From NCBI RefSeq assembly GCF_019720895.1, contig NZ_JAHKSH010000003.1:310001-374000 (forward strand): 64,000 nt of DNA, written 5' to 3'. Below the pieces are notes generated by a model that saw only the letters and a program-made list of their open reading frames with translations, did not search any database and was not told the origin of the DNA. Every line of letters starts with the position of its first letter. Positions within the stretch are counted from its first letter, which is position 1. The DNA comes from Microbacterium salitolerans (lineage in GTDB: Bacteria > Actinomycetota > Actinomycetes > Actinomycetales > Microbacteriaceae). Shown one piece after another: positions 1 to 64,000 of the stretch. The position numbers and the translations under genes were made by a program.

Positions 1-199
1 TCAGGCTCTGAACCCGGGGAGCTTCTACGCGCTCGAGTCCCACTGGGCGGACCTCAAGCGAGCGAACCCCGACACGCCCCTGGAAGTGCGCATCGAGCCG
101 ATCTACGGCGATGAGTCGACGACACCCGTGATGCTCCACGTCACATGGGTTGAGAATGGCATCGTGCACACCGACATGTTTGAGAACTTCGATGACTGA
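1..199 (+). CDS. C-terminal part of a DNA/RNA non-specific endonuclease (polymorphic toxin), 5' end outside window
   Basis: The reading frame is open from the window edge (first full codon at base 2) to TGA at 197-199, leaving 65 residues. The pattern N-x-G-x-F-Y-x-x-E-x-x-W, then V-R-I-E-P-I-Y-G, then P-V-M-L-H-V-T-W and a final F-E-N-F, matches the C-terminal end of the Endonuclea_NS_2 family of secreted toxin nucleases. The catalytic DxGH-type core would lie upstream and is not visible. The next gene overlaps it by an ATGA-type junction and looks like its immunity protein, which supports the toxin reading. The domain assignment is from pattern memory, not a search. Confidence 0.7.
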   Translation, partial: QALNPGSFYALESHWADLKRANPDTPLEVRIEPIYGDESTTPVMLHVTWVENGIVHTDMFENFDD

Positions 200-920
200 C
201 ATGAACATTCCTCCGATGATCGCCGAGGCGGAGATCCGTGCCGAGATCGCCCGGGAGCTCGTCGCGGTCGCCCCCGCGGGCTGGGTTCGCATCGTGTTCT
301 CGGCGGCAAGCGTCGGCGGGGCCACGGACGTTCTGGTGACGGCTGAGCTGGAGAATGGCGGTGATCGGTCTCTCGCCGCTCCCTCCGGAACCGCTCTTCC
401 GCTCTCCCGGCTGCGGCGGGCGCTCTACGAGCAGGATCGAGGGACGTGGTTCTCGATGGAGCTCATCGTGACGAGCGACGGGGCCGCCGAGGCGACCTAC
501 GACTACGACGACGAGCCGCGAGAGTTCGTCGGCCTCATCCCGCGCCTGTGGCTTGCAGACCAGGAGAAGTTCCCGCGCTCGCTCGAGAACAGGCCGGAGT
601 GGCTGCGGGCGAAGCTCGCGGAGGCCGGCGACGAAGAGAAGGGGCCGGATCTCGGTCGTCTGGTGGCGGTGGGGACGGAGCTGTGGCGGCGGATGGTTCC
701 CGCGGATGCGCCGCTGGTGCACCGTGAGGTTCCCGCGATCGGGGGCGTCGCGGTGTCGCATGCGGTGCGCGGCGGTGGAACGATCTACGTGGGATCTGAT
801 GAGGGTGTGCTGTTCTCGTCGTCGAGTGCGACAGAGGATCAGTCGGTCGAGGTGTTCGCATCGGGGCGGCGAACGCCGTGGGAGCACTTCCGTCCGGCCG
901 ATTCGGGACGTCGACGGTGA
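192..920 (+). CDS. YezG-like (DUF600) immunity protein, probable
   Basis: 242 residues from ATG at 192, which overlaps the end of the toxin frame, so the pair is translationally coupled. A longer frame starting at 150 lies inside the toxin and is rejected. The central stretch T-Y-D-Y-D-D-E-P followed by D-Q-E-K-F-P-R and P-E-W-L resembles the YezG/DUF600 immunity fold that neutralises nuclease toxins in the producer cytoplasm. It has no signal peptide or membrane segment, as expected for a cytosolic inhibitor. A further gene overlaps its end by GTGA. The family call is moderately sure; the partner assignment rests on adjacency. Confidence 0.65.
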   Translation: MTDMNIPPMIAEAEIRAEIARELVAVAPAGWVRIVFSAASVGGATDVLVTAELENGGDRSLAAPSGTALPLSRLRRALYEQDRGTWFSMELIVTSDGAAEATYDYDDEPREFVGLIPRLWLADQEKFPRSLENRPEWLRAKLAEAGDEEKGPDLGRLVAVGTELWRRMVPADAPLVHREVPAIGGVAVSHAVRGGGTIYVGSDEGVLFSSSSATEDQSVEVFASGRRTPWEHFRPADSGRRR

Positions 921-1393
921 CGTTGTCCGCTGACGACGGGCTGTCGTACGCCGCACGGTTCGCCGAACGGGTCGCGCAGGGGACGGGCCTGCGGCTCGCT
1001 CCGACGAATCCGCAGAGGCTGTTCACGCTCTCGGACCTCGAGGTCCGCTTCGCCGTGGTGCCGGTGGAGGGCGGATTCGAGCTGCATCACAGCGACCGCT
1101 CCTCGTTGAGGCCGGTGGCGTTCGCGACTCGACTCGACGACGTCCTGCGGCTGCTGGCCGCACGGCTCTTTCGGTCGCATGGTGTCTCGCTGAGCCGGGA
1201 CGATCTTCCGTCGTCCATGTGCTTCGAGCAGACCCCGAAGGATGTCTCGGTGACGTGGTCGGACGCGGAGGCGCGCGCGTGCGTCGTGCGCGTGTGGGGC
1301 CTCGCGTTGCGCGAGGAGCTCGCCGTGCGCGTCGCGCTCTGGGTCGAGACGGATCTCGACGAGATCGCCGACCAGGTGCAGTCCTCCCGCTGA
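917..1393 (+). CDS. small cytosolic protein, possible second immunity protein (Imm61-like)
   Basis: 158 residues from GTG at 917, which overlaps the upstream TGA (GTGA). The start at 878 lies inside the preceding gene and is less likely. It has no signal peptide and no transmembrane helix. The segment L-E-V-R-F-A-V-V-P-V-E-G-G-F-E-L followed by a helical part ending in L-A-A-R-L-F-R-S recalls the Imm61 immunity family, but the match is weak. It could protect against the upstream endonuclease or against the TNT protein encoded convergently one base downstream. No enzymatic motif is visible. Confidence 0.5.
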   Translation: MTLSADDGLSYAARFAERVAQGTGLRLAPTNPQRLFTLSDLEVRFAVVPVEGGFELHHSDRSSLRPVAFATRLDDVLRLLAARLFRSHGVSLSRDDLPSSMCFEQTPKDVSVTWSDAEARACVVRVWGLALREELAVRVALWVETDLDEIADQVQSSR

Positions 1394-1394
1394 G

Positions 1395-2030
1395 TCAGCT
1401 GTCGGCGCGGAAGCGCTCGAGGGCGCCGTCCGCGACGAGGTCGCGGATCCCGACGAAGTCGTGCGCGATCGTGCAGCGCAGTCCGCCACCCGGCTGGCCG
1501 AACCAGGGCTGCACGACCTCGACGCGCACTCGCACGGTGCCGCGGGTGACGAATGCGTGGCGATCGGATCCGACGGGGAGTGCCCCGAATGGCGGGAGCG
1601 ACCGGGCCTCGTAGGACGTTCCGTACGGGAAGAGCATGGTGCCGTCGAGAGCGCCGACGCGGTCGAGCACCACGCCGGCGGGAACCTCGATGAGGAGGGA
1701 TCCGTCGGTCGCGCGCGAGCGCAGGTCGGACCAGTGGGTCGTCGCCGCGCCGACAGCCTGGTCGATATCGGAGGCGGCGAACACCGCGACGTCGGGAAGC
1801 GGCCTGTCGACGTAGTCGAGCAGGAGCTGGGCCGCCTCGTCCTCGGTGGCGGCGGATCCGAGAGGGAACGCCGTGCCGTAGTCGACCGTCTCGAACAGCC
1901 ACTCGCTCTGCGCGTCGCTCGGACGCAGGCGGAGGGCGCCTTCCATCGCGGGCGCGTCGTCGCCGGGCAGGGAGACGGCAGCGGCCGGGATGCGTCGTCG
2001 CGACAGCTCGTCGCGCAGAGTCTCGAACAT
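1395..2030 (-). CDS. TNT-domain (NAD glycohydrolase toxin-like) protein
   Basis: 211 residues from ATG at 2030. The N-terminal half (W-L-F-E-T-V-D-Y-G and a T-E-D-E-A-A helix) is typical of stand-alone TNT-related proteins. The C-terminal half carries the TNT signature: D-R-V-G, G-T-S-Y-E-A-R-S-L-P-P, then P-W-F-G-Q-P-G-G-G-L, then L-V-A-D-G-A-L. The mycobacterial TNT domain hydrolyses NAD+, and the R-x-L-P and G-Q-P-G-G-G elements include active-site residues. No secretion signal or WXG100-type delivery domain is fused, so it may act in the cytosol or be an orphan toxin tip. It converges on the possible immunity gene with a 1-nt gap. Confidence 0.65.
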   Translation of the reverse strand: MFETLRDELSRRRIPAAAVSLPGDDAPAMEGALRLRPSDAQSEWLFETVDYGTAFPLGSAATEDEAAQLLLDYVDRPLPDVAVFAASDIDQAVGAATTHWSDLRSRATDGSLLIEVPAGVVLDRVGALDGTMLFPYGTSYEARSLPPFGALPVGSDRHAFVTRGTVRVRVEVVQPWFGQPGGGLRCTIAHDFVGIRDLVADGALERFRADS

Positions 2031-2152
2031 GCCACGAGCGTATCGGCCGGACCGCGCCGCGCGTGCGTCGCATCCCGGGCAGAACTGCCCCGTCGAGCGG
2101 CTCGCGCACTTCGTTACGCTGGTCACGCACACCCCCGTCCGAAGGAGCGCCC

Positions 2153-2482
2153 GTGTCCGACACCCTCGAGCAGCGCTGCGAGCGGCTTCGCGAGCCGGTT
2201 CTGCAGCTCGCGGCCCTCAGCCTCGGCTCCACCGTGAGTCCGAAGGACATGGACGAGACGCTCGCGGCGGCCCAGCGGGTGCAGGCGATCCTCGACGAGG
2301 ACTCCTCGGGGATCGCATCCGGAGCGTTCTCCGACTGGCTGCCCATCGGACGCCAGGTCATCGCGTCGATGGTCGCGGCGCTCGAGCGCGGCGACGGCGC
2401 TGAGTCGTACCGACTCTTCACCGACAAGACCGACGGCTTCTACCGCCTGGGGCTCGGCTGTGCCGGGTTCCCGGGCTGGTGA
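2153..2482 (+). CDS. small hypothetical protein
   Basis: 109 residues from GTG at 2153, preceded by a good ribosome-binding site (GAAGGAG at 2141-2147) and a TACGCT -10-like box at 2115-2120. The start at 2063 would place coding sequence across the promoter and is rejected. The protein looks like an all-helical cytosolic bundle (V-S-D-T-L-E-Q-R-C-E-R-L-R-E-P-V-L-Q-L) and resembles no family I can name. It is the first gene of a same-strand group (2.15-5.1 kb) that includes a membrane protein and two FHA-domain proteins, a mix seen near type VII secretion genes, though no EssC-like ATPase is present here. Confidence 0.6.
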   Translation: MSDTLEQRCERLREPVLQLAALSLGSTVSPKDMDETLAAAQRVQAILDEDSSGIASGAFSDWLPIGRQVIASMVAALERGDGAESYRLFTDKTDGFYRLGLGCAGFPGW

Positions 2483-2506
2483 CACGGCAGAAAAGGCGAC
2501 AGGACA

Positions 2507-3094
2507 GTGCAGGAGATGGAGCGCGCCTATCTGCAGACGCAGCCGCAGCGATTCCACCAGGCCGCGGATCCGCGAAAGCGCCGCGGGTTCGCGATCGCGG
2601 CGGGGATCTTCCTGATCGCGACGCTCGCGATCGCCGTCAGCGCACCCGCGCTGTGGGAGCACTTCAGCACCCTCCCCGAAGCGCGCAACGTACGCCGTCC
2701 CTGGTTGAACGGCACCGGGGGAGGGTTCTTCGGCATCATGCTGATCGGTGCGTTCTGCCTCTTCTTCGCCCTCTTCTGCACCTGGTTCGCCGTGGTGAAG
2801 TCCAAGTCCTGGATCGATACGCAGACCGGATCGCGCCTGCGCAGCGGTCGCGTGGCGCGGTTCCCCGATGATTCCGCGTTCGAGCACTACGCAGCGCAGC
2901 TGAGCGACGGCACGCTGCGCGAGATCCCGGAGATCTCGGGTCAGGTCGGCAGCGGCAAGATGATCCTGCAGTCGATGGAGGACCGCGAGGCGCGACGCGT
3001 GCACGTGTGGCTCGAGACCGCGGGCGGGCGCAGCGCCCACGCCGAGTTCGACAGCACGGCGTGGGATCGGCTGTCGACCGGCCGCGCAGTGTGA
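2507..3094 (+). CDS. two-pass membrane protein of unknown function
   Basis: 195 residues from GTG at 2507; ATG at 2516 is an alternative. Two hydrophobic helices are visible at about residues 28-50 and 74-98, followed by a soluble C-terminal domain of about 95 residues (W-I-D-T-Q-T-G-S-R-L-R-S-G onward) that may face the cytoplasm. The N-terminal tail is basic. It lies 24 nt after the upstream gene and 25 nt before the RDD/FHA gene, so probably one transcript. I do not recognise the family. Confidence 0.6.
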   Translation: MQEMERAYLQTQPQRFHQAADPRKRRGFAIAAGIFLIATLAIAVSAPALWEHFSTLPEARNVRRPWLNGTGGGFFGIMLIGAFCLFFALFCTWFAVVKSKSWIDTQTGSRLRSGRVARFPDDSAFEHYAAQLSDGTLREIPEISGQVGSGKMILQSMEDREARRVHVWLETAGGRSAHAEFDSTAWDRLSTGRAV

Positions 3095-3119
3095 CGACAC
3101 CGGGCGGCGAGGAGGCGAC

Positions 3120-4241
3120 GTGAGCGGCTGGGCGATCATCGATGACCGGGAGGCGGCACCCGAGCCGATCCCGGTGACCGTCGACCGCGCGGAGCTCCTG
3201 GGGATCCGGCGGGCGACGTACGGTCGGCGAGTGTCGGCGACGATCATCGACGTCATCCCGGCGCTCGTGTTCGCCGCGCCGCTCGCGTTCGCCCTGACGG
3301 CGATCGTCGGGCCCGACGGACAGCTCGACATCCTCATGCTCATCCTCGGAAGCGCGTGCGCGCTCCTGCTGGTGCTGTACGGGATCCTTCAGCTGTCGTC
3401 CCACGGTCGGCGCGGCCAGACGTTCGGCAAGCAGGCCACGAAGCTCCGCACGCTGCGGGCGACGAGCCTGCAACCGATCAGGTTCGGGCGCGCGCTCCTG
3501 CGCGCTCTCATCGTCGCCGCGGCGTGCCTGGTCCCGCTGCTGGGTCCGCTCCTGCTGTTCCTCTCGCCGCTGTGGGATCCGCAGAAGCGCGGGCGGGGAT
3601 GGCACGATCACGCCACGGATGCGTGGATGATCGATCTGCGCGCCGTGGACCCGACCGATCCCGTGGCGTTCGGCGACGCGCGAGCCCGGGCGCGCGTCAA
3701 GAGCGCGGCTCGCGGCGACGCCCGCCAGACGGATCCGTTCGCGCGCGAGCGCGTGATCGCCGACGTGCCGCGCGCAGAGACGCCTCGCGCCCCCGAGGCG
3801 CCCGCGCCCGCGTCGGAGGCTCCGGCGACGCCGCCGATCGTCCGCGACCCGCCCCGGGCGCCCGAGTCGGCGCCGACCCGCGAGCGGGCGGCGTCGGTCG
3901 GCGTCCGCGTGACGCTCGATGACGGCGCGACGCTCACGATCGCCGGCCCGACCCTCATCGGCCGACGGCCGGCGCCGGCGGACGGCGACGATCCTGCGGT
4001 GCGGCTCCTGCCGCTGGCCGACGAGGGGCGCTCGCTGTCGAAGACGCACCTCGCCCTGCAGGTCGACGCGCACGGGCTTGTCCTCACCGACCGCGGCTCG
4101 GCGAACGGCACGACGATCGTCCGAGGAGCGACCTCGGCGCCCGCCTCTGCGGACACTCCTCTGCGAGTGCGCGAGGGCGACCGGATCCGACTCGGCGATC
4201 GCGAGATCGTCGTCGGGCCGATGGCTCCCGTGACCGACTGA
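3120..4241 (+). CDS. RDD-family membrane protein with C-terminal FHA domain
   Basis: 373 residues from GTG at 3120 behind GAGGAGG. Residues 30-175 form an RDD-like membrane domain (R-R-V-S-A-T-I-I-D-V-I-P, G-Q-T-F-G-K-Q-A-T-K-L, and W-H-D-H-A-T at its end). A proline/alanine-rich linker follows (about 190-255), then an FHA domain (about 260-368) with the conserved G-R-R, S-K-T-H-L and D-R-G-S-A-N-G-T motifs that bind phosphothreonine. This architecture couples Ser/Thr-kinase signalling to an envelope protein and is common near type VII secretion components in Actinobacteria. No kinase gene is in view. Confidence 0.8.
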   Translation: MSGWAIIDDREAAPEPIPVTVDRAELLGIRRATYGRRVSATIIDVIPALVFAAPLAFALTAIVGPDGQLDILMLILGSACALLLVLYGILQLSSHGRRGQTFGKQATKLRTLRATSLQPIRFGRALLRALIVAAACLVPLLGPLLLFLSPLWDPQKRGRGWHDHATDAWMIDLRAVDPTDPVAFGDARARARVKSAARGDARQTDPFARERVIADVPRAETPRAPEAPAPASEAPATPPIVRDPPRAPESAPTRERAASVGVRVTLDDGATLTIAGPTLIGRRPAPADGDDPAVRLLPLADEGRSLSKTHLALQVDAHGLVLTDRGSANGTTIVRGATSAPASADTPLRVREGDRIRLGDREIVVGPMAPVTD

Positions 4242-4303
4242 GCGCCCCGCGACGACGTGCGCCGATCCTCGCCGGCCGGAGTTGTTTGGCAAGATGGGTC
4301 ACC

Positions 4304-5098
4304 ATGAGCCCCCGCGATGAGATCACCGGCGACCCGATCGAGGACGGGATCGACATCGATACGGCGATCCCCGGGCGCGAGACCCGCGGCACCGCCGAGC
4401 CCGTGCGCATCGAGTTCGCGGGCGAGTGGCGCACGGTCGAGCCCCGAGAGACCCTGATGATCGGGCGCGAGGGAGACCTCGCGGTCGACGACAACCCCTA
4501 CCTGCACCGCGCGTTCCTCGAGGTGTCGTACGCCGACGGCATGTGGTGGCTCTCGAACGTCGGCTCCCGCCTCTCGGCGACGGTGTCGAGCGCGGGCGGG
4601 GCTGTGCAGTCGTGGCTGTCGCCCGGCGCGCGCCTGCCCGTCGTGTTCGAGCAGAGCGTCATCGTCTTCACGGCGGGCCCCACGACGTACGAGATCGCGC
4701 TGCACGCGCCGCGGGCGCAGTACGCCGTCTCGAGCCAGGTGCAGGCATCGATCTCGGGCGACACGACCGTCATGCCCGTGCGCTTCACGGGATCGCAGAA
4801 GCAGCTCATCGTCGCCCTCGCCGAGCCGATGCTGCGCCGCGAGGGTGTGTCGGTGAGCGACCTGCCCTCGTCGGCGGCTGCCGCGAAGCGGCTCGGCTGG
4901 TCCATGAGCAAGTTCAACCGCAAGCTCGACAACGTGTGCGAGAAGCTCGACCGCATGGGCGTGCAGGGCCTGCGCGGCGCTCCCGGAAAGCTCGCGATGA
5001 ACCGCCGCGCGCGGCTGGTCGAGTACGCGGTCTCGTCGCAGCTCGTCAGCCGCGCCGACCTCCCGCTGCTCGACGCCGGCGAACTCGACGAGGACTGA
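4304..5098 (+). CDS. FHA-like domain protein with C-terminal helical DNA-binding-like region
   Basis: 264 residues from ATG at 4304; a TTG start at 4286 is possible but less likely. Residues 25-125 resemble a degenerate FHA fold (L-M-I-G-R-E-G-D-L, N-P-Y-L-H-R-A-F-L-E-V). The C-terminal part (about 165-250) is helical and reads like a winged helix (A-A-A-K-R-L-G-W-S-M-S-K-F-N-R-K-L-D-N-V). Such FHA plus wHTH proteins are frequent in actinobacterial secretion or signalling loci. It follows the RDD/FHA gene by 62 nt. The role is unknown; a phosphopeptide reader with a transcriptional output is an inference. Confidence 0.7.
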   Translation: MSPRDEITGDPIEDGIDIDTAIPGRETRGTAEPVRIEFAGEWRTVEPRETLMIGREGDLAVDDNPYLHRAFLEVSYADGMWWLSNVGSRLSATVSSAGGAVQSWLSPGARLPVVFEQSVIVFTAGPTTYEIALHAPRAQYAVSSQVQASISGDTTVMPVRFTGSQKQLIVALAEPMLRREGVSVSDLPSSAAAAKRLGWSMSKFNRKLDNVCEKLDRMGVQGLRGAPGKLAMNRRARLVEYAVSSQLVSRADLPLLDAGELDED

Positions 5099-5211
5099 CC
5101 CGCGGCTCCTGGTCGGTTCTGCCGTCCTCGTGCCGCTCGGCATCTGGCGCGCGTCGAGATCAGCCGTCCTCCGGTCATTCGCCGGCGGGTGCGCTCGAGC
5201 TCGTCGAACGA

Positions 5212-5805
5212 TCAGGCCAGCGGGATCCCTGCGGAGCCCTTGGACTCCTGATATGTCGTCGACAGGGCGTCGTACGTCTGGGCGATACGGGCGATGCGCT
5301 CGTCGAGCTCTGCAGGGCCGCCGATCGCATGGCTGGTGAAGAACTCGTTCTCCCGGTTGTAGAGGTCGCGGCCTTCGGCAGGAGCGTCGCGGTCGGGATC
5401 TCGAACGGCGTAGACCGCCCGGAGGATTCGGATGTCGTGCGGAATCGCGAAGGAATCCGCCGAATCCTGATGGCTGAAGAGATAGGCGAAGGAGTCGAAG
5501 CCCGCCCAGGCGATGCCTGAGAGACACAGCGAGCACGGTTCGTGCGTGGCGAGGAAGAGGCAGTCGGCCGGGTCCGGCCGCTCGGGCAGCTCATGGAACC
5601 GCTTGATCGCGTGGATCTCACCATGCCACAACGGGTTCTCGATCTCGTTGTTCGTCTCGGCGACGACGAGTGACAGATCGCTCGCGCGCAGGATCGCGGC
5701 GCCGAACAGCTTGTTGCCTCTCCGCACTCCGGCGCGCGTGAGCGGGACGACATCCTGCTCGATGACGTCGAGCAGGCGTGAGCGGGTCGCGAGATCGAGG
5801 GACAT
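5212..5805 (-). CDS. nucleoside/cytidine deaminase-family zinc hydrolase
   Basis: 197 residues from ATG at 5805. It has the deaminase-fold zinc motifs H-G-E-I (ligand His plus catalytic Glu) and, about 30 residues on, P-C-S-L-C (two ligand Cys), so it should hydrolytically deaminate a base or nucleoside. It is longer than tRNA adenosine or guanine deaminases (about 150-160) because of a C-terminal extension. The real substrate cannot be read from sequence. It stands alone, 83 nt downstream of the MocR gene on the same strand. Confidence 0.8.
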   Translation of the reverse strand: MSLDLATRSRLLDVIEQDVVPLTRAGVRRGNKLFGAAILRASDLSLVVAETNNEIENPLWHGEIHAIKRFHELPERPDPADCLFLATHEPCSLCLSGIAWAGFDSFAYLFSHQDSADSFAIPHDIRILRAVYAVRDPDRDAPAEGRDLYNRENEFFTSHAIGGPAELDERIARIAQTYDALSTTYQESKGSAGIPLA

Positions 5806-5888
5806 GGGGCCATCCTGGCAGGCCCGGCGCTGCACCCGCGAACCAGCCGCGCGCAGGAGTGCCGCCTCCGGGAGATGCTGTGTCCCTG

Positions 5889-7292
5889 TCAGGCGGCGAG
5901 CACCTCGCCGAGGATCCTCGCGGCGTCGGCGAAGCGGTCGGGCGCGGGACCCGAGAAGTTGAGCCGCACGTGCGGGCCGGGCGACTCGGCCGGGAACCAC
6001 TCGTGGCCGGGCGCGATGAGCAGACCCCGCCGTTCGCACGCGGCGGCGACATCGCGGACGTCCGCGTGGTCGGGCAGGCGCAGCCACAGGTTGAGGCCGC
6101 CGGCGGGCAGCGACGTGAGGAGCGCCTGCGGCGCGTGCGCGGCCACGGCGTCGGCGAGCTGATCGCGGCGGGCGCGGAGGGCCGCGCGGAGGCCGCGCAC
6201 GTGGCTGGTCCAGCCCGGCCGGGTGACGACGTCGAGGGCGACGTGCTGCAGCACGGGGCTGACGTACATCGACTCGGCCTGCGTCTCGGCGAGGATCCTG
6301 TCGCGCGCAGGGCCGCGGGCGATCAGTCCGGCGACGCGCACGGCCGGTGAGACGCTCTTCGTGAGGGAGCGCAGGTAGACGACGTGCCCGTCCTCGTCCC
6401 GCGCCGCGAGCGGCATCGCCTCGGTGGTGATCCCGAAGTCGTGCGCCCAGTCGTCCTCGATGAGGAAGGCGCCGTGCGCGGCGACGAGGTCGAGCACCTG
6501 GTCGCCGAGGGCGGCCGACCACTGCGCGCCCGTCGGGTTCGCGTAGTTCGGGTGGGCGTAGAAGGCGCGGGCGCCCGTGCGCTCGAAGGCGCGCGCCAGC
6601 TCGTCGATGTCGGGCCCGTTCGGACCGGACGGCACGGGGACGAGCTCGACGCCGACGCGCTCGGCCGCCGCGATCGCGCCCCAGTAGGTGGGCGACTCGA
6701 TGATGAGGGGCCTGCCTGATCCGACGAGCGCGTGGAAGGCGGTGCTGAGGCCCGTCTGCGTGCCGGGCAGCACGAGGACATCGTGCGCGGTGGGGGCGGT
6801 CGTGCCCTGCGGCGTCGCCTGCGCGAGCTCGGACGCGAACCACGCCTGCAGCTCCGGAAGGCCCGCGCTCGGTGCGCGGCGGATCGCCGCGTCCTGGCGG
6901 GCGGCGCGACCGAACGCGGCGCGCACGAGACGCTCAGGCAGCAGATCGGGGTCCGGGTATCCGGACTGCAGGGCGAAAGGCGCCCCGGCGGCCGAGCGCA
7001 GCGCCGCGGGTGAGGCCGGGATCCGCCGCGCCGGGGTGCCGAGCGCCGCCGTCTGCCAGGAGAAGTCGCTGGGCCGGGTCGTGCGCGCGCGTCGCGTGAA
7101 CGTGCCGACGCCGGGCGATGTCTCGACCAGCCCCTCGGTTCGCAGCAGCGCGAGGGCGCGCTGTACCGTCACGGGGCTCGCGCCATGCTCGGCGACGAGC
7201 GTGCGCGTCGACGGCAGGCGGGAACCAGGAGGCGCATCGTGGATCCACGTGCGCAGCTGCGCGGCGATTCGGGCGCTGCTATCGTTGGCCAT
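5889..7292 (-). CDS. MocR-type transcriptional regulator (GntR HTH fused to PLP aminotransferase fold)
   Basis: 467 residues from ATG at 7292. Residues 1-70 are a GntR winged helix (S-R-L-P-S-T-R-T-L-V, S-P-V-T-V-Q-R-A-L). The rest is a fold-type I aminotransferase domain with N-Y-A-N-P-T-G and the PLP-binding lysine in S-L-T-K-S-V-S-P. MocR proteins sense PLP or an amino compound and usually regulate a divergent gene, here a DMT-family exporter. The two start codons overlap (CATG at 7290-7293), so operators must lie inside coding sequence; a perfect 12-bp palindrome lies 10 bases into the exporter frame. Length is normal. Confidence 0.88.
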   Translation of the reverse strand: MANDSSARIAAQLRTWIHDAPPGSRLPSTRTLVAEHGASPVTVQRALALLRTEGLVETSPGVGTFTRRARTTRPSDFSWQTAALGTPARRIPASPAALRSAAGAPFALQSGYPDPDLLPERLVRAAFGRAARQDAAIRRAPSAGLPELQAWFASELAQATPQGTTAPTAHDVLVLPGTQTGLSTAFHALVGSGRPLIIESPTYWGAIAAAERVGVELVPVPSGPNGPDIDELARAFERTGARAFYAHPNYANPTGAQWSAALGDQVLDLVAAHGAFLIEDDWAHDFGITTEAMPLAARDEDGHVVYLRSLTKSVSPAVRVAGLIARGPARDRILAETQAESMYVSPVLQHVALDVVTRPGWTSHVRGLRAALRARRDQLADAVAAHAPQALLTSLPAGGLNLWLRLPDHADVRDVAAACERRGLLIAPGHEWFPAESPGPHVRLNFSGPAPDRFADAARILGEVLAA

Positions 7293-8196
7293 GAATCACA
7301 ACAGTAGCGCTACTCTTACACGACCGCGAGTGATATCGACGGGCGTCCTGTGGGGGCTTCTCGGTGTCGCGACGTTCTCGTTCACCGTTCCCGTCACGCG
7401 CTTCGCCGTCGAGGCCGGCATGTCGGCGACCTTCGTCGGATCCGCCCGTGCCGTCGTGGCCGCCGTCCTCGCCGCGACCGCGCTCCTCCTCACCCGCCAG
7501 CGCGTCCCGCCGCGGCGCCTGTGGCCGCGGCTCGCCATCGTCGCGGCGGGCGTCGTCGTCGGATTCCCCCTGCTCACGTCGTACGCGCTCGTGACGACCG
7601 AGGCGACCCATGGCGCCGTCGTCATCGCCCTGCTCCCGGCGGCCACGGCGGCCTTCGCCGTTCTGCGAGGGAAGGAGCGGCCCGGCATGCGCTTCTGGAT
7701 CGCGGCCGGCCTCGGTGCGATCGTCACCGTCGGGTTCGCCGCCGTGCAGGGCGGCGGCATCGGATCCCTCACGGGCGCCGACCTGCTCCTCCTCGGTGCC
7801 GTGGTCGCGGCCGGTGTCGGCTACGCCGAGGGCGGCCTCCTCGCGCGCGAGATCGGCGCGTGGCAGACGATCTCATGGGCGCTCGTGCTCAGCGCCCCCG
7901 TCATGCTCGTCCTCTCGCTCGTGTCGGTGCAGGCGGATCCGTTCGTCGTGGGGCCGACCGCCTGGCTCGCGTTTGCCTACCTCGGGGTCGTGAGCATGTT
8001 CTTCGGGTTCTTCGCCTGGTATCGCGGCCTCGCGATCGGTCCCATGGCGACCGTCAGTCAGGTGCAGCTGACGCAGCCCGTCATGACCGTCGCGTGGTCG
8101 GTGATCCTCCTCGGCGAGGCGCTCGAGTGGGCGACGGCCGTCGGCGCCGTCGCCGTCGTCGCGTGCGCCGCGCTCGCGGTGCGCTCTCGACGCTGA
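7291..8196 (+). CDS. EamA/DMT-superfamily exporter
   Basis: 301 residues from ATG at 7291; GTG at 7330 (288 residues, starting just before TM1) is an equally plausible start because neither has a ribosome-binding site. The protein has about ten hydrophobic helices in two EamA repeats (G-V-L-W-G-L-L-G-V-A-T-F-S-F at the start of repeat one; repeat two from about residue 155). Family members export amino acids or metabolites across the cytoplasmic membrane. Divergent pairing with a MocR regulator suggests the regulator controls it. If the GTG is used, the palindrome at 7303-7314 becomes intergenic. Confidence 0.85.
   Translation: MNHNSSATLTRPRVISTGVLWGLLGVATFSFTVPVTRFAVEAGMSATFVGSARAVVAAVLAATALLLTRQRVPPRRLWPRLAIVAAGVVVGFPLLTSYALVTTEATHGAVVIALLPAATAAFAVLRGKERPGMRFWIAAGLGAIVTVGFAAVQGGGIGSLTGADLLLLGAVVAAGVGYAEGGLLAREIGAWQTISWALVLSAPVMLVLSLVSVQADPFVVGPTAWLAFAYLGVVSMFFGFFAWYRGLAIGPMATVSQVQLTQPVMTVAWSVILLGEALEWATAVGAVAVVACAALAVRSRR
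7303..7314. promoter_or_regulatory. palindromic operator candidate for the MocR regulator
   Basis: AGTAGCGCTACT is a perfect 12-bp palindrome lying 11 nt upstream of the MocR start and inside the first codons of the annotated exporter frame. TACTGT (minus strand) and TACTCT (plus strand, 7311-7316) overlap its ends as possible -10 hexamers for both directions. Binding by the MocR protein is inferred from position only. Confidence 0.5.
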
Positions 8197-8310
8197 CGCG
8201 GGCGCATGACGACGGCAGAATCGCCGCGAGGTCCCACGGCGTCCCCGGAACGGCGCGCCTCGGCTCGCGCGCCGGTGAGAATTGGCGTCGTCGTGTCCGG
8301 GATGGCGCGC

Positions 8311-8344
8311 AGAAGGCGCCGACCCCGCGGGGCCGGCGCCTTCT
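8311..8344. terminator. strong bidirectional hairpin between convergent exporter and purB
   Basis: Perfect 11-bp inverted arms (AGAAGGCGCCG and its complement) flank a 12-nt GC-rich loop that itself can pair. It lies between two convergent genes, 9 nt from the purB stop. No T-tract is obvious, as is common in Actinobacteria. Confidence 0.75.
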
Positions 8345-8352
8345 GAGACCGC

Positions 8353-9744
8353 CTACTTGCCGAGCTTCGAGCGGACGACGCTCTCGGCGAGGCCCGTGTA
8401 CGACGCGGGCGTGAGGGCGACGAGGCGCGCCTTGGCGGCATCGCCGATGTCGAGGTCGTTCACGAAGTCCGTCAGCTCGGACGATCCGATGCGGTGGCCG
8501 CGCGTGAGCTCCTTCAGCAGCGCGTAGGGGTCGCTGATGTGCGAGCGGCCGGCGACGACCTCGGCGCGGATCACGGTCTGGATCGCCTCGGCGAGGATCT
8601 CCCAATTGCCGTCGAGGTCCTCGAGGAGGACGTGGCGCGCGAGGGAGATCTGGTCGAGCCCGCTGAGCAGGTTCGTGAGGGCGAGCCGCGAGTGCCCGAA
8701 CGCGACGCCGATGTTGCGCTGCGTCGTCGAGTCGGTGAGGTCGCGCTGCAGGCGCGAGGTGACGAGCGTCTGACTGAGTGTCGAGAACAGCCCGGCCGAG
8801 ATCTCGAGGTTGGCCTCGGCGTTCTCGAACTTGATCGGGTTGATCTTGTGCGGCATCGTCGACGAGCCCGTCGCGCCGGCCACGGGGATCTGCGTGAAGT
8901 AGCCGAGCGAGATGTAGGTCCAGATGTCCTGCGCGAGGTTGTGCAGGATCGCGCCCGCGTGCTTCACGTGGTCGTAGAGCTCGACCTGCCAGTCATGCGA
9001 CTCGATCTGCGTCGTGAGCGGGTTGAACGTGAGGCCGAGGGGGCCCTCGACGAACTCGCGCGTGATCTGCGGCCACGCGACCTGCGGCTCGGCCGCGAGG
9101 TGCGCCGACCAGGTGCCGGTCGCCCCCGAGAACTTCGCCATGTACTCCGTCTTCTCGATGCGCGAGAGGACGCGCTCGAGGCGCCACACGAAGACGCCGA
9201 GCTCCTTGCCCATCGTCGTCGGCGTCGCGGGCTGGCCGTGGGTGCGCGAGAGCATGGCCGCGTCGGCCAGGTCGAGCGAGATGGCGCGCAGCTTCGCGAT
9301 GACGTCGCGGAACGTCGGCAGCCATCCGTCCCGCACGGCCCGCTTCACGGTGAGCGCGTAGGCCGTCGAGTTGACGTCTTCGCTCGTGCAGGCGAAGTGG
9401 GTCAGCTCGGCCAGGTGATCGAGATCGAGCTGCGCCAGGCGGTCGCGCACGAAGTACTCGACGGCCTTGACGTCGTGGCGCGTGACGCGCTCCTTCTCGG
9501 CGAGCCAGTCGATCTCGTCCTGGCCGAAGTCCAGGTAGGCGAGTCGCAGCCTGTCCTTCACGGCGTCCGGCAGCGGATCCGTGCCGAACAGCTTGTTGTC
9601 GGTCAGATGGAGGATCCACTCGACCTCGACCTCGACGCGGGCGCGGTTGAGCCCCGCCTCCGAGAGGAATTCGGCGAGGGGGGCGACGGCCGACTGGTAG
9701 CGCCCGTCGAGGGGGCTCAGGGGCTGGATGGGAAGGGGGTTCAC
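8353..9744 (-). CDS. purB: adenylosuccinate lyase
   Basis: 463 residues from GTG at 9744, with GGAGGTG (complement at 9749-9755) as ribosome-binding site and a TAGGCT -10 box at 9783-9788. It cleaves SAICAR and adenylosuccinate in purine synthesis. Recognised from S-P-L-D-G-R-Y at the N-terminus, T-S-E-D-V-N-S-T-A-Y, the catalytic-His segment S-R-T-H-G-Q-P-A-T-P, and the fumarase-superfamily signature G-S-S-T-M-P-H-K-I-N-P. Length and start agree with the long E. coli-type PurB class. It stands alone; no other pur genes are in the window. Confidence 0.97.
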   Translation of the reverse strand: MNPLPIQPLSPLDGRYQSAVAPLAEFLSEAGLNRARVEVEVEWILHLTDNKLFGTDPLPDAVKDRLRLAYLDFGQDEIDWLAEKERVTRHDVKAVEYFVRDRLAQLDLDHLAELTHFACTSEDVNSTAYALTVKRAVRDGWLPTFRDVIAKLRAISLDLADAAMLSRTHGQPATPTTMGKELGVFVWRLERVLSRIEKTEYMAKFSGATGTWSAHLAAEPQVAWPQITREFVEGPLGLTFNPLTTQIESHDWQVELYDHVKHAGAILHNLAQDIWTYISLGYFTQIPVAGATGSSTMPHKINPIKFENAEANLEISAGLFSTLSQTLVTSRLQRDLTDSTTQRNIGVAFGHSRLALTNLLSGLDQISLARHVLLEDLDGNWEILAEAIQTVIRAEVVAGRSHISDPYALLKELTRGHRIGSSELTDFVNDLDIGDAAKARLVALTPASYTGLAESVVRSKLGK

Positions 9745-9918
9745 GAGGCACCTCCGGATCGAGGCGGGCAGGAGTGGGAACCAGCCTATTCCGCCGATGC
9801 CGACACGCCGCGCTCTCGGGCCGGTCAACGTGTCCACAATCGCGGATCCCGCGGAGTTATCTGAGGAACCGCGCTCTGCGCGGAGCGGGCGGGGCGCCGA
9901 CCGCTGCACGCTTCCCAC

Positions 9919-10176
9919 ATGGGCATGACGGGATTCGAGCAGGCGCAGCTGCTCTGGCGGGCGCGAGACGAGATGGTGGCGGCGGCCGACTGCGCGATGT
10001 CGGCGCAGAGCACGCTGCGGGCGGTGGTGGGCGACCTCGGCTGGCGTTCGTCGGCAGGCGAGGCGTTCGCCGCCGCGGCTGACGACCTCGCGGGGCAGAT
10101 GGGCTTCGTCGCCGGCGACTTCTCGGACGACGCCGACGTGCTGCTCGCACGCGGCAATCAGGCCGTGACGTCATGA
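9919..10176 (+). CDS. WXG100/ESAT-6-like small protein
   Basis: 85 residues from ATG at 9919 (ATG at 9925 is also possible). It is entirely helical by composition and has G-W-R-S-S-A-G-E-A-F at its midpoint, a variant of the W-x-G turn that joins the two helices of ESAT-6-like proteins. Such proteins are carried by type VII secretion. The next gene overlaps it by ATGA, so they are probably co-translated as effector and partner. No secretion ATPase gene is nearby. Confidence 0.65.
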   Translation: MGMTGFEQAQLLWRARDEMVAAADCAMSAQSTLRAVVGDLGWRSSAGEAFAAAADDLAGQMGFVAGDFSDDADVLLARGNQAVTS

Positions 10177-11594
10177 GTATCGAGGTGACGCAGGGATCCG
10201 TCGTGCAGGTCGATCCGGAGGAGCTGCGATGGATGGCGGTGCGCGTGCAGTCGGCCGTCGACAGCATGCGGAGGGCCTCGGGTCACGCCGAGCAGGCGCG
10301 GGCCTGGCAGGCGATGCTGCCGCGGGAGGCGCAGGTGCTCTGGACGACGATGGGCCGCCCGGGTGATCGGATCCTCTGGTTCGTCGAGGAGGGCGCGGGG
10401 CTCGTCCTGGCGCTGCGGAACGCGGCCGATGCCTACGAGATCGTCGAGCTGCGCACGCTCCTCGCGATGCACGGAGACGGAGCCGTCGCCCCCGACGGCG
10501 GATCGGCGGCCGCGCAGCTCGAGGCGCTCGCCGAGGCGAACCCCGACGCCGCTCGCCAGGCGACGCGCCTCGTCCTCGCGCGGCTGGCCCTGACGCAGCT
10601 CCGGTTCGCAGATCACTGGCGGTCGGCGGAGACGGGATCGCCGCTCGCGCCGGGCGGCGGCGCGCTGGCCGGCCTGTTCCTGCTCGGGATCGGGGGCTTC
10701 CGGGCACTGAACGGGATGGGCCGCGGATCCGTGCGCGAGCCCGAGCGCGCCCGGGAGCGCGCGGGGCTCGTCCCCGGCACGTCCGACCGGCACGTGTTCA
10801 TGTCGGAGCGCGACAACGGCGTCGTCGCGGCACCGCGCGGGCTGTCCGACTCGCTCACGCGGATCCCGAACTTCGAGGGGCCGCCCACCGACGATCAGGA
10901 GCGCGTCCGGGTCGACGCCTACACGATGCGCGACGGCGAGAGGCGCTTCGTCGCCTACGTCATCGGCTCGAGCGAGTTCCCGCTCGACACAAGCGACCCG
11001 TTCAGCTGGTCGAAGAACCTGGGCCTCTATATGGGGGAGGCTGAGTCGGCGGGGTACGACTTCGTGCTCGAGGCCCTGCAGCGGTCGGGCGCTCAAGCGG
11101 GCGACGTCGTCGACATCAACGGGTTCTCACAGGGCGCCATGATCGCGCAGCGGGTCGCGACCGACAGCGACTTCGACGTGCAGCACGTCACGACGATCGG
11201 CGCGCCCCTGCATGTCCCGATGGGAGACGCCGTCACCTCGGTCACGCTCGCGCACGAAGACGACCCCGTCGCGATGCTCGCCGACGGCGGATCCCCCGTG
11301 GCTCTCGGCGGCGACGACAGTCTGCTCATCCGCGACGCGTACAAGCCCCTCGACGAAGGCCTCGCCGAGTGGGACGCCGAGGCGCATCGCGTCGGCTCCT
11401 ACGCCGAGACGGCGGCGACCTTCGAAGCGTCCGGCGACCCGCGCGCCGAGGGCGTGCAGGCGTACTACGCCCGGCTCGGCGAGGCGGCGTCGGTCCAGAG
11501 CATCAGCTACTACGCGCCCGAATGGGACCTCGCGGAGGGCATCATCGAGGCGCCGCTGCCGCGCGGCGACAGCGGCGCGAGGCCGTCGGCGTGA
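10173..11594 (+). CDS. alpha/beta-hydrolase-like protein with WXG100-like N-terminus, possible type VII secreted effector
   Basis: 473 residues from ATG at 10173. The first 100 or so residues are helical and resemble a WXG100/LXG-type delivery region. A short hydrophobic stretch, A-L-A-G-L-F-L-L-G-I-G-G-F, lies near residue 170. The second half has the nucleophile elbow G-F-S-Q-G (Ser319), then H-V-T-T-I-G-A-P-L-H and V-T-L-A-H-E-D-D-P-V-A, consistent with an alpha/beta hydrolase (lipase/esterase, DUF1023-like). The catalytic Asp and His are plausibly in the latter segment and beyond. Coupling to the ESAT-6-like gene favours secretion; the substrate is unknown. Confidence 0.65.
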   Translation: MSIEVTQGSVVQVDPEELRWMAVRVQSAVDSMRRASGHAEQARAWQAMLPREAQVLWTTMGRPGDRILWFVEEGAGLVLALRNAADAYEIVELRTLLAMHGDGAVAPDGGSAAAQLEALAEANPDAARQATRLVLARLALTQLRFADHWRSAETGSPLAPGGGALAGLFLLGIGGFRALNGMGRGSVREPERARERAGLVPGTSDRHVFMSERDNGVVAAPRGLSDSLTRIPNFEGPPTDDQERVRVDAYTMRDGERRFVAYVIGSSEFPLDTSDPFSWSKNLGLYMGEAESAGYDFVLEALQRSGAQAGDVVDINGFSQGAMIAQRVATDSDFDVQHVTTIGAPLHVPMGDAVTSVTLAHEDDPVAMLADGGSPVALGGDDSLLIRDAYKPLDEGLAEWDAEAHRVGSYAETAATFEASGDPRAEGVQAYYARLGEAASVQSISYYAPEWDLAEGIIEAPLPRGDSGARPSA

Positions 11595-11598
11595 CGCG

Positions 11599-11997
11599 TC
11601 AGCGCCGGCGCTTCTTCTGCGGGCGCAGGATGATGCCGAAGATCCAGTTGATGACGCTGAGGAGGATCCCCGCGAGCACCCCGGGCCAGAAGTCGCCGAC
11701 GGCGAGGCCCCAGTTCCAGAAGCCCGTGATCCACGCCGTGATCATGAGCAGCACGCCGTTGAGCAGAAGCGAGACGAGGCCGAGCGTGAGGATGAACAGG
11801 GGGAACGCGACGATCCTGATGACCGTTCCGATGATCGAGTTCACGAGCCCGAACAGCGCGCCGAGCGCGACCAGGGTCACGATCAGCTGCAGGTCGCCCC
11901 CGGGAGGGAACGGCGTCACGGTGATCTGCAGGAAGGCGATGAGCGAGATCACCCAGATGGCGAACCCGTTGACGACGGAGCGAATGAGGAAGCCCAT
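11599..11997 (-). CDS. phage-holin-4-type small membrane protein (PF04020-like)
   Basis: 132 residues from ATG at 11997. Four hydrophobic helices fill the chain (I-W-V-I-S-L-I-A-F-L onward), ending in a basic tail P-Q-K-K-R-R-R. The pattern L-G-A-L-F-G-L-V-N-S-I-I-G-T-V-I-R and L-L-L-N-G-V-L-L matches the widespread family annotated as phage holin or YvlD-like, whose cellular role is unknown. Despite the name there is no phage context. It converges on the hydrolase gene with a 4-nt gap. Confidence 0.75.
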   Translation of the reverse strand: MGFLIRSVVNGFAIWVISLIAFLQITVTPFPPGGDLQLIVTLVALGALFGLVNSIIGTVIRIVAFPLFILTLGLVSLLLNGVLLMITAWITGFWNWGLAVGDFWPGVLAGILLSVINWIFGIILRPQKKRRR

Positions 11998-12085
11998 ACA
12001 AGGAGTGTCGCACCGACGGATGGGTGACGGCAGGGGAGCGCGGGAGTTCCTGTGCTCCGCGTCGGCGCGCGCATAGGATCGTCGG

Positions 12086-13150
12086 GTGACCACCGAGCCT
12101 GTTCTGCCCCGCATCCGCCCCGAGATCGCGGCGCTGCCGCCCTACAAGCAGGGCAAGCCTGCGGGAGCATCGGGGTTCAAGCTCTCGAGCAACGAGAATC
12201 CGTTCCCGCCGCTCGACGGCGTCGTCGAGGCCGTGCAGGCGGCGACGTCTCTCAACCGCTATCCCGACGCGACGGCTGGCCGGCTGCGCTCGGCGCTGGG
12301 CGAGCGCTACGGCGTCGCGACCGACGAGGTGCTGGTCGGCGCCGGATCCGTGTCGCTGCTCGCCGCGTTCATCCAGGCGGCCGCGAGCACGGGCGACGAG
12401 GTCGTCTACGCGTGGCGTTCCTTCGAGGCCTATCCCGGCCTCGTGCTCGTCGCCGGCGCGACGAGCGTGCAGGTCCCGAACCGCGCAGACGGCGGGCACG
12501 ACCTCGACGCCATGGCGGCCGCCATCACCGAGCGCACGCGCTGCGTGCTCGTGTGCTCGCCCAACAACCCGACGGGGCCGATCGTCACGAGCGCCGAGTT
12601 CGAGGCGTTCGTGCAGCAGGTTCCCGCCGACGTCCTCATCCTCCTCGACGAGGCGTACGCCGAGTTCGTCGACGACGAGAACGCGGTCGACGGCCTCGGC
12701 GAGCGCGTGTACGAGGCGCACCCCAACGTCGTCGTCCTGCGCACGTTCTCGAAGGCCTACGGGCTCGCGGCCCTCCGCGTCGGATACGCGATCGGCCACG
12801 CGCGCGTGCTCGACGGCGCCCGCGCGACGCAGATCCCCCTCTCGGTCACGGCGCAGTCCGAGACCGCGGCGCTCGCGAGCCTCGAGCGCGAGGAGGAGGT
12901 GCGGGCCCGCGTCGCCGTGGTGGTCGAGCGCCGCACCCGTCTCGTCGCGGGCCTGCGCGACGCCGGCTGGGACGTCCCCGACACGCAGTCCAACTTCGTC
13001 TGGCTCCCGACCGCCGACCCGGCCGTTGCGGCCGCGTTCGACGACGCGGGCCTCATCGTGCGCCCGTTCGACGACGGGATCCGCATCTCGGTCGGCGAGG
13101 AGGAGTCGATCGATCGCGTCGTCGACGTCGCCCGCACCGTGAGCTCGTAG
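12086..13150 (+). CDS. histidinol-phosphate / aromatic amino acid aminotransferase (HisC/Pat family)
   Basis: 354 residues from GTG at 12086; a TAGGAT box at 12074-12079 ends 6 nt upstream, so the transcript is probably leaderless. The fold-type I class II aminotransferase signature is clear: [25 protein letters not shown] and the PLP lysine in [15 protein letters not shown]. The length fits HisC and the closely related actinobacterial Pat (aromatic 2-oxoacid) enzyme. With no other his genes nearby, Pat is as likely as HisC. Confidence 0.88.
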
Positions 13151-13165
13151 CTCCGGCCCCCGCGG

Positions 13166-14860
<1,695 letters not shown>

Positions 14861-14989
14861 CGTGCGAGCGTATCGACCCACGGCAGACCCCTGCAGGCAT
14901 GCGACTGTGGAGGATCGACAGCGGAATCGCAGATCCATTGTGTCGCTTCTTCTGCGCCTGGCACGCGCGTGCGGGCCTAGCGTGGAACA

Positions 14990-16114
14990 GTGACTTCGGC
15001 AGACACCTCCGTGCGCTTCCTCGAGCCCGATGGCTCGTTCGCGCCCACGCCCGACGCCGAGCCGTATCGCGAGATCGTCGACGCGCTCGACGACGACGCG
15101 CTCGCGCAGCTCTACCGCGACATGGCGGTGATCCGCGCGTTCGACCATCAGGCGACGCTGCTGCAGCGCCAGGGCCAGCTCGCCCTGTGGCCCCCGTCCC
15201 TCGGGCAGGAGGCCGCGCAGGTCGGATCTGCGCGCGCGACGCGCCCGCAGGACGCAGTGTTCCCGTCATACCGCGAGCACGCGGTCCTGCGGATCCGCGG
15301 CGTCGACCCCGTGAACGTGCTCGCGCTGATGCGCGGCACGACGCACGGCGGATGGGATCCGTCGGATCCGGCGAACGGAAACACGCGCCTGTACACCCTC
15401 GTGCTCGGCACGCAGACGCTGCACGCGACGGGCTATGCCATGGGGCTGAACCTCGACGGCCGCGCGGGTACGGGCGATGTCGACGCCGACGAGGCGGTCG
15501 TCGTGTACTACGGCGACGGCGCCGCGAGCGAGGGCGACGTGCACGAGGCGATGGTCTTCGCCGCCTCGTACAACACGCCGCAGCTGTTCTTCCTGCAGAA
15601 CAACCAGTGGGCGATCTCGGTGCCCGTCTCGACGCAGGCGAAGGTGCCGCTGGTCGAGCGCTCCGCGGGATACGGGATCCCGAGCGTGCGCCTCGACGGA
15701 AACGACGTGCTCGCGTCGTATGCCGTCTCGCGCATGCAGCTCGACGAGGCCCGCACCGGCGGTGGTCCTCGGGCGATCGAGGCCGTCACCTACCGCCTCG
15801 GCGCGCACACGACGAGCGACGACCCGACGAAGTACCGCACGCGCGAGGAGGAGGAGTCGTGGGAGCGCCGCGACCCGATCGCCCGCATGCGCGCGTTCCT
15901 CGAGAACCGCGGCGCGAGCGGATCCTTCTTCGCGGACGTCGACGCCGAGGGCGAGGCGCTCGCGGTCGACGCGCGCGACCGCGTCGTGAAGATGGAGGGG
16001 CCGTCTCCCGACAGCATGTTCGCGCACGTGTACACGGATCCTCACCCCCTGATGGAGCGGCAGGCGGCCTGGCTCGCCGAGTACGAGGCGTCGTTCGAGG
16101 GAGGCGAGGCATGA
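14990..16114 (+). CDS. bkdA: branched-chain 2-oxoacid dehydrogenase E1 alpha subunit
   Basis: 374 residues from GTG at 14990, with TAGCGT (14978-14983) 6 nt upstream, a leaderless arrangement. It is the thiamine-diphosphate-dependent decarboxylase half of E1. The ThDP motif is visible as Y-Y-G-D-G-A-A-S-E-G-D and, about 30 residues later, N-N-Q-W-A-I-S; S-Y-R-E-H-A-V and Y-R-L-G-A-H-T-T-S-D-D-P-T-K-Y-R are typical of BCKDH rather than pyruvate E1. It overlaps the E1 beta gene by ATGA. Substrates would be the 2-oxoacids of Val, Leu and Ile, supplying branched primers for iso/anteiso fatty acids. Confidence 0.92.
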   Translation: MTSADTSVRFLEPDGSFAPTPDAEPYREIVDALDDDALAQLYRDMAVIRAFDHQATLLQRQGQLALWPPSLGQEAAQVGSARATRPQDAVFPSYREHAVLRIRGVDPVNVLALMRGTTHGGWDPSDPANGNTRLYTLVLGTQTLHATGYAMGLNLDGRAGTGDVDADEAVVVYYGDGAASEGDVHEAMVFAASYNTPQLFFLQNNQWAISVPVSTQAKVPLVERSAGYGIPSVRLDGNDVLASYAVSRMQLDEARTGGGPRAIEAVTYRLGAHTTSDDPTKYRTREEEESWERRDPIARMRAFLENRGASGSFFADVDAEGEALAVDARDRVVKMEGPSPDSMFAHVYTDPHPLMERQAAWLAEYEASFEGGEA

Positions 16115-17091
16115 CCCGCGAGACGATGACCTTCGCGAAGGCGATGAACGCCGGCCTGCGCCGCGCGATGGAGAACGACCCCCGCGTGCTCCTCATGGGA
16201 GAGGACATCGGCAAGCTCGGCGGCGTCTTCCGCGTCACGGAGCACCTGGAGCGCGACTTCGGCGAGAACCGCGTGCTCGACACGCCCCTCGCCGAGGCGG
16301 GCATCGTCGGCACGGCGATCGGGCTCGCGATGGGCGGCTTCCGTCCCGTCATCGAGATCCAGTTCGACGGCTTCGTGTTCCCCGCGTTCGACCAGATCAC
16401 GACGCAGCTCGCGAAGCTCACGAACCGCCACAGCGGATCCCTCTCGATGCCGGTCGTCATCCGCATCCCGTACGGCGGGCACATCGGCGCGATCGAGCAC
16501 CACCAGGAGAGCCCGGAGGCGTACTTCACGCACACGGCGGGCCTCCGCGTCGTGAGCCCGTCGACGCCGAACGACGCGTACTGGATGATTCAGGAGGCGA
16601 TCGCGTCGAATGACCCGGTCGTCTTCATGGAGCCGAAGAGCCGCTACTGGCAGAAGGGCGAGGTCGAGCTCGACGCCTCGCCTGGTCCGCTGCACGCGTC
16701 GCGCGTCGTGCGCAAGGGGTCCGATGTCACGCTCGTCGGCCACGGCGCGATGGTCGCCGTGCTGCTGCAGGCCGCGGCCATCGCGGAGGGCGAGGGTACG
16801 AGCTGCGAGGTGATCGACCTGCGTTCGCTGTCGCCCATCGACTACGACCCGATCGTCGAGTCGGTGCGCTCGACGGGACGCATGGTGTGGGCGCAGGAGG
16901 CGCCGGGCCACACGAGCATCGGCGGCGAGATCGCGTCGACCGTCGCGGAGCGCGCCTTCTACTCGCTCGAGGCGCCCGTCATGCGCGTCTCAGGTTTCGA
17001 TGTGCCGTTCCCGCCTGCGAAGCTCGAGGGCAAGTACCTGCCCGACGCCGATCGCGTGCTCGAGGCCGTCGACCGCGCACTCGCTTTCTGA
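16111..17091 (+). CDS. bkdB: branched-chain 2-oxoacid dehydrogenase E1 beta subunit
   Basis: 326 residues from ATG at 16111, overlapping the E1 alpha stop, so the subunits are translationally coupled. Transketolase-like pyrimidine-binding domain with [11 protein letters not shown], the conserved catalytic region [11 protein letters not shown], and the C-terminal transketolase domain ([11 protein letters not shown] and G-H-T-S-I-G-G-E-I). Length is standard for the family. It assembles with E1 alpha as an alpha2beta2 tetramer bound to the E2 core encoded 13 nt downstream. Confidence 0.93.
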
Positions 17092-17104
17092 ACCGGAGGA
17101 TCCT

Positions 17105-18409
17105 ATGGAGACGTTCCACCTGCCCGACGTGGGCGAGGGCCTCACGGAGGCCGAGCTCGTCGAATGGCGCGTGAAGCCCGGCGATGAGATCGCCGTCAAC
17201 GACACGATCGCCGACATCGAGACCGCGAAGAGCGTCGTCGAGCTGCCGTCGCCGTACGCCGGAACGGTCGGCGAGCTGCTCGTCGAGGAGGGGGCGACCG
17301 TCGACGTCGGATCCCCGATCCTCACGGTCGCGACGGAAGCGGCCGCGGAGCCGGCGTCCTCCTCCGAGGGCGGCGCGACTCCCGAGGCCGCGGCGGACAC
17401 GTCCGACTCCGCCGTGCTCGTCGGGTACGGCAACGGCGGCGAGGCGAAGACCCGCCGCACCCCCCGCACCCACCAGGCGGTCGTGACCTCGTCGGTCGGG
17501 GTCGTCGCGAAGCCGCCCGTGCGCAAGCTCGCACGCGACCTCGACGTGACGCTCGCGGAGGTCGCGGGCACGGGGCCCGCCGGCGAGGTGACGCGCGACG
17601 ACGTCGTGAAGCACGCCGACCAGGCGTCGGTGTTCCGCAACCTGTCGACGCCCGAGTGGCCTGCCGAGCGCGAGCGGCGGATCCCCGCCCCGCAGAAGGC
17701 GACGGACCCGCGCTACGAGGCCGTTCCGGTCAAGGGCGTGCGCAAGGCGACGGCGAACGCGATGGTCGGATCCGCCTACACGGCCCCGCACGTGTCCGTC
17801 TGGACCGACGTCGACGCGAGCCGCACGATGGAGTTCGTCGCGCGCCTGAAGCAGCAGCCGCAGTTCGCCGACGTGAAGGTGTCGCCCCTGCTCGTGTTCG
17901 CGAAGGCGCTGCTGTGGGCCGTGCGACGCACTCCGGAGGTCAACTCGGCGTGGGTCGACACCGACTCGGGCGCCGAGATCCAGGTGCGCGGCTATGTCAA
18001 CCTCGGCATCGCGGCGGCGACGCCGCGGGGGCTCCTCGTGCCGAACATCAAGGACGCCCACGAGATGTCGCTGCGCGAGCTCGCCGTGGAGCTGCAGACG
18101 CTCACGCAGACCGCGCGCGACGGCAAGACGACCCCCGAGGGGCAGTCGGGCGGCACCATCACCATCACGAACATCGGCGTGTTCGGCATGGATGCCGGCA
18201 CCCCGATCATCAACCCAGGCGAGGCCGGCATCGTGGCGATGGGATCCATCCGCCAGAAGCCGTGGGTCACGGACGGCGAGGTGCGCCCCGCGTGGGTGAC
18301 GACCGTGTCGGGATCCTTCGACCACCGCATCGTCGACGGCGACAAGATCAGCCGCTTCCTCGCGGACATCGCGGCCGTCCTGGAGGAGCCCGCTCTCCTG
18401 CTCGACTGA
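17105..18409 (+). CDS. bkdC: dihydrolipoamide acyltransferase (E2) of branched-chain 2-oxoacid dehydrogenase
   Basis: 434 residues from ATG at 17105 behind GGAGGA. Domains in order: one lipoyl domain (lysine 42 in D-I-E-T-A-K-S-V-V), an Ala/Ser/Glu linker, a peripheral-subunit-binding domain ([20 protein letters not shown]) and the acyltransferase domain ending in F-D-H-R-I-V-D-G-D, which holds the catalytic His-x-x-x-Asp-Gly. It forms the complex core and transfers the acyl group to CoA. No E3 (lipoamide dehydrogenase) gene is present, so E3 must be shared from elsewhere. Confidence 0.93.
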
Positions 18410-18422
18410 GCGGTGTGTTCGA

Positions 18423-18470
18423 GTGACGCCCGCGTCCTTTCCTGCAGGCCGGAAGGGTCGCGGGCGTCAC
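18423..18470. repeat. 48-bp palindromic intergenic repeat, copy 1
   Basis: Starts GTGACGCCCGCG and ends with the exact complement CGCGGGCGTCAC; an inner CCTTTCC/GGAAGG-type pairing completes the hairpin. It lies between the convergent E2 and CobW-family genes and probably terminates both. Copies 2 and 3 have the same length and ends. Confidence 0.75.
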
Positions 18471-18498
18471 TTCTGTGCCTGCGGCGCGGGCGCGGCGC

Positions 18499-19512
18499 TC
18501 AACCCGGCACATCCTCCCAGGCCGGGAACGGATCCTCGTAGGTCGCCCAGGCGTCGGGGCCAGCGGCGAACTCGTCGTCTGTGAGCGACGCGGCGTCGAG
18601 GGCTCTGCCGAGAGCCGCGCGGTCGAGATCGAGTCCGAAGAACGCGAGGTCGTGCCCGGCGGTGAGCAGCTCCTCGTCGTCGCCGAGGTCGCCGTCCGAC
18701 GCGACCGGCGGGAACGAGAGCATCGCGCCGACGTGCTCCCAGTGCGCGGTCACGCCGGGCCGCGTCGCCAGGCGGCAGAATCCCGCCGAGCGCAGGATCG
18801 TGCCGAAGCGCCCCTGCTCGATCTCGTCGAGGAGCAGCGACAGCCGGGCGGGATGGAACGGGCGCGTCGACTCGATGTGCGCGGCGGCGACCCGCGCGTC
18901 GGTCATGTGCGGTGCGAAGTCGTGATTGAGCACAGCGATCCATCCCGGCCGGTCCTGCACGGCGGGCATCGGCACCGCGACCTCGGGTGCGGGAAACGGC
19001 GCGGGATCCAGACGGATCCGCGCGCGCGGGCTGAGCGCGCTCACGACGGCCAGGACGACGGAGAGGTCGGGAGTCGGCAGCGGCTCCCAGCCCGCGAGCA
19101 CGACCGTGGTGGCGTACTCGATCTGGGTCGCGGTCGCCAGCGCGCGTGATCGGAACTCGCGATCTCCGTCCTCGCCCGGGCGGACCACGTAGTCCTCGCG
19201 GGCGAGGTCGTCGAGCAGGTGCATGGCGTCGACGACGCAGGTCAGGCCGACGAGCCTGCCCGTCGACGCGGGGTGGGCGAAGCGGCCGATGATCTCGGTC
19301 GGCGGGATCGCCGCGGGGAACTCGACGACGGATCCGCCCGGCTGGTCGGTCCAGGGGATGAGCGCCTGGGCCTCGGCGACGGGGTCGGGCGACATCCCGA
19401 TGCGCGCCGCGGTGACGAGCGTGCGCGAAGAGGTCTCGGCGTGCTGGGCGGCGTAGCGCGCGCGTTCCGGTGTGCACGTGCCCGTCACGGCGATGACGTC
19501 GACCTGGTCCAT
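18499..19512 (-). CDS. CobW/COG0523-family protein with degenerate P-loop, Zur-controlled
   Basis: 337 residues from ATG at 19512 with AAGGA upstream. The C-terminal half is a clear CobW_C domain (F-F-G-L-D-L-D, L-T-D-D-E-F-A-A-G-P, W-A-T-Y-E-D-P-F-P-A-W). The N-terminal half aligns in outline with COG0523 GTPases (zinc metallochaperones), but where G-x-x-x-x-G-K-T is expected it reads V-T-G-T-C-T-P-E-R-A-R-Y-A, and no N-K-x-D is evident, so GTP binding is doubtful. It is divergent from the cysteine-free L36 gene with one shared Zur box. A role in zinc allocation during limitation is inferred from context. Confidence 0.8.
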   Translation of the reverse strand: MDQVDVIAVTGTCTPERARYAAQHAETSSRTLVTAARIGMSPDPVAEAQALIPWTDQPGGSVVEFPAAIPPTEIIGRFAHPASTGRLVGLTCVVDAMHLLDDLAREDYVVRPGEDGDREFRSRALATATQIEYATTVVLAGWEPLPTPDLSVVLAVVSALSPRARIRLDPAPFPAPEVAVPMPAVQDRPGWIAVLNHDFAPHMTDARVAAAHIESTRPFHPARLSLLLDEIEQGRFGTILRSAGFCRLATRPGVTAHWEHVGAMLSFPPVASDGDLGDDEELLTAGHDLAFFGLDLDRAALGRALDAASLTDDEFAAGPDAWATYEDPFPAWEDVPG

Positions 19513-19559
19513 CGGATCCTTCTCTCTGTTCGCGGCAGGAGGGAACCACGCTACTCTAA

Positions 19560-19574
19560 TGAGAACCATTATCA
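19560..19574. promoter_or_regulatory. Zur box shared by CobW-family gene and rpmJ2
   Basis: TGAGAACCATTATCA is an inverted repeat of the TGAnAAnnnTTnTCA type used by Zur/Fur regulators. It lies 47 nt upstream of the CobW-family start and 13 nt upstream of the L36 start, next to TAGAGT and TAGCGT -10-like boxes on the minus strand. It should repress both genes when zinc is sufficient. Confidence 0.8.
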
Positions 19575-19587
19575 ATAGGAGGTTCCC

Positions 19588-19710
19588 ATGAAGGTGCGTG
19601 CATCGATCAGGTCGCTCACGACGAAGCCGGGGGCGCAGGTCGTGCGCCGGCGGGGCCGCGTCTATGTCATCAACAAGCTCAACCCGCGCTTCAAGGGCAG
19701 GCAGGGATGA
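19588..19710 (+). CDS. rpmJ: 50S ribosomal protein L36, zinc-independent paralogue
   Basis: 40 residues from ATG at 19588 behind [18 protein letters not shown] and [18 protein letters not shown] identify L36. The zinc-binding cysteines and histidine of ordinary L36 (C-x2-C...C-x4-H) are all replaced, making this a C-minus form that does not need zinc. In many bacteria such paralogues are induced by zinc starvation to free zinc held in ribosomes; the Zur box 13 nt upstream fits this. A 48-bp hairpin follows 17 nt after the stop. Confidence 0.93.
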
Positions 19711-19727
19711 CGCGCGTCGGCGCTCCG

Positions 19728-19775
19728 GTAACGCGTCTGACCCTTCATCGCGCGATGAAGAGTCAGAGGCGTCAC
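19728..19775. repeat. 48-bp palindromic intergenic repeat, copy 2
   Basis: Begins GTAACGC and ends GCGTCAC, with a central hairpin at 19736-19767 (arms TCTGAC...GTCAGA continuing into CTTCATCGCG/CGATGAAG). Same length and end sequence as copies 1 and 3. It lies 17 nt after rpmJ and probably terminates it. Confidence 0.75.
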
Positions 19776-19836
19776 CCGAGAGGCGGATCTCGCGTGGGTT
19801 CTTGGATTGTCGGGGGTGGCGCCTAGCGTCAGGTGC

Positions 19837-22800
19837 GTGCCGAAGCTCCTGCTCACCCCCGCCCTCGTCAACGGGCTGTTCCTGCCCGACGACGCCGAGG
19901 CGGGGCGCATGCTCGCCGACCGGCTGCCGATCCGCATCACCCAGATCGAGCTGGGGCGCGATGTGTCGACGGCACTCGTGTCGGTCGGCGCGCTCGCTGT
20001 CTCGGTGCTCGCCGAGATCCGCGACGACGGCGAGGTCGATGTCCGATGCTGGTGCCCGCACGACGGCGACGCCTGGTGCGGGCACGCGGCTGCGGCGCTG
20101 TATGCCCTCGCCGAACGCGACGAGCCGTTCGGCGTCGGCGGGGTGGGGCACGGCATCGGGCGGCCTCGCGCGATGCCGCAGCGCGAGCCGTGGGAGCGCA
20201 CGCTGAGCGGTCTCTTCGATCCGACGGAGGCCGATGACGGCGCCGATGAGCCGAGCGAGATCGCCCTCCTGTTCGCGGTGCGCCGCAGTGAGAGCGGCGA
20301 CCCGAAGGGCGACGGCGTCGCGATCCGGCCCGCCGTGCGCGGGGCGCGCGGGGCCTGGGTTCGTTCCGCCGTCACCTGGCGCGACGTCACCGAGGTGCGC
20401 ACGACGGATCCCCGGTGGCGCGCGCTCGCCGAGATCGAGGCGCTGCATGCGTCACGGGAGAACTTCGCGGCCGTCGGCGAGCGACTGCGGGCGGGCAGTC
20501 GGTATCGCTCGCACTACGGCGGCGGCTGGGGTGCGCCCGACTGGATTCGTCTCGACGCGGTGCCGTCGCGCGGGCTCTGGCAGGCGTTCGCCGATGCGCA
20601 TGAGGCGGGCGTCGAGTTCGTCGCCGACGACCCCGCGCAGGGCGGGGTCGCGCTCGCGTCCGGACGGGCCGAGGGGCGCGTCGATCTGCGCTCCGTGCGC
20701 GGGCGGCTGTGGGTCGAACCGGTCGTGATCGACGAAGGCGCCCCTCTCGAGGGGCGCACGCTGCCCCTCGGTGCTCCGACGGCGGCGGTCGCGCGCATCG
20801 GCGGCGCGCACGCGTCCATCGAGTCGCTCGTCCCGCTCGCCCAGCCCGTCGGGCCCGCGTACGACGCGCTGCAGCGCTCGGGGCATCTGTCGATCCCGCC
20901 CGAGCGCATCGACGACTTCACGCGCGACTATCTGCCGAGGCTGCGCGAGGTCGCGCCGCTCGTGTCGAGCGACGGGTCCTTCGCGATCCCCGACCCGCCC
21001 CGGCCGGTGCTCGTCCTCGCCGTGCGCCACGCGGATCCCGTCTGCCGCACCTTCTGGGAGTGGGAGCACCCGGCCGGCGCCGGCCGACAGCGGCGCGTCG
21101 AGCACGAGATCATGGACGCCGTCGAGGCCGCCGCGGGGCGGTTCGCGCACCTGCTCGGGCGGCGCCGCATCGACCGCGTGCTCCCCGCGCGCGACCTCGG
21201 CCGCGACGAGACGGTCGAGTTCCTCGCGGAGGTCCTCCCCGCCGTCCGGGCGCTCGACGACGTGCGCGTCGAGCTGCACGACGAGGTCCCGTCATACGAG
21301 TTTGCGACGGAGGCCCCGGTCGTCTCCGTCGGCGCGGATCCCTCGGGCCACGACTGGTTCGAGCTCAACATCGTCGTCACCATCCAGGGCGAGCCCGTGT
21401 CGAGCAGCGAGCTGCTCAAGGCGCTCGCGCAGGGCCGCACCTACTTCACGCTCATGAGCGGCACGACGTTCCCGTTGCTCGGCGAGAACTTCGCGAAGCT
21501 CCGCGACATCCTCGCGGAGGCCCGGGCGCTCGACGACCGCCCGTCCGACCAGGTGCGCGTCAGCCGCTATCAGGTCGACCTCTGGCAGGAGCTCGCCGAG
21601 ATCGGCGTCGTCGCCACGCAGGAGAGCGCCTGGTTCGACGCGATGGGGCGACTCGGCGACGCGCAGGCGGAGCGAGCCGATCCGCCCGACTCGTTCCGCG
21701 CCGAGCTGCGCGACTATCAGCGCGACGGGTTCAGCTGGCTCGACTTCCTGCGCCGGCATCGCCTCGGCGGCGTGCTGGCCGACGACATGGGGCTCGGCAA
21801 GACCGTGCAGGTGCTCGCGGCACTTGACGCCGCGCGTGTCGACGAGCCCGACGCGCGCTACCTTGTCGTGACCCCGACGAGCGTCGTCGGCCACTGGGTG
21901 CACGAGGCCGAGCGCTTCGCGCCCGCGCTCGGCGCTGTCGCGATCGGGCAGACGGCCGCGAAGCGCGGCACCGCGCTCGCCCAGGCGGCGGGCGAGGCCC
22001 GGCTCCTCGTCACGAGCTACGCGATCTTCCGGCTCGACCATGAGGCGTTCCAGCAGATGGGGTTCCGCGTCCTCGTGCTCGACGAGGCGCAGCAGGTGAA
22101 GAACTCGGCGTCGCGCGGCTACGCGTGTGCGCGCACGCTCGACGTCCCGACCAAGTTCGCGGTGTCGGGCACGCCGATGGAGAACGACCTCATGGAGCTG
22201 TTCGCGGTCGCGACCCTCGTGGCCCCCGGCCTCTTCGGTTCGCGGTCGCATTTTCGCGAGGAGTACCACCGAGCGATCACGCGCGAGAACGACCGGTCGC
22301 GGCTCGACCGCCTGCGCTCGCGGCTGCGTCCCTTCCTCCTGCGCCGCACGAAAGAGCTCGTCGCACCCGAGCTGCCGCCGAAGACCGAGCAGACGATCGA
22401 GGTGGCCCTGCGCCCCGATCACCGCAGAGCCTACGACAAGCGGTTCCGCCGCGAGCAGCAGCGCCTGCTGGGCATGCTCGACAACGTCGACGAGAACCGC
22501 GTGCAGATCCTCGCCGCCCTCACCACGCTGCGCCGTCACGCGCTCGACCCGGTGTTCGCCGACACGACGGGGCCCTCGGCGAAGCTCGAGGAGCTCGGGC
22601 GCCTCCTCGACGAGATCGTCGCCGATGGTCACCGCGTGCTCGTGTTCAGTCAGTTCACCGAGTTCCTCGGCCTCGCCGCCCAGACGGCCGACGATCGCGG
22701 CATCCGGTACGCATACCTCGACGGATCCACGTCGCAGCGCGGCCGCGAGCGCATGATCGCGCGCTTCCGCTCCGGAGACGTGCCGGCGTTCTTCATCTCC

Positions 22801-23088
22801 CTCAAGGCGGGTGGTGTCGGGCTCACACTCACCGAGGCCGACTACTGCATCCTGCTCGACCCGTGGTGGAACCCCGCCGCCGAGACGCAGGCGATCGACC
22901 GCACGCACCGCATCGGCCAGGACCGCCCGGTCATGGTCTACCGGCTCATCGCCGAGGGCACGATCGAGCAGAAGGTGATGCAGCTGCAGGATCGCAAGCG
23001 CAAGCTGTTCGAGGACGTTCTCGGATCCGGCGACGCGACCGCCACCGGAGCCCTCTCGGCCGAGGACTTCCGGGCGCTGCTGGCGTGA
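19837..23088 (+). CDS. SWI2/SNF2-family helicase with N-terminal SWIM zinc finger
   Basis: 1083 residues from GTG at 19837; TAGCGT at 19824-19829 lies 7 nt upstream, so the transcript is probably leaderless. Near residue 70 a SWIM motif is seen (C-W-C-P...W-C-G-H). The helicase core begins near residue 620: Walker A D-M-G-L-G-K-T-V-Q, Walker B L-V-L-D-E-A-Q-Q-V-K-N, S-G-T-P-M-E-N motif III, and the C-terminal block with G-G-V-G-L-T-L-T-E-A and D-R-T-H-R-I-G-Q. These are DNA translocases remodelling nucleoprotein. It sits among zinc genes but has no Zur box of its own. Confidence 0.92.
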   Translation: MPKLLLTPALVNGLFLPDDAEAGRMLADRLPIRITQIELGRDVSTALVSVGALAVSVLAEIRDDGEVDVRCWCPHDGDAWCGHAAAALYALAERDEPFGVGGVGHGIGRPRAMPQREPWERTLSGLFDPTEADDGADEPSEIALLFAVRRSESGDPKGDGVAIRPAVRGARGAWVRSAVTWRDVTEVRTTDPRWRALAEIEALHASRENFAAVGERLRAGSRYRSHYGGGWGAPDWIRLDAVPSRGLWQAFADAHEAGVEFVADDPAQGGVALASGRAEGRVDLRSVRGRLWVEPVVIDEGAPLEGRTLPLGAPTAAVARIGGAHASIESLVPLAQPVGPAYDALQRSGHLSIPPERIDDFTRDYLPRLREVAPLVSSDGSFAIPDPPRPVLVLAVRHADPVCRTFWEWEHPAGAGRQRRVEHEIMDAVEAAAGRFAHLLGRRRIDRVLPARDLGRDETVEFLAEVLPAVRALDDVRVELHDEVPSYEFATEAPVVSVGADPSGHDWFELNIVVTIQGEPVSSSELLKALAQGRTYFTLMSGTTFPLLGENFAKLRDILAEARALDDRPSDQVRVSRYQVDLWQELAEIGVVATQESAWFDAMGRLGDAQAERADPPDSFRAELRDYQRDGFSWLDFLRRHRLGGVLADDMGLGKTVQVLAALDAARVDEPDARYLVVTPTSVVGHWVHEAERFAPALGAVAIGQTAAKRGTALAQAAGEARLLVTSYAIFRLDHEAFQQMGFRVLVLDEAQQVKNSASRGYACARTLDVPTKFAVSGTPMENDLMELFAVATLVAPGLFGSRSHFREEYHRAITRENDRSRLDRLRSRLRPFLLRRTKELVAPELPPKTEQTIEVALRPDHRRAYDKRFRREQQRLLGMLDNVDENRVQILAALTTLRRHALDPVFADTTGPSAKLEELGRLLDEIVADGHRVLVFSQFTEFLGLAAQTADDRGIRYAYLDGSTSQRGRERMIARFRSGDVPAFFISLKAGGVGLTLTEADYCILLDPWWNPAAETQAIDRTHRIGQDRPVMVYRLIAEGTIEQKVMQLQDRKRKLFEDVLGSGDATATGALSAEDFRALLA

Positions 23089-23105
23089 GGACGCGAATTC
23101 ACAGA

Positions 23106-23120
23106 CGATAACGATTCTCA
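23106..23120. promoter_or_regulatory. Zur box upstream of znuA
   Basis: CGATAACGATTCTCA, an imperfect inverted repeat of the same type as the boxes at 19560 and 24252, immediately precedes the TAGACT -10 box (23128-23133). The -10 ends 6 nt before the znuA ATG, so Zur bound here would block the promoter. Confidence 0.8.
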
Positions 23121-23139
23121 TTTCGCGTAGACTGGCCGC

Positions 23140-24144
23140 ATGCTCAACCGTCGTGCTCTGATCGCCGCGCCCCTGCTCGCTGTTCCCGCCCTCGTCCTGG
23201 CCGGGTGCGGCGCGTCCGCGGATGGAGCTGAGAGCGCCGACGGCGAGTACACGATCGTCGCCTCGACGAGTGTCTACGCCTCCCTCGCCGAGCAGGTCGT
23301 CGGTGACGCCGCCGAGGTGACCGCGATCATCGACTCCGCGACACAGGACCCGCACGACTACGAGGCGACCGCACGCGACCAGCTCGCCGTGCAGGACGCC
23401 GACCTCGTGATCATGAACGGCGGGGGGTACGACCACTTCATGGAAGAGCTCATCGACGGCGCGAACGACGGATCCGGGCGCGAGGCCCTCACCGTCGTCG
23501 CGTTCAACCACGACTACCCGAACGACGGCGAGGCCGAAGAGGCCCACGACCATGCCGAAGACGAGCATGGTGAGCACGCCGATGAGGAGCACGACGAGCA
23601 CGAGCACAACCACATCGAGGGGTTCAATGAGCACGTCTGGTACGACCCCCACACGGTCGAGCACTTCGTCGAGGCGATGGCCGAGGGGCTCGAAGAGCGG
23701 ATCCCCGGCGCGGCCGACGACATCGCCGCGAACGCCGAGAGCGTGATCACCGAGATCGGATCCCTCGAGGATCAGCTCGCCGAGATCGAGCAGGCGCATG
23801 CGGGGGCGACCGTCTTCTTCACCGAGCCGGTCGGCGGCTACCTCGCTGCGGCGGCCGGGCTCGAAGACGTCACGACCGAGGGCTTCGCCGAGTCGGTCGA
23901 GGCCGGGCAGGATGTCGCACCCGCGACGCTGCTCGATGCGCTCGAGTCCGTCGAGGGCGGCGACGTCGACGTCCTGGTCGTCAACGCGCAGACCGGCGGA
24001 TCCGAGACCGACCGCCTCATCGAGGCGGCCGAACGGGAGGGCGTCCCGGTCGTCGAGTTCGCCGAGACCCTGCCCGAGGGATCCACCTACGCCGAGTGGA
24101 TGACGGACAACGTCGACGCCCTCGCCACCGCCCTCGACGACTGA
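23140..24144 (+). CDS. znuA: zinc ABC transporter substrate-binding lipoprotein
   Basis: 334 residues from ATG at 23140, probably leaderless. It has a lipoprotein signal peptide with lipobox L-A-G-C (Cys23). The cluster A-I (ZnuA/TroA) fold is indicated by D-P-H-D-Y-E, the His/Asp/Glu-rich loop at about residues 130-160 (H-D-H-A-E-D-E-H-G-E-H), N-E-H-V-W-Y-D-P-H-T-V, and E-F-A-E-T-L-P near the end. It captures Zn2+ outside the membrane for ZnuBC. It is separated from znuC by 143 nt containing a 66-bp repeat and its own Zur box, so the two units are transcribed separately. Confidence 0.93.
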   Translation: MLNRRALIAAPLLAVPALVLAGCGASADGAESADGEYTIVASTSVYASLAEQVVGDAAEVTAIIDSATQDPHDYEATARDQLAVQDADLVIMNGGGYDHFMEELIDGANDGSGREALTVVAFNHDYPNDGEAEEAHDHAEDEHGEHADEEHDEHEHNHIEGFNEHVWYDPHTVEHFVEAMAEGLEERIPGAADDIAANAESVITEIGSLEDQLAEIEQAHAGATVFFTEPVGGYLAAAAGLEDVTTEGFAESVEAGQDVAPATLLDALESVEGGDVDVLVVNAQTGGSETDRLIEAAEREGVPVVEFAETLPEGSTYAEWMTDNVDALATALDD

Positions 24145-24160
24145 TCTCCGCGCGCGCTCC

Positions 24161-24226
24161 TGAGGAGAAGTGCGGGATCGAGGATCCGCGGCCCGCATGT
24201 CGTCCTCACGAGTGCGCATCTCCTCA
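24161..24226. repeat. 66-bp palindromic repeat, copy 1 (isolated)
   Basis: Starts TGAGGAGAAGTGC and ends with the near complement GCGCATCTCCTCA, with GGATCCGCG near the middle and an inner GTCCTCA. It lies 17 nt after the znuA stop. It is the copy most distant from the cluster at 57.8-59.4 kb. Confidence 0.75.
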
Positions 24227-24251
24227 TCGCGGCACGCGCTCAGCCCGCTCT

Positions 24252-24266
24252 CGAGAACGATTATCA
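24252..24266. promoter_or_regulatory. Zur box upstream of znuC
   Basis: CGAGAACGATTATCA, whose complement is TGATAATCGTTCTCG, matches the two other boxes in the window. TACGAT at 24276-24281 follows as -10 and ends 6 nt before the znuC ATG. Confidence 0.8.
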
Positions 24267-24287
24267 GTCCGCCGGTACGATAGCCGG

Positions 24288-25115
24288 ATGACCGAACCCG
24301 TGCTGCGCATCGACGGCGCCGCTCTGCGCCTGCGCGGTCGCGAGCTGTGGCAGGGACTGGATCTCGAGATCCAGCCGGGCGAGTTCGTCGCCGTGCTGGG
24401 GCCGAGCGGGTCGGGCAAGACGACGCTCCTGCGCGCGGTCCTCGGCCTGCAGCAGCTGAGCGCGGGCCGGATCAGCGTCGCCGGACGCCCGGTGCGCAAG
24501 GGCAGCACGCACGTCGGGTACATCCCGCAGCAGCGCCCGTTCCCGCTCGGGACGAACATGCGGGCGAGGGATCTCGTCGCGCTCGGCATCAACGGCACGC
24601 GCTTCGGGCCGCCGTTCCCGCGCCGCGGCGACAGGGCGCGCGTCGACGAGCTGCTCGAGGCGGTGGGCGCGGCGCGCTTCGCCGACGATCCGGTCGGCTC
24701 CCTGTCGGGTGGCGAGCAGCAGCGCCTCCGCATCGGGCAGGCGCTCGTCGATCGGCCGCAGCTGCTGCTCTGCGACGAGCCGCTCTCGAGCCTCGACCTC
24801 GCGAATCAGCGCGCCGTGACGAACATCATCGACCGCGAGCGACGCGAGCGCGGCGCAGGCGTGCTGTTCGTCACGCACGACATCAATCCGATCCTCGGAG
24901 CCGTCGACCGGATCCTCTACATCGCGGGCGGCGGGTTCCGCCTGGGCACGCCCGAGGAGGTGCTGCGCAGCGAGGTGCTGAGCGAGCTGTACGGGGCGCC
25001 GGTCGAAGTCATCCGGGCGGGCGGGCGCCTGCTCGTCGCGGGCATCCCCGACGCCGAACCCCACCACCCGCACCACGAGCACCATCACGACGACGACGAA
25101 GCAGGGGTCTTCTGA
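24288..25115 (+). CDS. znuC: zinc ABC transporter ATP-binding protein
   Basis: 275 residues from ATG at 24288; the longer frame from 24096 runs through znuA and the repeat and is rejected. Walker A G-P-S-G-S-G-K-T-T-L, signature L-S-G-G-E-Q-Q-R-L, Walker B L-L-L-C-D-E-P-L-S-S-L-D and the switch histidine in F-V-T-H-D-I are all present. The C-terminus ends in a His/Asp-rich tail (H-H-P-H-H-E-H-H-H-D-D-D), likely a zinc-binding extension. Its stop overlaps the znuB start by one base, so the two are coupled. Confidence 0.93.
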   Translation: MTEPVLRIDGAALRLRGRELWQGLDLEIQPGEFVAVLGPSGSGKTTLLRAVLGLQQLSAGRISVAGRPVRKGSTHVGYIPQQRPFPLGTNMRARDLVALGINGTRFGPPFPRRGDRARVDELLEAVGAARFADDPVGSLSGGEQQRLRIGQALVDRPQLLLCDEPLSSLDLANQRAVTNIIDRERRERGAGVLFVTHDINPILGAVDRILYIAGGGFRLGTPEEVLRSEVLSELYGAPVEVIRAGGRLLVAGIPDAEPHHPHHEHHHDDDEAGVF

Positions 25116-26005
25116 TGTCCTGGTCCGACATCTTCTCCTTCGAGGACTACGGCGCCCTGCTGCAGCTCATGTCGAACTCGATCGCGGCGGCGGCCGCACT
25201 CGGCATCGTCGGCGGGCTCATCGGCGTCTTCGTGATGCAGCGCGACATGGCGTTCGCGGTGCACGGCATCAGCGAGCTGTCGTTCGCCGGCGCGGCGGCG
25301 GCGCTGCTGTTCGGCGGATCTGTCGTCGCGGGATCCCTCGTCGGAGCCATCGCGGCCGCGCTGCTCATCGGCATCGCGGGGGCGAAGGCCCGCGATCGCA
25401 ACTCGATCGTGGGCGTGCTCATGCCCTTCGGGCTGGGGCTCGGGATCCTTTTCGTATCGCTCTACGACGGGCGCTCGAGCAACCGCTTCAGCCTCCTGAC
25501 CGGCCAGATCGTGTCGGTGTCGAACCCCGATCTCGGCGGGCTGATCGTGATCAGCGCGATCGTGCTCGTGGGCCTCATCGTCGTATGGAACCCGCTGCGG
25601 TTCGACTCCCTCGACCCGCAGTCGGCCGAGGCGCGCGGACTGCCGACGCGCGGCCTCAGCATCGTGTTCATGCTGCTGCTCGGCGCGATCGTGGCGGCCG
25701 CCGTGCACATCATCGGCGCCCTGCTCGTCATGGCGCTGCTCGTCACCCCCGCGGCGGCCGCGATGCGCCTCAGCTGCGGCCCCGTGGCGGTGCCGCTGCT
25801 GTCGGCGCTCTTCGGCTTCGTGTCGGCGGTCGGAGGGATCCTTCTCGCGATCGCCGGCACCCTGCCGGTGAGTCCGTACATCACGACGATCTCCTTCGCG
25901 ATCTATCTCGTGTGCCGCGTCGTCGCGGCTCGCCGCGAGCGGATCCTCCGGGTTCGCCTCGAGAAGGCCACGCTCGCGACGACCGGCGTGCCGGTCGCGA
26001 AGTAG
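25115..26005 (+). CDS. znuB: zinc ABC transporter permease
   Basis: 296 residues from ATG at 25115 (TGATG junction with znuC). About eight hydrophobic helices of the ABC-3 family, with G-L-I-G-V-F-V-M-Q-R-D-M-A-F near the start, H-G-I-S-E-L-S-F-A-G, and A-L-L-V-T-P-A-A-A-A as the conserved ABC-3 segment. It forms the membrane channel for Zn2+ uptake with ZnuC and ZnuA. Its stop codon TAG is part of the TAGGCT -10 box of the next gene, zur. Confidence 0.93.
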   Translation: MSWSDIFSFEDYGALLQLMSNSIAAAAALGIVGGLIGVFVMQRDMAFAVHGISELSFAGAAAALLFGGSVVAGSLVGAIAAALLIGIAGAKARDRNSIVGVLMPFGLGLGILFVSLYDGRSSNRFSLLTGQIVSVSNPDLGGLIVISAIVLVGLIVVWNPLRFDSLDPQSAEARGLPTRGLSIVFMLLLGAIVAAAVHIIGALLVMALLVTPAAAAMRLSCGPVAVPLLSALFGFVSAVGGILLAIAGTLPVSPYITTISFAIYLVCRVVAARRERILRVRLEKATLATTGVPVAK

Positions 26006-26014
26006 GCTCGAGAT

Positions 26015-26416
26015 ATGGCTCAGCGCAACACCTGGCAGCGCGAGCGCGTGCGCGACGCGCTCGCCGAAAGCGACGGGTTCGTGAGCGCGCAGGACCTGCA
26101 CGCCCTCATCCGCGACGACACGGGGATCGGCCTCGCGACCGTCTACCGCGCGCTCGCCGGCCTCGCGAAGACGGGCGAAGCCGACAGCCTGCAGAGCCCC
26201 GAGGGCGAGAACCTCTACCGCGCCTGCGCGACCGACTCGCATCATCATCACCTGATCTGTCGTCGCTGCGGGCGCACGGTCGAGATCGAGGCGACGGCCG
26301 TCGAGAAGTGGGCGCGCGAGACCGCCCGCGCGCACGGTTTCACCGACGCCGAGCACGTCGTCGACATCTTCGGCGTGTGCGAGGCGTGCGCCGCGATGAC
26401 CGCCGCGGGCGACTGA
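26015..26416 (+). CDS. zur: Zur/Fur-family metal-responsive repressor
   Basis: 133 residues from ATG at 26015. An N-terminal winged helix (G-L-A-T-V-Y-R-A-L-A-G-L) is followed by the metal-sensing region H-H-H-H-L-I-C-R-R-C-G-R-T and the second structural Cys pair in C-E-A-C. The genomic context (znuABC, cysteine-free L36, three Zur boxes) indicates zinc rather than iron or peroxide sensing. TAGGCT at 26003-26008 lies 6 nt upstream, so it can be made from its own promoter independently of znuCB; no Zur box is visible at that promoter. Confidence 0.92.
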   Translation: MAQRNTWQRERVRDALAESDGFVSAQDLHALIRDDTGIGLATVYRALAGLAKTGEADSLQSPEGENLYRACATDSHHHHLICRRCGRTVEIEATAVEKWARETARAHGFTDAEHVVDIFGVCEACAAMTAAGD

Positions 26417-26420
26417 CCGA

Positions 26421-27491
26421 GTGATGATCCCGGCTCAGCCCGCCACCCGCGGACGCGACGACGCCGATTCCGCGGCGGGCGGCCGGACACGCCGTCCGAT
26501 GCCGTCAGGGCGTCGAGTTCTGATGTCGATGGGCATCGGCGCCGTGGTCGTCGCCGTGCTGTTCCTCATCGAGGCGTTCCTGCCGGCGCTGTTCTCGGAT
26601 CCGCTTCCCACCCGCGCGCAGGACGGCCTGACGCTCGCGCTGAGCGTTCTCATCGAGTCGCTGCCGTTCGTGGCGTTGGGCGTCTTCCTGTCGATCGTCA
26701 TCCAGGTGTGGGTCCCCGCGGAGATCATCCACCGCGTGCTGCCGACGCGCGCGTGGGCGCGGCGCATGGTGCTCGCGGCGCTCGGCATGCTGATCCCCGT
26801 GTGCGAGTGCGGCAACGTGCCGTTCGCGCGCGGTCTCATGATGCGCGGCCTCACGCCGGCCGATACGCTGGCGTTTCTCGTCGCGGCGCCGATTGTCAAC
26901 CCGATCGTCATCCTGACCACGCACCAGGCGTTCGGCTGGGACAGCGGGATCCTCGTCGCGCGCATCCTCGGCGGCTACGGCATCGCGCTCCTGATCGGCT
27001 GGCTCTACAGCCGCCACCCGGATCCGCAGAGCATGCTCACGGAGCGCTTCCAGATGACGTGCGAGTCGGCGGCGGTGGACGACGGGTCCGCGCGCTGGAA
27101 GCGCAGCCTCGGCCAGCTCGTCGTCGAGCTCCGCGCCGTCATGCCGGCCCTCATCCTCGGATCCGCGATCGCTGGAGCTGTCCAGGTGATCGTGCCGCGG
27201 TCGGCGCTCGTGGCGATCGGATCGAACCCGGTCCTGTCGATCGTCGCGATGATGCTGCTCGCCATGACCGTCGCGATCTGCTCGAACGTCGACAGCTTCT
27301 TCGCGCTGTCGTTCGCGTCGACGTTCACGACGGGGTCCCTCGTGGCCTTCCTGCTCGTGGGCCCGATCGTCGACGTGAAGATGATCGCGCTGCTGCGCAC
27401 GACCTTCACGGGCCGCGTAATCGCCGGGATCGTCGCGGTCGTCCTGCTCTCCGCCTTCGCCGTGGGGACGGTGATGAACCTTGTGGTCTAG
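26421..27491 (+). CDS. UPF0718/ArsP-type permease (SO_0444-like metal transporter)
   Basis: 356 residues from GTG at 26421; ATG at 26424 is an equal alternative. After a basic N-terminal tail there are about eight to nine hydrophobic helices in two halves. The signature P-V-C-E-C-G-N-V-P-F-A-R-G and A-A-P-I-V-N-P-I-V identifies the YraQ/ArsP_1 permease family, members of which move metals or metalloids; the C-x-C pair is typical. It follows zur by 4 nt and overlaps the next gene, a DUF1980 protein, a pairing seen repeatedly in zinc-regulated loci. The direction of transport is unknown. Confidence 0.85.
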   Translation: MMIPAQPATRGRDDADSAAGGRTRRPMPSGRRVLMSMGIGAVVVAVLFLIEAFLPALFSDPLPTRAQDGLTLALSVLIESLPFVALGVFLSIVIQVWVPAEIIHRVLPTRAWARRMVLAALGMLIPVCECGNVPFARGLMMRGLTPADTLAFLVAAPIVNPIVILTTHQAFGWDSGILVARILGGYGIALLIGWLYSRHPDPQSMLTERFQMTCESAAVDDGSARWKRSLGQLVVELRAVMPALILGSAIAGAVQVIVPRSALVAIGSNPVLSIVAMMLLAMTVAICSNVDSFFALSFASTFTTGSLVAFLLVGPIVDVKMIALLRTTFTGRVIAGIVAVVLLSAFAVGTVMNLVV

Positions 27492-28230
27492 AGCCGTCGA
27501 CCGCTGGCTCGGGGTCGGGCTGGCATCGCTGATCTCCGTCGTCACGATCTGGCTGACCGTGACCGACCGCCTGCAGCTCTACATCAACCCCTCGCAGGCC
27601 TGGTTCGCGTGCGGTATGGCCGTTCTGCTGCTCCTCGGGGCGATCGCCTCGTTCGCGCTGCCCCTCGGGGAGGAGGATCACGGGCACGATCACGACCATG
27701 GGCACGATCATCCGTCGCCGCGACGCGTGCTGGGGCTCGGCGCCACGGCGGTCGGCGGCGTCCTGGCCTCGGCGGTGGCCGTGCTCGCGATCGCTCTGCC
27801 GCCCGCGACGCTGTCGGCCGAGCTGGCGATGCAGCGCGACACCGGCTCCGCACCCCTGTTCGCGGGGGCCGACGACGTGCAGCTCGGCGTCGTCGACACG
27901 TCGGGCTTCGGCGTGGGCGACTGGTCGGCGACGTTCGCGACGGCCACGAGTCCCGAGCGCTACGAGGGCGAGGACGTCACGCTGACCGGCTTCGTGACGC
28001 CGGACGACGACGGATCCGTCAACCTCAACCGCCTCGTCATCACCCACTGCGTCATCGACGCGCAGCCGGCCGCGCTGCCCCTCTCCGATGCCGAGGGCGC
28101 GAGCGACCTCGAGCTGGGCCAGTGGGTCGAGCTTCGCGGATCCATCGCGGTCGACGACAGCGGCGCCCTGGTGGTCCAGGCGGCGTCGATCGAGCGGATC
28201 GACGAGCCGGAGGATCCGTATGAGTACTGA
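27481..28230 (+). CDS. TIGR03943/DUF1980 family putative permease subunit
   Basis: 249 residues from TTG at 27481, overlapping the permease end by 11 nt; no better start exists in the frame. Two N-terminal membrane helices are followed by a His-rich loop (E-D-H-G-H-D-H-D-H-G-H-D-H), another helix and a C-terminal soluble beta domain (Y-E-G-E-D-V-T-L-T-G-F-V...L-E-L-G-Q-W-V-E-L-R-G). This is the partner normally found with UPF0718 permeases. The His-rich loop suggests divalent metal, most likely zinc, given the neighbours. Confidence 0.8.
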   Translation: MWSRAVDRWLGVGLASLISVVTIWLTVTDRLQLYINPSQAWFACGMAVLLLLGAIASFALPLGEEDHGHDHDHGHDHPSPRRVLGLGATAVGGVLASAVAVLAIALPPATLSAELAMQRDTGSAPLFAGADDVQLGVVDTSGFGVGDWSATFATATSPERYEGEDVTLTGFVTPDDDGSVNLNRLVITHCVIDAQPAALPLSDAEGASDLELGQWVELRGSIAVDDSGALVVQAASIERIDEPEDPYEY

Positions 28231-29665
28231 CTCGCGGCGATCGCGGCGCGTCGGCCGAAGCAGAGGGCGCTTCGTCGCGGCCTTCGCGATCGTGCTGGCC
28301 GCGCTCGCGCTGGTCGGGGGACTGGGAGCGGCGGCGAGCCTGTCGCAGGGTCCGCGCGTCACCGATGTGCAGGTGGATCCCTCCGCAGCCATCGCCGAAT
28401 CGGGCAGCCGCGTGATCTTCACGGCCAACCAGTCGCTGTCCGGCATCGATCCCGAACAGGTCGTGGTCGAACCCGCCACCGACTTCACCGTCGACGCCGC
28501 CGGTCGCACGGTCGGCGTGCGCTTCCCGGCGGCGCTCGACGCGGGGGAGAGCTACACCGTGCGCGTCGACGGAGTGACCGGCGTGGGCGGCGGGCCGGAA
28601 GCCGACCTGGTGACGACGTTCGAGACCCCGCGCGCGCAGACATTCGTGCTCGAGCGCGACGCCGACGGTCAGGACAAGATCGTGCGGCACACGATCGGCG
28701 CCGACGAGGATCCGACCCCGGTCTTCCTCGCGGAGAGCATCGATGACTTCCGCGCGACGAGCCGCTACCTCGTGGCGTCGATCGTCGAGGGCGACGGCAT
28801 GCGACTCGTGGCGCTCGACCTCGAGACGCGCTCGGAGGACGGGGCCTTCGAGGCGGCCGAGATCCCGCTGCCGGGCGACGGGATCGTCACGGGGCTGCAG
28901 GCCTCGGAGCGCGGTCAGCTGTTCGGATTCACCTACACCGACCGCGACGTCACCGAGGACTCCGGGCGCGCGAGCGTGCTGTTCACGGGATCCCTGCGTG
29001 ACGCCTTCGCGGACGGCGGCACCGAGGTGACGCCCGTGACGGTCGGCGAGAAGGAGCCGAGCATCGACCGCTGGCGCTTCGTGCCCGAGACGTCGTCGCT
29101 TCTGCTGAACGACTTCGAGGGCGACCTCACCCTCGTCGACCGCGAGAGCGAGGACGGCGAGATCTCGTCGTTCGGCGTCGCGCTCGGCATCGAGGGTGTC
29201 GCCCGCTCGACGTACACGGCGATCGTCGACCGCGCCGACGCGGGTTTCGTCGAGCTCGACCTCGCGACGGGCGAGCAGAGTGTGCTCGATGACGCCGACC
29301 TCGGCGACGACCTGGCGATCAACCACCTCATCCCCCTCGCCGACGGCGGCACGCTGCGCGCCTACGCCGAGATGGTCGACGGCCTTCCGGGCGACTTCCG
29401 CGTCGTGCAGGTCGCGACCGACGGATCCGTGGCCGATGTCGCGCAGGTCGAGAAGGGCGACTCGCTGCTGCAGATCTGCGCGTCGCCGAGCGCCCAGTAC
29501 GCGGCCGTCGTCGTCGCGCCGGACATCGTGAGCAACCCCTATGGCGGTCAGCCGCAGCCGCTCCCGGAATCGGTCGAGACGCGCGTCGTCGACATGGCGT
29601 CGGGCGACGAGATCGCAGTGCTCGACGGCTTCGACATCAGCTGGTGCGAGGTCGGGCCCTGGTGA
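28220..29665 (+). CDS. membrane-anchored extracytoplasmic protein of unknown function
   Basis: 481 residues from ATG at 28220, overlapping the DUF1980 gene by 11 nt. A basic N-terminus (S-R-R-S-R-R-V-G-R-S-R-G-R) and one helix (about residues 20-45) precede an Ig-like segment (about 47-130) and a region of repeated beta-strand units that could be a propeller (residues 140-480). No His-rich or Cys-rich metal motif is seen. It is the last gene of the zur-permease group, so a part in zinc-related envelope function is an inference only. I do not recognise the family. Confidence 0.65.
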   Translation: MSTDSRRSRRVGRSRGRFVAAFAIVLAALALVGGLGAAASLSQGPRVTDVQVDPSAAIAESGSRVIFTANQSLSGIDPEQVVVEPATDFTVDAAGRTVGVRFPAALDAGESYTVRVDGVTGVGGGPEADLVTTFETPRAQTFVLERDADGQDKIVRHTIGADEDPTPVFLAESIDDFRATSRYLVASIVEGDGMRLVALDLETRSEDGAFEAAEIPLPGDGIVTGLQASERGQLFGFTYTDRDVTEDSGRASVLFTGSLRDAFADGGTEVTPVTVGEKEPSIDRWRFVPETSSLLLNDFEGDLTLVDRESEDGEISSFGVALGIEGVARSTYTAIVDRADAGFVELDLATGEQSVLDDADLGDDLAINHLIPLADGGTLRAYAEMVDGLPGDFRVVQVATDGSVADVAQVEKGDSLLQICASPSAQYAAVVVAPDIVSNPYGGQPQPLPESVETRVVDMASGDEIAVLDGFDISWCEVGPW

Positions 29666-29709
29666 GGGATCCTCACAGCCGACGTTCACCGGGCGTGTCG
29701 CGCCTCTGG

Positions 29710-29857
29710 TAGCATCGATCTTTGGCTGTGCACACTCCTGTGCGCAGTTCGCGCGCTCCTCACCTGAACACAGCTCAGCAATGGGCGGGTGCAGAGCGTG
29801 CAGGCAAGAGATCTTGGGTGGCCCGATCTGGGCCACGGTATTGAAGGAGAGTGAACT
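29710..29857 (+). promoter_or_regulatory. promoter and long leader of the rpmB-rpmG-rpsN operon
   Basis: TAGCAT at 29710-29715 is the likely -10, giving a leader of about 135 nt. A perfect 7-bp hairpin (GTGGCCC/GGGCCAC, 29818-29836) stands just before the ribosome-binding site GAAGGAG, a layout that could allow autoregulation by a ribosomal protein. I see no Zur box in this region. Confidence 0.55.
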
Positions 29858-30094
29858 ATGGCTGCTGTGTGCCAGGTGACGGGAGCCACCCCCGGCTTCG
29901 GTCACAACGTCTCGCACTCGCACCGTCGCACGAAGCGCCGGTTCGACCCGAACGTTCAGAAGAAGACGTACTACGTGCCCTCGATGGGCCGCAAGGTCAC
30001 GCTGACCCTGTCGGCTAAGGGCATCAAGGTCATCGATGCCCGCGGCATCGAGTCGGTCGTCAAGGACCTGGTTGCGAAGGGTGTGAAGCTCTGA
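29858..30094 (+). CDS. rpmB: 50S ribosomal protein L28, cysteine-free (C-minus) form
   Basis: 78 residues from ATG at 29858 with GAAGGAG upstream. [25 protein letters not shown] identifies L28. Only one cysteine remains, so the two CxxC pairs of zinc-binding L28 are absent. It overlaps rpmG by one base. In this operon the three zinc-independent proteins appear to be produced without Zur control and may be the only copies. Confidence 0.95.
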
Positions 30095-30264
30095 TGGCGA
30101 AGAAGACTCAGGACGTTCGTCCGATCATCAAGCTGCGCTCGACGGCGGGAACCGGCTTCACGTACGTGACCAAGAAGAACCGCCGCAACAACCCCGACCG
30201 TCTCGTGCTGAAGAAGTACGACCCCGTGGTCCGTAAGCACGTCGACTTCCGCGAGGAGCGTTAA
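30094..30264 (+). CDS. rpmG: 50S ribosomal protein L33, C-minus form
   Basis: 56 residues from ATG at 30094 (TGATG with rpmB). [20 protein letters not shown] is the L33 core. The Cys residues that bind zinc in C-plus L33 are missing. It is followed 2 nt later by rpsN. Confidence 0.95.
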
Positions 30265-30266
30265 TA

Positions 30267-30572
30267 ATGGCCAAGAAGAGCAAGATCGCCAAGAACGAGC
30301 AGCGCAAGGTCATCGTCGCGCGCTACGCCGAGAAGCGTCTCGAGCTGAAGAAGACGCTCGTCAACCCGCACGCGTCCGACGAGGAGCGCGAGGCCGCTCG
30401 CGTGGGTCTGCAGAAGCTGCCCCGCGACGCATCGCCGATCCGCGTCCGCTCGCGCGACGTCATCGACGGACGTCCCCGCGGTGTCCTGACGAAGTTCGGT
30501 CTCTCGCGAGTCCGCTTCCGCGACATGGCGCACCGGGGCGAGCTGCCCGGCATCACCAAGTCGAGCTGGTAA
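30267..30572 (+). CDS. rpsN: 30S ribosomal protein S14, long C-minus form
   Basis: 101 residues from ATG at 30267. The long 101-residue form without the C-x2-C-x12-C-x2-C zinc knuckle of short S14; [23 protein letters not shown] identifies the family. It closes the rpmB-rpmG-rpsN operon and is followed by a strong hairpin 14 nt downstream. Confidence 0.95.
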
Positions 30573-30585
30573 GCATCGCGAACGG

Positions 30586-30617
30586 AAGGGCGGGATCTCC
30601 TCGGAGGTCCCGCCCTT
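30586..30617 (+). terminator. terminator of the ribosomal protein operon
   Basis: Perfect arms AAGGGCGGGA and TCCCGCCCTT with an inner TCTCC/GGAGG stem and a short loop, followed by CTCTCGTCTC. It lies 14 nt after rpsN. Confidence 0.8.
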
Positions 30618-30641
30618 CTCTCGTCTCTGAGTGAATATCGA

Positions 30642-30677
30642 GATACCTCTGGCCGTATCCCTATACGCGTAGGTATC
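30642..30677. promoter_or_regulatory. nested inverted repeats upstream of the AAHS transporter
   Basis: GATACCT at 30642-30648 and AGGTATC at 30671-30677 are exact complements. Between them CGTAT (30654-30658) and ATACG (30663-30667) form a second inverted repeat. The AT-rich segment also offers TATCCCTAT as a -10 region. This looks like an operator region for the downstream transporter, but no cognate regulator gene is adjacent. Confidence 0.45.
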
Positions 30678-30735
30678 GTGGCGTCCGGACGCACAGCCGC
30701 GTCCGAGAGTCGTACCAACGAAGGCACCCATCTCC

Positions 30736-32076
30736 ATGTCACAGACCGTCCCTCGAACCCGCGACCTGCGGAGTCACCTCGAACACGCTCCGATGTCCTT
30801 CTATCAGTGGGCGATCGTCGCCTGCGCCGTCGTGCTGAACGCGAATGACGGATACGACGTCGCGGCCATGTCGTTCGTGTCCGTCAACGTCGAGAAGGAG
30901 TTCGCGCTGAGCGGGTCCGAGCTCGGCACCGTCATCAGCGCCACGCTCGTCGGAATGGCGATCGGCGCGTTCGCGATCGGTCGCCTCGCCGACATCGTCG
31001 GCCGCCGCTGGACCGTCATCGGATCCGCCGCTGTCTCGACGATCGGCATGTTCCTCGCGGCGTCGTCGGCCGACGTGGTGCAGCTCGGCGTCTGGCGCGT
31101 GCTCACCGGCCTCGGCGTCGGCGGCATCCTCGCGAGCATCACGGTCATCACCTCCGAGTTCTCGAGCCGCCGCTGGCGCGGACTGGCGATCGGGCTCTAC
31201 GCAGCCGGCTACGGCGTCGGCGCGTTCCTCGGGGGCATCGCCGCCAACGGCCTCCAGGAGACCTACGGCTGGCGCTCGGTGTTCCTCGTCGGCGCGAGCG
31301 TCAGCGTCCTCGTCGTCCTCGCGCTCGTGCTCTTCGTGCCCGAGTCCGTGCAGTTCCTCGTGAACCGCCGCCCGGCATATGCCGACAGGGCGCTTCGCCG
31401 CATCGCGCGGCGCGTCGGCTTCGACCCCGAGCGTTCGTCCCTCGCGGACATGGTCGACCTTCCCGACGAAGCGCCCGCCTCGCGCCTCGCCGACCTCTTC
31501 CGCGGCCGGCTGCTCGCGATCACGCTGCTGCTGTGGGTGGCGTTCTTCATGGTGATGTTCGGCTTCTACTTCGTCAATTCGTGGACGCCTCGTCTCATGA
31601 TCGAGGCGGGCATGACCACTGAGCAGGGCGTCGTGATCGGCATGGCCCTCGCGATCGGAGGCGCCGTCGGATCCGTCCTCTACGGCGTCGTCGCCGTGCG
31701 TTTCTCGCAGGAATCCGTGCTCATCGCCTTCCTCGTGCTCTCGACCGCGTCGATCGTCGTGTTCGTGCTCTCGACGGGTCTGCTCGCCGTTGCGTTCGTG
31801 CTTGGCGTGCTGACCGGCCTGCTCGTCAACGGCTGCATCGCCGGTCTGTACTCGGTCGCACCGGCGCGCTACGGCACCATGACCCGTGCGACGGGCGTGG
31901 GATCCGCCCTCGCGGTCGGCCGCATCGGCGCCATCTTCGCCCCGATCGCGGGCGGCGCCCTGATCGATGCCGGATGGACGAACGTCGCCCTCTACTCGAG
32001 CGCCGCCGCGCTGCTGCTCGTCGGTGCGCTCGCCGTCACGGTGCTGCGCCGGATCCCCGAGGTCGAGGACGCCTGA
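30736..32076 (+). CDS. MFS transporter, aromatic acid:H+ symporter (AAHS)-like
   Basis: 446 residues from ATG at 30736. Twelve hydrophobic helices, with the family marks N-A-N-D-G-Y-D in helix 1 and G-R-L-A-D-I-V-G-R-R in the loop 2-3, then S-E-F-S-S-R-R-W-R-G. AAHS members import benzoate, protocatechuate and similar acids. No aromatic catabolic genes are adjacent, so the substrate stays open. It is monocistronic, bounded by a hairpin at 32080. Confidence 0.82.
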   Translation: MSQTVPRTRDLRSHLEHAPMSFYQWAIVACAVVLNANDGYDVAAMSFVSVNVEKEFALSGSELGTVISATLVGMAIGAFAIGRLADIVGRRWTVIGSAAVSTIGMFLAASSADVVQLGVWRVLTGLGVGGILASITVITSEFSSRRWRGLAIGLYAAGYGVGAFLGGIAANGLQETYGWRSVFLVGASVSVLVVLALVLFVPESVQFLVNRRPAYADRALRRIARRVGFDPERSSLADMVDLPDEAPASRLADLFRGRLLAITLLLWVAFFMVMFGFYFVNSWTPRLMIEAGMTTEQGVVIGMALAIGGAVGSVLYGVVAVRFSQESVLIAFLVLSTASIVVFVLSTGLLAVAFVLGVLTGLLVNGCIAGLYSVAPARYGTMTRATGVGSALAVGRIGAIFAPIAGGALIDAGWTNVALYSSAAALLLVGALAVTVLRRIPEVEDA

Positions 32077-32079
32077 CCG

Positions 32080-32123
32080 CATACCGCCCGGATCCCCGGA
32101 ACCACGCGGATCCGGGCGGTATG
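32080..32123. terminator. long perfect hairpin after the AAHS transporter
   Basis: Sixteen-base arms CATACCGCCCGGATCC and GGATCCGGGCGGTATG around a 12-nt loop, starting 3 nt after the stop codon. It is the strongest hairpin in the 236-nt gap before the HU gene. The rest of that gap holds a GC-rich stretch and AT-richer TTAGTTTTG (around 32220), likely part of the HU promoter. Confidence 0.75.
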
Positions 32124-32312
32124 TCGCCACATCCGTCACATCTGTACCGAATTTGGGGCGACACGCCGCCCGAATCGCCTCGGAACCCCCGGAAATACGC
32201 GGAATGGCGGGGCGAAGCGTTAGTTTTGTGCACGGTCACACGACCGAGCCGGGGGTTCACGCTCTCGGTCCAACGATTCGTCACGGTGCCCCGGCGCCGA
32301 TGGAGGAACACA

Positions 32313-32600
32313 ATGGCCGACAAGAACATCACCAAGACCGAGCTCGTTGCCAGCATCGCCAGCGCGACCGGTCAGAGCCAGGCCACCGTCTCGGGTGTGC
32401 TCGACTCGCTCTTCACCACCGTCTCCGAGGCTGTCGCCAAGGGCTCGAAGGTCTCGATCCCCGGCTGGATCGCGTTCGAGCAGGTCGACACGGCCGCTCG
32501 CACGGGCCGCAACCCCCAGACCGGCGCCGAGATCAAGATCCCGGCCGGCAAGCGCGTCAAGGTGACCGCGGGCTCCAAGCTCAAGGCCGCCGTCAAGTAA
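32313..32600 (+). CDS. hup: HU-family nucleoid protein
   Basis: 95 residues from ATG at 32313 behind TGGAGGA; the longer frame from 31974 covers the preceding hairpin and is rejected. M-A-D-K-N-I-T-K-T-E-L-V-A-S-I-A and the DNA-binding arm region G-R-N-P-Q-T-G-A-E-I-K-I-P-A-G-K identify HU. It lacks the long Lys/Ala-rich C-terminal tail of mycobacterial HupB. It binds and bends DNA non-specifically as a dimer. A strong terminator follows. Confidence 0.95.
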   Translation: MADKNITKTELVASIASATGQSQATVSGVLDSLFTTVSEAVAKGSKVSIPGWIAFEQVDTAARTGRNPQTGAEIKIPAGKRVKVTAGSKLKAAVK

Positions 32601-32616
32601 GACGACGTCGTCTGAC

Positions 32617-32652
32617 GACGCGGGCGCTCTCCTTCGGGAGGGCGCCCGCGTC
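32617..32652 (+). terminator. terminator of the HU gene
   Basis: Perfect 11-bp arms GACGCGGGCGC and GCGCCCGCGTC with an inner TCTCC/GGGAG stem and CTTC-type loop. Confidence 0.85.
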
Positions 32653-32675
32653 GCGTGTACGGCATCCCCACCTCC

Positions 32676-32728
32676 GTGTCCCACAACACGCCGTCTCCTG
32701 AGCGCCGTGACGGCGTGTTGTGGGACAC
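32676..32728. repeat. 53-bp palindromic repeat, copy 1
   Basis: Starts GTGTCCCACAACACGCCGT and ends with its near-complement GGCGTGTTGTGGGACAC. The centre differs from copy 2. Located between HU and the copper gene. Confidence 0.8.
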
Positions 32729-32749
32729 GCGTGGGGAGCTCCCGCTTCC

Positions 32750-32802
32750 GTGTCCCACGACACGCCGTCATCACCCCGCCGTGGCGGCGTGTTGTGGGAC
32801 AT
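32750..32802. repeat. 53-bp palindromic repeat, copy 2
   Basis: Same length and arms as copy 1 (GTGTCCCACGACACGCCGT...GGCGTGTTGTGGGACAT), in direct orientation 74 bp further on. Only the central 15-20 nt and single bases differ. Confidence 0.8.
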
Positions 32803-32858
32803 GGTGACCGGGCGGGCGTCCAGGGAGCGTGCGAGCGGGCAGAACTAGGATCGGTCGG

Positions 32859-34832
32859 GTGAGTCCTCGCGCGCTGCGGGCCGCCGGGCCCGTCATCCTC
32901 CTCGTCGCGGCGGTGTGCGCGCTCGTCGCGTCGCTGGTCGTCACGGGAGCCGCGGGGGAGCTGGCGCTGCAGAGCTCGGGCGCCGTCGTGCGCTGGGGTG
33001 TGCCGTTCGCGAAGATGCTCGTGAACATCGGCGGATCCGTGATGCTCGGATCCCTTCTCCTCGCCCTGTTCGCCCTGAAGCCGGGAGAGCGCGCGTTCGA
33101 GATCGCCCTCGACACGGCCTCGGTCGGCGCCGCCGTCTTCACCGTCGCGAGCGGAGCCACGACGTTCCTGCTGTACCTCGATGGATTCAACCCCGAGCTG
33201 TCGCTCGGATCCGAGTTCGGCACCCAGCTGGGCCGCTATCTGACCGAGACCGAGGTCGGGCAGGCCTGGCTCGTCCAGACGGCCGCGGGCGCGATCGTCA
33301 CCGTGCTCGCGTTCGCCGTACGCGGATGGCTGTCGACGCTGCTGACGGCGATCCTCGCGGCGGCCAGCCTGGTGCCGATGGCGACGCAGAGCCACTCGGG
33401 GGACCTCGCCGACCACAATCTCGTCGTCACGGCGATCGCGATCCACATCCTCGGCGCGGCCGTGTGGCTCGGCGGACTCGTCGCGCTCGTCGCGATCCGG
33501 CCCGTGCTCGAACCCGGGCGCATGCGCGTCGTCCTCGAGCGGTACTCCTCGGTCGCGCTCATCGCGTTCGTCGTCGTCGCGGTCTCCGGCTTCCTGCGCT
33601 CGCTCGCCTCGATCGCCTCCCTCGACCAGCTCGTCACGGATCCGTACGGCCTCGTCCTGCTCGTGAAGATCGTCATGCTCGTCGGCATGGGTCTGCTCGG
33701 CGCCTGGTATCGGCGCCGCCTCATCGCGAAGAGCGAGGAGAAGAACGCGATGTTCTGGGCGGTGCTCGCGCTCGAGTTCGTGTTCATGGGCATCGCGTCG
33801 GGTGCCGCGGCGGCGCTCGCGCGGTCGGCGTCGCCCGTGAGCGACGTGCCTCCGCCTCTCGAGACGCCCGCCGAGATCCTCACCGATTCCCCCCTCCCGC
33901 CTCCGCTCACGCCGAGCGCCTGGTTCACGCAGTGGGAGATCGATCCGCTGTGGCTGCTCATCGCCGCCTTCGCCATGGTGTTCTACGCCGTCGGCGTGTG
34001 GCGCCTGCGCCGGCGGGGCGACACGTGGCCCGTGTTCCGCACCGTGTTCTGGATGCTCGGCATGGCCCAGCTCATCTGGGTGACCTGCGGGCCGCTCAAC
34101 GCGTACGGCCACTACCTGTTCAGCATGCACATGCTGCTGCACATGCTGCTCGCGATGGACATCCCGCTCATGCTCGTGGCCGCCGCGCCCGTCTCGCTCG
34201 CGGCCCGCGCGATCCGCAAGCGGGAGGACGGCACCCGGGGCGCGCGCGAGTGGATCCTCTGGGCCGTGCACAACCCGCTCGCGAAGGTCCTGACGCATCC
34301 GATCGTCGCGGCGGTCATCTTCATCGGATCCCTGTGGCTGTTCTACTTCAGCGACCTGTTCCGCTGGAGTCTGTACGACCACATCGGGCATCAGTGGATG
34401 GTCGCCCACTTCCTCATCACGGGCTACCTGTTCGTGATGACGCTCACGGGCATCGATCCCGTCCCGTACCGCATGCCGCACGCGGGTCGTCTCGTGACGC
34501 TGATCATCACGATGGCGATGCACGCGTTCTTCGGCATCGCGATCATGACCCAGGAGGGGCTGATGGTCGCGGAGTGGTACGGATCCATGGGTCGCACCTG
34601 GGGGCCCAGCCCACTCGAGGATCAGTACACGGGCGGCGGCATCGCCTGGTCGATCGGCGAGATCCCGACGCTCATCACGGCGATCACCGTCGCGATCCAG
34701 TGGAGCCGCAGCGACGAGCGTCAGCAGAAGCGTCGCGATCGGCATGCCGATCGCACGGGCGACGCCGAGCTCCAGGACTACAACGCCCGCCTCGCCGAGA
34801 TCGCGGAGCGTGACAGGGCGCGCGGGCTCTGA
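32859..34832 (+). CDS. CopD copper-import domain fused to CtaG cytochrome c oxidase assembly domain
   Basis: 657 residues from GTG at 32859, with TAGGAT (32846-32851) 7 nt upstream, probably leaderless. The N-terminal about 310 residues are a multi-helix CopD domain (H-S-G-D-L-A-D-H-N and H-I-L-G-A-A-V-W-L-G-G-L). The C-terminal half is a Caa3_CtaG domain (M-H-M-L-L-H-M-L-L-A-M-D-I-P-L, D-H-I-G-H-Q-W-M-V-A-H-F, M-A-M-H-A-F-F-G). The fusion is common in Actinobacteria and should deliver copper to cytochrome oxidase. A 48-bp hairpin follows. Confidence 0.9.
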   Translation: MSPRALRAAGPVILLVAAVCALVASLVVTGAAGELALQSSGAVVRWGVPFAKMLVNIGGSVMLGSLLLALFALKPGERAFEIALDTASVGAAVFTVASGATTFLLYLDGFNPELSLGSEFGTQLGRYLTETEVGQAWLVQTAAGAIVTVLAFAVRGWLSTLLTAILAAASLVPMATQSHSGDLADHNLVVTAIAIHILGAAVWLGGLVALVAIRPVLEPGRMRVVLERYSSVALIAFVVVAVSGFLRSLASIASLDQLVTDPYGLVLLVKIVMLVGMGLLGAWYRRRLIAKSEEKNAMFWAVLALEFVFMGIASGAAAALARSASPVSDVPPPLETPAEILTDSPLPPPLTPSAWFTQWEIDPLWLLIAAFAMVFYAVGVWRLRRRGDTWPVFRTVFWMLGMAQLIWVTCGPLNAYGHYLFSMHMLLHMLLAMDIPLMLVAAAPVSLAARAIRKREDGTRGAREWILWAVHNPLAKVLTHPIVAAVIFIGSLWLFYFSDLFRWSLYDHIGHQWMVAHFLITGYLFVMTLTGIDPVPYRMPHAGRLVTLIITMAMHAFFGIAIMTQEGLMVAEWYGSMGRTWGPSPLEDQYTGGGIAWSIGEIPTLITAITVAIQWSRSDERQQKRRDRHADRTGDAELQDYNARLAEIAERDRARGL

Positions 34833-34842
34833 GCCGACCCGC

Positions 34843-34890
34843 GTGACGCGCCTGATCCTTCGCGTGCGGCGGAAGGGTCGTCTGCGTCAC
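34843..34890. repeat. 48-bp palindromic intergenic repeat, copy 3
   Basis: Begins GTGACGC and ends GCGTCAC with inner ATCCTTC/GGAAGGGT. Equal in length to copies 1 and 2. It lies between convergent genes (10 nt after the CopD-CtaG stop). Confidence 0.75.
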
Positions 34891-34931
34891 TCGAGCGCGG
34901 AGGGTGTGGTGCTCCCGATCGAGCGCGCAGA

Positions 34932-36035
34932 TCAGCCGTCGAGGTTGCCGGCCTGGTCGATCGTGATGTGCACGCCGCCGTCGTCCGACACTTCGACGGA
35001 GGCGACCATCGTGAAGTAGACGTCGCGCTCGACGGGCTCGAGCACGCCCGTGTAGTAGTTCTGCAGCGTCAGCGAGAGACGGACCATGCCGGAGGTGGGC
35101 GAGACGCGCCAGTCATCGCCGTCGGGCACGAGCGCCGTGGTCGGGTAGTCGACCATCTCCCACGCGATGTCGGGCTGCGCGATGCCCGACGCCGAGATGT
35201 CCGGGGGAGCGCCGAAGGGGCACCCCTGCGGCTGGAGGACCGCCTGAGTGGTGCACTTCTCGTCGAGGAACTTCTCGATGTTGTCCTGGACGACCTCGTT
35301 CAGCTCCGGTGTGGGTTCGGTCTGGATGTCGACCTCGACGGTCTCGAGGGACCCCGCCGATCGCACGCTCCGCGGATCCGCGACCGTGGCCGCCGTGTCG
35401 ACGGCGACGTCGTAGGTGCCGGGGGAGAAGGTCAGCAGCGAGACGGGGTCGAGCGCCTTCGCCTCGAGCCCCTCCGGCGAGACCTGGCGCTTGTCGATCT
35501 CGAACTCGTTGACGGAGAACTGCCAGGAGCCCCGCACCGTCAGGTCGATGACGGAGAGAGGGCTTCTCTCGAACGCCCAGGCGGGGACGAGGCCCGCCGT
35601 GCCCGTGCGCTCGACGGAGAAGACCATCTCGTCGGGCTTCCCGTCGAGCGTGTACCCGACGGTGATCTCGATGATCTCGTCCTCGCCGTCGGAGGTCACG
35701 CGCTCCTCGGTGGCGTGGATGTCCTCGATGTCGCTCGTGAGCGTCGCCGAACGCAGCAGGGTCTCGGACGCATAGCCGCGGTCGATCTCCTCGAGCTCTG
35801 TGAACTCGGGAGCGACGCCGGGCATCGCCAGGGCCCCGGACGCGTCGGCATCGGCGATCTCCTCGACGTATCGTTCGGCGAAGGCGCTGGCGCTCCAGAG
35901 CTCGCGGTAAAGGGCGAAGAAGGCGGCGACGAGCGCGAGGATGAGCAGCGCGAACAGGGCGATCGCGATGATGAGATCCCGCATGGCGTGCGTCGAGCGC
36001 CGCGCGGGGGCGTGCTCGACGGATCCACCTGGCAT
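34932..36035 (-). CDS. single-pass membrane protein of unknown function
   Basis: 367 residues from ATG at 36035; TAGACT (complement at 36042-36047) lies exactly 6 nt upstream, favouring this start over the GTG at 36041. A short basic cytoplasmic tail, one helix (about residues 20-42, L-I-I-A-I-A-L-F-A-L-L-I-L-A-L-V) and a large Asp/Glu-rich extracytoplasmic domain with C-T-T-Q...G-C-P-F, a likely disulphide pair. I do not recognise the family. It is divergent from the PIF1-like helicase gene. Confidence 0.65.
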   Translation of the reverse strand: MPGGSVEHAPARRSTHAMRDLIIAIALFALLILALVAAFFALYRELWSASAFAERYVEEIADADASGALAMPGVAPEFTELEEIDRGYASETLLRSATLTSDIEDIHATEERVTSDGEDEIIEITVGYTLDGKPDEMVFSVERTGTAGLVPAWAFERSPLSVIDLTVRGSWQFSVNEFEIDKRQVSPEGLEAKALDPVSLLTFSPGTYDVAVDTAATVADPRSVRSAGSLETVEVDIQTEPTPELNEVVQDNIEKFLDEKCTTQAVLQPQGCPFGAPPDISASGIAQPDIAWEMVDYPTTALVPDGDDWRVSPTSGMVRLSLTLQNYYTGVLEPVERDVYFTMVASVEVSDDGGVHITIDQAGNLDG

Positions 36036-36118
36036 GCGCACAGTCTAGGAACGCCGCCCTGGAGAACCTCTCTCCACACCCTGGTCGTTGCACGACCGTT
36101 CTCCAATACCCTGGAGAG

Positions 36119-37492
36119 ATGCCCGCTCCCGCTCTGTCTGCCGAACAGGAGGCGCTCTTCCGGCTGATCGAGGACACCCAGGAGCACGTCTTCGTCACGG
36201 GTCGCGCCGGAACGGGCAAATCGACGCTGCTGCGCCACCTGACGTGGAATACGAAGAAGCAGATCGCGATCTGCGCGCCGACGGGCGTCGCCGCGCTCAA
36301 CGTCGAGGGCCAGACGATCCACTCGCTGTTCAAGCTGCCGATCGGGCTCATCGCCGACAGCGACATCGACCAGTCCGACGCGACGCGCAAGCTGCTCAAC
36401 GCGATCGACACGCTGGTCATCGACGAGATCTCGATGGTCAACGCCGATCTCATGGACGGCATCGACCGCTCCCTCCGTCAGGCGCGGGCTCGCCGCCGCG
36501 AGCCGTTCGGCGGCGTGCAGGTCGTGATGTTCGGCGACCCCTATCAGCTCGCGCCCGTGCCGCCTCGCGGCGACGAGGCGAAGTACATCGCCGACCACTA
36601 CGACTCGTTCTGGTTCTTCGACGCGAAGGTCTGGGCGGGATCCACGGCGGGGGATGGCCTGCTCGAGATGGGCCGGGTCGGAGCTGAGCTGAACATCCGC
36701 GAGCTCACGCAGATCCATCGCCAGGACGACGACGCATTCAAGACGATGCTGAACGCGGTGCGATACGGCCGCGTGACGGCCGACATCGCCGAGACGCTGA
36801 ACAGGATCGGATCCCGCACGCCTCCCGAGGATGCGAAGGATCCGATCATCACGCTCGCGACCCGCAATGACCGCGTGAACACGATCAACGCGAAGCACCT
36901 CGACGCCCTGCCGGGGCGGGAGCAGACGGCGGTCGCCGACGTCAGCGGGGATTTCGGCCGCGGCGACACGTACCCGGCCGACGAGCACCTCAAGCTCAAG
37001 ATCGGGGCGCAGGTGATGTTCCTGCGCAACGACGTCGCATCAGGTGGGGAGCCGCCGCGGTGGGTCAACGGCACGATCGGCACGGTGACACGCATCATGG
37101 GCGACAGCGTGCGCGTCGACGTCGACGGCGAGGAGTTCGATGTCGAGCCGGCCGTCTGGGAGAAGTACCGCTACGCGTACGACTCGTTCCAGAAGAAGCT
37201 CTCGCGCGACGTCGCGGCCGAGTTCACGCAGTTCCCGCTGCGACTCGCGTGGGCCGTGACCATCCACAAGTCGCAGGGCAAGACCTACGACCGCGCCATC
37301 GTCGACCTCGGCGCCGGTGCGTTCGCGCCCGGGCAGACGTACGTCGCGCTCTCACGTCTTTCGTCGCTCGACGGCCTCTATCTCTCGCGACCGCTGCGCC
37401 CGCGCGATATCCGCGTCGACGAGAACGTGCGCCGCTTCATGCGCACGGCGTGGGAGAGGTACGGCAGCGAGATGCGGCAGGCGGCACCGTGA
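36119..37492 (+). CDS. PIF1-like superfamily 1B DNA helicase
   Basis: 457 residues from ATG at 36119, with TACCCT (36107-36112) 6 nt upstream, a leaderless layout. Helicase motifs in order: Walker A V-T-G-R-A-G-T-G-K-S-T, motif Ia A-P-T-G-V-A-A-L-N, Walker B V-I-D-E-I-S-M-V-N-A-D-L-M, motif III G-D-P-Y-Q-L-A-P-V, and motifs V-VI T-I-H-K-S-Q-G-K-T-Y and Y-V-A-L-S-R. PIF1-type enzymes unwind DNA 5'-3' and resolve G-quadruplexes and stalled forks. The domain set is minimal, without nuclease fusion. Confidence 0.9.
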   Translation: MPAPALSAEQEALFRLIEDTQEHVFVTGRAGTGKSTLLRHLTWNTKKQIAICAPTGVAALNVEGQTIHSLFKLPIGLIADSDIDQSDATRKLLNAIDTLVIDEISMVNADLMDGIDRSLRQARARRREPFGGVQVVMFGDPYQLAPVPPRGDEAKYIADHYDSFWFFDAKVWAGSTAGDGLLEMGRVGAELNIRELTQIHRQDDDAFKTMLNAVRYGRVTADIAETLNRIGSRTPPEDAKDPIITLATRNDRVNTINAKHLDALPGREQTAVADVSGDFGRGDTYPADEHLKLKIGAQVMFLRNDVASGGEPPRWVNGTIGTVTRIMGDSVRVDVDGEEFDVEPAVWEKYRYAYDSFQKKLSRDVAAEFTQFPLRLAWAVTIHKSQGKTYDRAIVDLGAGAFAPGQTYVALSRLSSLDGLYLSRPLRPRDIRVDENVRRFMRTAWERYGSEMRQAAP

Positions 37493-37549
37493 ATCCGTCC
37501 CGACGGGAGAGCGCTTAGACTCGGACCAGTCTGTCTTCCAGGGGGTTTC

Positions 37550-38803
37550 ATGGGCTTCTCTGCACGTCGTGGTCGTGTCGCCGGCGCCGTCGCGGCGCTC
37601 GCTGCGAGCGCCGTTCTGCTGTCCGGATGCACGGGCGGGGACATGCCAGAACCGCAGGACATGTCCACCCCCCTGCCCGACGGCGTGACCGAGCAGCTCC
37701 AGTCGGCGACCGAGCGCGCGATGCAGGCGGGCGGCGCTCCGGGCGCCATCGTCGGCGTGTGGGCGCCGTGGGCGGGCGAGTGGGCGGCGGGCGTCGGCGA
37801 GACGGCTCCCGGATCCGGAGAGACGCCGTCGACGGAGATGTCCTTCCGCGCGGGCGAGATCACGCGATCCATGACGTGCGACGTCCTGTACGCGCTCGAC
37901 GGCGATCGAGTCGTCGATCTCGAGGACCCTGTCACGACGTACGTTCCGAGCACGCCGCAGCTCGAGGATCGTACGCTCGTCGACCTGTGCAACGGTCTCG
38001 GCGGATTGAAGGAGTCGACGGGCGCTCGCTGGAACGTGATCCTCGGCAACCCCGACCGCGTGTGGACGCCGCGCGAGTTCATCGCCGCGGGCCTCGGCCG
38101 GGGGCTCGGCAACCCGAACACGTGGGGCGACACCGACACGGCCTACTTCCTGCTCGGCATCGCGCTCGAGAACGCGGCGCACACGTCGATGCGCGACCTC
38201 TACGCGCGGTACGTCGCCGAGCCGCAGGGCCTCGACGCCACCTACCTCCCGATCGACGCCGCCGGCACGCCGGGGACGACGCCGTTCCCCGGGTTCTACA
38301 CGTCGAACGCCGCCCGCGAGAGCGGCTGCGAGGGCGAGCCGAAGGAGATGACCGAGCTGTCGGCCTCGTTCGGCTACGCCGACCGAGGCGTCGTGTCGAG
38401 CCTCGACGACCTGCGCGACTACGCGAGTGAGCGCGCGGGGCGCGCGGGCTCGAGTGACGACCTCGCGCCGCGGTGGGCCGAGTCGAGTCCGACGAGCTCC
38501 GACGGCCCGCAGTGGATCCGCGCCGCCGGCGGCGACCTGATGATGGGCTCGATGATCGGCCAGCAGGGCGAGATGCCGGGCTACAGCACGGCCGCCTACA
38601 GCGACGTGAACACGGGGCTGACGGTCGTCGTGGCGCTGAACAACTCGGCGGCCGGCGGCGAGCTCGCCGGTGCGCTCGCACGCGAGCTCGCGGCGATCGC
38701 CGCGGAGGCGCCGGGCGAATCGGACGTCGACGCGGCCCTGCCGTGGACGACCGATCAGGCGCACCAGGCGGTCGCCGATGCGGCCGTCTGCCCGATCGAC
38801 TGA
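37550..38803 (+). CDS. beta-lactamase-fold lipoprotein with lost catalytic motifs (pseudo-enzyme)
   Basis: 417 residues from ATG at 37550 behind CAGGGGGT, with TAGACT at 37516-37521 as -10. The signal peptide ends in the lipobox L-L-S-G-C, so it is anchored outside the membrane. The overall order follows serine hydrolases of the beta-lactamase/PBP class C group, but the SxxK position reads G-E-I-T-R-S-M and the Y-x-N position reads W-G-D-T-D-T-A-Y, so neither the nucleophile Ser nor its Lys is present. A binding or regulatory role at the cell wall is likely. Homologues should be checked for the same change. Confidence 0.75.
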   Translation: MGFSARRGRVAGAVAALAASAVLLSGCTGGDMPEPQDMSTPLPDGVTEQLQSATERAMQAGGAPGAIVGVWAPWAGEWAAGVGETAPGSGETPSTEMSFRAGEITRSMTCDVLYALDGDRVVDLEDPVTTYVPSTPQLEDRTLVDLCNGLGGLKESTGARWNVILGNPDRVWTPREFIAAGLGRGLGNPNTWGDTDTAYFLLGIALENAAHTSMRDLYARYVAEPQGLDATYLPIDAAGTPGTTPFPGFYTSNAARESGCEGEPKEMTELSASFGYADRGVVSSLDDLRDYASERAGRAGSSDDLAPRWAESSPTSSDGPQWIRAAGGDLMMGSMIGQQGEMPGYSTAAYSDVNTGLTVVVALNNSAAGGELAGALARELAAIAAEAPGESDVDAALPWTTDQAHQAVADAAVCPID

Positions 38804-38818
38804 CGACGAGGCGGGGCG

Positions 38819-39355
38819 TCAGGCGCCGCCGCGCACCATGCGCATGAGCTCGGCGACGACCTCGTCGCGGTCCGCGGGGGAGAACGGCGGCTGCTGCATC
38901 GCGTCGTCGATCCAGATCCCGTCGGCGGCGGCCAGTGCGATCTGCTGCGTGCGCGTGAGGGTGGCGACGTCGCCGACCCAGCGGTCGCGCAGCTCGATCC
39001 ACATCGCGGCGTAGGCGTCGTCGCGCATGACGTCGATGAGCACAGACAGCTCGCCGACCGATTCCGTCGTCGACTCGATCGCCGACAGCAGGAAGGCGAC
39101 GATGCGGTCCTCTCGGGTCGCCGTGTCGAAGGGGCCGTCGAGGTGCCGCAGCGCGTCGGCGTCCCATTCGTCGAGGAGGTGCGCGAGCACGGCGCGGACG
39201 AGGTGCTCCTTCGACGGGAAGTGGTAGAGGATCCCGCCCTTCGTCTTGCCGGATTCTGCCGCGAGTCCGTCGAAGGTGAGGGCGCGCAGGCCGATCTGCG
39301 ACGCGAGCTCGAGGGCGGTCTGCACGAGCTCGTGACGTGCGCTGGGGCGGCTCAT
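38819..39355 (-). CDS. TetR-family repressor of the adjacent MFS pump
   Basis: 178 residues from ATG at 39355 behind GAGAGGA. The N-terminal HTH is visible as A-S-Q-I-G-L-R-A-L-T-F-D-G-L-A-A-E-S-G-K-T-K-G-G-I-L-Y-H-F, the classic TetR pattern; the rest is a ligand-binding helical domain of unassigned specificity. It is divergent from a DHA2-type exporter, and the 99-nt gap contains a clear inverted repeat overlapping the exporter promoter, so it very probably represses both. Confidence 0.88.
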   Translation of the reverse strand: MSRPSARHELVQTALELASQIGLRALTFDGLAAESGKTKGGILYHFPSKEHLVRAVLAHLLDEWDADALRHLDGPFDTATREDRIVAFLLSAIESTTESVGELSVLIDVMRDDAYAAMWIELRDRWVGDVATLTRTQQIALAAADGIWIDDAMQQPPFSPADRDEVVAELMRMVRGGA

Positions 39356-39420
39356 GTGATCCTCTCGCGGCGGTCGAAGCACTCCCACCGTACCCACTGA
39401 GGGTGCTCATTCCCTGCCCA

Positions 39421-39450
39421 GTTACTGTACCTACCAGACGGTATAGTAAC
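39421..39450. promoter_or_regulatory. TetR operator overlapping the exporter promoter
   Basis: GTTACTGTACC (39421-39431) and GGTATAGTAAC (39440-39450) are complements with one mismatch, 8 nt apart. TATAGT at 39442-39447 is the exporter -10, ending 7 nt before its ATG. Repressor bound here would block transcription. Confidence 0.75.
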
Positions 39451-39454
39451 TGTC

Positions 39455-40996
39455 ATGACCACTCCCGTGACGATCGACAGCGACTCCCGCGCAGGCCTCC
39501 GCCAGTGGGCGGCACTGGGCGTGCTCACGATCGCCATCGTCCTGCTCGCCGTCGATGCGACGGTGCTCGCGCTGGCGATTCCCGCGCTCACCGACGCGCT
39601 GAGTCCGACCGCCACCCAGGTGCTCTGGATCGGCGACATCTACTCGTTCGCGATCGCCGGCCTGCTCGTCACGATGGGCAACCTCGCCGACCGCGTCGGC
39701 CGCAAGCGCCTGCTGCTCATCGGATCCGTCGCCTTCGGGCTCGCGTCCGTGCTGGCGGCGTTCGCGCCATCGGCCGAGCTGCTGATCGCGGCGCGTGCGC
39801 TGCTCGGCGTCGCGGGCGCCACGATCATGCCGTCGACGCTCGCGATCATCCGCGACATGTTCCGCGATGCGACGCAGCGCACCCTCGCGATCGCCGTGTG
39901 GTCGGTGGGCTTCACGGTCGGATCCGCCGCCGGCCCGCTCGTCGGCGGCGCGCTGCTCGAGCACTTCTGGTGGGGATCCGTGTTCCTCATCAACGTGCCC
40001 GTCATGATCGTGGTCCTGGGTCTCGGAATCGTGCTGCTGCCCGAATCGCGCAGTCAGCGCCCTGCGCCGATCGACCTGCTCTCGGCGCTCCTGTCGGTCG
40101 TCGCCATCGTGCCGGTCGTCTACGCCATCAAGCAGGTCGCGAAGGGCGGGCTGTCGGTCGACGCCGCGGTCGCGGTCGCGGTCGGCGTCGCGGCCGGCTG
40201 GGCGTTCGTGCGGCGGCAGCGCACCCTCGCGTCCCCGCTCGTCGAGATGTCGCTGTTTCGGATCCCCGCCTTCTCGGGAGCGATCGCCTCGAACCTCGTC
40301 GCGGTGTTCGCGTTCTCGGGCCTCATCTTCTTCTTCTCGCAGTACCTGCAGCTCGTGCGCGGGTTCTCGCCCTTCCAGGCGGGGCTCGGCGAGCTGCCGC
40401 TGTCGATCGGATCCGTCCTGATCGTCGCGTTCATCGCCCTGATCGTCGCGCGCTTCGGACAGGGGCGAGCGATCGGAGCGGGGCTGTTCGTCGCCACCGT
40501 CGGCCTGGCGCTGCTCGCCCTCGCCGAGGGGATGCCCGGCTACGTGATGTTCGCCGTCGCCCTCGCCACCGTCGGCATCGGCGTCGGGCTCTCGCAGGCC
40601 GTCGCGACCGACGCGGTCGTCGCCTCTGTGCCCCGCGACAGGGCGGGCGCGGCGTCGTCGATCTCCGAGATGTCGATCGAGCTGGGCGTCGCCCTCGGCA
40701 TCGCCGTGCTCGGATCGATCCACAATGCGATGTACCGCGCCGCGCTCGTGATCCCGGAGGGCGCGCCCGAGTCGCTGACGGATCCGGCGGGCGAGTCCCT
40801 GCCGCAGCTCGCGAGCGCCGCGCGCGGCGTCGACGGATCCGCGGAGATCCTCGAGGCCGGGCGCGAGGCCTTCACCCTCGCGATGCAGCAGGCGTCGCTG
40901 GTCGCGGCCGTGCTGGTCGCGGTCGCCGCCGTGATCGCGTGGCGGGTCGTGCCGTCGGTCAGGACGCCGGCGCGTAGCGACCGGGTCGGTGGTTGA
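39455..40996 (+). CDS. DHA2-family MFS multidrug exporter (14 TM)
   Basis: 513 residues from ATG at 39455, probably leaderless. Fourteen hydrophobic helices, with D-A-T-V-L-A-L-A-I-P in helix 1, G-N-L-A-D-R-V-G-R-K-R in loop 2-3 and the antiporter motif C region V-G-S-A-A-G-P-L-V-G-G in helix 5. DHA2 members expel cationic dyes, antibiotics and antiseptics using the proton gradient. Its 3' end overlaps the convergent YitT gene by 38 bp. Confidence 0.9.
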   Translation: MTTPVTIDSDSRAGLRQWAALGVLTIAIVLLAVDATVLALAIPALTDALSPTATQVLWIGDIYSFAIAGLLVTMGNLADRVGRKRLLLIGSVAFGLASVLAAFAPSAELLIAARALLGVAGATIMPSTLAIIRDMFRDATQRTLAIAVWSVGFTVGSAAGPLVGGALLEHFWWGSVFLINVPVMIVVLGLGIVLLPESRSQRPAPIDLLSALLSVVAIVPVVYAIKQVAKGGLSVDAAVAVAVGVAAGWAFVRRQRTLASPLVEMSLFRIPAFSGAIASNLVAVFAFSGLIFFFSQYLQLVRGFSPFQAGLGELPLSIGSVLIVAFIALIVARFGQGRAIGAGLFVATVGLALLALAEGMPGYVMFAVALATVGIGVGLSQAVATDAVVASVPRDRAGAASSISEMSIELGVALGIAVLGSIHNAMYRAALVIPEGAPESLTDPAGESLPQLASAARGVDGSAEILEAGREAFTLAMQQASLVAAVLVAVAAVIAWRVVPSVRTPARSDRVGG

Positions 40997-41591
40997 GGGC
41001 CACGACGAGATTCATCACGACGGCGCCGAGCGCAGATGCCAGCACGATCGTCCAATCGGCGACCGCGAACGCGGCGAGGACGACGCACGCGTCGAGGGCC
41101 ATCATCACGTAGCCCGCGCGCAGGTTGTAGCGCTCCTGCAGGATCAGGCCGACGATGTTGAAGCCGCCCATGCTCGCGCCGTGGCGGAAGAAGAACAGTA
41201 CCCCGAGGCCCACGAGCGTGGCGCCGATGAGTGCCGCGTAGAACGGATCCAGTGTGATGTGGCCGAGGAGCCCCGGCATGCTGTGGAGGGATGTCGATGC
41301 CGAGACGAGGGCGATCGCGAGGCAGCTGCGCAGGACGAAGCCCCAGCCCTTGCTGCGGATCGCGAGGATGAAGAACGGCACGTTCACGACGAAGAACAGG
41401 ACGCCGAACGGGACCGGCGTCGCGTAGCTCAGCAGCAGGGCGAGGCCCGCCGTGCCGCCCGAGACGTCTCCTCCCGCTCGCAGCAGGAAGAAGCCGAGCG
41501 AGATGACGACGGTGGCGCACAGGAACCCGAGGACGTCGTCGGCCAGCGAGTGCCTGATCGCGGGCTTCGGGACGGGGAGTGCGGCAGTCAT
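40959..41591 (-). CDS. YitT-family membrane protein
   Basis: 210 residues from ATG at 41591; the longer frame to 41672 lacks a better start. Five to six hydrophobic helices with G-G-D-V-S-G-G-T-A-G-L-A-L-L-L and the later H-G-A-S-M-G-G-F-N-I-V-G, both typical of the YitT (DUF161) family. The C-terminal DUF2179 domain of the long family members is absent, so this is the short class. Function is unknown; membrane transport is assumed for the family. It ends 38 bp inside the convergent exporter gene. Confidence 0.8.
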   Translation of the reverse strand: MTAALPVPKPAIRHSLADDVLGFLCATVVISLGFFLLRAGGDVSGGTAGLALLLSYATPVPFGVLFFVVNVPFFILAIRSKGWGFVLRSCLAIALVSASTSLHSMPGLLGHITLDPFYAALIGATLVGLGVLFFFRHGASMGGFNIVGLILQERYNLRAGYVMMALDACVVLAAFAVADWTIVLASALGAVVMNLVVALNHRPGRYAPAS

Positions 41592-41774
41592 CCCTTCGAT
41601 GGTGCGCGCACCTGTGCGAAATGCGCAACTTGGCCGTGATGAACTGACCCAATTGACAGGTAGCCGAAACATTCACGACGCACTGTGTGTCGAACGGGAG
41701 CGCTTGGCGCACTCGGCTCACCTCACCGCGGTGGCCGAGGGGGCAGCGGGTGCCGCGTTCATTAGGCTGTGCGG

Positions 41775-42485
41775 GTGACTTCCCCTTTCTCGGGCAGGCA
41801 GATGGCCAATCGCCAGGTGCTCGCCGATCACGTGCACGAGGAGCTGGTCGCGGCCCTGGTCGACGGTCGGTTCGAACCGGGGGCCGCCCTCTCGATCGAG
41901 GGGCTGGCGCGCGAACTCGGTGTCTCGCCGACGCCGGTGCGGGAGGCGCTGGCCCGCCTGGAGCACACGGGCATGGTGCGCCGCGCCGCCCTCAAGGGGT
42001 ACCGTGTCGCGCCGCTGTTCACGCCGGAGGAGCTGGGCCAGCTCGCGGAAGCGCGGAAGGTGATCGAGGAGGCGAATGCCGAGGCGACATGCCGGCGGGC
42101 GACCCCGGAGCTCATCGCCGCGCTCGCGGAGACGATCGAGCGGCTGAAGACGGCGCCGACGGGGCGCTCCTACAGCGAGTTCCGCGACTACTGGAAGGCC
42201 GACGAGGACTTCCATCGTCTGATCGCCGAGCACGCGGGCAATCCCTTCCTCCTCGGCGCCTACCGCACCCTCGGGGGCCAGGCGCAGCGGTTCCGTCTCT
42301 TCGGCGGACTGGGTGTCACGGACGCGGACAGCGCGATCGCCGAGCACACGGCGATCCTGAGTGCGCTCGAGCGCGGCGACGCCGAGGGGGCTCGCACCGC
42401 GATGGATGCGCACCTCGAAGGCGTGCGCCGTCGTGCGGTCGCGGATACCGCCACCAAGGGCGCGGAGTCGGACGACGTCATCTGA
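41775..42485 (+). CDS. GntR-family regulator, FadR/FCD type
   Basis: 236 residues from GTG at 41775, with TAGGCT (41763-41768) 6 nt upstream. N-terminal winged helix (L-A-R-E-L-G-V-S-P-T-P-V-R-E-A-L-A-R-L) and an FCD ligand domain, with D-E-D-F-H-R-L-I-A-E-H-A-G-N-P-F and A-I-A-E-H-T-A-I-L supplying Asp/His metal ligands. FCD regulators commonly sense sugar acids and other carboxylates. It is encoded immediately before, and on the same strand as, a six-gene catabolic operon whose promoter carries a matching palindrome. Confidence 0.88.
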   Translation: MTSPFSGRQMANRQVLADHVHEELVAALVDGRFEPGAALSIEGLARELGVSPTPVREALARLEHTGMVRRAALKGYRVAPLFTPEELGQLAEARKVIEEANAEATCRRATPELIAALAETIERLKTAPTGRSYSEFRDYWKADEDFHRLIAEHAGNPFLLGAYRTLGGQAQRFRLFGGLGVTDADSAIAEHTAILSALERGDAEGARTAMDAHLEGVRRRAVADTATKGAESDDVI

Positions 42486-42526
42486 CAACCTGGCCACGAG
42501 GCCTTGACACCGCGCCACCTCGTCAT

Positions 42527-42547
42527 GATCCTATAGGGAATAGGATC
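42527..42547. promoter_or_regulatory. operator of the GntR/FCD regulator at the sugar-acid operon promoter
   Basis: A perfect inverted repeat: GATCCTAT, five nucleotides (AGGGA), ATAGGATC. A canonical TTGACA lies at 42504-42509, so the palindrome covers the -10 region, 20 nt before the first structural gene's ATG at 42568. Confidence 0.75.
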
Positions 42548-42567
42548 TACGACGAAGTGGACGATGC

Positions 42568-43560
42568 ATGCCCTACACCGCCGACAACTGGCCCATCACT
42601 GCGGCGCTGCTGCAGTTCCCGCACGAGCTCCCGGGAGGGGGCACGATGCAGGACGCGGATCCGCAGCACTGGGTCGACGTGTTCCGCGAGGTGCGCGACG
42701 CGGGCTTCCGCGACGTCGACCTCTTCGACGGCTGGCTGCGCCCCGGCGACCTGAGCGCGACGCGACTCGACGAGCTCGCCGCGGCGACGCAGGAGGCGGG
42801 CGTCGGCGCTCCCGCGATCAGCGCCATCCGCCGCAGCGTCATCGACGCCGAGCACGCCGACGAGAACCTCGCCTACAGTCACCGCACGCTCGAGGCGGCG
42901 GCGCGGCTCGGGTGCGAGGTCGTGTCGTTCGGCCTCCACCAGCCGCTCACCGCCGAGCAGCAGAAGCAGCTGTGGTTCTGGACGGTCGAGGGCCACAAGG
43001 ATCCCCTCGGCGACGACGAGGTGCGCCGGACCGCCGTGTCGCGCCTTCGAGAGCTCGGCCAGCACGCGGCCGAGCTCGGCCTGCTCGTCTCGCTCGAGAT
43101 GTACGAGGACACCTTCCTCGGCACGGGAGAGTCGGCTGTGCGCATGGTGCAGGACATCGACCTGCCCAACGTGGGCCTCAACCCCGACCTCGGCAACCTC
43201 GTGCGTCTGCACCGGCCGATCGAGGACATCCACGAGCTCATCCGCACGACCATGCCGTACGCGAACTACTGGCACGTCAAGAACTACCTGCGCGATGAGA
43301 ACGTGGCCGGAGGGCTGTACGCGACGATGCCCGCGCCCCTCGAGACGGGCGTCATCAGCTATCGCGAGGCCGTCAGGGTCGCGCTCGCTCACGGCTTCCA
43401 GGGCATCATCTGCGCCGAGCACTACGGCGGTGACGGACTCTCCGTCTCGGCGACGAATCAGGAGTTCCTGCGCCGGCGGATCCTTCCTCAGACCGAGGAC
43501 TACGCGCTCGGCACTCCGCTCGTGGCGCAGGGGCGCCAGACGCCGACACCTCTCTCCTGA
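42568..43560 (+). CDS. xylose-isomerase-like TIM-barrel protein (sugar isomerase/epimerase or oxo-acid decarboxylase)
   Basis: 330 residues from ATG at 42568. A TIM-barrel of the AP-endonuclease-2/sugar-isomerase group, with likely divalent-metal ligands in S-L-E-M-Y-E-D, G-L-N-P-D-L-G-N, Y-W-H-V-K-N-Y and I-C-A-E-H-Y-G-G-D. Family members isomerise or epimerise sugars; some decarboxylate 3-oxo sugar acids (OiaC of the apiose pathway, as I recall). It is the first gene of the operon, 37 nt before the kinase. Given kinase and isomerases for C4 ketoses downstream, a decarboxylase making erythrulose is a reasonable but unproven guess. Confidence 0.75.
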   Translation: MPYTADNWPITAALLQFPHELPGGGTMQDADPQHWVDVFREVRDAGFRDVDLFDGWLRPGDLSATRLDELAAATQEAGVGAPAISAIRRSVIDAEHADENLAYSHRTLEAAARLGCEVVSFGLHQPLTAEQQKQLWFWTVEGHKDPLGDDEVRRTAVSRLRELGQHAAELGLLVSLEMYEDTFLGTGESAVRMVQDIDLPNVGLNPDLGNLVRLHRPIEDIHELIRTTMPYANYWHVKNYLRDENVAGGLYATMPAPLETGVISYREAVRVALAHGFQGIICAEHYGGDGLSVSATNQEFLRRRILPQTEDYALGTPLVAQGRQTPTPLS

Positions 43561-43597
43561 CCAGACGCCTTCGCCGACTCCTCGAGGGGCAGCAGAC

Positions 43598-45334
43598 ATG
43601 ACCCGACTGTTCGATGATCCGACCCAGTTCGCCGATGCCGCCATCGACGGCCTCGTCGCCGCGCACCGCCGCGTGCTCGCGCGCGTCGACGGCGGCGTGG
43701 TGCGCGCGACCGAGATGTCCGACGATCAGGTGGCCGTCGTGATCGGGGGAGGGTCGGGACACTATCCGGCGTTCGCGGGTCTCGTCGGGCCGGGCGGGGC
43801 GGCGGGCTCCGCGTGCGGAAACCTCTTCGCCTCGCCGTCGGCCGGCCAGGTCCACCGCGTGGCGACGGCGGCCGCGAACGGCGGCGGCGTCCTGCTCAGC
43901 TTCGGAAACTACGCCGGAGACGTGCTGCATTTCGGGCAGGCGCAGGAGCGCCTGAACGCGGAGGGCATCGAGACGCGCACGGTGCTCGTCACGGACGACA
44001 TCGCGAGCGCCCCCGCCGAGCGGATCGACGAGCGCCGCGGCATCGCCGGCGGGCTCGTCGTCTACAAGGTCGCCGGCGCCGCGAGCGAGGAGGGAGCGGA
44101 TCTCGATGAGGTCGAGCGCCTGGCGCGCAGGGCCAACGCCCGCACGCGCTCGCTCGGCGCCGCCTTCGACGGATGCACACTGCCCGGTGCCGACGACGCC
44201 CTGTTCCACGTGCCCGAGGGCAGGATGTCGCTCGGGCTCGGGATCCACGGCGAACCGGGCATCTCCGAGCACGACCTCCCGACCTCGTCCGAGCTGGCGG
44301 ACCTGCTGGTCGGCCGGCTGCTGGGGGAGATTCCGGAGGGGGCGGGCGCACGCGTGGTGCCGATCCTCAACGGGCTGGGCACCGTGAAGTATGAGGAGCT
44401 CTTCGTCCTGTTCGGCCACGTCGACCGGCTGCTCGCCGACGCCGGATACGAGGTCGTCGAGCCCGAGTGCGGCGAGTTCGTCACGAGCCTCGACATGGCG
44501 GGCGTCTCGCTCACGCTGTTCTGGGTCGACGACGAGCTCGAGCGCCTCTGGACGGCGCCCGCGGAGACGCCTGCGTTCCGTCGCGGCTTCGTCGCCGAGG
44601 GGAGGCGCCGCGCGTTCGAGACCGCCGCCGGCGACGAGACGGCCCAGGAGGATCCCACGGCCGCGTCGGCCGCCGCAGGAGAAGCCGCGGCCGAACTGAT
44701 CGAGGCGACGCGCGCCGTCGTCGAAGACCACGAGGACGAACTGGGCGAACTCGACGCGATCGCGGGCGATGGCGATCACGGCATCGGCATGCGCCGAGGG
44801 GCGGAGGCCGCCGCAGCCGCTGCACGCGCCGCAGCCGGGGTCACCGTCGCCGAGGTCTTCGTCGCGGCCGGAGACGCGTGGAGCGAGAAGGCGGGCGGCA
44901 CGTCCGGCGCTCTGTGGGGATCCGGTCTCGCCGCGGTGGGACGCGCGCTCGGCAATCGAGACGCCTACGCGGCAGACGACGCCGTCGTCGCCGCCGAGGC
45001 CTTCCGAGACGCGGTGGTCAGGCTCGGCGGGGCGGAGCTCGGCGACAAGACCATGGTCGACGCACTCGTGCCCTGGGCGGGCGCCGTCGCCGAGTCCGTC
45101 GCGGCCGGCGGATCCGTCGCCGACGCGCTCGCCGCGGGTGCCGATGCCGCCGCCGCCGCGGCCGTCGAGACCGCGGACCTCCTGCCGAAGAAGGGGCGCG
45201 CCCGCCCCCTCGCCGAGAAGTCACGGGGCCACCCCGACCCCGGTGCGCACTCGTTCGCGCTGATCGCACGCGGCGTGGCCGCGCGCTTCGGGGAGCTCGC
45301 CGATCGATCGAACCACGAGGGAGAGAAGCCATGA
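43598..45334 (+). CDS. DhaK-DhaL fused kinase, erythrulose/dihydroxyacetone kinase family
   Basis: 578 residues from ATG at 43598; the frame from 43295 overlaps the preceding gene and is rejected. The DhaK domain (1-335) has [10 protein letters not shown] and G-I-H-G-E-P-G, whose His forms the hemiaminal with the ketose. The DhaL domain (about 360-570) has [10 protein letters not shown], the Mg-ATP site. The ATP-dependent fused form, not the PTS form. In Mycobacterium such enzymes next to RpiB and TIM homologues are L- or D-erythrulose kinases (LerK, DerK). It overlaps the RpiB-like gene by ATGA. Confidence 0.9.
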
Positions 45335-45789
45335 GCGAGAAGTTCAGGATCATCGTCGGCAACGACGAGGCCGGCGTCGAGTACAAGAATGCGCTGAAGG
45401 CGCTGCTGGAGGCGGACGAGCGCGTCGAATCCGTGCTCGACGTGGGCGTCGGATCCGGCGACGGCACCGCCTACCCGCACGTCGCGGTCGCCGCGGCGCG
45501 CAAGGTCGCGGCGGGGGAGGCCGACCGGGCGCTGCTGATCTGCGGCACGGGCCTCGGCGTGGCGATCTCGGCGAACAAGGTGCCGGGGATCCGCGCCGTG
45601 ACCGCCCACGACGCGTACTCCGTCGAGCGATCCGTGCTCAGCAACGACGCGCAGGTGCTGACCTTCGGTCAGCGCGTGATCGGCCTGGAGCTCGCCAAGA
45701 AGCTCACGACCGAGTGGCTCGGCCATCGGTTCGACCCGACCAGCGCCTCCGCCGCCAAGGTGGACGCGATCTGCTCGTACGAGGCCTGA
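45331..45789 (+). CDS. RpiB/LacAB-family sugar-phosphate isomerase, probable D-erythrulose-4-phosphate isomerase (DerI-like)
   Basis: 152 residues from ATG at 45331, overlapping the kinase stop. Family hallmarks: G-N-D-E-A-G near the N-terminus (usually G-x-D-H-x-G; here Glu replaces the His), the catalytic Cys in [15 protein letters not shown], and A-H-D-A-Y-S. RpiB homologues beside erythrulose kinase convert D-erythrulose 4-phosphate to D-erythrose 4-phosphate, which enters the pentose phosphate pathway. The substrate is inferred from context. Confidence 0.88.
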
Positions 45790-45835
45790 GCGCCGCAGGC
45801 GCCCGGCACAGACACCCCATCGACAAGGACGTGGA

Positions 45836-46804
45836 ATGGACATCAAGGTCGCAATCATCGGATCCGGCTACATGGGCGGCGGCATCGGCCAGGTGCTCGC
45901 CCTCGCCGGCGCGCAGGTGGCTCTCGCGGACGCATCGGCGGACGTCGCGCGGAAGAACCTCGAGCGCCTGCTGACGGAGTCGGCTGACTTCGAGGCGCAG
46001 GGGCTGTTCCCCGCGGGGGCGACCGAGACGCTGACGCGCAACCTCTCCGCGGCCGGATCCCTCGAGGAGGCGGTCACGGGGGCCGCCTTCGTGGAGGAGG
46101 CCGTGCCGGAGATCCTCGATCTGAAGCAGGACATCCTGCGCCAGATCAGCGCCGCCGCGGCCCCCGACGCGATCATCGGATCGAACACGTCGACCATCTC
46201 GATTGCGGACATGGCGACCGCCGTCGAGCACCCCGAGCGCTTCCTCGGCGTGCATTTCTCGAACCCGTCGCCGTTCATCCCCGGCGTCGAGATCATTCCG
46301 CACGCGGCGACGAGCGAGGCGACGGTCGCCGCCGCACGCGCCTACGTGGAAGAGACCGGCAAGGAGACCGCCGTCGTCAAGGATGTGACGGGCTTCGTGC
46401 TGAACCGCCTGCAGTACGCGCTGTTCCACGAGGCCACCCAGCTCGTGGAAGAGGGCGTCGCCGACCCCGAGGACATCGACACGCTCGTGCGCACGACCTT
46501 CGGCTTCCGACTGCCGTTCTTCGGACCGTTCGTCATCGCCGACATGGCAGGGCTCGACGTCTACGACTTCTGCTACAAGTCGCTGCAGAAGGACTTCCCC
46601 GAGCGCTTCGCGACGCCGAAGATCCTCGCGGAGAAGATCGAGGAGGGCCGGCTCGGCACGAAGACCGGAGGCGGCTTCCTCGATGTGCCCGCCGACAAGC
46701 TCGCCGACCTCATCGCGTACCGCAACAAGGCCTACGTCGAGATGGGGCGGCTGCTGAAGGAGCTCGGGCCCGCGCCCGTCGCGGCCGACGACCGGGCGGA
46801 GTGA
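45836..46804 (+). CDS. 3-hydroxyacyl-CoA-dehydrogenase-like oxidoreductase (3-hydroxy acid / sugar-acid 3-dehydrogenase candidate)
   Basis: 322 residues from ATG at 45836 with AAGGACGTGG upstream. N-terminal NAD-binding fold (A-I-I-G-S-G-Y-M-G-G-G-I-G) and the 3HCDH C-terminal domain. Active-site pattern S-N-T-S-T-I-S and V-H-F-S-N-P-S-P-F, compared with H-F-F-N-P in true hydroxyacyl-CoA enzymes. The same family includes L-gulonate 3-dehydrogenase, which makes 3-oxo acids that decarboxylate. In this operon of sugar genes, a C5 sugar acid is a better substrate guess than an acyl-CoA. Confidence 0.8.
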   Translation: MDIKVAIIGSGYMGGGIGQVLALAGAQVALADASADVARKNLERLLTESADFEAQGLFPAGATETLTRNLSAAGSLEEAVTGAAFVEEAVPEILDLKQDILRQISAAAAPDAIIGSNTSTISIADMATAVEHPERFLGVHFSNPSPFIPGVEIIPHAATSEATVAAARAYVEETGKETAVVKDVTGFVLNRLQYALFHEATQLVEEGVADPEDIDTLVRTTFGFRLPFFGPFVIADMAGLDVYDFCYKSLQKDFPERFATPKILAEKIEEGRLGTKTGGGFLDVPADKLADLIAYRNKAYVEMGRLLKELGPAPVAADDRAE

Positions 46805-46811
46805 GCGCCGT

Positions 46812-47567
46812 ATGCCGTCACGTCCCCTGGTCATCGGCGTCAGCACGAAGATGTACCTGGGATACGCACGCTCCCTCGCGTGGCTGGATGGCGTGCGGCG
46901 AGAGCTCCTGAGTCGCCAGCTCGACGGCGTCGAGACCTTCGTCGCGCCGTCGTTTCCGCTCCTCGAGTCGGCGGCACGGATCCTCGACGAGACGGGATGC
47001 CGCATCGCCGCGCAGAACTGCGCCGGATTCGTCGGCATGGACCGGGCGGGCGGCGCCGCCACGGGCGAGGTGCCGGCCGGGATGCTCGCCGAGCTCGGGG
47101 TGCGGATCGTCGAGATCGGCCACGCCGAGCGCCGCGCGCTGTTCGGCGAGACGGACGAGGTCGTGGCGGCGAAGACGCGCGCCGCGCTCGCCGCCGGACT
47201 CACCCCGCTCCTGTGCATCGGCGAGACCGCTCACGGATCCCCAGAGGAGGCCGCCGCCGTCTGCCTCGCGCAGGCCGACGCGACGCTCGGCGACGCGGAT
47301 CCTGCGTCCGTCCTGTTCGCCTACGAGCCCGTCTGGGCGATCGGCGCGGCAGATCCCGCCGACCCCGCGCACGTCGGGGACGTCCTCGTGCGGATCCGGA
47401 CTCGACTCGCCCGCCGCTCGTCGGGAGCGGTGCGCATCATCTACGGCGGAAGCGCGCGTCCGGGCCTGCTTCCCCGCCTCCCGGAGGCGGACGGCCTGTT
47501 CCTGGGCCGATTCGCGCACGATCCGGTGAACTTCGGCGCCGTGCTCGACGACGCGCTCGCCGCCTGA
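46812..47567 (+). CDS. triosephosphate-isomerase-like protein, probable L-erythrulose-1-phosphate isomerase (LerI-like)
   Basis: 251 residues from ATG at 46812, 7 nt after the dehydrogenase. It has the TIM active site: Lys in S-T-K-M-Y-L, His in E-I-G-H-A-E-R-R and Glu in Y-E-P-V-W-A-I-G, with phosphate loop Y-G-G-S-A. The N-terminal N-x-K-M of glycolytic TpiA is altered to S-T-K-M. A second TIM in an operon with DAK and RpiB homologues is the marker of LerI, which interconverts L-erythrulose 1-phosphate and D-erythrulose 4-phosphate. Confidence 0.88.
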   Translation: MPSRPLVIGVSTKMYLGYARSLAWLDGVRRELLSRQLDGVETFVAPSFPLLESAARILDETGCRIAAQNCAGFVGMDRAGGAATGEVPAGMLAELGVRIVEIGHAERRALFGETDEVVAAKTRAALAAGLTPLLCIGETAHGSPEEAAAVCLAQADATLGDADPASVLFAYEPVWAIGAADPADPAHVGDVLVRIRTRLARRSSGAVRIIYGGSARPGLLPRLPEADGLFLGRFAHDPVNFGAVLDDALAA

Positions 47568-47587
47568 CCCCCTCGAAGGAGACCTGA

Positions 47588-49003
47588 ATGCTCTCGTCTG
47601 TCCTGCCCGCGGCGACGACGCCGCCGGAGGCCGCGCTTCCCGTCCCGGTGCTGCTGCTGATCGCGGTCGCCGCCATCGCAGTCCTGCTGTTCCTCATCAT
47701 GAAGGTGCGGCTGCACGCCTTCTTCTCGCTCATCATCGTGAGCCTGCTCACGGCCGTCGCGGCCGGCGTCACCGCCGACCAGCTGCTCGACACCATCGTC
47801 GGGCCGTTCGGTCGGACGCTCGGCGGCGTCGCGATGCTCGTCGGCTTCGGCGCCGTCCTCGGACGCATCGTCGAGACGTCGGGCGGGGCGCAGGTCATCA
47901 GCGACAAGCTCCTCGCCCTGTTCGGCGAGAAGCGCGCGCCGCTCGCGCTGTCCGTCGCGTCGCTGCTGTTCGGCTTCCCGATCTTCCTCGACGCCGGCTT
48001 CGTGGTGATGCTGCCGATCATCTACACCGTGGCACGGCGCATGGGCGGCGGGCTGCTGCTCTACGCGCTCCCCTCCGCCGGCGCGTTCCTCGTGATGCAC
48101 GGCCTCATGCCGCCCCACCCCGGTCCCGTCGCGGCGGCGGGCATCCTCGGCGCCGATGTCGGCATCGTCCTCATGGTGGGCCTGCTCGTCGGCCTGCCCA
48201 CCTGGTACCTCGCGGGGTATCGCCTCGCGCTCGTCCTCGCGAAGCGCAACCCGGGGATCCCCGTTCCGACGCTGCTCGGCGAGCCACCGAAGGACGACCC
48301 GAACCCGCCGAAGTTCGGCCTCGTGCTGCTCCTCCTCCTGCTGCCCCTCGTGCTGATCTTCCTCAACACGGGCCTGACGACGCTCCAGGCGACGGGGGCG
48401 ATCCCCGAGGACGCGGTGTGGGCGCAGGTCGCGATCTTCATCGGGAACACGCCGATCGCCCTGCTGATCTCCACGCTCCTGGCGATGTACTTCCTCGTGG
48501 TGCGCCGCCACGACGGCCCGATCGGCGGCGCCATCGAGAAGGTCGTCGACGACGCCCTCGCTCCGGTCTGCTCGATCATCCTCATCACGGGAGCCGGCGG
48601 CGTCTTCGGTGGGGTCCTCACGGCCACCGGCATCGGCACCGCGATGGCGGAGTCGCTGCAGGCCGTCGGGATGCCGCTGATCCTCGCCGCCTTCGTCATC
48701 GCGGTCATCATGCGCGTGGCGCAGGGATCCGCCACCGTCGCGGGCACGACGGCCGCGGGCCTCATGGCGCCGGCCGTCGCCGCCTCGGGTGAGCAGAGCC
48801 CCATCGCCCTCGCCTGCATCGTCATCGCGATCGCCTCGGGCGCCATCGGCTTCTCGCACGTCAACGACTCGGGGTTCTGGCTCGTCAGCCGCTTCCTCGA
48901 GATCTCGACGAAGCAGGCGCTCGGCACGTGGACCGTCATCTCGACCGCCATCGGCATCATGGGCTTCGCCCTCAGCTGGGTGGTCTACGCCCTGGCCAGC
49001 TGA
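47588..49003 (+). CDS. GntP-family permease (sugar acid:H+ symporter)
   Basis: 471 residues from ATG at 47588 behind GAAGGAGA. Twelve to fourteen hydrophobic helices with V-G-F-G-A-V-L-G-R-I-V-E-T-S-G-G-A-Q, H-G-L-M-P-P-H-P-G-P-V and the C-terminal H-V-N-D-S-G-F-W, marks of the gluconate permease family. The family carries gluconate, D-serine and other hydroxy acids, so the operon substrate should be a carboxylic sugar acid rather than a polyol. It is the last gene of the operon. Confidence 0.9.
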   Translation: MLSSVLPAATTPPEAALPVPVLLLIAVAAIAVLLFLIMKVRLHAFFSLIIVSLLTAVAAGVTADQLLDTIVGPFGRTLGGVAMLVGFGAVLGRIVETSGGAQVISDKLLALFGEKRAPLALSVASLLFGFPIFLDAGFVVMLPIIYTVARRMGGGLLLYALPSAGAFLVMHGLMPPHPGPVAAAGILGADVGIVLMVGLLVGLPTWYLAGYRLALVLAKRNPGIPVPTLLGEPPKDDPNPPKFGLVLLLLLLPLVLIFLNTGLTTLQATGAIPEDAVWAQVAIFIGNTPIALLISTLLAMYFLVVRRHDGPIGGAIEKVVDDALAPVCSIILITGAGGVFGGVLTATGIGTAMAESLQAVGMPLILAAFVIAVIMRVAQGSATVAGTTAAGLMAPAVAASGEQSPIALACIVIAIASGAIGFSHVNDSGFWLVSRFLEISTKQALGTWTVISTAIGIMGFALSWVVYALAS

Positions 49004-49043
49004 GGTCGGCGGCTGGCCGCGGAATCACGCCCCGAGTCGCTGA

Positions 49044-50816
<1,773 letters not shown>

Positions 50817-50819
50817 CCG

Positions 50820-51665
50820 TCACCCGTCCGACATGGGCTGCGACCCGATGACGGCGAGCAGATCGAGCTGGCGGGCGGCGTCCGTGTGCGGTGGGGCGGA
50901 GAGCACGAGCAGCACCTGGCGCGCGTCCTCGGTGAACAGCGCCTGACAGTCGACCTCGATGGGGCCGAGCTCGGGATGGATGAGCGTCTTGTGCTCGGGG
51001 AAGAGAGGCCCGACTTCGTGCGCCTGCCACAGGGTCTCGAACTCCGGCGACTGCGCGCGCAGGATCCGCGCCAGCGCGCCCGCGCGTGACGAGGACCCCG
51101 TCGCCCCGTACGCCGCGCGGAGGGCCGCGACCTGTGCGCGGCTCTGTCGCGGGCGATCGTCCTCGGGGTAGCGGGAGCGCTCGAGCTCAGGCGACAGGAA
51201 CCACCGGTAGACGGCGCTGCGCTCCCAGCCCGTGTACGGGGAGGCATCGCCGAAGAGGGCGCGCGCTGGCCCGTTCTGGACGAGCGTCTCGCCGAGGGCG
51301 GAGAGGATCAGGGCGGGAGTGTCGGCGAGCCGGTCGAGCGTGCGCAGCAGACCGGGAGCGACGTGATCGAGGTCGCCCGTCGGATCGGGGGCGCTGTGCC
51401 CGGCGACGCGGAAGAGATAGTCGCGCTCGGCGGACGTCAGGCGCAGGGCGCGCGCGAGCGACTGCAGCATCTGCGTGCTCGGCTGCGGGCCGCGACGCTG
51501 CTCGAGTCGCGTGTAGTAGTCGGTCGACATCGTCGCGAGCTGAGCGACCTCTTCGCGGCGCAGCCCGGCGGTGCGACGGCGGGCGCCCGCGCTCAGCCCG
51601 AGGTCGGCCGGCTGCAGGGCGCCGCGACGGGCGACGAGGAACTCCGACAGCGCTTCACGATCCAC
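50820..51665 (-). CDS. HTH-XRE regulator with MmyB-like ligand domain
   Basis: 281 residues from GTG at 51665. N-terminal helix-turn-helix (R-T-A-G-L-R-R-E-E-V-A-Q-L-A-T-M-S-T-D-Y-Y-T-R-L-E-Q) followed by the MmyB-like PAS-type domain (about 110-275) that binds a small hydrophobic ligand. These regulators are widespread in Actinobacteria and usually control a neighbouring dehydrogenase or reductase, here the divergent SDR gene. The 100-nt gap holds no perfect palindrome that I can identify. Confidence 0.88.
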   Translation of the reverse strand: MDREALSEFLVARRGALQPADLGLSAGARRRTAGLRREEVAQLATMSTDYYTRLEQRRGPQPSTQMLQSLARALRLTSAERDYLFRVAGHSAPDPTGDLDHVAPGLLRTLDRLADTPALILSALGETLVQNGPARALFGDASPYTGWERSAVYRWFLSPELERSRYPEDDRPRQSRAQVAALRAAYGATGSSSRAGALARILRAQSPEFETLWQAHEVGPLFPEHKTLIHPELGPIEVDCQALFTEDARQVLLVLSAPPHTDAARQLDLLAVIGSQPMSDG

Positions 51666-51765
51666 GGGAGAAGTCTCCCGCACCTGCGGGGCGCGAGCCA
51701 GGGATCCCGGATCCCCCGATGGGCGCGGCCTGGATGCGGATCCGCTCGGGCGCGAGTCTCGGATC

Positions 51766-52596
51766 ATGCAGATCACAGGGAACACCATCTTCATCCCGGG
51801 CGGGACCCGCGGCATCGGAGCGGCTCTCGCCGTGCGGCTCGCGGACCGCGGCAACATCGTCATCGTCGGAGGTCGACGGCCTGAGTCGGCCCCCGCTCAT
51901 CCCCGGATCCATGCCGTCGCGCTCGACACGAGCGACGCGGCGAGCATCGAGCGCGCGTCGGCGGAGGTCATCGCGGCGCACCCCGACGTCAACGTGCTGA
52001 TCGCGATGGCGGGCATCATGCGTGCGGAGGACTGGACGCGTCGCGATGGCTTCCTCGCCACGGCCGAGGAGATCGTCACGATGAACGTGCTCGGTCCGAT
52101 CCGGCTCATCGCGGGGTTCGTCGAGCACCTGCGCACACGGGCCGACGCAACGATCATGACGGTCTCGTCCGGCCTCGCCTTCGCGCCGCTGCGCGTGACG
52201 CCGACGTACAACGCGTCGAAGGCGGCCATGCACATGCTGAGCGAGTCGCTGCGCCTGCAGCTCGCCGGCACGAGCGTGCGCGTGCAGGAGCTCGTGCCGC
52301 CGGCGGTGCAGACGGATCTCATGCCCGGCCACGCCGAGAATCCGACCGCCATGCCGCTCGACGCGTTCGCCGACGAGGTGATCGCGCTGATCGAGGCGGA
52401 TCCCGAGGCGCACGAGATCCAGGTCGAGCGCGTCGGGTTCCTCCGGTACGGCGAGGCGCGCGGCGACTACGCCCAGGTGGTGCAGGCGCTCAACGCGTCG
52501 GATCCGCACGCGAACCGAGCCGCCGATCGCGCGTCACTCGGGGAGGACCCAGGGGAAGGCCTTCGCGCGACTGCGGGCACCCGAGCGGGCGCGTGA
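51766..52596 (+). CDS. short-chain dehydrogenase/reductase
   Basis: 276 residues from ATG at 51766; upstream frame to 51571 lies inside the divergent regulator. Rossmann motif P-G-G-T-R-G-I-G, the N-x-A-G-equivalent A-M-A-G-I-M, catalytic Ser in T-V-S-S-G and Y-x-x-x-K in Y-N-A-S-K. Resembles DltE-type reductases. The last 20 or so residues (from 52534) lie in DNA that also encodes the end of the convergent lyase gene, so the C-terminus is constrained on both strands. Substrate unknown. Confidence 0.87.
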   Translation: MQITGNTIFIPGGTRGIGAALAVRLADRGNIVIVGGRRPESAPAHPRIHAVALDTSDAASIERASAEVIAAHPDVNVLIAMAGIMRAEDWTRRDGFLATAEEIVTMNVLGPIRLIAGFVEHLRTRADATIMTVSSGLAFAPLRVTPTYNASKAAMHMLSESLRLQLAGTSVRVQELVPPAVQTDLMPGHAENPTAMPLDAFADEVIALIEADPEAHEIQVERVGFLRYGEARGDYAQVVQALNASDPHANRAADRASLGEDPGEGLRATAGTRAGA

Positions 52597-53448
52597 GCGG
52601 TTCGGCTCCTCGAGCGTCGTCGTGAGCTCCTCGCCGAGGCGGACGACCTCCCCGAAGGAGTCGGGCGTCAGCCAGTCGGGTCGGAACGCGAAGAGCAGAT
52701 CCTCCGTCGCCGTGTTGCCTGATGCGCCGGGGGCGAACGGGCACCCGCCGAGCCCGCCGAGCGCGCCGTCGACGACCGTGGCGCCGCCGTCGGCGGCGGC
52801 GGCGGCGTTCACCACGCCGAGGCCCCACGTGTCGTGGCCGTGATAGACGACTCCGAGCCCCGCGCGCTCGCGCGCGGCGAGGCCGACGCGGGCGCGCACC
52901 TCGGACGGGTGGGCCTGTCCGAGCGTGTCGCAGATGACGACGTCGACGGCGCCCTCCGTGCGAGGGTCGGTCAGGATCCCCGCGATCCGCTCGACCGGGA
53001 CGTCGCCCTCGAACGGGCACGTGAACGACGTCGCGATGCACAGCTGCACGCTGCCCTCGACGTCGGCCGCCGCCGCGATCGCGTCCGGCATGGCGGCCAG
53101 CGACGCCTCGGTGTCGCGTCCGATGTTCGCGCGGTTGTGACTGTCGGAGGCGGAGAAGCAGTACTGGAAGCGGCGGACGCCCGCCGCGGCGGCCCGCTCG
53201 ACGTGGCGCGGGGTCGCGACCCACACCCAGACGCGGTCGCGCTCCTCCGGGTTCAGCGCGGCCACCACGTCGAGGGTGTCCGCGAGCGTCGGCACGAGGT
53301 CAGGTCGCGCCATGGAGCCGACCTCGATGTGCTCGACGCCGAGGGCGAAGAGCTCGCGGACGAGCCGCACCTTGCGCGCGGTCGGCAGCGGCTTTCCGGC
53401 GAGCTGCAGGCCGTCGCGCAGCGTGACGTCGCGGTACTGGAGCGTCAT
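52534..53448 (-). CDS. HMG-CoA-lyase-like enzyme
   Basis: 304 residues from ATG at 53448, overlapping the CoA-transferase stop. DRE-TIM family: V-T-L-R-D-G-L-Q near the N-terminus, G-S-M-A-R-P, H-G-H-D-T-W-G-L-G as metal-binding HxH, and the lyase motif G-G-L-G-G-C-P-F-A-P-G-A-S-G-N with its catalytic Cys. It should cleave HMG-CoA to acetoacetate and acetyl-CoA, or a similar 3-hydroxy-3-methyl diacyl-CoA such as citramalyl-CoA. The last gene of the operon; its end overlaps the convergent SDR gene by 63 bp. Confidence 0.88.
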   Translation of the reverse strand: MTLQYRDVTLRDGLQLAGKPLPTARKVRLVRELFALGVEHIEVGSMARPDLVPTLADTLDVVAALNPEERDRVWVWVATPRHVERAAAAGVRRFQYCFSASDSHNRANIGRDTEASLAAMPDAIAAAADVEGSVQLCIATSFTCPFEGDVPVERIAGILTDPRTEGAVDVVICDTLGQAHPSEVRARVGLAARERAGLGVVYHGHDTWGLGVVNAAAAADGGATVVDGALGGLGGCPFAPGASGNTATEDLLFAFRPDWLTPDSFGEVVRLGEELTTTLEEPNRSRARSGARSRAKAFPWVLPE

Positions 53449-54671
53449 CGGAGTGCCTCCTCGTAGGCGTCGATCCGGTCGGGGTCCCAGCCGAGCTCGG
53501 ACAGGACGTCGCGCGTGTGCTCTCCGAGGTCGGGACCGACGTGGGAGATGGGAAGGGAGCGTCCGCCGAAGACGGGGACGATCCCGGGGAAGCCGACGCC
53601 CTCGCGCACCTCGGCGCCGTCGTGCACGTCGAACCGCTGGATCATGTCGCGTGCGGCGTACTGCTCGTCGGCGCAGACGTCCTCGGCGGTGTAGATGGGG
53701 CCCGAGGGAACGCCGGCTTCGTCGAGCACGCTGAGGGCATCGGTGCTCGTCCGCGTCGCCGCCCACGCGCCGATCGCCTCGTCGAGCCGGTCGCGGGCCT
53801 CCCAGCGGCCCTCGTTCGACTGCAGGGCCGGATCCTCGGCGAGGTCGTCGCGCCCGATCGCGCGCATGTACCGCTCATAGATCGAGTCGCCGTTGCCGGC
53901 GACGACGATGCTCCGGCCGTCTGCGCACAGGTACGCGTTGGATGGCGCGATCCCCTGCATGCGCCCGCCGGTGCGCTCGCGCCGCACGCCGTACGCCTCC
54001 CAGTCGGGCACGAGCGACTCGGTCACCGACAGCATCGCCTCGTTGAGCGCGACGTCGATCACCCTCTCGTCGAACGTCGTCGCGTTGGTCCTGCCGGACT
54101 CCCGCAGGCGATCGAACAGCGACATCACGACTCCGAAGGCGGCGTAGATGCCGGCGATCGTGTCGCCGATCGAGACGCCCGTGCGGCTCGGGGGACGGCC
54201 CGGCTCGCCGACGAGCTCGCGGAATCCGCCGTAGGCCTCCGCGACGGCGGCGAACCCGGGACGGGGCGAGAGCGGGCCGCTCTGGCCGAACGCCGAGATC
54301 CGCGCGACGACGAGCGCCGGGTTGGTCTGCTCGAGGACCTCGTTCGTGAGACCCCATCGGTCGAGGGTCCCCGGACGGAAGTTCTCCAGGAGCACGTCGG
54401 CGGAGCGGACGAGGTCGAGGATGATCTCGCGCCCCTCCTCGCTGCGCAGATCCACGACGACGGATCGCTTTCCGCGGTTGATCGTGCGGAACAGCATCGA
54501 GGTGTCGCCCTGCTGCAGGCGCCAGCGTCGCAGCTCGTCTCCGGAGCGCGGGCGCTCGACCTTGACGACGTCGGCGCCGAAGTCGGCGAGCAGGCGCCCG
54601 GCCGTCGGGGCCGCGATGTAGTTGCCGAGCTCGAGGACGCGCACGCCGTCGAGCGGACGAGGATCGGTCAT
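53445..54671 (-). CDS. CaiB/BaiF class III CoA-transferase
   Basis: 408 residues from ATG at 54671, sharing one base with the permease stop. Class III signature L-D-G-V-R-V-L-E-L-G-N-Y-I-A-A-P, the catalytic Asp expected after R-S-V-V-V-D-L, V-L-L-E-N-F-R-P-G, and S-P-R-P-G-F. It moves CoA from an acyl-CoA donor to a free acid. Placed between a carboxylate permease and an HMG-CoA-lyase-like gene, it should activate the imported acid before cleavage. Confidence 0.9.
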   Translation of the reverse strand: MTDPRPLDGVRVLELGNYIAAPTAGRLLADFGADVVKVERPRSGDELRRWRLQQGDTSMLFRTINRGKRSVVVDLRSEEGREIILDLVRSADVLLENFRPGTLDRWGLTNEVLEQTNPALVVARISAFGQSGPLSPRPGFAAVAEAYGGFRELVGEPGRPPSRTGVSIGDTIAGIYAAFGVVMSLFDRLRESGRTNATTFDERVIDVALNEAMLSVTESLVPDWEAYGVRRERTGGRMQGIAPSNAYLCADGRSIVVAGNGDSIYERYMRAIGRDDLAEDPALQSNEGRWEARDRLDEAIGAWAATRTSTDALSVLDEAGVPSGPIYTAEDVCADEQYAARDMIQRFDVHDGAEVREGVGFPGIVPVFGGRSLPISHVGPDLGEHTRDVLSELGWDPDRIDAYEEALR

Positions 54672-56110
54672 CAGAGGAACACCGCCAGGAGGAGGGTCAT
54701 CGCCAGAGCGATGACGGATGCGAGGGAGACGCCGACGGTCACGGTCTTGAGCGCGCCCCGGACAGATTGTCCGAGGAACGACTGAAGCAGCCAGAACGTA
54801 TTCGAGGTCACGTGGATGCAGAAGAGCGCGCCCGCGCCGGCCGCCAGGGCGATCAGCAGCGGGTTCATCCCCATCGTCGCGGCGGCCGGTGCGATGACGC
54901 CCGCCGCCGTGATCGCCGACAGTGTGACGGATCCCACGGCCACGTGCAGGACGGCGGCCATCGCCCAGACCACGAGCAGCGGCGCGAACGTGGTCGCCTG
55001 GAAGTAGCCCTGCAGGATCTCGCCGAGATCTCCCTGCGCGATGACCGCGGCCAGGGATCCGCCGATCCCGGTGAGGGCGAAGATCTGCCCGCCGTCCTGG
55101 AAGCCCTTGACGAGCGACTTCTCGATGCGCTTCGTGCCGACGGCTCCGCGCCCGATGACGCCCGTCGCGACGACCGCGAGGAGCAGGGCGATGACGGGGG
55201 AGCCGAGGAACTGCATCACGGGCACCTCGACCTCGATCACCGTGAGCACGGCCTGTGCGGCGATCAGGAGCAGCGCGCTGAGCATCGGCGCGAACAGGAG
55301 CAGCAGGGGTCGCTCGGTCTCGATGTGCTCGGCGGCCGCGACGGATCCGCGCGGCACGCCGCCGATCGAGGTGCGCACCGTCCCCGTGCGGGTGCGATCG
55401 ATTCGCGGGCCGTCGGCGACCGGCTCGCCGGCGGCGGGCTCCTCGGCGGGCTCCTCGTCGACCACGGCCTTCTCGTCCTTCTCCGGGTTCCAGAAGCCGA
55501 GTCGGAACCCGATCGACATGAACAGGATCGTCAGGGCGACGGTGGGGATGACGACGACGAGACCGCCGAGCAGCATGACGCCGAGCGGGACGCCGAGCAG
55601 GCCGGCGAGCGCGACCGCGGCGAAGCCGGGGACCATCATGACAATCCCCACCTCCAGGCCGACGGCGAACGTCACGCCCATGATGCCCGTGCCGTTCCGG
55701 CCCAGTCGCGGAGCGATCCGCCGGGCGAGCGGCGCCGCGATCACGATCATGACGTCGATGAAGATCGTCTGGAGATACGTCGCGAACGAGAGCCCCAGCG
55801 CGTACGCGACCCCGCGCCGGCCGAAGACGCGCAGGAGACCGTCGACGAGCCGCGTGATGGCGCCCATCTCGTTCAGCATCGCTCCGATGAGGACGCCCCA
55901 GGCGATGAGCAGGCCGGCCTCCATCATCACGTCGCCGAAGCCCTGCGTCATCGTGGCGACGGTGTCCACGGGGCCGAGGCCCGTGAGGAGGCCGATGCCG
56001 GCGGCGCCGAGCGCGAGGGCGATGACGGGATTGATGCGGAACCGGACGATCGCGAACACCACCGCGACGATGACGAGGCCGACGACCCCCAGGGTGTACC
56101 ACTCGTGCAC
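54671..56110 (-). CDS. GntP/CitMHS-type carboxylate permease
   Basis: 479 residues from GTG at 56110 with AAAGGAGAGG upstream. About twelve hydrophobic helices; a cytoplasmic loop at residues 205-255 is Glu/Ala-rich (D-E-E-P-A-E-E-P-A-A-G-E-P). V-H-V-T-S-N-T-F-W-L near the C-terminus resembles the H-V-N-D-S-G-F-W motif of GntP proteins. First gene of the three-gene operon; it should import the diacid. An imperfect GntP signature leaves the family at moderate certainty. Confidence 0.82.
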   Translation of the reverse strand: MHEWYTLGVVGLVIVAVVFAIVRFRINPVIALALGAAGIGLLTGLGPVDTVATMTQGFGDVMMEAGLLIAWGVLIGAMLNEMGAITRLVDGLLRVFGRRGVAYALGLSFATYLQTIFIDVMIVIAAPLARRIAPRLGRNGTGIMGVTFAVGLEVGIVMMVPGFAAVALAGLLGVPLGVMLLGGLVVVIPTVALTILFMSIGFRLGFWNPEKDEKAVVDEEPAEEPAAGEPVADGPRIDRTRTGTVRTSIGGVPRGSVAAAEHIETERPLLLLFAPMLSALLLIAAQAVLTVIEVEVPVMQFLGSPVIALLLAVVATGVIGRGAVGTKRIEKSLVKGFQDGGQIFALTGIGGSLAAVIAQGDLGEILQGYFQATTFAPLLVVWAMAAVLHVAVGSVTLSAITAAGVIAPAAATMGMNPLLIALAAGAGALFCIHVTSNTFWLLQSFLGQSVRGALKTVTVGVSLASVIALAMTLLLAVFL

Positions 56111-56139
56111 TGTGACCTCTCCTTTGAAGCGTCAGCGAC

Positions 56140-56151
56140 GTTCGATTGAAC
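56140..56151. promoter_or_regulatory. IclR operator candidate
   Basis: GTTCGATTGAAC, an inverted repeat (GTTC/GAAC around GATT), lies in the 105-nt gap between the IclR gene and the divergent permease, 30 nt upstream of the permease start. IclR proteins often bind GTTC-type palindromes. Confidence 0.55.
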
Positions 56152-56215
56152 TTCCACACTGTAGGACGGATCCCACGATGTAGGCAAGGTGCGAGCGCTC
56201 ACCTATGATCGGCGC

Positions 56216-56989
56216 ATGGCAGAACAGCCGCTTCTGGTCCTCGCGAAGATCACGGCGATCCTCGACGCGTTCACGCTCGCGCAGCCGGTGCGGTCCGCGT
56301 CGGAGATCCGCGAGATCACCGGAATGCCCGGGTCCACGACGCACCGCCTGCTCGCCAACCTGGTCGACCACGGATTCCTCGAGCGCGTCGGCGAGCAGTA
56401 CCGGATCGGCGTGAAGATGGCCTACTGGGCGGGCCCCGCGACGCGGGCGCTCGACTTCGTCGAGGCCCTCGCTCCGCAGCTGCAGGCGCTTCGCGACGAG
56501 ACCGGAGAGACGGCCTGCTTCTTCCGGGAGGAACAGGGCGCTCGCGTGTGCACGGGCGTCGCAGAGACCCGGCACGGCCTCAAGCAGGAGATGTACGTGG
56601 GGCGGATCCAGCCGGTGCACGTCGGCAGCTCGGGGCGGGTCATCCTCGCGTGGAGCGACGACCTCCTCGACGAGATCACCTCACACGGCGATCTCCCCGC
56701 GCTCACGGGGGCGACCATCACGGATCCCGAGGTGCTGCGTCGCGCCGTGGAGCAGACGCGCGTCTCCGGATACGCGATCACCGTCGGCGAGCGACTCGAG
56801 GCGGCGTCCGGTCTCGCCGCCCCGGTCTTCGATCAGCACGCGGCTCTCGTGGGTGCTCTCACGGTGATGGGTCCCACGCTGCGGATGCCCAGAGAGGTCT
56901 GCGAGCAGATGGTCGATGCCGTGGTCACCGCGGCCGACGCCCTCACCGCCGTGTTCGGCGGACGGAAGCCTCGCGCGTCGACTGGCTGA
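56216..56989 (+). CDS. IclR-family regulator
   Basis: 257 residues from ATG at 56216, with TATGAT (56204-56209) 6 nt upstream. N-terminal winged helix (V-R-S-A-S-E-I-R-E-I-T-G-M-P-G-S-T-T-H-R-L-L) and the C-terminal IclR ligand domain (V-G-S-S-G-R-V-I-L-A and S-G-Y-A-I-T-V-G-E-R). It is divergent from the permease/CoA-transferase/lyase operon and is its likely regulator; the effector is probably the imported acid. Confidence 0.9.
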   Translation: MAEQPLLVLAKITAILDAFTLAQPVRSASEIREITGMPGSTTHRLLANLVDHGFLERVGEQYRIGVKMAYWAGPATRALDFVEALAPQLQALRDETGETACFFREEQGARVCTGVAETRHGLKQEMYVGRIQPVHVGSSGRVILAWSDDLLDEITSHGDLPALTGATITDPEVLRRAVEQTRVSGYAITVGERLEAASGLAAPVFDQHAALVGALTVMGPTLRMPREVCEQMVDAVVTAADALTAVFGGRKPRASTG

Positions 56990-57016
56990 CGCGCGGGGGG
57001 CGTGGGGAAATGCAAC

Positions 57017-57050
57017 GAACCCTGGGGGCGCTCTGCGCCTCCCAGGGTTC
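57017..57050. terminator. hairpin between IclR gene and tRNA-Gly
   Basis: Ten-base arms GAACCCTGGG and CCCAGGGTTC around a 14-nt GC-rich loop, 5 nt beyond the tRNA 3' end on the minus strand; probably terminates both convergent transcripts. Confidence 0.8.
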
Positions 57051-57055
57051 TGTGT

Positions 57056-57129
57056 TGGAGGGGCTGACGGGAATCGAACCCGCGCTGTCTGCTTGGGAAG
57101 CAGAAGTTCTGCCATTGAACTACAGCCCC
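57056..57129 (-). tRNA. tRNA-Gly (anticodon CCC)
   Basis: Read on the minus strand: acceptor GGGGCTG pairs with CAGCCCC; D-arm GTTC-AATGGCA-GAAC; anticodon stem TCTGC/GCAGA with loop TTCCCAA, anticodon CCC; T-arm GCGGG-TTCGATT-CCCGT; discriminator T. CCA is encoded. Decodes GGG. 74 nt including CCA. Confidence 0.93.
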
Positions 57130-57229
57130 GCATCCGGTGCGTGACCGGATAGACCGAGACTACCCCGCTTCGACGACGGCCCGCAAAGCGCGCGCGGCTC
57201 GCGGCCGCTCGCGCCGTAGACTCGGATCC

Positions 57230-57829
57230 GTGCTGCTCTCCGATCGCGACATCCACGCCGAACTCGATGCCGAGCGGATCCGCCTCGATCCGCTGGATCG
57301 CGGCATGGTGCAGCCGTCGAGCGTCGACGTGCGCATCGACCGGTACTTCCGCCTCTTCAGCAATCACAAGTATCCGTTCATCGACCCGGCGGAGGACCAG
57401 CCCGACCTCACGCACCTCGTCGATGTCGAGCCCGACGAGGCGTTCATCCTGCACCCCGGCGAGTTCGTGCTGGCGAGCACATTCGAGACTGTCACGCTGC
57501 CCGACGACGTCGCTGCGCGCCTCGAGGGCAAGTCATCGCTCGGGCGCCTCGGCCTCCTCACGCACTCGACGGCGGGCTTCATCGACCCCGGGTTCTCGGG
57601 TCACGTGACGCTCGAGCTGTCGAACGTCGCCACCCTCCCCATCAAGCTCTGGCCGGGCATGAAGATCGGGCAGCTCTGCTTCTTCCGTCTGTCGTCGCCC
57701 ACCGAGAACCCCTACGGCACGTCCGGCAACCGCTACCAGGGCCAGCGCGGGCCGACGGCGAGCCGCTCCCACCTCCGGTTCCAGCGCAGCGACGTATCGG
57801 TCACCGACGCCGGGTCTCGCGGAGAGTAG
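57230..57829 (+). CDS. dcd: dCTP deaminase
   Basis: 199 residues from GTG at 57230, with TAGACT (57217-57222) 7 nt upstream. Trimeric dUTPase-fold enzyme; [11 protein letters not shown], the catalytic segment [11 protein letters not shown] and [17 protein letters not shown] identify Dcd. Actinobacterial Dcd often also hydrolyses dUTP (bifunctional). Three 66-bp repeats begin 13 nt after the stop. Confidence 0.95.
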
Positions 57830-57842
57830 CCCCGCCCCTCCC

Positions 57843-57908
57843 TGAGGAGATGTGCGCTTCTGAGGAGGGATCCGCGTGTGCGGGTCCTCGACTCGGCACA
57901 TCTCCTCA
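57843..57908. repeat. 66-bp palindromic repeat, copy 2
   Basis: TGAGGAGATGTGC...GCACATCTCCTCA with GGATCCGCG near the middle and an inner TGAGGA/GTCCTC pairing. It follows dcd by 13 nt. The 433-nt gap from 57830 to 58262 holds copies 2, 3 and 4 plus similar GC-rich spacers (GGCGCGGCGCG...GTGGCGCGTTC). Confidence 0.8.
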
Positions 57909-57960
57909 TCCGGGCACGGGCACAGGAATCGGCGCGGCGCGGAGGCCCGTGGCGCGTTCC

Positions 57961-58026
57961 TGAGGAGATGTGCGTTTCTGAGGACGGATCCGCGCGCACG
58001 GGTCCTCAACTCGGCACATCTCCTCA
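57961..58026. repeat. 66-bp palindromic repeat, copy 3
   Basis: Same ends and length as copy 2, spaced 52 nt from it. The spacer after it is nearly the same as that after copy 2, so the unit appears to be a tandem duplication of repeat plus spacer. Confidence 0.8.
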
Positions 58027-58072
58027 TCCGGGCACAGGAATGGGCGCGGCGCGAAGGCCCGTGGCGCGTTCG

Positions 58073-58125
58073 TGAGGAGATGTGTGCTTCTGAGGAGGGA
58101 TCCGCGCGTGTGGGTCTTCAGCACA
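58073..58125. repeat. 66-bp palindromic repeat, copy 4, right arm lost
   Basis: Left arm TGAGGAGATGTG and the GGATCCGCG core are intact, but the right arm degenerates after CTTCA-GCACA. About 53 nt remain. Confidence 0.7.
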
Positions 58126-58262
58126 GCGCGCGGAGGGGTGAGAGGCGCGCCGGCACGTCAGGTGCCGCAACGTGTGCACAGGCGGGAATCTGATCGAGTT
58201 GTCCACAGGTGTCGCGAGATCATGAGGGAGGGCGGATCCTCCGGTTCGCCGAACCCGCCACG

Positions 58263-59099
58263 ATGACGGGGATGAAGCTCTCTCAGGACATGGCCGACCT
58301 CGGTGGCGTCGCGCGGATCACCGACCTGCGCACGCGCGGTCACGGGCGTCGTGCGGTCGAGGGCGCGGTGGCCCGCGGCGAGCTCACGCGTCCGCGGCGC
58401 GGCTGGGTGGCGCTGCCGACAGCTGATCCGATGCTCGTGCACGCGTCGCGCTCGGGGGTCGTGCTGTCCTGCATCACGCAGGCCACGCGACTCGGTCTCT
58501 GGGTGACGCGGCACGAGGCGGTTCACGTCGCCGCGGATCCGCGGTCGGGTGGTGTCCGTCTCGATCGCGCCCGCTCTCACGTGCACTGGGCCCGACCCGT
58601 CGTCGAGCGCGTGCCGGGATCCCTCGAGGATCCGGTGCAGAACGTGCTTGCGCTCACCGCGGACTGTCTGCCGCGAGAGGACGCCGTCGCGACATGGGAG
58701 TCGGCGTTCCACCAGGAGATCACGAGCCGTGCCGCGATGCTCGCCCTGCCCCTCAAGCGGGCGGCGCGCGAGGTGGCGGAACGGGCGACGCCGTTCTCTG
58801 ACGCCGGGACAGAGAGCATCTTCATCCAACGGCTGAGCTGGTTGAAGGTGCGCATCGTCCAACAGGTCTGGCTTCACGGTCATCGCGTGGACGCGCTCGT
58901 CGGGGATCGACTCGTCGTTCAGGTCGACGGCGGCCATCACGTCGGCGCGCAGCGCGACTCCGACATCGCGCATGACGCGAAGCTCAAACTGGCGGGCTAC
59001 CACGTGATCCGCGTGAGCTACCGCCAGCTGATGCACGACTGGCCCGCGGTGCAGCAGCTCATCCTCGAGGCGATCGCCCAGGGGCTCCATCTCGCCTGA
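58263..59099 (+). CDS. AbiEi-like N-terminus plus DUF559 endonuclease-like protein
   Basis: 278 residues from ATG at 58263; GTG at 58209 and ATG at 58272 are alternatives. The N-terminal part (L-G-G-V-A-R-I-T-D-L-R-T-R-G...R-G-E-L-T-R-P-R-R-G) is the winged-helix module also seen in AbiEi antitoxins. The C-terminal part (about 195-270: H-R-V-D-A-L-V-G-D-R-L-V-V-Q-V-D-G-G-H-H and G-Y-H-V-I-R-V-S) is a DUF559/Vsr-like PD-(D/E)xK nuclease fold. Function unknown; often multicopy in Microbacteriaceae. The stop TGA is also the first three bases of repeat copy 5. Confidence 0.8.
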   Translation: MTGMKLSQDMADLGGVARITDLRTRGHGRRAVEGAVARGELTRPRRGWVALPTADPMLVHASRSGVVLSCITQATRLGLWVTRHEAVHVAADPRSGGVRLDRARSHVHWARPVVERVPGSLEDPVQNVLALTADCLPREDAVATWESAFHQEITSRAAMLALPLKRAAREVAERATPFSDAGTESIFIQRLSWLKVRIVQQVWLHGHRVDALVGDRLVVQVDGGHHVGAQRDSDIAHDAKLKLAGYHVIRVSYRQLMHDWPAVQQLILEAIAQGLHLA

Positions 59100-59160
59100 G
59101 GACATGTGCGCTTTGAGGGGGATCCGCGTGTGCGGGTCCTCAACCCGGCGCGTGTCCTCG
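59097..59160. repeat. 66-bp-family repeat, copy 5 (64 bp)
   Basis: Starts TGAGGACATGTGC and ends GCGTGTCCTCG. It supplies the stop codon of the preceding gene. The gap from 59100 to 59443 holds copies 5, 6 and 7 and a terminator. Confidence 0.75.
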
Positions 59161-59195
59161 GTGCGGCGCGGGTGCCGGCCAGCGCGGTGCGTTCG

Positions 59196-59261
59196 TGAGG
59201 AGATGTGCGCATGTGAGGAGGGTTCCGCGTGTGCGGATCCTCAACCCGGCACATGTCCTCA
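59196..59261. repeat. 66-bp palindromic repeat, copy 6
   Basis: TGAGGAGATGTGC...GCACATGTCCTCA; same length as the consensus, with the right arm changed by one base. Confidence 0.8.
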
Positions 59262-59298
59262 TCTCGGCAGGGGCACAGGTGAGCCCGTGGCGCGTGCG

Positions 59299-59364
59299 TG
59301 AGGAGATGCGCGCTTCTGAGGACGGATCCGCCCGCACGGGTCCTCATCCCGGCGCATCTCCTCA
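59299..59364. repeat. 66-bp palindromic repeat, copy 7
   Basis: TGAGGAGATGCGC...GCGCATCTCCTCA. Both arms carry the same compensating change (TG to CG, CA to CG), which keeps the pairing intact. Confidence 0.8.
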
Positions 59365-59403
59365 TCCCCGCGCGCAGCGCCTCTCCGGGGATCCCGGCAC
59401 GCG

Positions 59404-59432
59404 AAAGGGGCCCGGCCGCAGCCGAGCCCCCG
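59404..59432 (-). terminator. terminator of the GDPD gene
   Basis: GGGGCCCGGC, a 4-nt loop CGCA, then GCCGAGCCCC: a hairpin with one mismatch, 12 nt after the stop on the minus strand. Confidence 0.65.
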
Positions 59433-59443
59433 CGTGCGTGGTG

Positions 59444-60319
59444 TTACTTTCGCGCCTGGAGCACGTCGAAGACGACGTCGGGCACGTCGCTGATGAGGCC
59501 GTCCACGTCGGCGTCGAGCAGGCGGTGCATCGTCGGCTCGTCGTTGACCGTGTAGACGTTCGTCTTCATGCCGGCGTCGTGGATGGCCTCCACGTATTCC
59601 GGCGTCACCGCGTTCTTGTTCGGGTTGACCTCGTCGGCCCACTCGCCGTACGCGGCCATGGACTCGACCGGGACGGTGCCGAGCAGCCCGGTCGGGGTCT
59701 CCGGCGAGATCTCGTTGTAGGTCTCCATCGACTCCCAGTCGAAGCTCTGGACCGAGAGGCGACCCGAGTTGAGCGCCGAGTTGACGTAGCCCGGGTACGA
59801 CGCGAAGACGTCGTAGACGGCCTGCTCGACGCCCGGGTGGAGTTCGGGGCTCTTGAGCTCCATGATGATGCCGCTGCGGGATCCGCGGACCTGCTCGACC
59901 ATCTCGGCGAGCGTGGGGATCTGCTCGCCCGCGAACTCCTCGCCGAACCAGGAGCCGGCATCGAGCTGCTTGAGCTCGTCGAGCGTGTAGTCGCCGACGA
60001 AGTGCGACGCGCGGTCGGGGAAGACCTCTTCGACGTTCGTCGTGCGCGTCAGCGTCGTGTCGTGGAGGAGCACGGGCACGCCGTCCTTCGAGAGCTGCAC
60101 GTCCGACTCGATGAGCGTCGCGCGCTGCTCGATGCCGACCCGGAACGCCGAGAGCGTGTTCTCGGGCGCGTACGCCGAGGCGCCGCGGTGCGCGATGACC
60201 GTGGTCGAGACATGCTCGGGCTGTCCGGGCTCGCCCGGGGCCGCGGAAGCGGGAACGGCGACGAGCGAGAGTCCGACGGCGGCGACGGCGCCGGCTCCGA
60301 CGAGGTGGCGGATGCGCAT
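59444..60319 (-). CDS. secreted glycerophosphodiester phosphodiesterase
   Basis: 291 residues from ATG at 60319 behind AAGGAGA. Sec signal peptide (M-R-I-R-H-L-V-G-A-G-A-V-A-A...A-S-A) with no lipobox, so secreted. GDPD fold: catalytic I-A-H-R-G-A-S-A-Y-A-P-E-N-T, E-S-D-V-Q-L-S-K-D-G-V-P-V-L-L-H-D. It hydrolyses glycerophosphodiesters to glycerol 3-phosphate and alcohol, probably scavenging phosphate or glycerol from lipids. Confidence 0.92.
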   Translation of the reverse strand: MRIRHLVGAGAVAAVGLSLVAVPASAAPGEPGQPEHVSTTVIAHRGASAYAPENTLSAFRVGIEQRATLIESDVQLSKDGVPVLLHDTTLTRTTNVEEVFPDRASHFVGDYTLDELKQLDAGSWFGEEFAGEQIPTLAEMVEQVRGSRSGIIMELKSPELHPGVEQAVYDVFASYPGYVNSALNSGRLSVQSFDWESMETYNEISPETPTGLLGTVPVESMAAYGEWADEVNPNKNAVTPEYVEAIHDAGMKTNVYTVNDEPTMHRLLDADVDGLISDVPDVVFDVLQARK

Positions 60320-60531
60320 GGGTTCTCCTTGAGATGCGGGTGAGGATCCGGGCGGATCCGCCCCTCACGCTGGCCGCATGCCGTGACCATTCCGTGATCT
60401 GCGTCTGGATGACAGGTGACGATTTGCGTGCCATGGCGACGCGCAGGCGAACAGTCGGAGAAGAGGGTTGCACGCCTCAGGGCGCGGCCGCTTCAATGCG
60501 GACTCGGCGCCTCCGCGGCTACGATCACGGC

Positions 60532-60834
60532 ATGACGTACGACGCCGAGATCGCCGACCGCGTGCGCGCGATCATCGGCGAGGCCGACGAGAAGCGCATG
60601 ATGGGCAGCCTCGCGTTCCTCGTGAACGGCCACATCGCCGTCGGAGTCTCGGGCGACGAGGTGTTCTTCCCTGTCGGCGGCGGCGCGGCGCTCGACCTCG
60701 CGGTGCAGCGCGGCGCGCACCGCCTCACGATGACGGGCGGGCGCACGGCCCCCTTCGCCGCGCTCACGGATCCCGATGACGACACGCTCGCGGAGTGGAT
60801 CCCCGAGGCCGTCGCGCGGGCGCAGGCGCGCTGA
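60532..60834 (+). CDS. TfoX N-terminal-domain protein
   Basis: 100 residues from ATG at 60532, with TACGAT (60520-60525) 6 nt upstream; the longer frame from 60334 is rejected. I-A-D-R-V-R-A-I-I-G-E, E-K-R-M-M-G-S-L-A-F-L-V-N-G-H-I-A-V-G-V-S-G and W-I-P-E-A match the N-terminal TfoX/Sxy family. Single-domain members are widespread outside naturally competent bacteria, and their role is unclear. Confidence 0.85.
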   Translation: MTYDAEIADRVRAIIGEADEKRMMGSLAFLVNGHIAVGVSGDEVFFPVGGGAALDLAVQRGAHRLTMTGGRTAPFAALTDPDDDTLAEWIPEAVARAQAR

Positions 60835-60871
60835 GCCCGCATCTCCTCGGGAGTGCTCGGATGCGCTGTTG

Positions 60872-60937
60872 TGAGGAGAAGTGCCTTCCTGAGGAGGATC
60901 CGCGGGTGAACGGTCCTCAGGAGCGCACATCTCCGCA
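60872..60937. repeat. 66-bp palindromic repeat, copy 8
   Basis: TGAGGAGAAGTGC...GCGCACATCTCCGCA with the GGATCCGCG core; same length, both ends with base changes. It lies between convergent genes. Confidence 0.7.
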
Positions 60938-60962
60938 GCGCCGTCCGCCCGCCGGTCCCGCC

Positions 60963-61325
60963 CTACGCCACGTCGCCGTCGACGTACACCCAGCGGCCCG
61001 CGCGCTGCGCGAAGCGCGAGTGCTCCCGCAGCTCTCCGGGGCCGCTCGGACCCTCGAAGCTCGCGACGAAGTCGACCGTGTCGTCGCCCGCGTCGAGGAT
61101 CTCGAGGCTCGTCCAGCGGATCCCCTTCTCAGGCGCGAGGTCGTCGGGGCGCGTGCGCGGATGCCACGTGCGCGCGAGATAGAAGGCGTCGCCCTTGGCG
61201 AAGGCCGCGTATCGGGAGCGCATGAGCTCCTGAGGCGTCTGCGCCTCGCGCTCGCCGCGGTGCAGCGCACCGCAGCAGTCGGCGTACGGCAGGTCGGATC
61301 CGCAGGGGCAGGCGTCGGTCGTCAC
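60963..61325 (-). CDS. YchJ/UPF0225-family SEC-C motif protein
   Basis: 120 residues from GTG at 61325; TACCGT (complement at 61332-61337) lies 6 nt upstream and fixes this start over the one at 61349. N-terminal SEC-C zinc motif C-P-C-G-S-D-L-P-Y-A-D-C-C and an NTF2-like C-terminal domain (L-M-R-S-R-Y-A-A-F, W-V-Y-V-D-G). Cytosolic; the role of the family is unknown. Short form lacking the C-terminal second SEC-C of E. coli YchJ. Confidence 0.88.
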   Translation of the reverse strand: MTTDACPCGSDLPYADCCGALHRGEREAQTPQELMRSRYAAFAKGDAFYLARTWHPRTRPDDLAPEKGIRWTSLEILDAGDDTVDFVASFEGPSGPGELREHSRFAQRAGRWVYVDGDVA

Positions 61326-61474
61326 GGATCCACGGTACGCGGGCGGCATGTGCGGTGTTCCCGCTGGGGCGCCGCCGATGGCCCCTCGTGGGGTCGGTGA
61401 GGCTCCGCCGAATGGGGGATGCGCCCGCGGAGGAACCAGGAGAGGCTGGGGCCACCACGGGAGAAGGGGACCTC

Positions 61475-62707
61475 ATGAGAACTGCCGCTGCACGCGGTGC
61501 CACTCGCACGACCGAACGCAGCATCGCGCCCGACCTCGCGCGCGGATTCGCACTGCTGTTCATCGCGATCGCGAACACGCCGTTCTACCTCTGGGGGAGC
61601 GAATCCGACAGCGTCGTGAGCGCGCACCCGAGCGGGGGATCCGCCCTCGACCAGGTCGTCGACGCCCTCACGATCGTCATGGTCGACGGCCGCACGTATC
61701 CGCTGTTCGCCTTCCTGTTCGGCTACGGCATCGTGCAGATGCACCGCCGCCAGATGAGCGCGGGAGCCGACGAGAAGGCGGCGCGGGGAATCCTGCAGCG
61801 CCGCAACCTCTGGCTGCTCGCCTTCGGCTTCGTGCACGCGCTGCTGCTCTGGATGGGCGACGTGCTCGGCGCCTACGGCCTCGCGGGGCTGCTGCTCGTG
61901 TGGCTGTTCCTGCGCCGGAAGGATCGCACGCTGCTCACGTGGGCGTGGATCCTCTGGGGGCTCCTCGCGGTCGGCAGCCTCTTCGCAGTCATCGGGGGGC
62001 TCGCGATGGCGATGATCCCGATCGACCCCGACATGTTCGCGGGCCCCAGCATGCACGCGACGCAGGGCGAATCGAACTATCTGCTGTCGATGCTGGAACG
62101 CGGTGGGTTCTGGTTCCTGCTCACCATCGGCCAGGGCGTCGTCGGCCTCGTCGTGCCGATCATGATCCTCGTGGCGTTCTGGGCGGCGCGGCGCGGGATC
62201 CTCGAGAATCCCCTCGAGCACGTGACGCTCCTGCGCACGGTCGCGATCGTCGGCATCGGCGTCGGGTGGCTCGGCGGCGTGCCCTCGATGCTCACCCACG
62301 TCGGCGTGATCGACCTGCCGATCCACGCGTCGTGGGCGTTCGCGGGGCTCTCCGCGGCGACGGGGGCGTTCGCCGGCGTCGGATACGCCGCGCTGTTCGG
62401 CCTGATCGGCGGCGCGATCGAGCGCCGCCGACGCGGGCGTGAGGCCCCGCGCCGCCTGGGATTCACCGGCGCCGTCGTCGCCGTCGGCAAGCGGTCGCTG
62501 TCGAGCTACCTCATGCAGTCGGTCATCTGCGCACCAGTGCTCGCGGCCTGGGGCCTCGGACTGGGCGGCGTGATGAACAGCACCGAGATGGTGCTGTTCG
62601 CGATCGCCGTGTGGGCTGTGACGCTGCTGCTGTCGGCGATCTGGGAGGCGAAGGGCTGGCGCGGCCCCGCCGAGATCCTCCTGCGGCGCCTCGTCTATCG
62701 GCGCTGA
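61475..62707 (+). CDS. DUF418-domain membrane protein
   Basis: 410 residues from ATG at 61475 behind GAGAAGGGG. About ten hydrophobic helices: R-S-I-A-P-D-L-A-R-G-F-A-L-L-F-I-A-I-A-N at the start, F-A-F-L-F-G-Y-G-I-V in helix 3, and the C-terminal DUF418 region with G-K-R-S-L-S-S-Y-L-M-Q-S-V-I and W-R-G-P-A-E-I-L-L-R-R. The YeiB-like family is related to acyltransferase-3 proteins; a transport or acyl-transfer role is unproven. Confidence 0.88.
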   Translation: MRTAAARGATRTTERSIAPDLARGFALLFIAIANTPFYLWGSESDSVVSAHPSGGSALDQVVDALTIVMVDGRTYPLFAFLFGYGIVQMHRRQMSAGADEKAARGILQRRNLWLLAFGFVHALLLWMGDVLGAYGLAGLLLVWLFLRRKDRTLLTWAWILWGLLAVGSLFAVIGGLAMAMIPIDPDMFAGPSMHATQGESNYLLSMLERGGFWFLLTIGQGVVGLVVPIMILVAFWAARRGILENPLEHVTLLRTVAIVGIGVGWLGGVPSMLTHVGVIDLPIHASWAFAGLSAATGAFAGVGYAALFGLIGGAIERRRRGREAPRRLGFTGAVVAVGKRSLSSYLMQSVICAPVLAAWGLGLGGVMNSTEMVLFAIAVWAVTLLLSAIWEAKGWRGPAEILLRRLVYRR

Positions 62708-62777
62708 CGAGCGACCCCGAACGAACCCGAACACGGATCCCTCGGGGCTCGCCCCTGCGCCGCACTAGCGTCGAGAA

Positions 62778-63644
62778 GTGTTCCTTGCACTGCAGATCCC
62801 GGGGCTGAGCCCCGACCAGTCGACGCTCATCATCGCGCTCTTCGCGGTGGTGATCGGCGGCGGGGCCATCGCCATCACGCTCGCGTTCGTCGTCCGCGGC
62901 CGCCGCATGCGGCGCTTCCGGGAAGGACCGGGTGATCCCTCCGTGCCGGCGCCGACGGATCCGTGGCGCCGCTTCGCGGGCGCACTCGCCGCGCCGTATG
63001 CGCGCAGCGAGTGGCAGGCGACGAAGGGCGCTCGGCGTCGGCACGCTCCTGAGCAGGTGTTCTTCGGGTTCGCGTCGGCGCTGCCTTTCCCGATGGCGGT
63101 CTCGCAGCTGAGCAGGGACTGGGGCGTGAAGAACGCGGCGACCGCGGATGCCGTGTGCATCGAGCGCGTCTCGCGGGCGCTCACGGGAGCGCGCACGGTG
63201 CTGTGCGCCGTCCCGGAGCTGGATTCCGACGCGGTGCGCGAGCGGCTCGCCGAGGCCGGGGCACCGGAGGAGGCGGTCGACATGCTCGAGCTCGACACTC
63301 TCGTCGAGATCCGCGAGATGGAAGGCGTCGTCGACGGCGCCGAGGAGCGCCGCGACGCCCTCGCCTTCGACGTCGCTCGCTTCGCGAACCTCGTGCGCTG
63401 GTCGGCGTACGTCGGGTTCCACTCGGCCGAGCGCGGCCGCGAGGATCTCGACGTGCTCGCCACGTGCGCGCTCGTCGCCGCAGACGGCTGGGGCGATTAT
63501 GGATCCCGCTACCTGCGCGGGCTGGCGCAGTCGGGGTACGGCGGGTTCCGCCACGGCGGCATGAAGCGCTACGAGAAGGCCATCGCCTGGCTCATGTCCG
63601 ACGCGGCGAGCCCGTGGGCACAGACGCCGTGGGGCGCGCGGTGA
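62778..63644 (+). CDS. DUF1266-like protein with N-terminal membrane anchor
   Basis: 288 residues from GTG at 62778, with TAGCGT (62766-62771) 6 nt upstream. One helix (about 13-37, L-I-I-A-L-F-A-V-V-I-G-G-G-A-I-A-I-T-L-A) followed by a soluble helical domain ending in F-D-V-A-R-F-A-N-L-V-R-W, G-W-G-D-Y-G-S-R-Y-L-R-G-L, which resembles DUF1266. Overlaps the next gene by GTGA. Function unknown. Confidence 0.72.
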   Translation: MFLALQIPGLSPDQSTLIIALFAVVIGGGAIAITLAFVVRGRRMRRFREGPGDPSVPAPTDPWRRFAGALAAPYARSEWQATKGARRRHAPEQVFFGFASALPFPMAVSQLSRDWGVKNAATADAVCIERVSRALTGARTVLCAVPELDSDAVRERLAEAGAPEEAVDMLELDTLVEIREMEGVVDGAEERRDALAFDVARFANLVRWSAYVGFHSAERGREDLDVLATCALVAADGWGDYGSRYLRGLAQSGYGGFRHGGMKRYEKAIAWLMSDAASPWAQTPWGAR

Positions 63645-64000
63645 GCGGGCACGGGCTGGCATCGATGCGCGAGTTCCGACGGCACGCGCGGCGCGACGCG
63701 CCGCGGGTGCGCAAGGCGGAGCGCGTCTGGCCGTTCGCGGTCGTCGCGGTGGTCTTCTTCGTCCTCTTCGGCACGATCGGCGCCTTCGTGATCGCGCTTG
63801 CCCTCGACAGCGGCGCCCCCGACCGCCGGGAAGTCTTCCTCAGCGGCGTCGCCATGCTGCTGATCGGGACCGCATTCCTCGGGCTGCTCGTGTCGACGAT
63901 CGTCACGGTGGCCCGCCGCTGGCGCCGTCGCCGCGCGGCCGCCGCCGTCGCGCTCGCACACGGATGGCACTACGCGCTCGAGGGGGATCCGCAGAACTAC
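63641..64000 (+). CDS. membrane protein, truncated by window end
   Basis: 120 codons from GTG at 63641 (overlapping the upstream stop) to the window edge without a stop. Two helices are seen (V-V-A-V-V-F-F-V-L-F-G-T-I-G-A-F-V-I-A-L and V-A-M-L-L-I-G-T-A-F-L-G-L-L-V), with a basic loop R-R-W-R-R-R-R. The family cannot be assigned from this part. Confidence 0.6.
   Translation, partial: MSGHGLASMREFRRHARRDAPRVRKAERVWPFAVVAVVFFVLFGTIGAFVIALALDSGAPDRREVFLSGVAMLLIGTAFLGLLVSTIVTVARRWRRRRAAAAVALAHGWHYALEGDPQNY

What the first reader, a model, noticed from the sequence alone, without database searches (positions are those of the whole stretch)
42527..49003. Possible new sugar-acid catabolic operon leading through erythrulose to D-erythrose 4-phosphate
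Six co-directional genes follow an FCD-type GntR gene and a perfect palindromic operator: sugar-isomerase-like TIM barrel, DhaK-DhaL kinase, RpiB-like, 3HCDH-like dehydrogenase, TIM-like, GntP permease. The DAK/TIM/RpiB trio is the known signature of erythrulose catabolism in mycobacteria (LerK/LerI/DerI). A GntP permease and a gulonate-3-dehydrogenase-like oxidoreductase imply that the starting compound is an acid. Proposed order: C5 sugar acid, 3-oxo acid, decarboxylation by the TIM-barrel protein, erythrulose, erythrulose phosphate, D-erythrose 4-phosphate. The apiose pathways (OiaC) offer a precedent for such a decarboxylase. The dehydrogenase family used here and the absence of a DUF1537 kinase, class II aldolase or RuBisCO-like protein make this combination unusual to me.
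Basis: partly seen in the sequence, partly recalled or inferred. Interest (0 to 1): 0.7.

Follow-up and report, generated by a model that had tools for sequence, protein, structure and literature searches.

The report
Sugar-acid operon feeding erythrulose
A bacterial gene set that most likely imports a five-carbon sugar acid, oxidises it, splits off carbon dioxide to make the four-carbon sugar erythrulose, and feeds that into central metabolism; related bacteria appear to run the same scheme with different, unrelated oxidising enzymes.

Summary
In detail: a GntR/FCD gene, an 8+5+8 palindrome and six co-directional genes (AP_endonuc_2 TIM barrel 'TIMx', DhaK-DhaL kinase, RpiB-like, 3HCDH dehydrogenase, TPI-like, GntP permease). 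It is not a one-off: TIMx is in 65 of 248 sampled genomes of the window's order. All 65 carry the same kinase family (18 of 183 without TIMx do); 56 carry the dehydrogenase (1 of 183). The family of Kushneria repeats this (20 of 20 against 15 of 101), with the kinase far from TIMx in 17 of 20. So TIMx goes with an erythrulose-type kinase. Where the 3HCDH gene is missing, PdxA or a beta-hydroxyacid dehydrogenase was found in 6 of 9 genomes of the order and 5 of 5 read in the other family. The window's genome also holds a separate candidate apionate cluster with its own kinase/RpiB/TPI-like trio and candidate OiaC; TIMx is not its ortholog. Best reading: acid, 3-oxo acid, CO2 plus erythrulose, D-erythrose 4-phosphate, probably from an L-configured C5 acid because a LerI-like isomerase is present. 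Substrate and the TIMx reaction are inferred; nearest characterised folds are epimerases. New variant of a known kind.

The parts
41769..42485 (+). GntR-family regulator with FCD ligand domain; likely local regulator
   Evidence: Pfam GntR 56.1 bits, FCD 106.3 bits; orthologs near TIMx in most of the Micrococcaceae loci
42527..42547 (.). Palindrome GATCCTAT-N5-ATAGGATC; the conserved core is TCCTATAGGR at 42529-42538, likely GntR operator
42568..43560 (+). TIMx: xylose-isomerase-like TIM barrel, probably metal-dependent; proposed 3-oxo-acid decarboxylase
   Evidence: AP_endonuc_2 95.9 bits; only strong PDB relative is 5TNV, with Mg; E177, D207, E284 in 33 of 33 and H236 in 31 of 33 aligned rows
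43598..45334 (+). DhaK-DhaL fused kinase, LerK-like (proposed erythrulose kinase)
   Evidence: Dak1 359.9 and Dak2 148.7 bits; PRK14479 subfamily met, glycerone kinase cut-off not met (339 of 575); groups with tetritol- and apionate-locus kinases, apart from glycerol-type ones
45331..45789 (+). RpiB-like isomerase, DerI-like (proposed D-erythrulose-4-P to D-erythrose-4-P)
   Evidence: LacAB_rpiB 148.9 bits; TIGR02133 195.3 over cut-off 168.2, rhizobial DerI model 150.3 under cut-off 240
45836..46804 (+). 3-hydroxyacyl-CoA-dehydrogenase-family oxidoreductase (proposed sugar-acid 3-dehydrogenase)
   Evidence: 3HCDH_N 169.3, 3HCDH 83.4 bits; no NCBIfam cut-off reached; operon members form one clade in a 32-row tree, support 96
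46812..47567 (+). TPI-like isomerase, LerI-like (proposed L-erythrulose-1-P to D-erythrulose-4-P)
   Evidence: TIM 172.6 bits; below all TPI cut-offs; GVSTKMY in place of the GNWKMN of the genome's pgk-linked TPI
47588..49003 (+). GntP-family permease (sugar acid:H+ symporter type)
   Evidence: GntP_permease 386.2 bits; TIGR00791 gntP 354.7 over cut-off 292.75
49050..49063 (+). Weak terminator-like hairpin after the operon, at chance level
   Evidence: 1 found against 1.2 expected

Best explanation
A GntR-controlled catabolic operon for a C5 sugar acid. GntP imports the acid; the 3HCDH-family enzyme oxidises the hydroxyl at C3 to a 3-oxo acid; the TIM barrel removes CO2 to give erythrulose; the DAK-type kinase makes erythrulose 1-phosphate; the LerI-like TPI paralog converts it to D-erythrulose 4-phosphate; the DerI-like RpiB makes D-erythrose 4-phosphate for the pentose phosphate pathway. 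Because a LerI-like isomerase is present, the product is most likely L-erythrulose, so the acid should be L-configured at C4 (L-arabinonate, L-xylonate, L-lyxonate or L-ribonate) or a branched acid that yields L-erythrulose (isoapionate). Shown here: gene content, conservation, co-occurrence with the kinase, exchange of the dehydrogenase, kinship of the kinase with tetritol-locus kinases. Inferred: every reaction, the substrate, the stereochemistry.
For: TIMx-positive genomes carry the kinase in 65 of 65 against 18 of 183 (order sample) and 20 of 20 against 15 of 101 (family of Kushneria). In 8 of 8 genomes chosen because TIMx-HCDH had no kinase beside it, kinase and RpiB are elsewhere; in the four non-fragmentary loci of these that I read (L151-L153, L156) they share the stretch with a SorC-type sugar-binding regulator and a Zn-alcohol dehydrogenase (Pfam for the regulators; for the dehydrogenase of L152 and L156; L151 and L153 by NCBIfam kin) and an importer (ABC in L151, L153, L156; TRAP type in L152), the make-up of tetritol loci. 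HCDH in 56 of 65 against 1 of 183. Dehydrogenase swapped for PdxA or beta-hydroxyacid dehydrogenase. Kinases of TIMx, apionate and tetritol loci intermix apart from glycerol-type kinases. The own genome's candidate apionate cluster has the same logic: oxidoreductase, TIM barrel, trio. Profile comparison of TIMx with the candidate OiaC: 95.9% probability, metal ligands aligned. LerI/DerI/LerK reactions: PMC10733421, passages seen.
Against: No substrate or activity data. Nearest characterised folds to TIMx are ketose and ketose-phosphate 3-epimerases. PdxA enzymes can decarboxylate by themselves (recalled), so TIMx could do something else in PdxA operons. 5 of 35 TIMx clusters show none of the three dehydrogenases within 9.5 kb, and 3 of 9 HCDH-less genomes of the order sample show none or could not be read. 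RpiB scores below the one DerI model that matched. Kinase lies within 20 kb of TIMx in 50 of 68 copies, not all. Co-occurrence counts are not phylogenetically independent.
Confidence: 0.5

Rival explanations
1. Same route to erythrulose, but TIMx is an epimerase or isomerase (of the 3-oxo acid or of erythrulose); the 3-oxo acid loses CO2 spontaneously or on the dehydrogenase.
For: Closest characterised folds include UlaE, D-psicose and D-tagatose 3-epimerases; weak NCBIfam hits are L-ribulose-5-P and D-psicose epimerases; PdxA-type partners can decarboxylate themselves (recalled).
Against: With a LerI-like isomerase present neither erythrulose enantiomer needs a separate epimerase, yet TIMx is kept both with and without it. 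TIMx stays with the dehydrogenase when the kinase is elsewhere (Kushneria).
Confidence: 0.22
2. C4 acid route: tetronate, 3-oxo-tetronate, dihydroxyacetone, then kinase to DHAP and TPI to glyceraldehyde 3-phosphate.
For: Three steps need only HCDH, TIMx and kinase; three of the swapped-in beta-hydroxyacid dehydrogenases score best with the L-threonate dehydrogenase model (217-239 bits, cut-off 350); a DUF1537-type kinase (Pfam SBD_N + NBD_C in L116) and a beta-hydroxyacid dehydrogenase (L117) follow TIMx-HCDH-SDR-MFS in L116 and L117.
Against: Leaves RpiB unexplained although it is in 24 of 26 kinase-bearing clusters; kinase groups with tetritol-locus kinases; the TPI-like protein differs from the genome's own pgk-linked TPI at the GNWKMN motif.
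Confidence: 0.13
3. The acid is a C6 or longer aldonate, giving a pentulose; the trio serves another substrate of the same regulon.
For: Lambda-crystallin, which is L-gulonate 3-dehydrogenase (recalled), is among the PDB relatives of HCDH.
Against: No pentulokinase gene in the operon; steady co-occurrence with the tetrulose-type kinase in two phyla.
Confidence: 0.06
4. Acyl-CoA or unrelated metabolism: HCDH is a hydroxyacyl-CoA dehydrogenase and the neighbours are coincidental.
For: 3HCDH family name.
Against: HCDH forms its own clade and occurs in 56 of 65 TIMx genomes against 1 of 183 others.
Confidence: 0.03

Closest known systems
D-apiose/D-apionate catabolism through OiaC (Carter et al. 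2018; not held; recalled; cited in PMC6302742, passages)
   Same: Recalled: 3-oxo-isoapionate is decarboxylated by OiaC to L-erythrulose, then LerK/LerI/DerI-type steps. The candidate OiaC of this genome is of the same AP_endonuc_2 family with aligned metal ligands.
   Different: No ApnL or ApnO here; HCDH instead of the PGDH_C-type oxidoreductase; TIMx is 330 aa and shares 27% over 98 aa with the candidate OiaC, which sits in its own cluster L177.
Tetritol/erythrulose pathways (LerK, LerI, DerI; M. smegmatis and Brucella, recalled; reactions in PMC10733421, passages)
   Same: Kinase, TPI-like and RpiB-like families; they occur in tetritol-type loci of genomes that carry TIMx-HCDH without a kinase beside it.
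   Different: No tetritol dehydrogenase or tetritol importer; input is an acid through GntP, with a dehydrogenase and TIMx added.
L-gulonate 3-dehydrogenase and 3-dehydro-L-gulonate decarboxylation (recalled)
   Same: Logic: oxidise C3 of an aldonate, lose CO2, get a ketose.
   Different: Different chain length, decarboxylase family and downstream steps.
Four-carbon acid sugar pathways (LtnD, OtnI, DUF1537 kinase, class II aldolase; PdxA2; recalled, paper not held)
   Same: Some TIMx loci use the same dehydrogenase families (beta-HAD, PdxA).
   Different: Window operon has no DUF1537 kinase or class II aldolase; it uses DAK, RpiB and TPI-like enzymes.
PDB 5TNV, M. smegmatis xylose-isomerase-like TIM barrel with Mg
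   Same: 44% identity to TIMx; 91% over 298 residues to the TIMx of L129, which lies in a TPI-RpiB-DAK/GntR/TIMx-HCDH-GntP locus.
   Different: Its title assigns no function; no paper in the held library names it.

Membership tests
LerK/LerI/DerI erythrulose module | DAK-type kinase of the tetritol-locus lineage | tested here: met
   Tree of 41 kinases: window kinase within the 38 non-glycerol rows, together with tetritol- and apionate-locus kinases; the reference LerK sequence itself was not on hand
LerK/LerI/DerI erythrulose module | TPI paralog that is not the housekeeping TPI | tested here: met
   GVSTKMY and IGHAERR against GNWKMN and IGHSERR in the pgk-linked TPI of the same genome; K/H/E catalytic residues kept
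LerK/LerI/DerI erythrulose module | RpiB-like DerI | tested here: inconclusive
   TIGR02133 met (195.3 over 168.2), as are two broad RpiB subfamilies; NF051858 rhizobial DerI not met (150.3 under 240), but the RpiB of a tetritol-type locus also fails it (145.8)
LerK/LerI/DerI erythrulose module | Activity on erythrulose and its phosphates | not testable with these tools
   needs enzymes
OiaC 3-oxo-isoapionate decarboxylase | TIMx orthologous to OiaC | tested here: not met
   BLASTP 25.8 bits, 27% over 98 aa to the candidate OiaC of the same genome; that candidate is assigned by its neighbours, not by a reference sequence
OiaC 3-oxo-isoapionate decarboxylase | ApnL and ApnO in the operon | tested here: not met
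   absent among the 7 gene products; candidates are in L177
L-gulonate 3-dehydrogenase / 3HCDH sugar-acid dehydrogenases | 3HCDH_N + 3HCDH domains | tested here: met
L-gulonate 3-dehydrogenase / 3HCDH sugar-acid dehydrogenases | Oxidation of a free hydroxy acid | not testable with these tools
   no NCBIfam cut-off reached by HCDH
DUF1537 four-carbon acid sugar pathway | DUF1537 kinase and class II aldolase | tested here: not met
   none among the 7 window proteins scanned
Ketose 3-epimerase family | Curated epimerase cut-off | tested here: not met
   PRK13210 25.6 of 200, PsicseEpim 20 of 300; fold similar

The most novel reading that the evidence does not exclude
A widespread route for sugar acids, not found in the papers searched: beta-oxidation of the acid by any of three unrelated dehydrogenases (3HCDH, PdxA, beta-HAD), decarboxylation by a TIM-barrel family that is not OiaC, and entry as a tetrulose. 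The presence or absence of a LerI-like isomerase tells the handedness of the acid: permease-fed operons (LerI mostly present) take L-acids, and glycoside-linked operons with GH3, GH51 or ThuA-type genes (LerI-like gene in 0 of 8 against 15 of 18) take D-acids such as D-xylonate released from oxidised or acid-capped plant oligosaccharides.
Probability: 0.3. Interest if true: 0.78.

Novelty: new variant of a known kind. Interest (0 to 1): 0.55.

Why it matters
It would assign a function to a solved structure that carries none in its title (5TNV), and re-label genes now named triose-phosphate isomerase, ribose-5-phosphate isomerase, dihydroxyacetone kinase and hydroxyacyl-CoA dehydrogenase in many actinobacteria, halophilic gammaproteobacteria and rhizobia. 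It would add a redox-linked decarboxylation entry into erythrose 4-phosphate. Gene content gives direct predictions about substrate handedness that a bench group can test with a handful of aldonates.

Tried and rejected
Housekeeping TPI: rejected, the genome has a separate pgk-linked TPI with the classical motif. TIMx as OiaC: rejected, though the superfamily is shared. Plain dihydroxyacetone kinase: glycerone kinase cut-off not reached and a separate lineage of glycerol-type kinases exists (of its three glycerol-type rows one is a 215-aa piece). Perfect palindrome as the operator: replaced by the conserved core. Plasmid search with HCDH at E 1e-60 gave only one Arthrobacter record. Promoter scan: none found. 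Literature: ten searches listed no paper that I recognised as describing this gene combination; the library lacks most subscription journals, and the three key papers (apiose, tetritol, DUF1537) are not held, so what I say of them is recalled. PMC10733421, PMC6225978 and PMC6302742 were seen as passages only; the rest as listings. PMC6225978 was looked at for L-xylonate/L-lyxonate from ascorbate; it gave 2-oxo-L-threo-pentonate, no support for a substrate, and is not used. The glycoside/LerI association was formed after seeing the loci; L031, with GH3 and an ABC importer upstream of a divergent GntR gene and with a TPI-like gene, was counted as not glycoside-linked, and the three kinase-bearing clusters without TPI on that side are L052 (short flank), L111 (TPI not sought elsewhere) and L164. 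Fetched but gene maps not displayed: L157, L158, L168, L185, L189 (the last two used only, L168); of the 80 loci I displayed maps of L031, L040, L050, L058, L064, L092, L094, L101 and L110, the others only through the seven anchor proteins. Many neighbour names are read by eye; those checked by Pfam or NCBIfam are.
Full report
WHAT IS THERE. The window carries a GntR/FCD gene, a palindrome and six co-directional genes at the stated places. Kinase and RpiB overlap by four bases; gaps between the other genes are 7 to 46 bases (from the coordinates). NCBIfam cut-offs are met only by the kinase (PRK14479), RpiB (TIGR02133 and two broad RpiB subfamilies) and GntP (TIGR00791); the dehydrogenase, TIMx, the TPI-like protein and the regulator meet none.

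HOW COMMON. One scan of genome contigs with TIMx kept 80 loci (of 150 confirmed): 73 Micrococcaceae, 5 Kushneria, one Salinisphaera and one Actinomycetota MAG. The full set TIMx-DAK-RpiB-HCDH-TPI-GntP in window order is in L031-L034 and L036; the two largest TIMx clusters (L037, 16 copies; L042, 46 copies) have SDR and MFS genes where the window has GntP. In a phylum-wide sample 4 of 396 genomes had TIMx, the window's own included; in the order, 65 of 248, again with its own.

CO-OCCURRENCE. In the order sample the kinase (E <= 1e-100) is in 65 of 65 TIMx genomes and 18 of 183 others; HCDH (E <= 1e-70) in 56 of 65 and 1 of 183. In 121 genomes of the family of a Kushneria genome: kinase 20 of 20 against 15 of 101, HCDH 13 of 20 against 0 of 101. 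These genomes are related to each other, so the Fisher values printed there overstate; the two samples lie in different phyla. The link does not need adjacency: of 68 TIMx copies in the order sample 50 have the kinase and 52 HCDH within 20 kb; in the Kushneria family only 3 of 20 have the kinase within 20 kb (coordinates). In 8 of 8 genomes picked for lacking a kinase beside TIMx-HCDH, kinase and RpiB exist elsewhere. I read six of those loci (L151-L156). Two Kushneria and the Salinisphaera locus have the full trio, a SorC-type regulator, a Zn-alcohol dehydrogenase and an importer (ABC in L151 and L153, TRAP type in L152); G041 (L156) has kinase and RpiB with regulator, Zn-alcohol dehydrogenase and ABC genes but no TPI in the stretch; the MAG has the pieces on contig ends (Pfam and NCBIfam checks). 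This is the make-up of tetritol loci (recalled), where the trio makes D-erythrose 4-phosphate from erythrulose (LerK, LerI, DerI; PMC10733421, passages).

TRIO IDENTITY. In a tree of 41 kinases the rows from TIMx, apionate-type and tetritol-type loci mix, and three glycerol-type paralogs stand apart (SH-aLRT 98). The TPI-like proteins have Ser (21) or Gly (2) at the first site where the genome's own pgk-linked TPI has Asn (23 rows with letters there; GVSTKMY in the window against GNWKMN), while Lys stays in those 23 rows and His and Glu of the active site in all 27. RpiB is in 24 and the TPI-like gene in 15 of 26 kinase-bearing TIMx clusters.

THE DEHYDROGENASE IS EXCHANGEABLE. At 80% identity 121 TIMx copies (some loci fetched twice) fall into 35 clusters; 30 have HCDH, PdxA or a beta-hydroxyacid dehydrogenase within 9.5 kb: HCDH alone 21, PdxA alone 3, beta-HAD alone 3, PdxA with beta-HAD 2, HCDH with beta-HAD 1, none 5 (the clusters predate L183-L189). 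S. meliloti pSymB (L112) has GntR, PdxA, tripartite tricarboxylate transporter, TIMx, kinase (annotation). An actinobacterium (L159) has the transporter, TIMx, kinase, RpiB, PdxA, TPI-like. Of the 7 HCDH-less members of the Kushneria family 5 were fetched, and 5 of 5 have PdxA, the transporter and a homolog of a DRL_cat protein (Pfam on L186). Among the nine HCDH-less genomes of the order sample six show one of the two replacements: PdxA in L159; beta-HAD with PdxA 6-9 kb off in L161 and L162; beta-HAD in L163 and L160, and 4-5 kb from TIMx in L165, whose genome has a second TIMx (L164) beside only a D-2-hydroxyacid-dehydrogenase-type gene. L166 and L167 show only an SDR, and one contig (L168) is too short to tell. 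The three families are unrelated but known members oxidise a hydroxyl beta to a carboxyl or carboxyl-derived group (recalled). What stays is TIMx and the tetrulose-type kinase. That points to TIMx acting on the common product, a 3-oxo acid, and giving the kinase its substrate.

COMPARISON WITHIN THE SAME GENOME. Contig C5 of the window's genome (L177) holds a GntR/FCD gene, GntP, its own kinase-RpiB-TPI-like trio, a 264-aa AP_endonuc_2 protein, a PGDH_C-type oxidoreductase, an SDR, a protein whose only NCBIfam match is D-apionate lactonase (202 bits, cut-off 750, so below it) and a nucleoside-hydrolase-like protein. I take this as a candidate apionate cluster with a candidate OiaC. TIMx and that protein share 27% over 98 residues, but profiles align at 95.9% with the metal ligands E177/D207/H236/E284 against E132/D159/H185/E233 (that these are metal ligands is by analogy with ketose epimerases, recalled). 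So the two operons look like parallel solutions: make a 3-oxo acid, use a TIM barrel, feed the trio.

TIMx ITSELF. The AlphaFold2 model has mean pLDDT 95.3; Foldseek finds 5TNV first (44% identity), then Art22, UlaE and other ketose or ketose-phosphate epimerases and isomerases. E177, D207, N210, R213, W235, K238, Y240 and E284 are identical in 33 of 33 rows, H236 in 31. Invariant Arg and Lys near a metal site suit an anionic substrate, but do not separate decarboxylase from epimerase.

STEREOCHEMISTRY. Losing C1 from a 3-oxo pentonate keeps C4 as the only stereocentre of the erythrulose; L-acids give L-erythrulose, which needs LerI, and D-acids give D-erythrulose, which does not (chemistry). 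The window has the LerI-like gene, hence the prediction of an L-acid. Across kinase-bearing clusters, eight glycoside-linked ones (GH3, GH51 or ThuA-type neighbours) have the TPI-like gene in 0 of 8, the others in 15 of 18. This was seen first and counted afterwards, one locus (L031) is arguable, and LerI elsewhere in those genomes was not sought.

REGULATION. TCCTATAGGA lies within 200 bp upstream of TIMx in 57 of 57 loci with the orthologous GntR gene near it, in 10 of 23 without. The window differs by one base.

LIMITS. No activity, substrate or expression data. First-look limits of the genome search can miss weak copies. The reference sequences of OiaC, LerK, LerI and DerI were not on hand.

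Noticed in passing
L177 (own genome G000:C5:270001-289000): Separate candidate D-apionate cluster with its own kinase/RpiB/TPI-like trio, ApnL-like, PGDH_C oxidoreductase, short TIM barrel, GntP and a nucleoside-hydrolase-like protein.
   Followed up: partly
L180 (G510:C1:4464001-4483000): A third kinase-RpiB locus with an AP_endonuc_2 protein nearest IolE, an SDR, an MFS gene and what looks like a transketolase split into two genes (one half scanned); substrate unclear.
   Followed up: partly
L186:5345-6796 with homologs in L183-L185 and L189; L165:4516-5892: DRL_cat oxidoreductase directly upstream of TIMx in PdxA-type operons of the Kushneria family, and 2 kb before TIMx in L165. DRL is a DXR-like enzyme (recalled) that rearranges carbon skeletons, so a branched acid is conceivable.
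   Followed up: partly
L116, L117: A beta-hydroxyacid dehydrogenase and a DUF1537-type kinase follow TIMx-HCDH-SDR-MFS in the same direction.
   Followed up: partly
L058, L064, L094: TIMx-DAK-RpiB-HCDH directly downstream of an ABC importer, Gfo/Idh, AP_endonuc_2, ThuA and Gfo/Idh genes, which suggests a glycoside source of the acid.
   Followed up: partly
L110 (Salinisphaera): TIMx-HCDH followed by aldose 1-epimerase, a sugar ABC importer, a small gluconokinase-like gene (named by eye) and an SMP-30 lactonase: looks like entry from an aldose through its lactone.
   Followed up: partly
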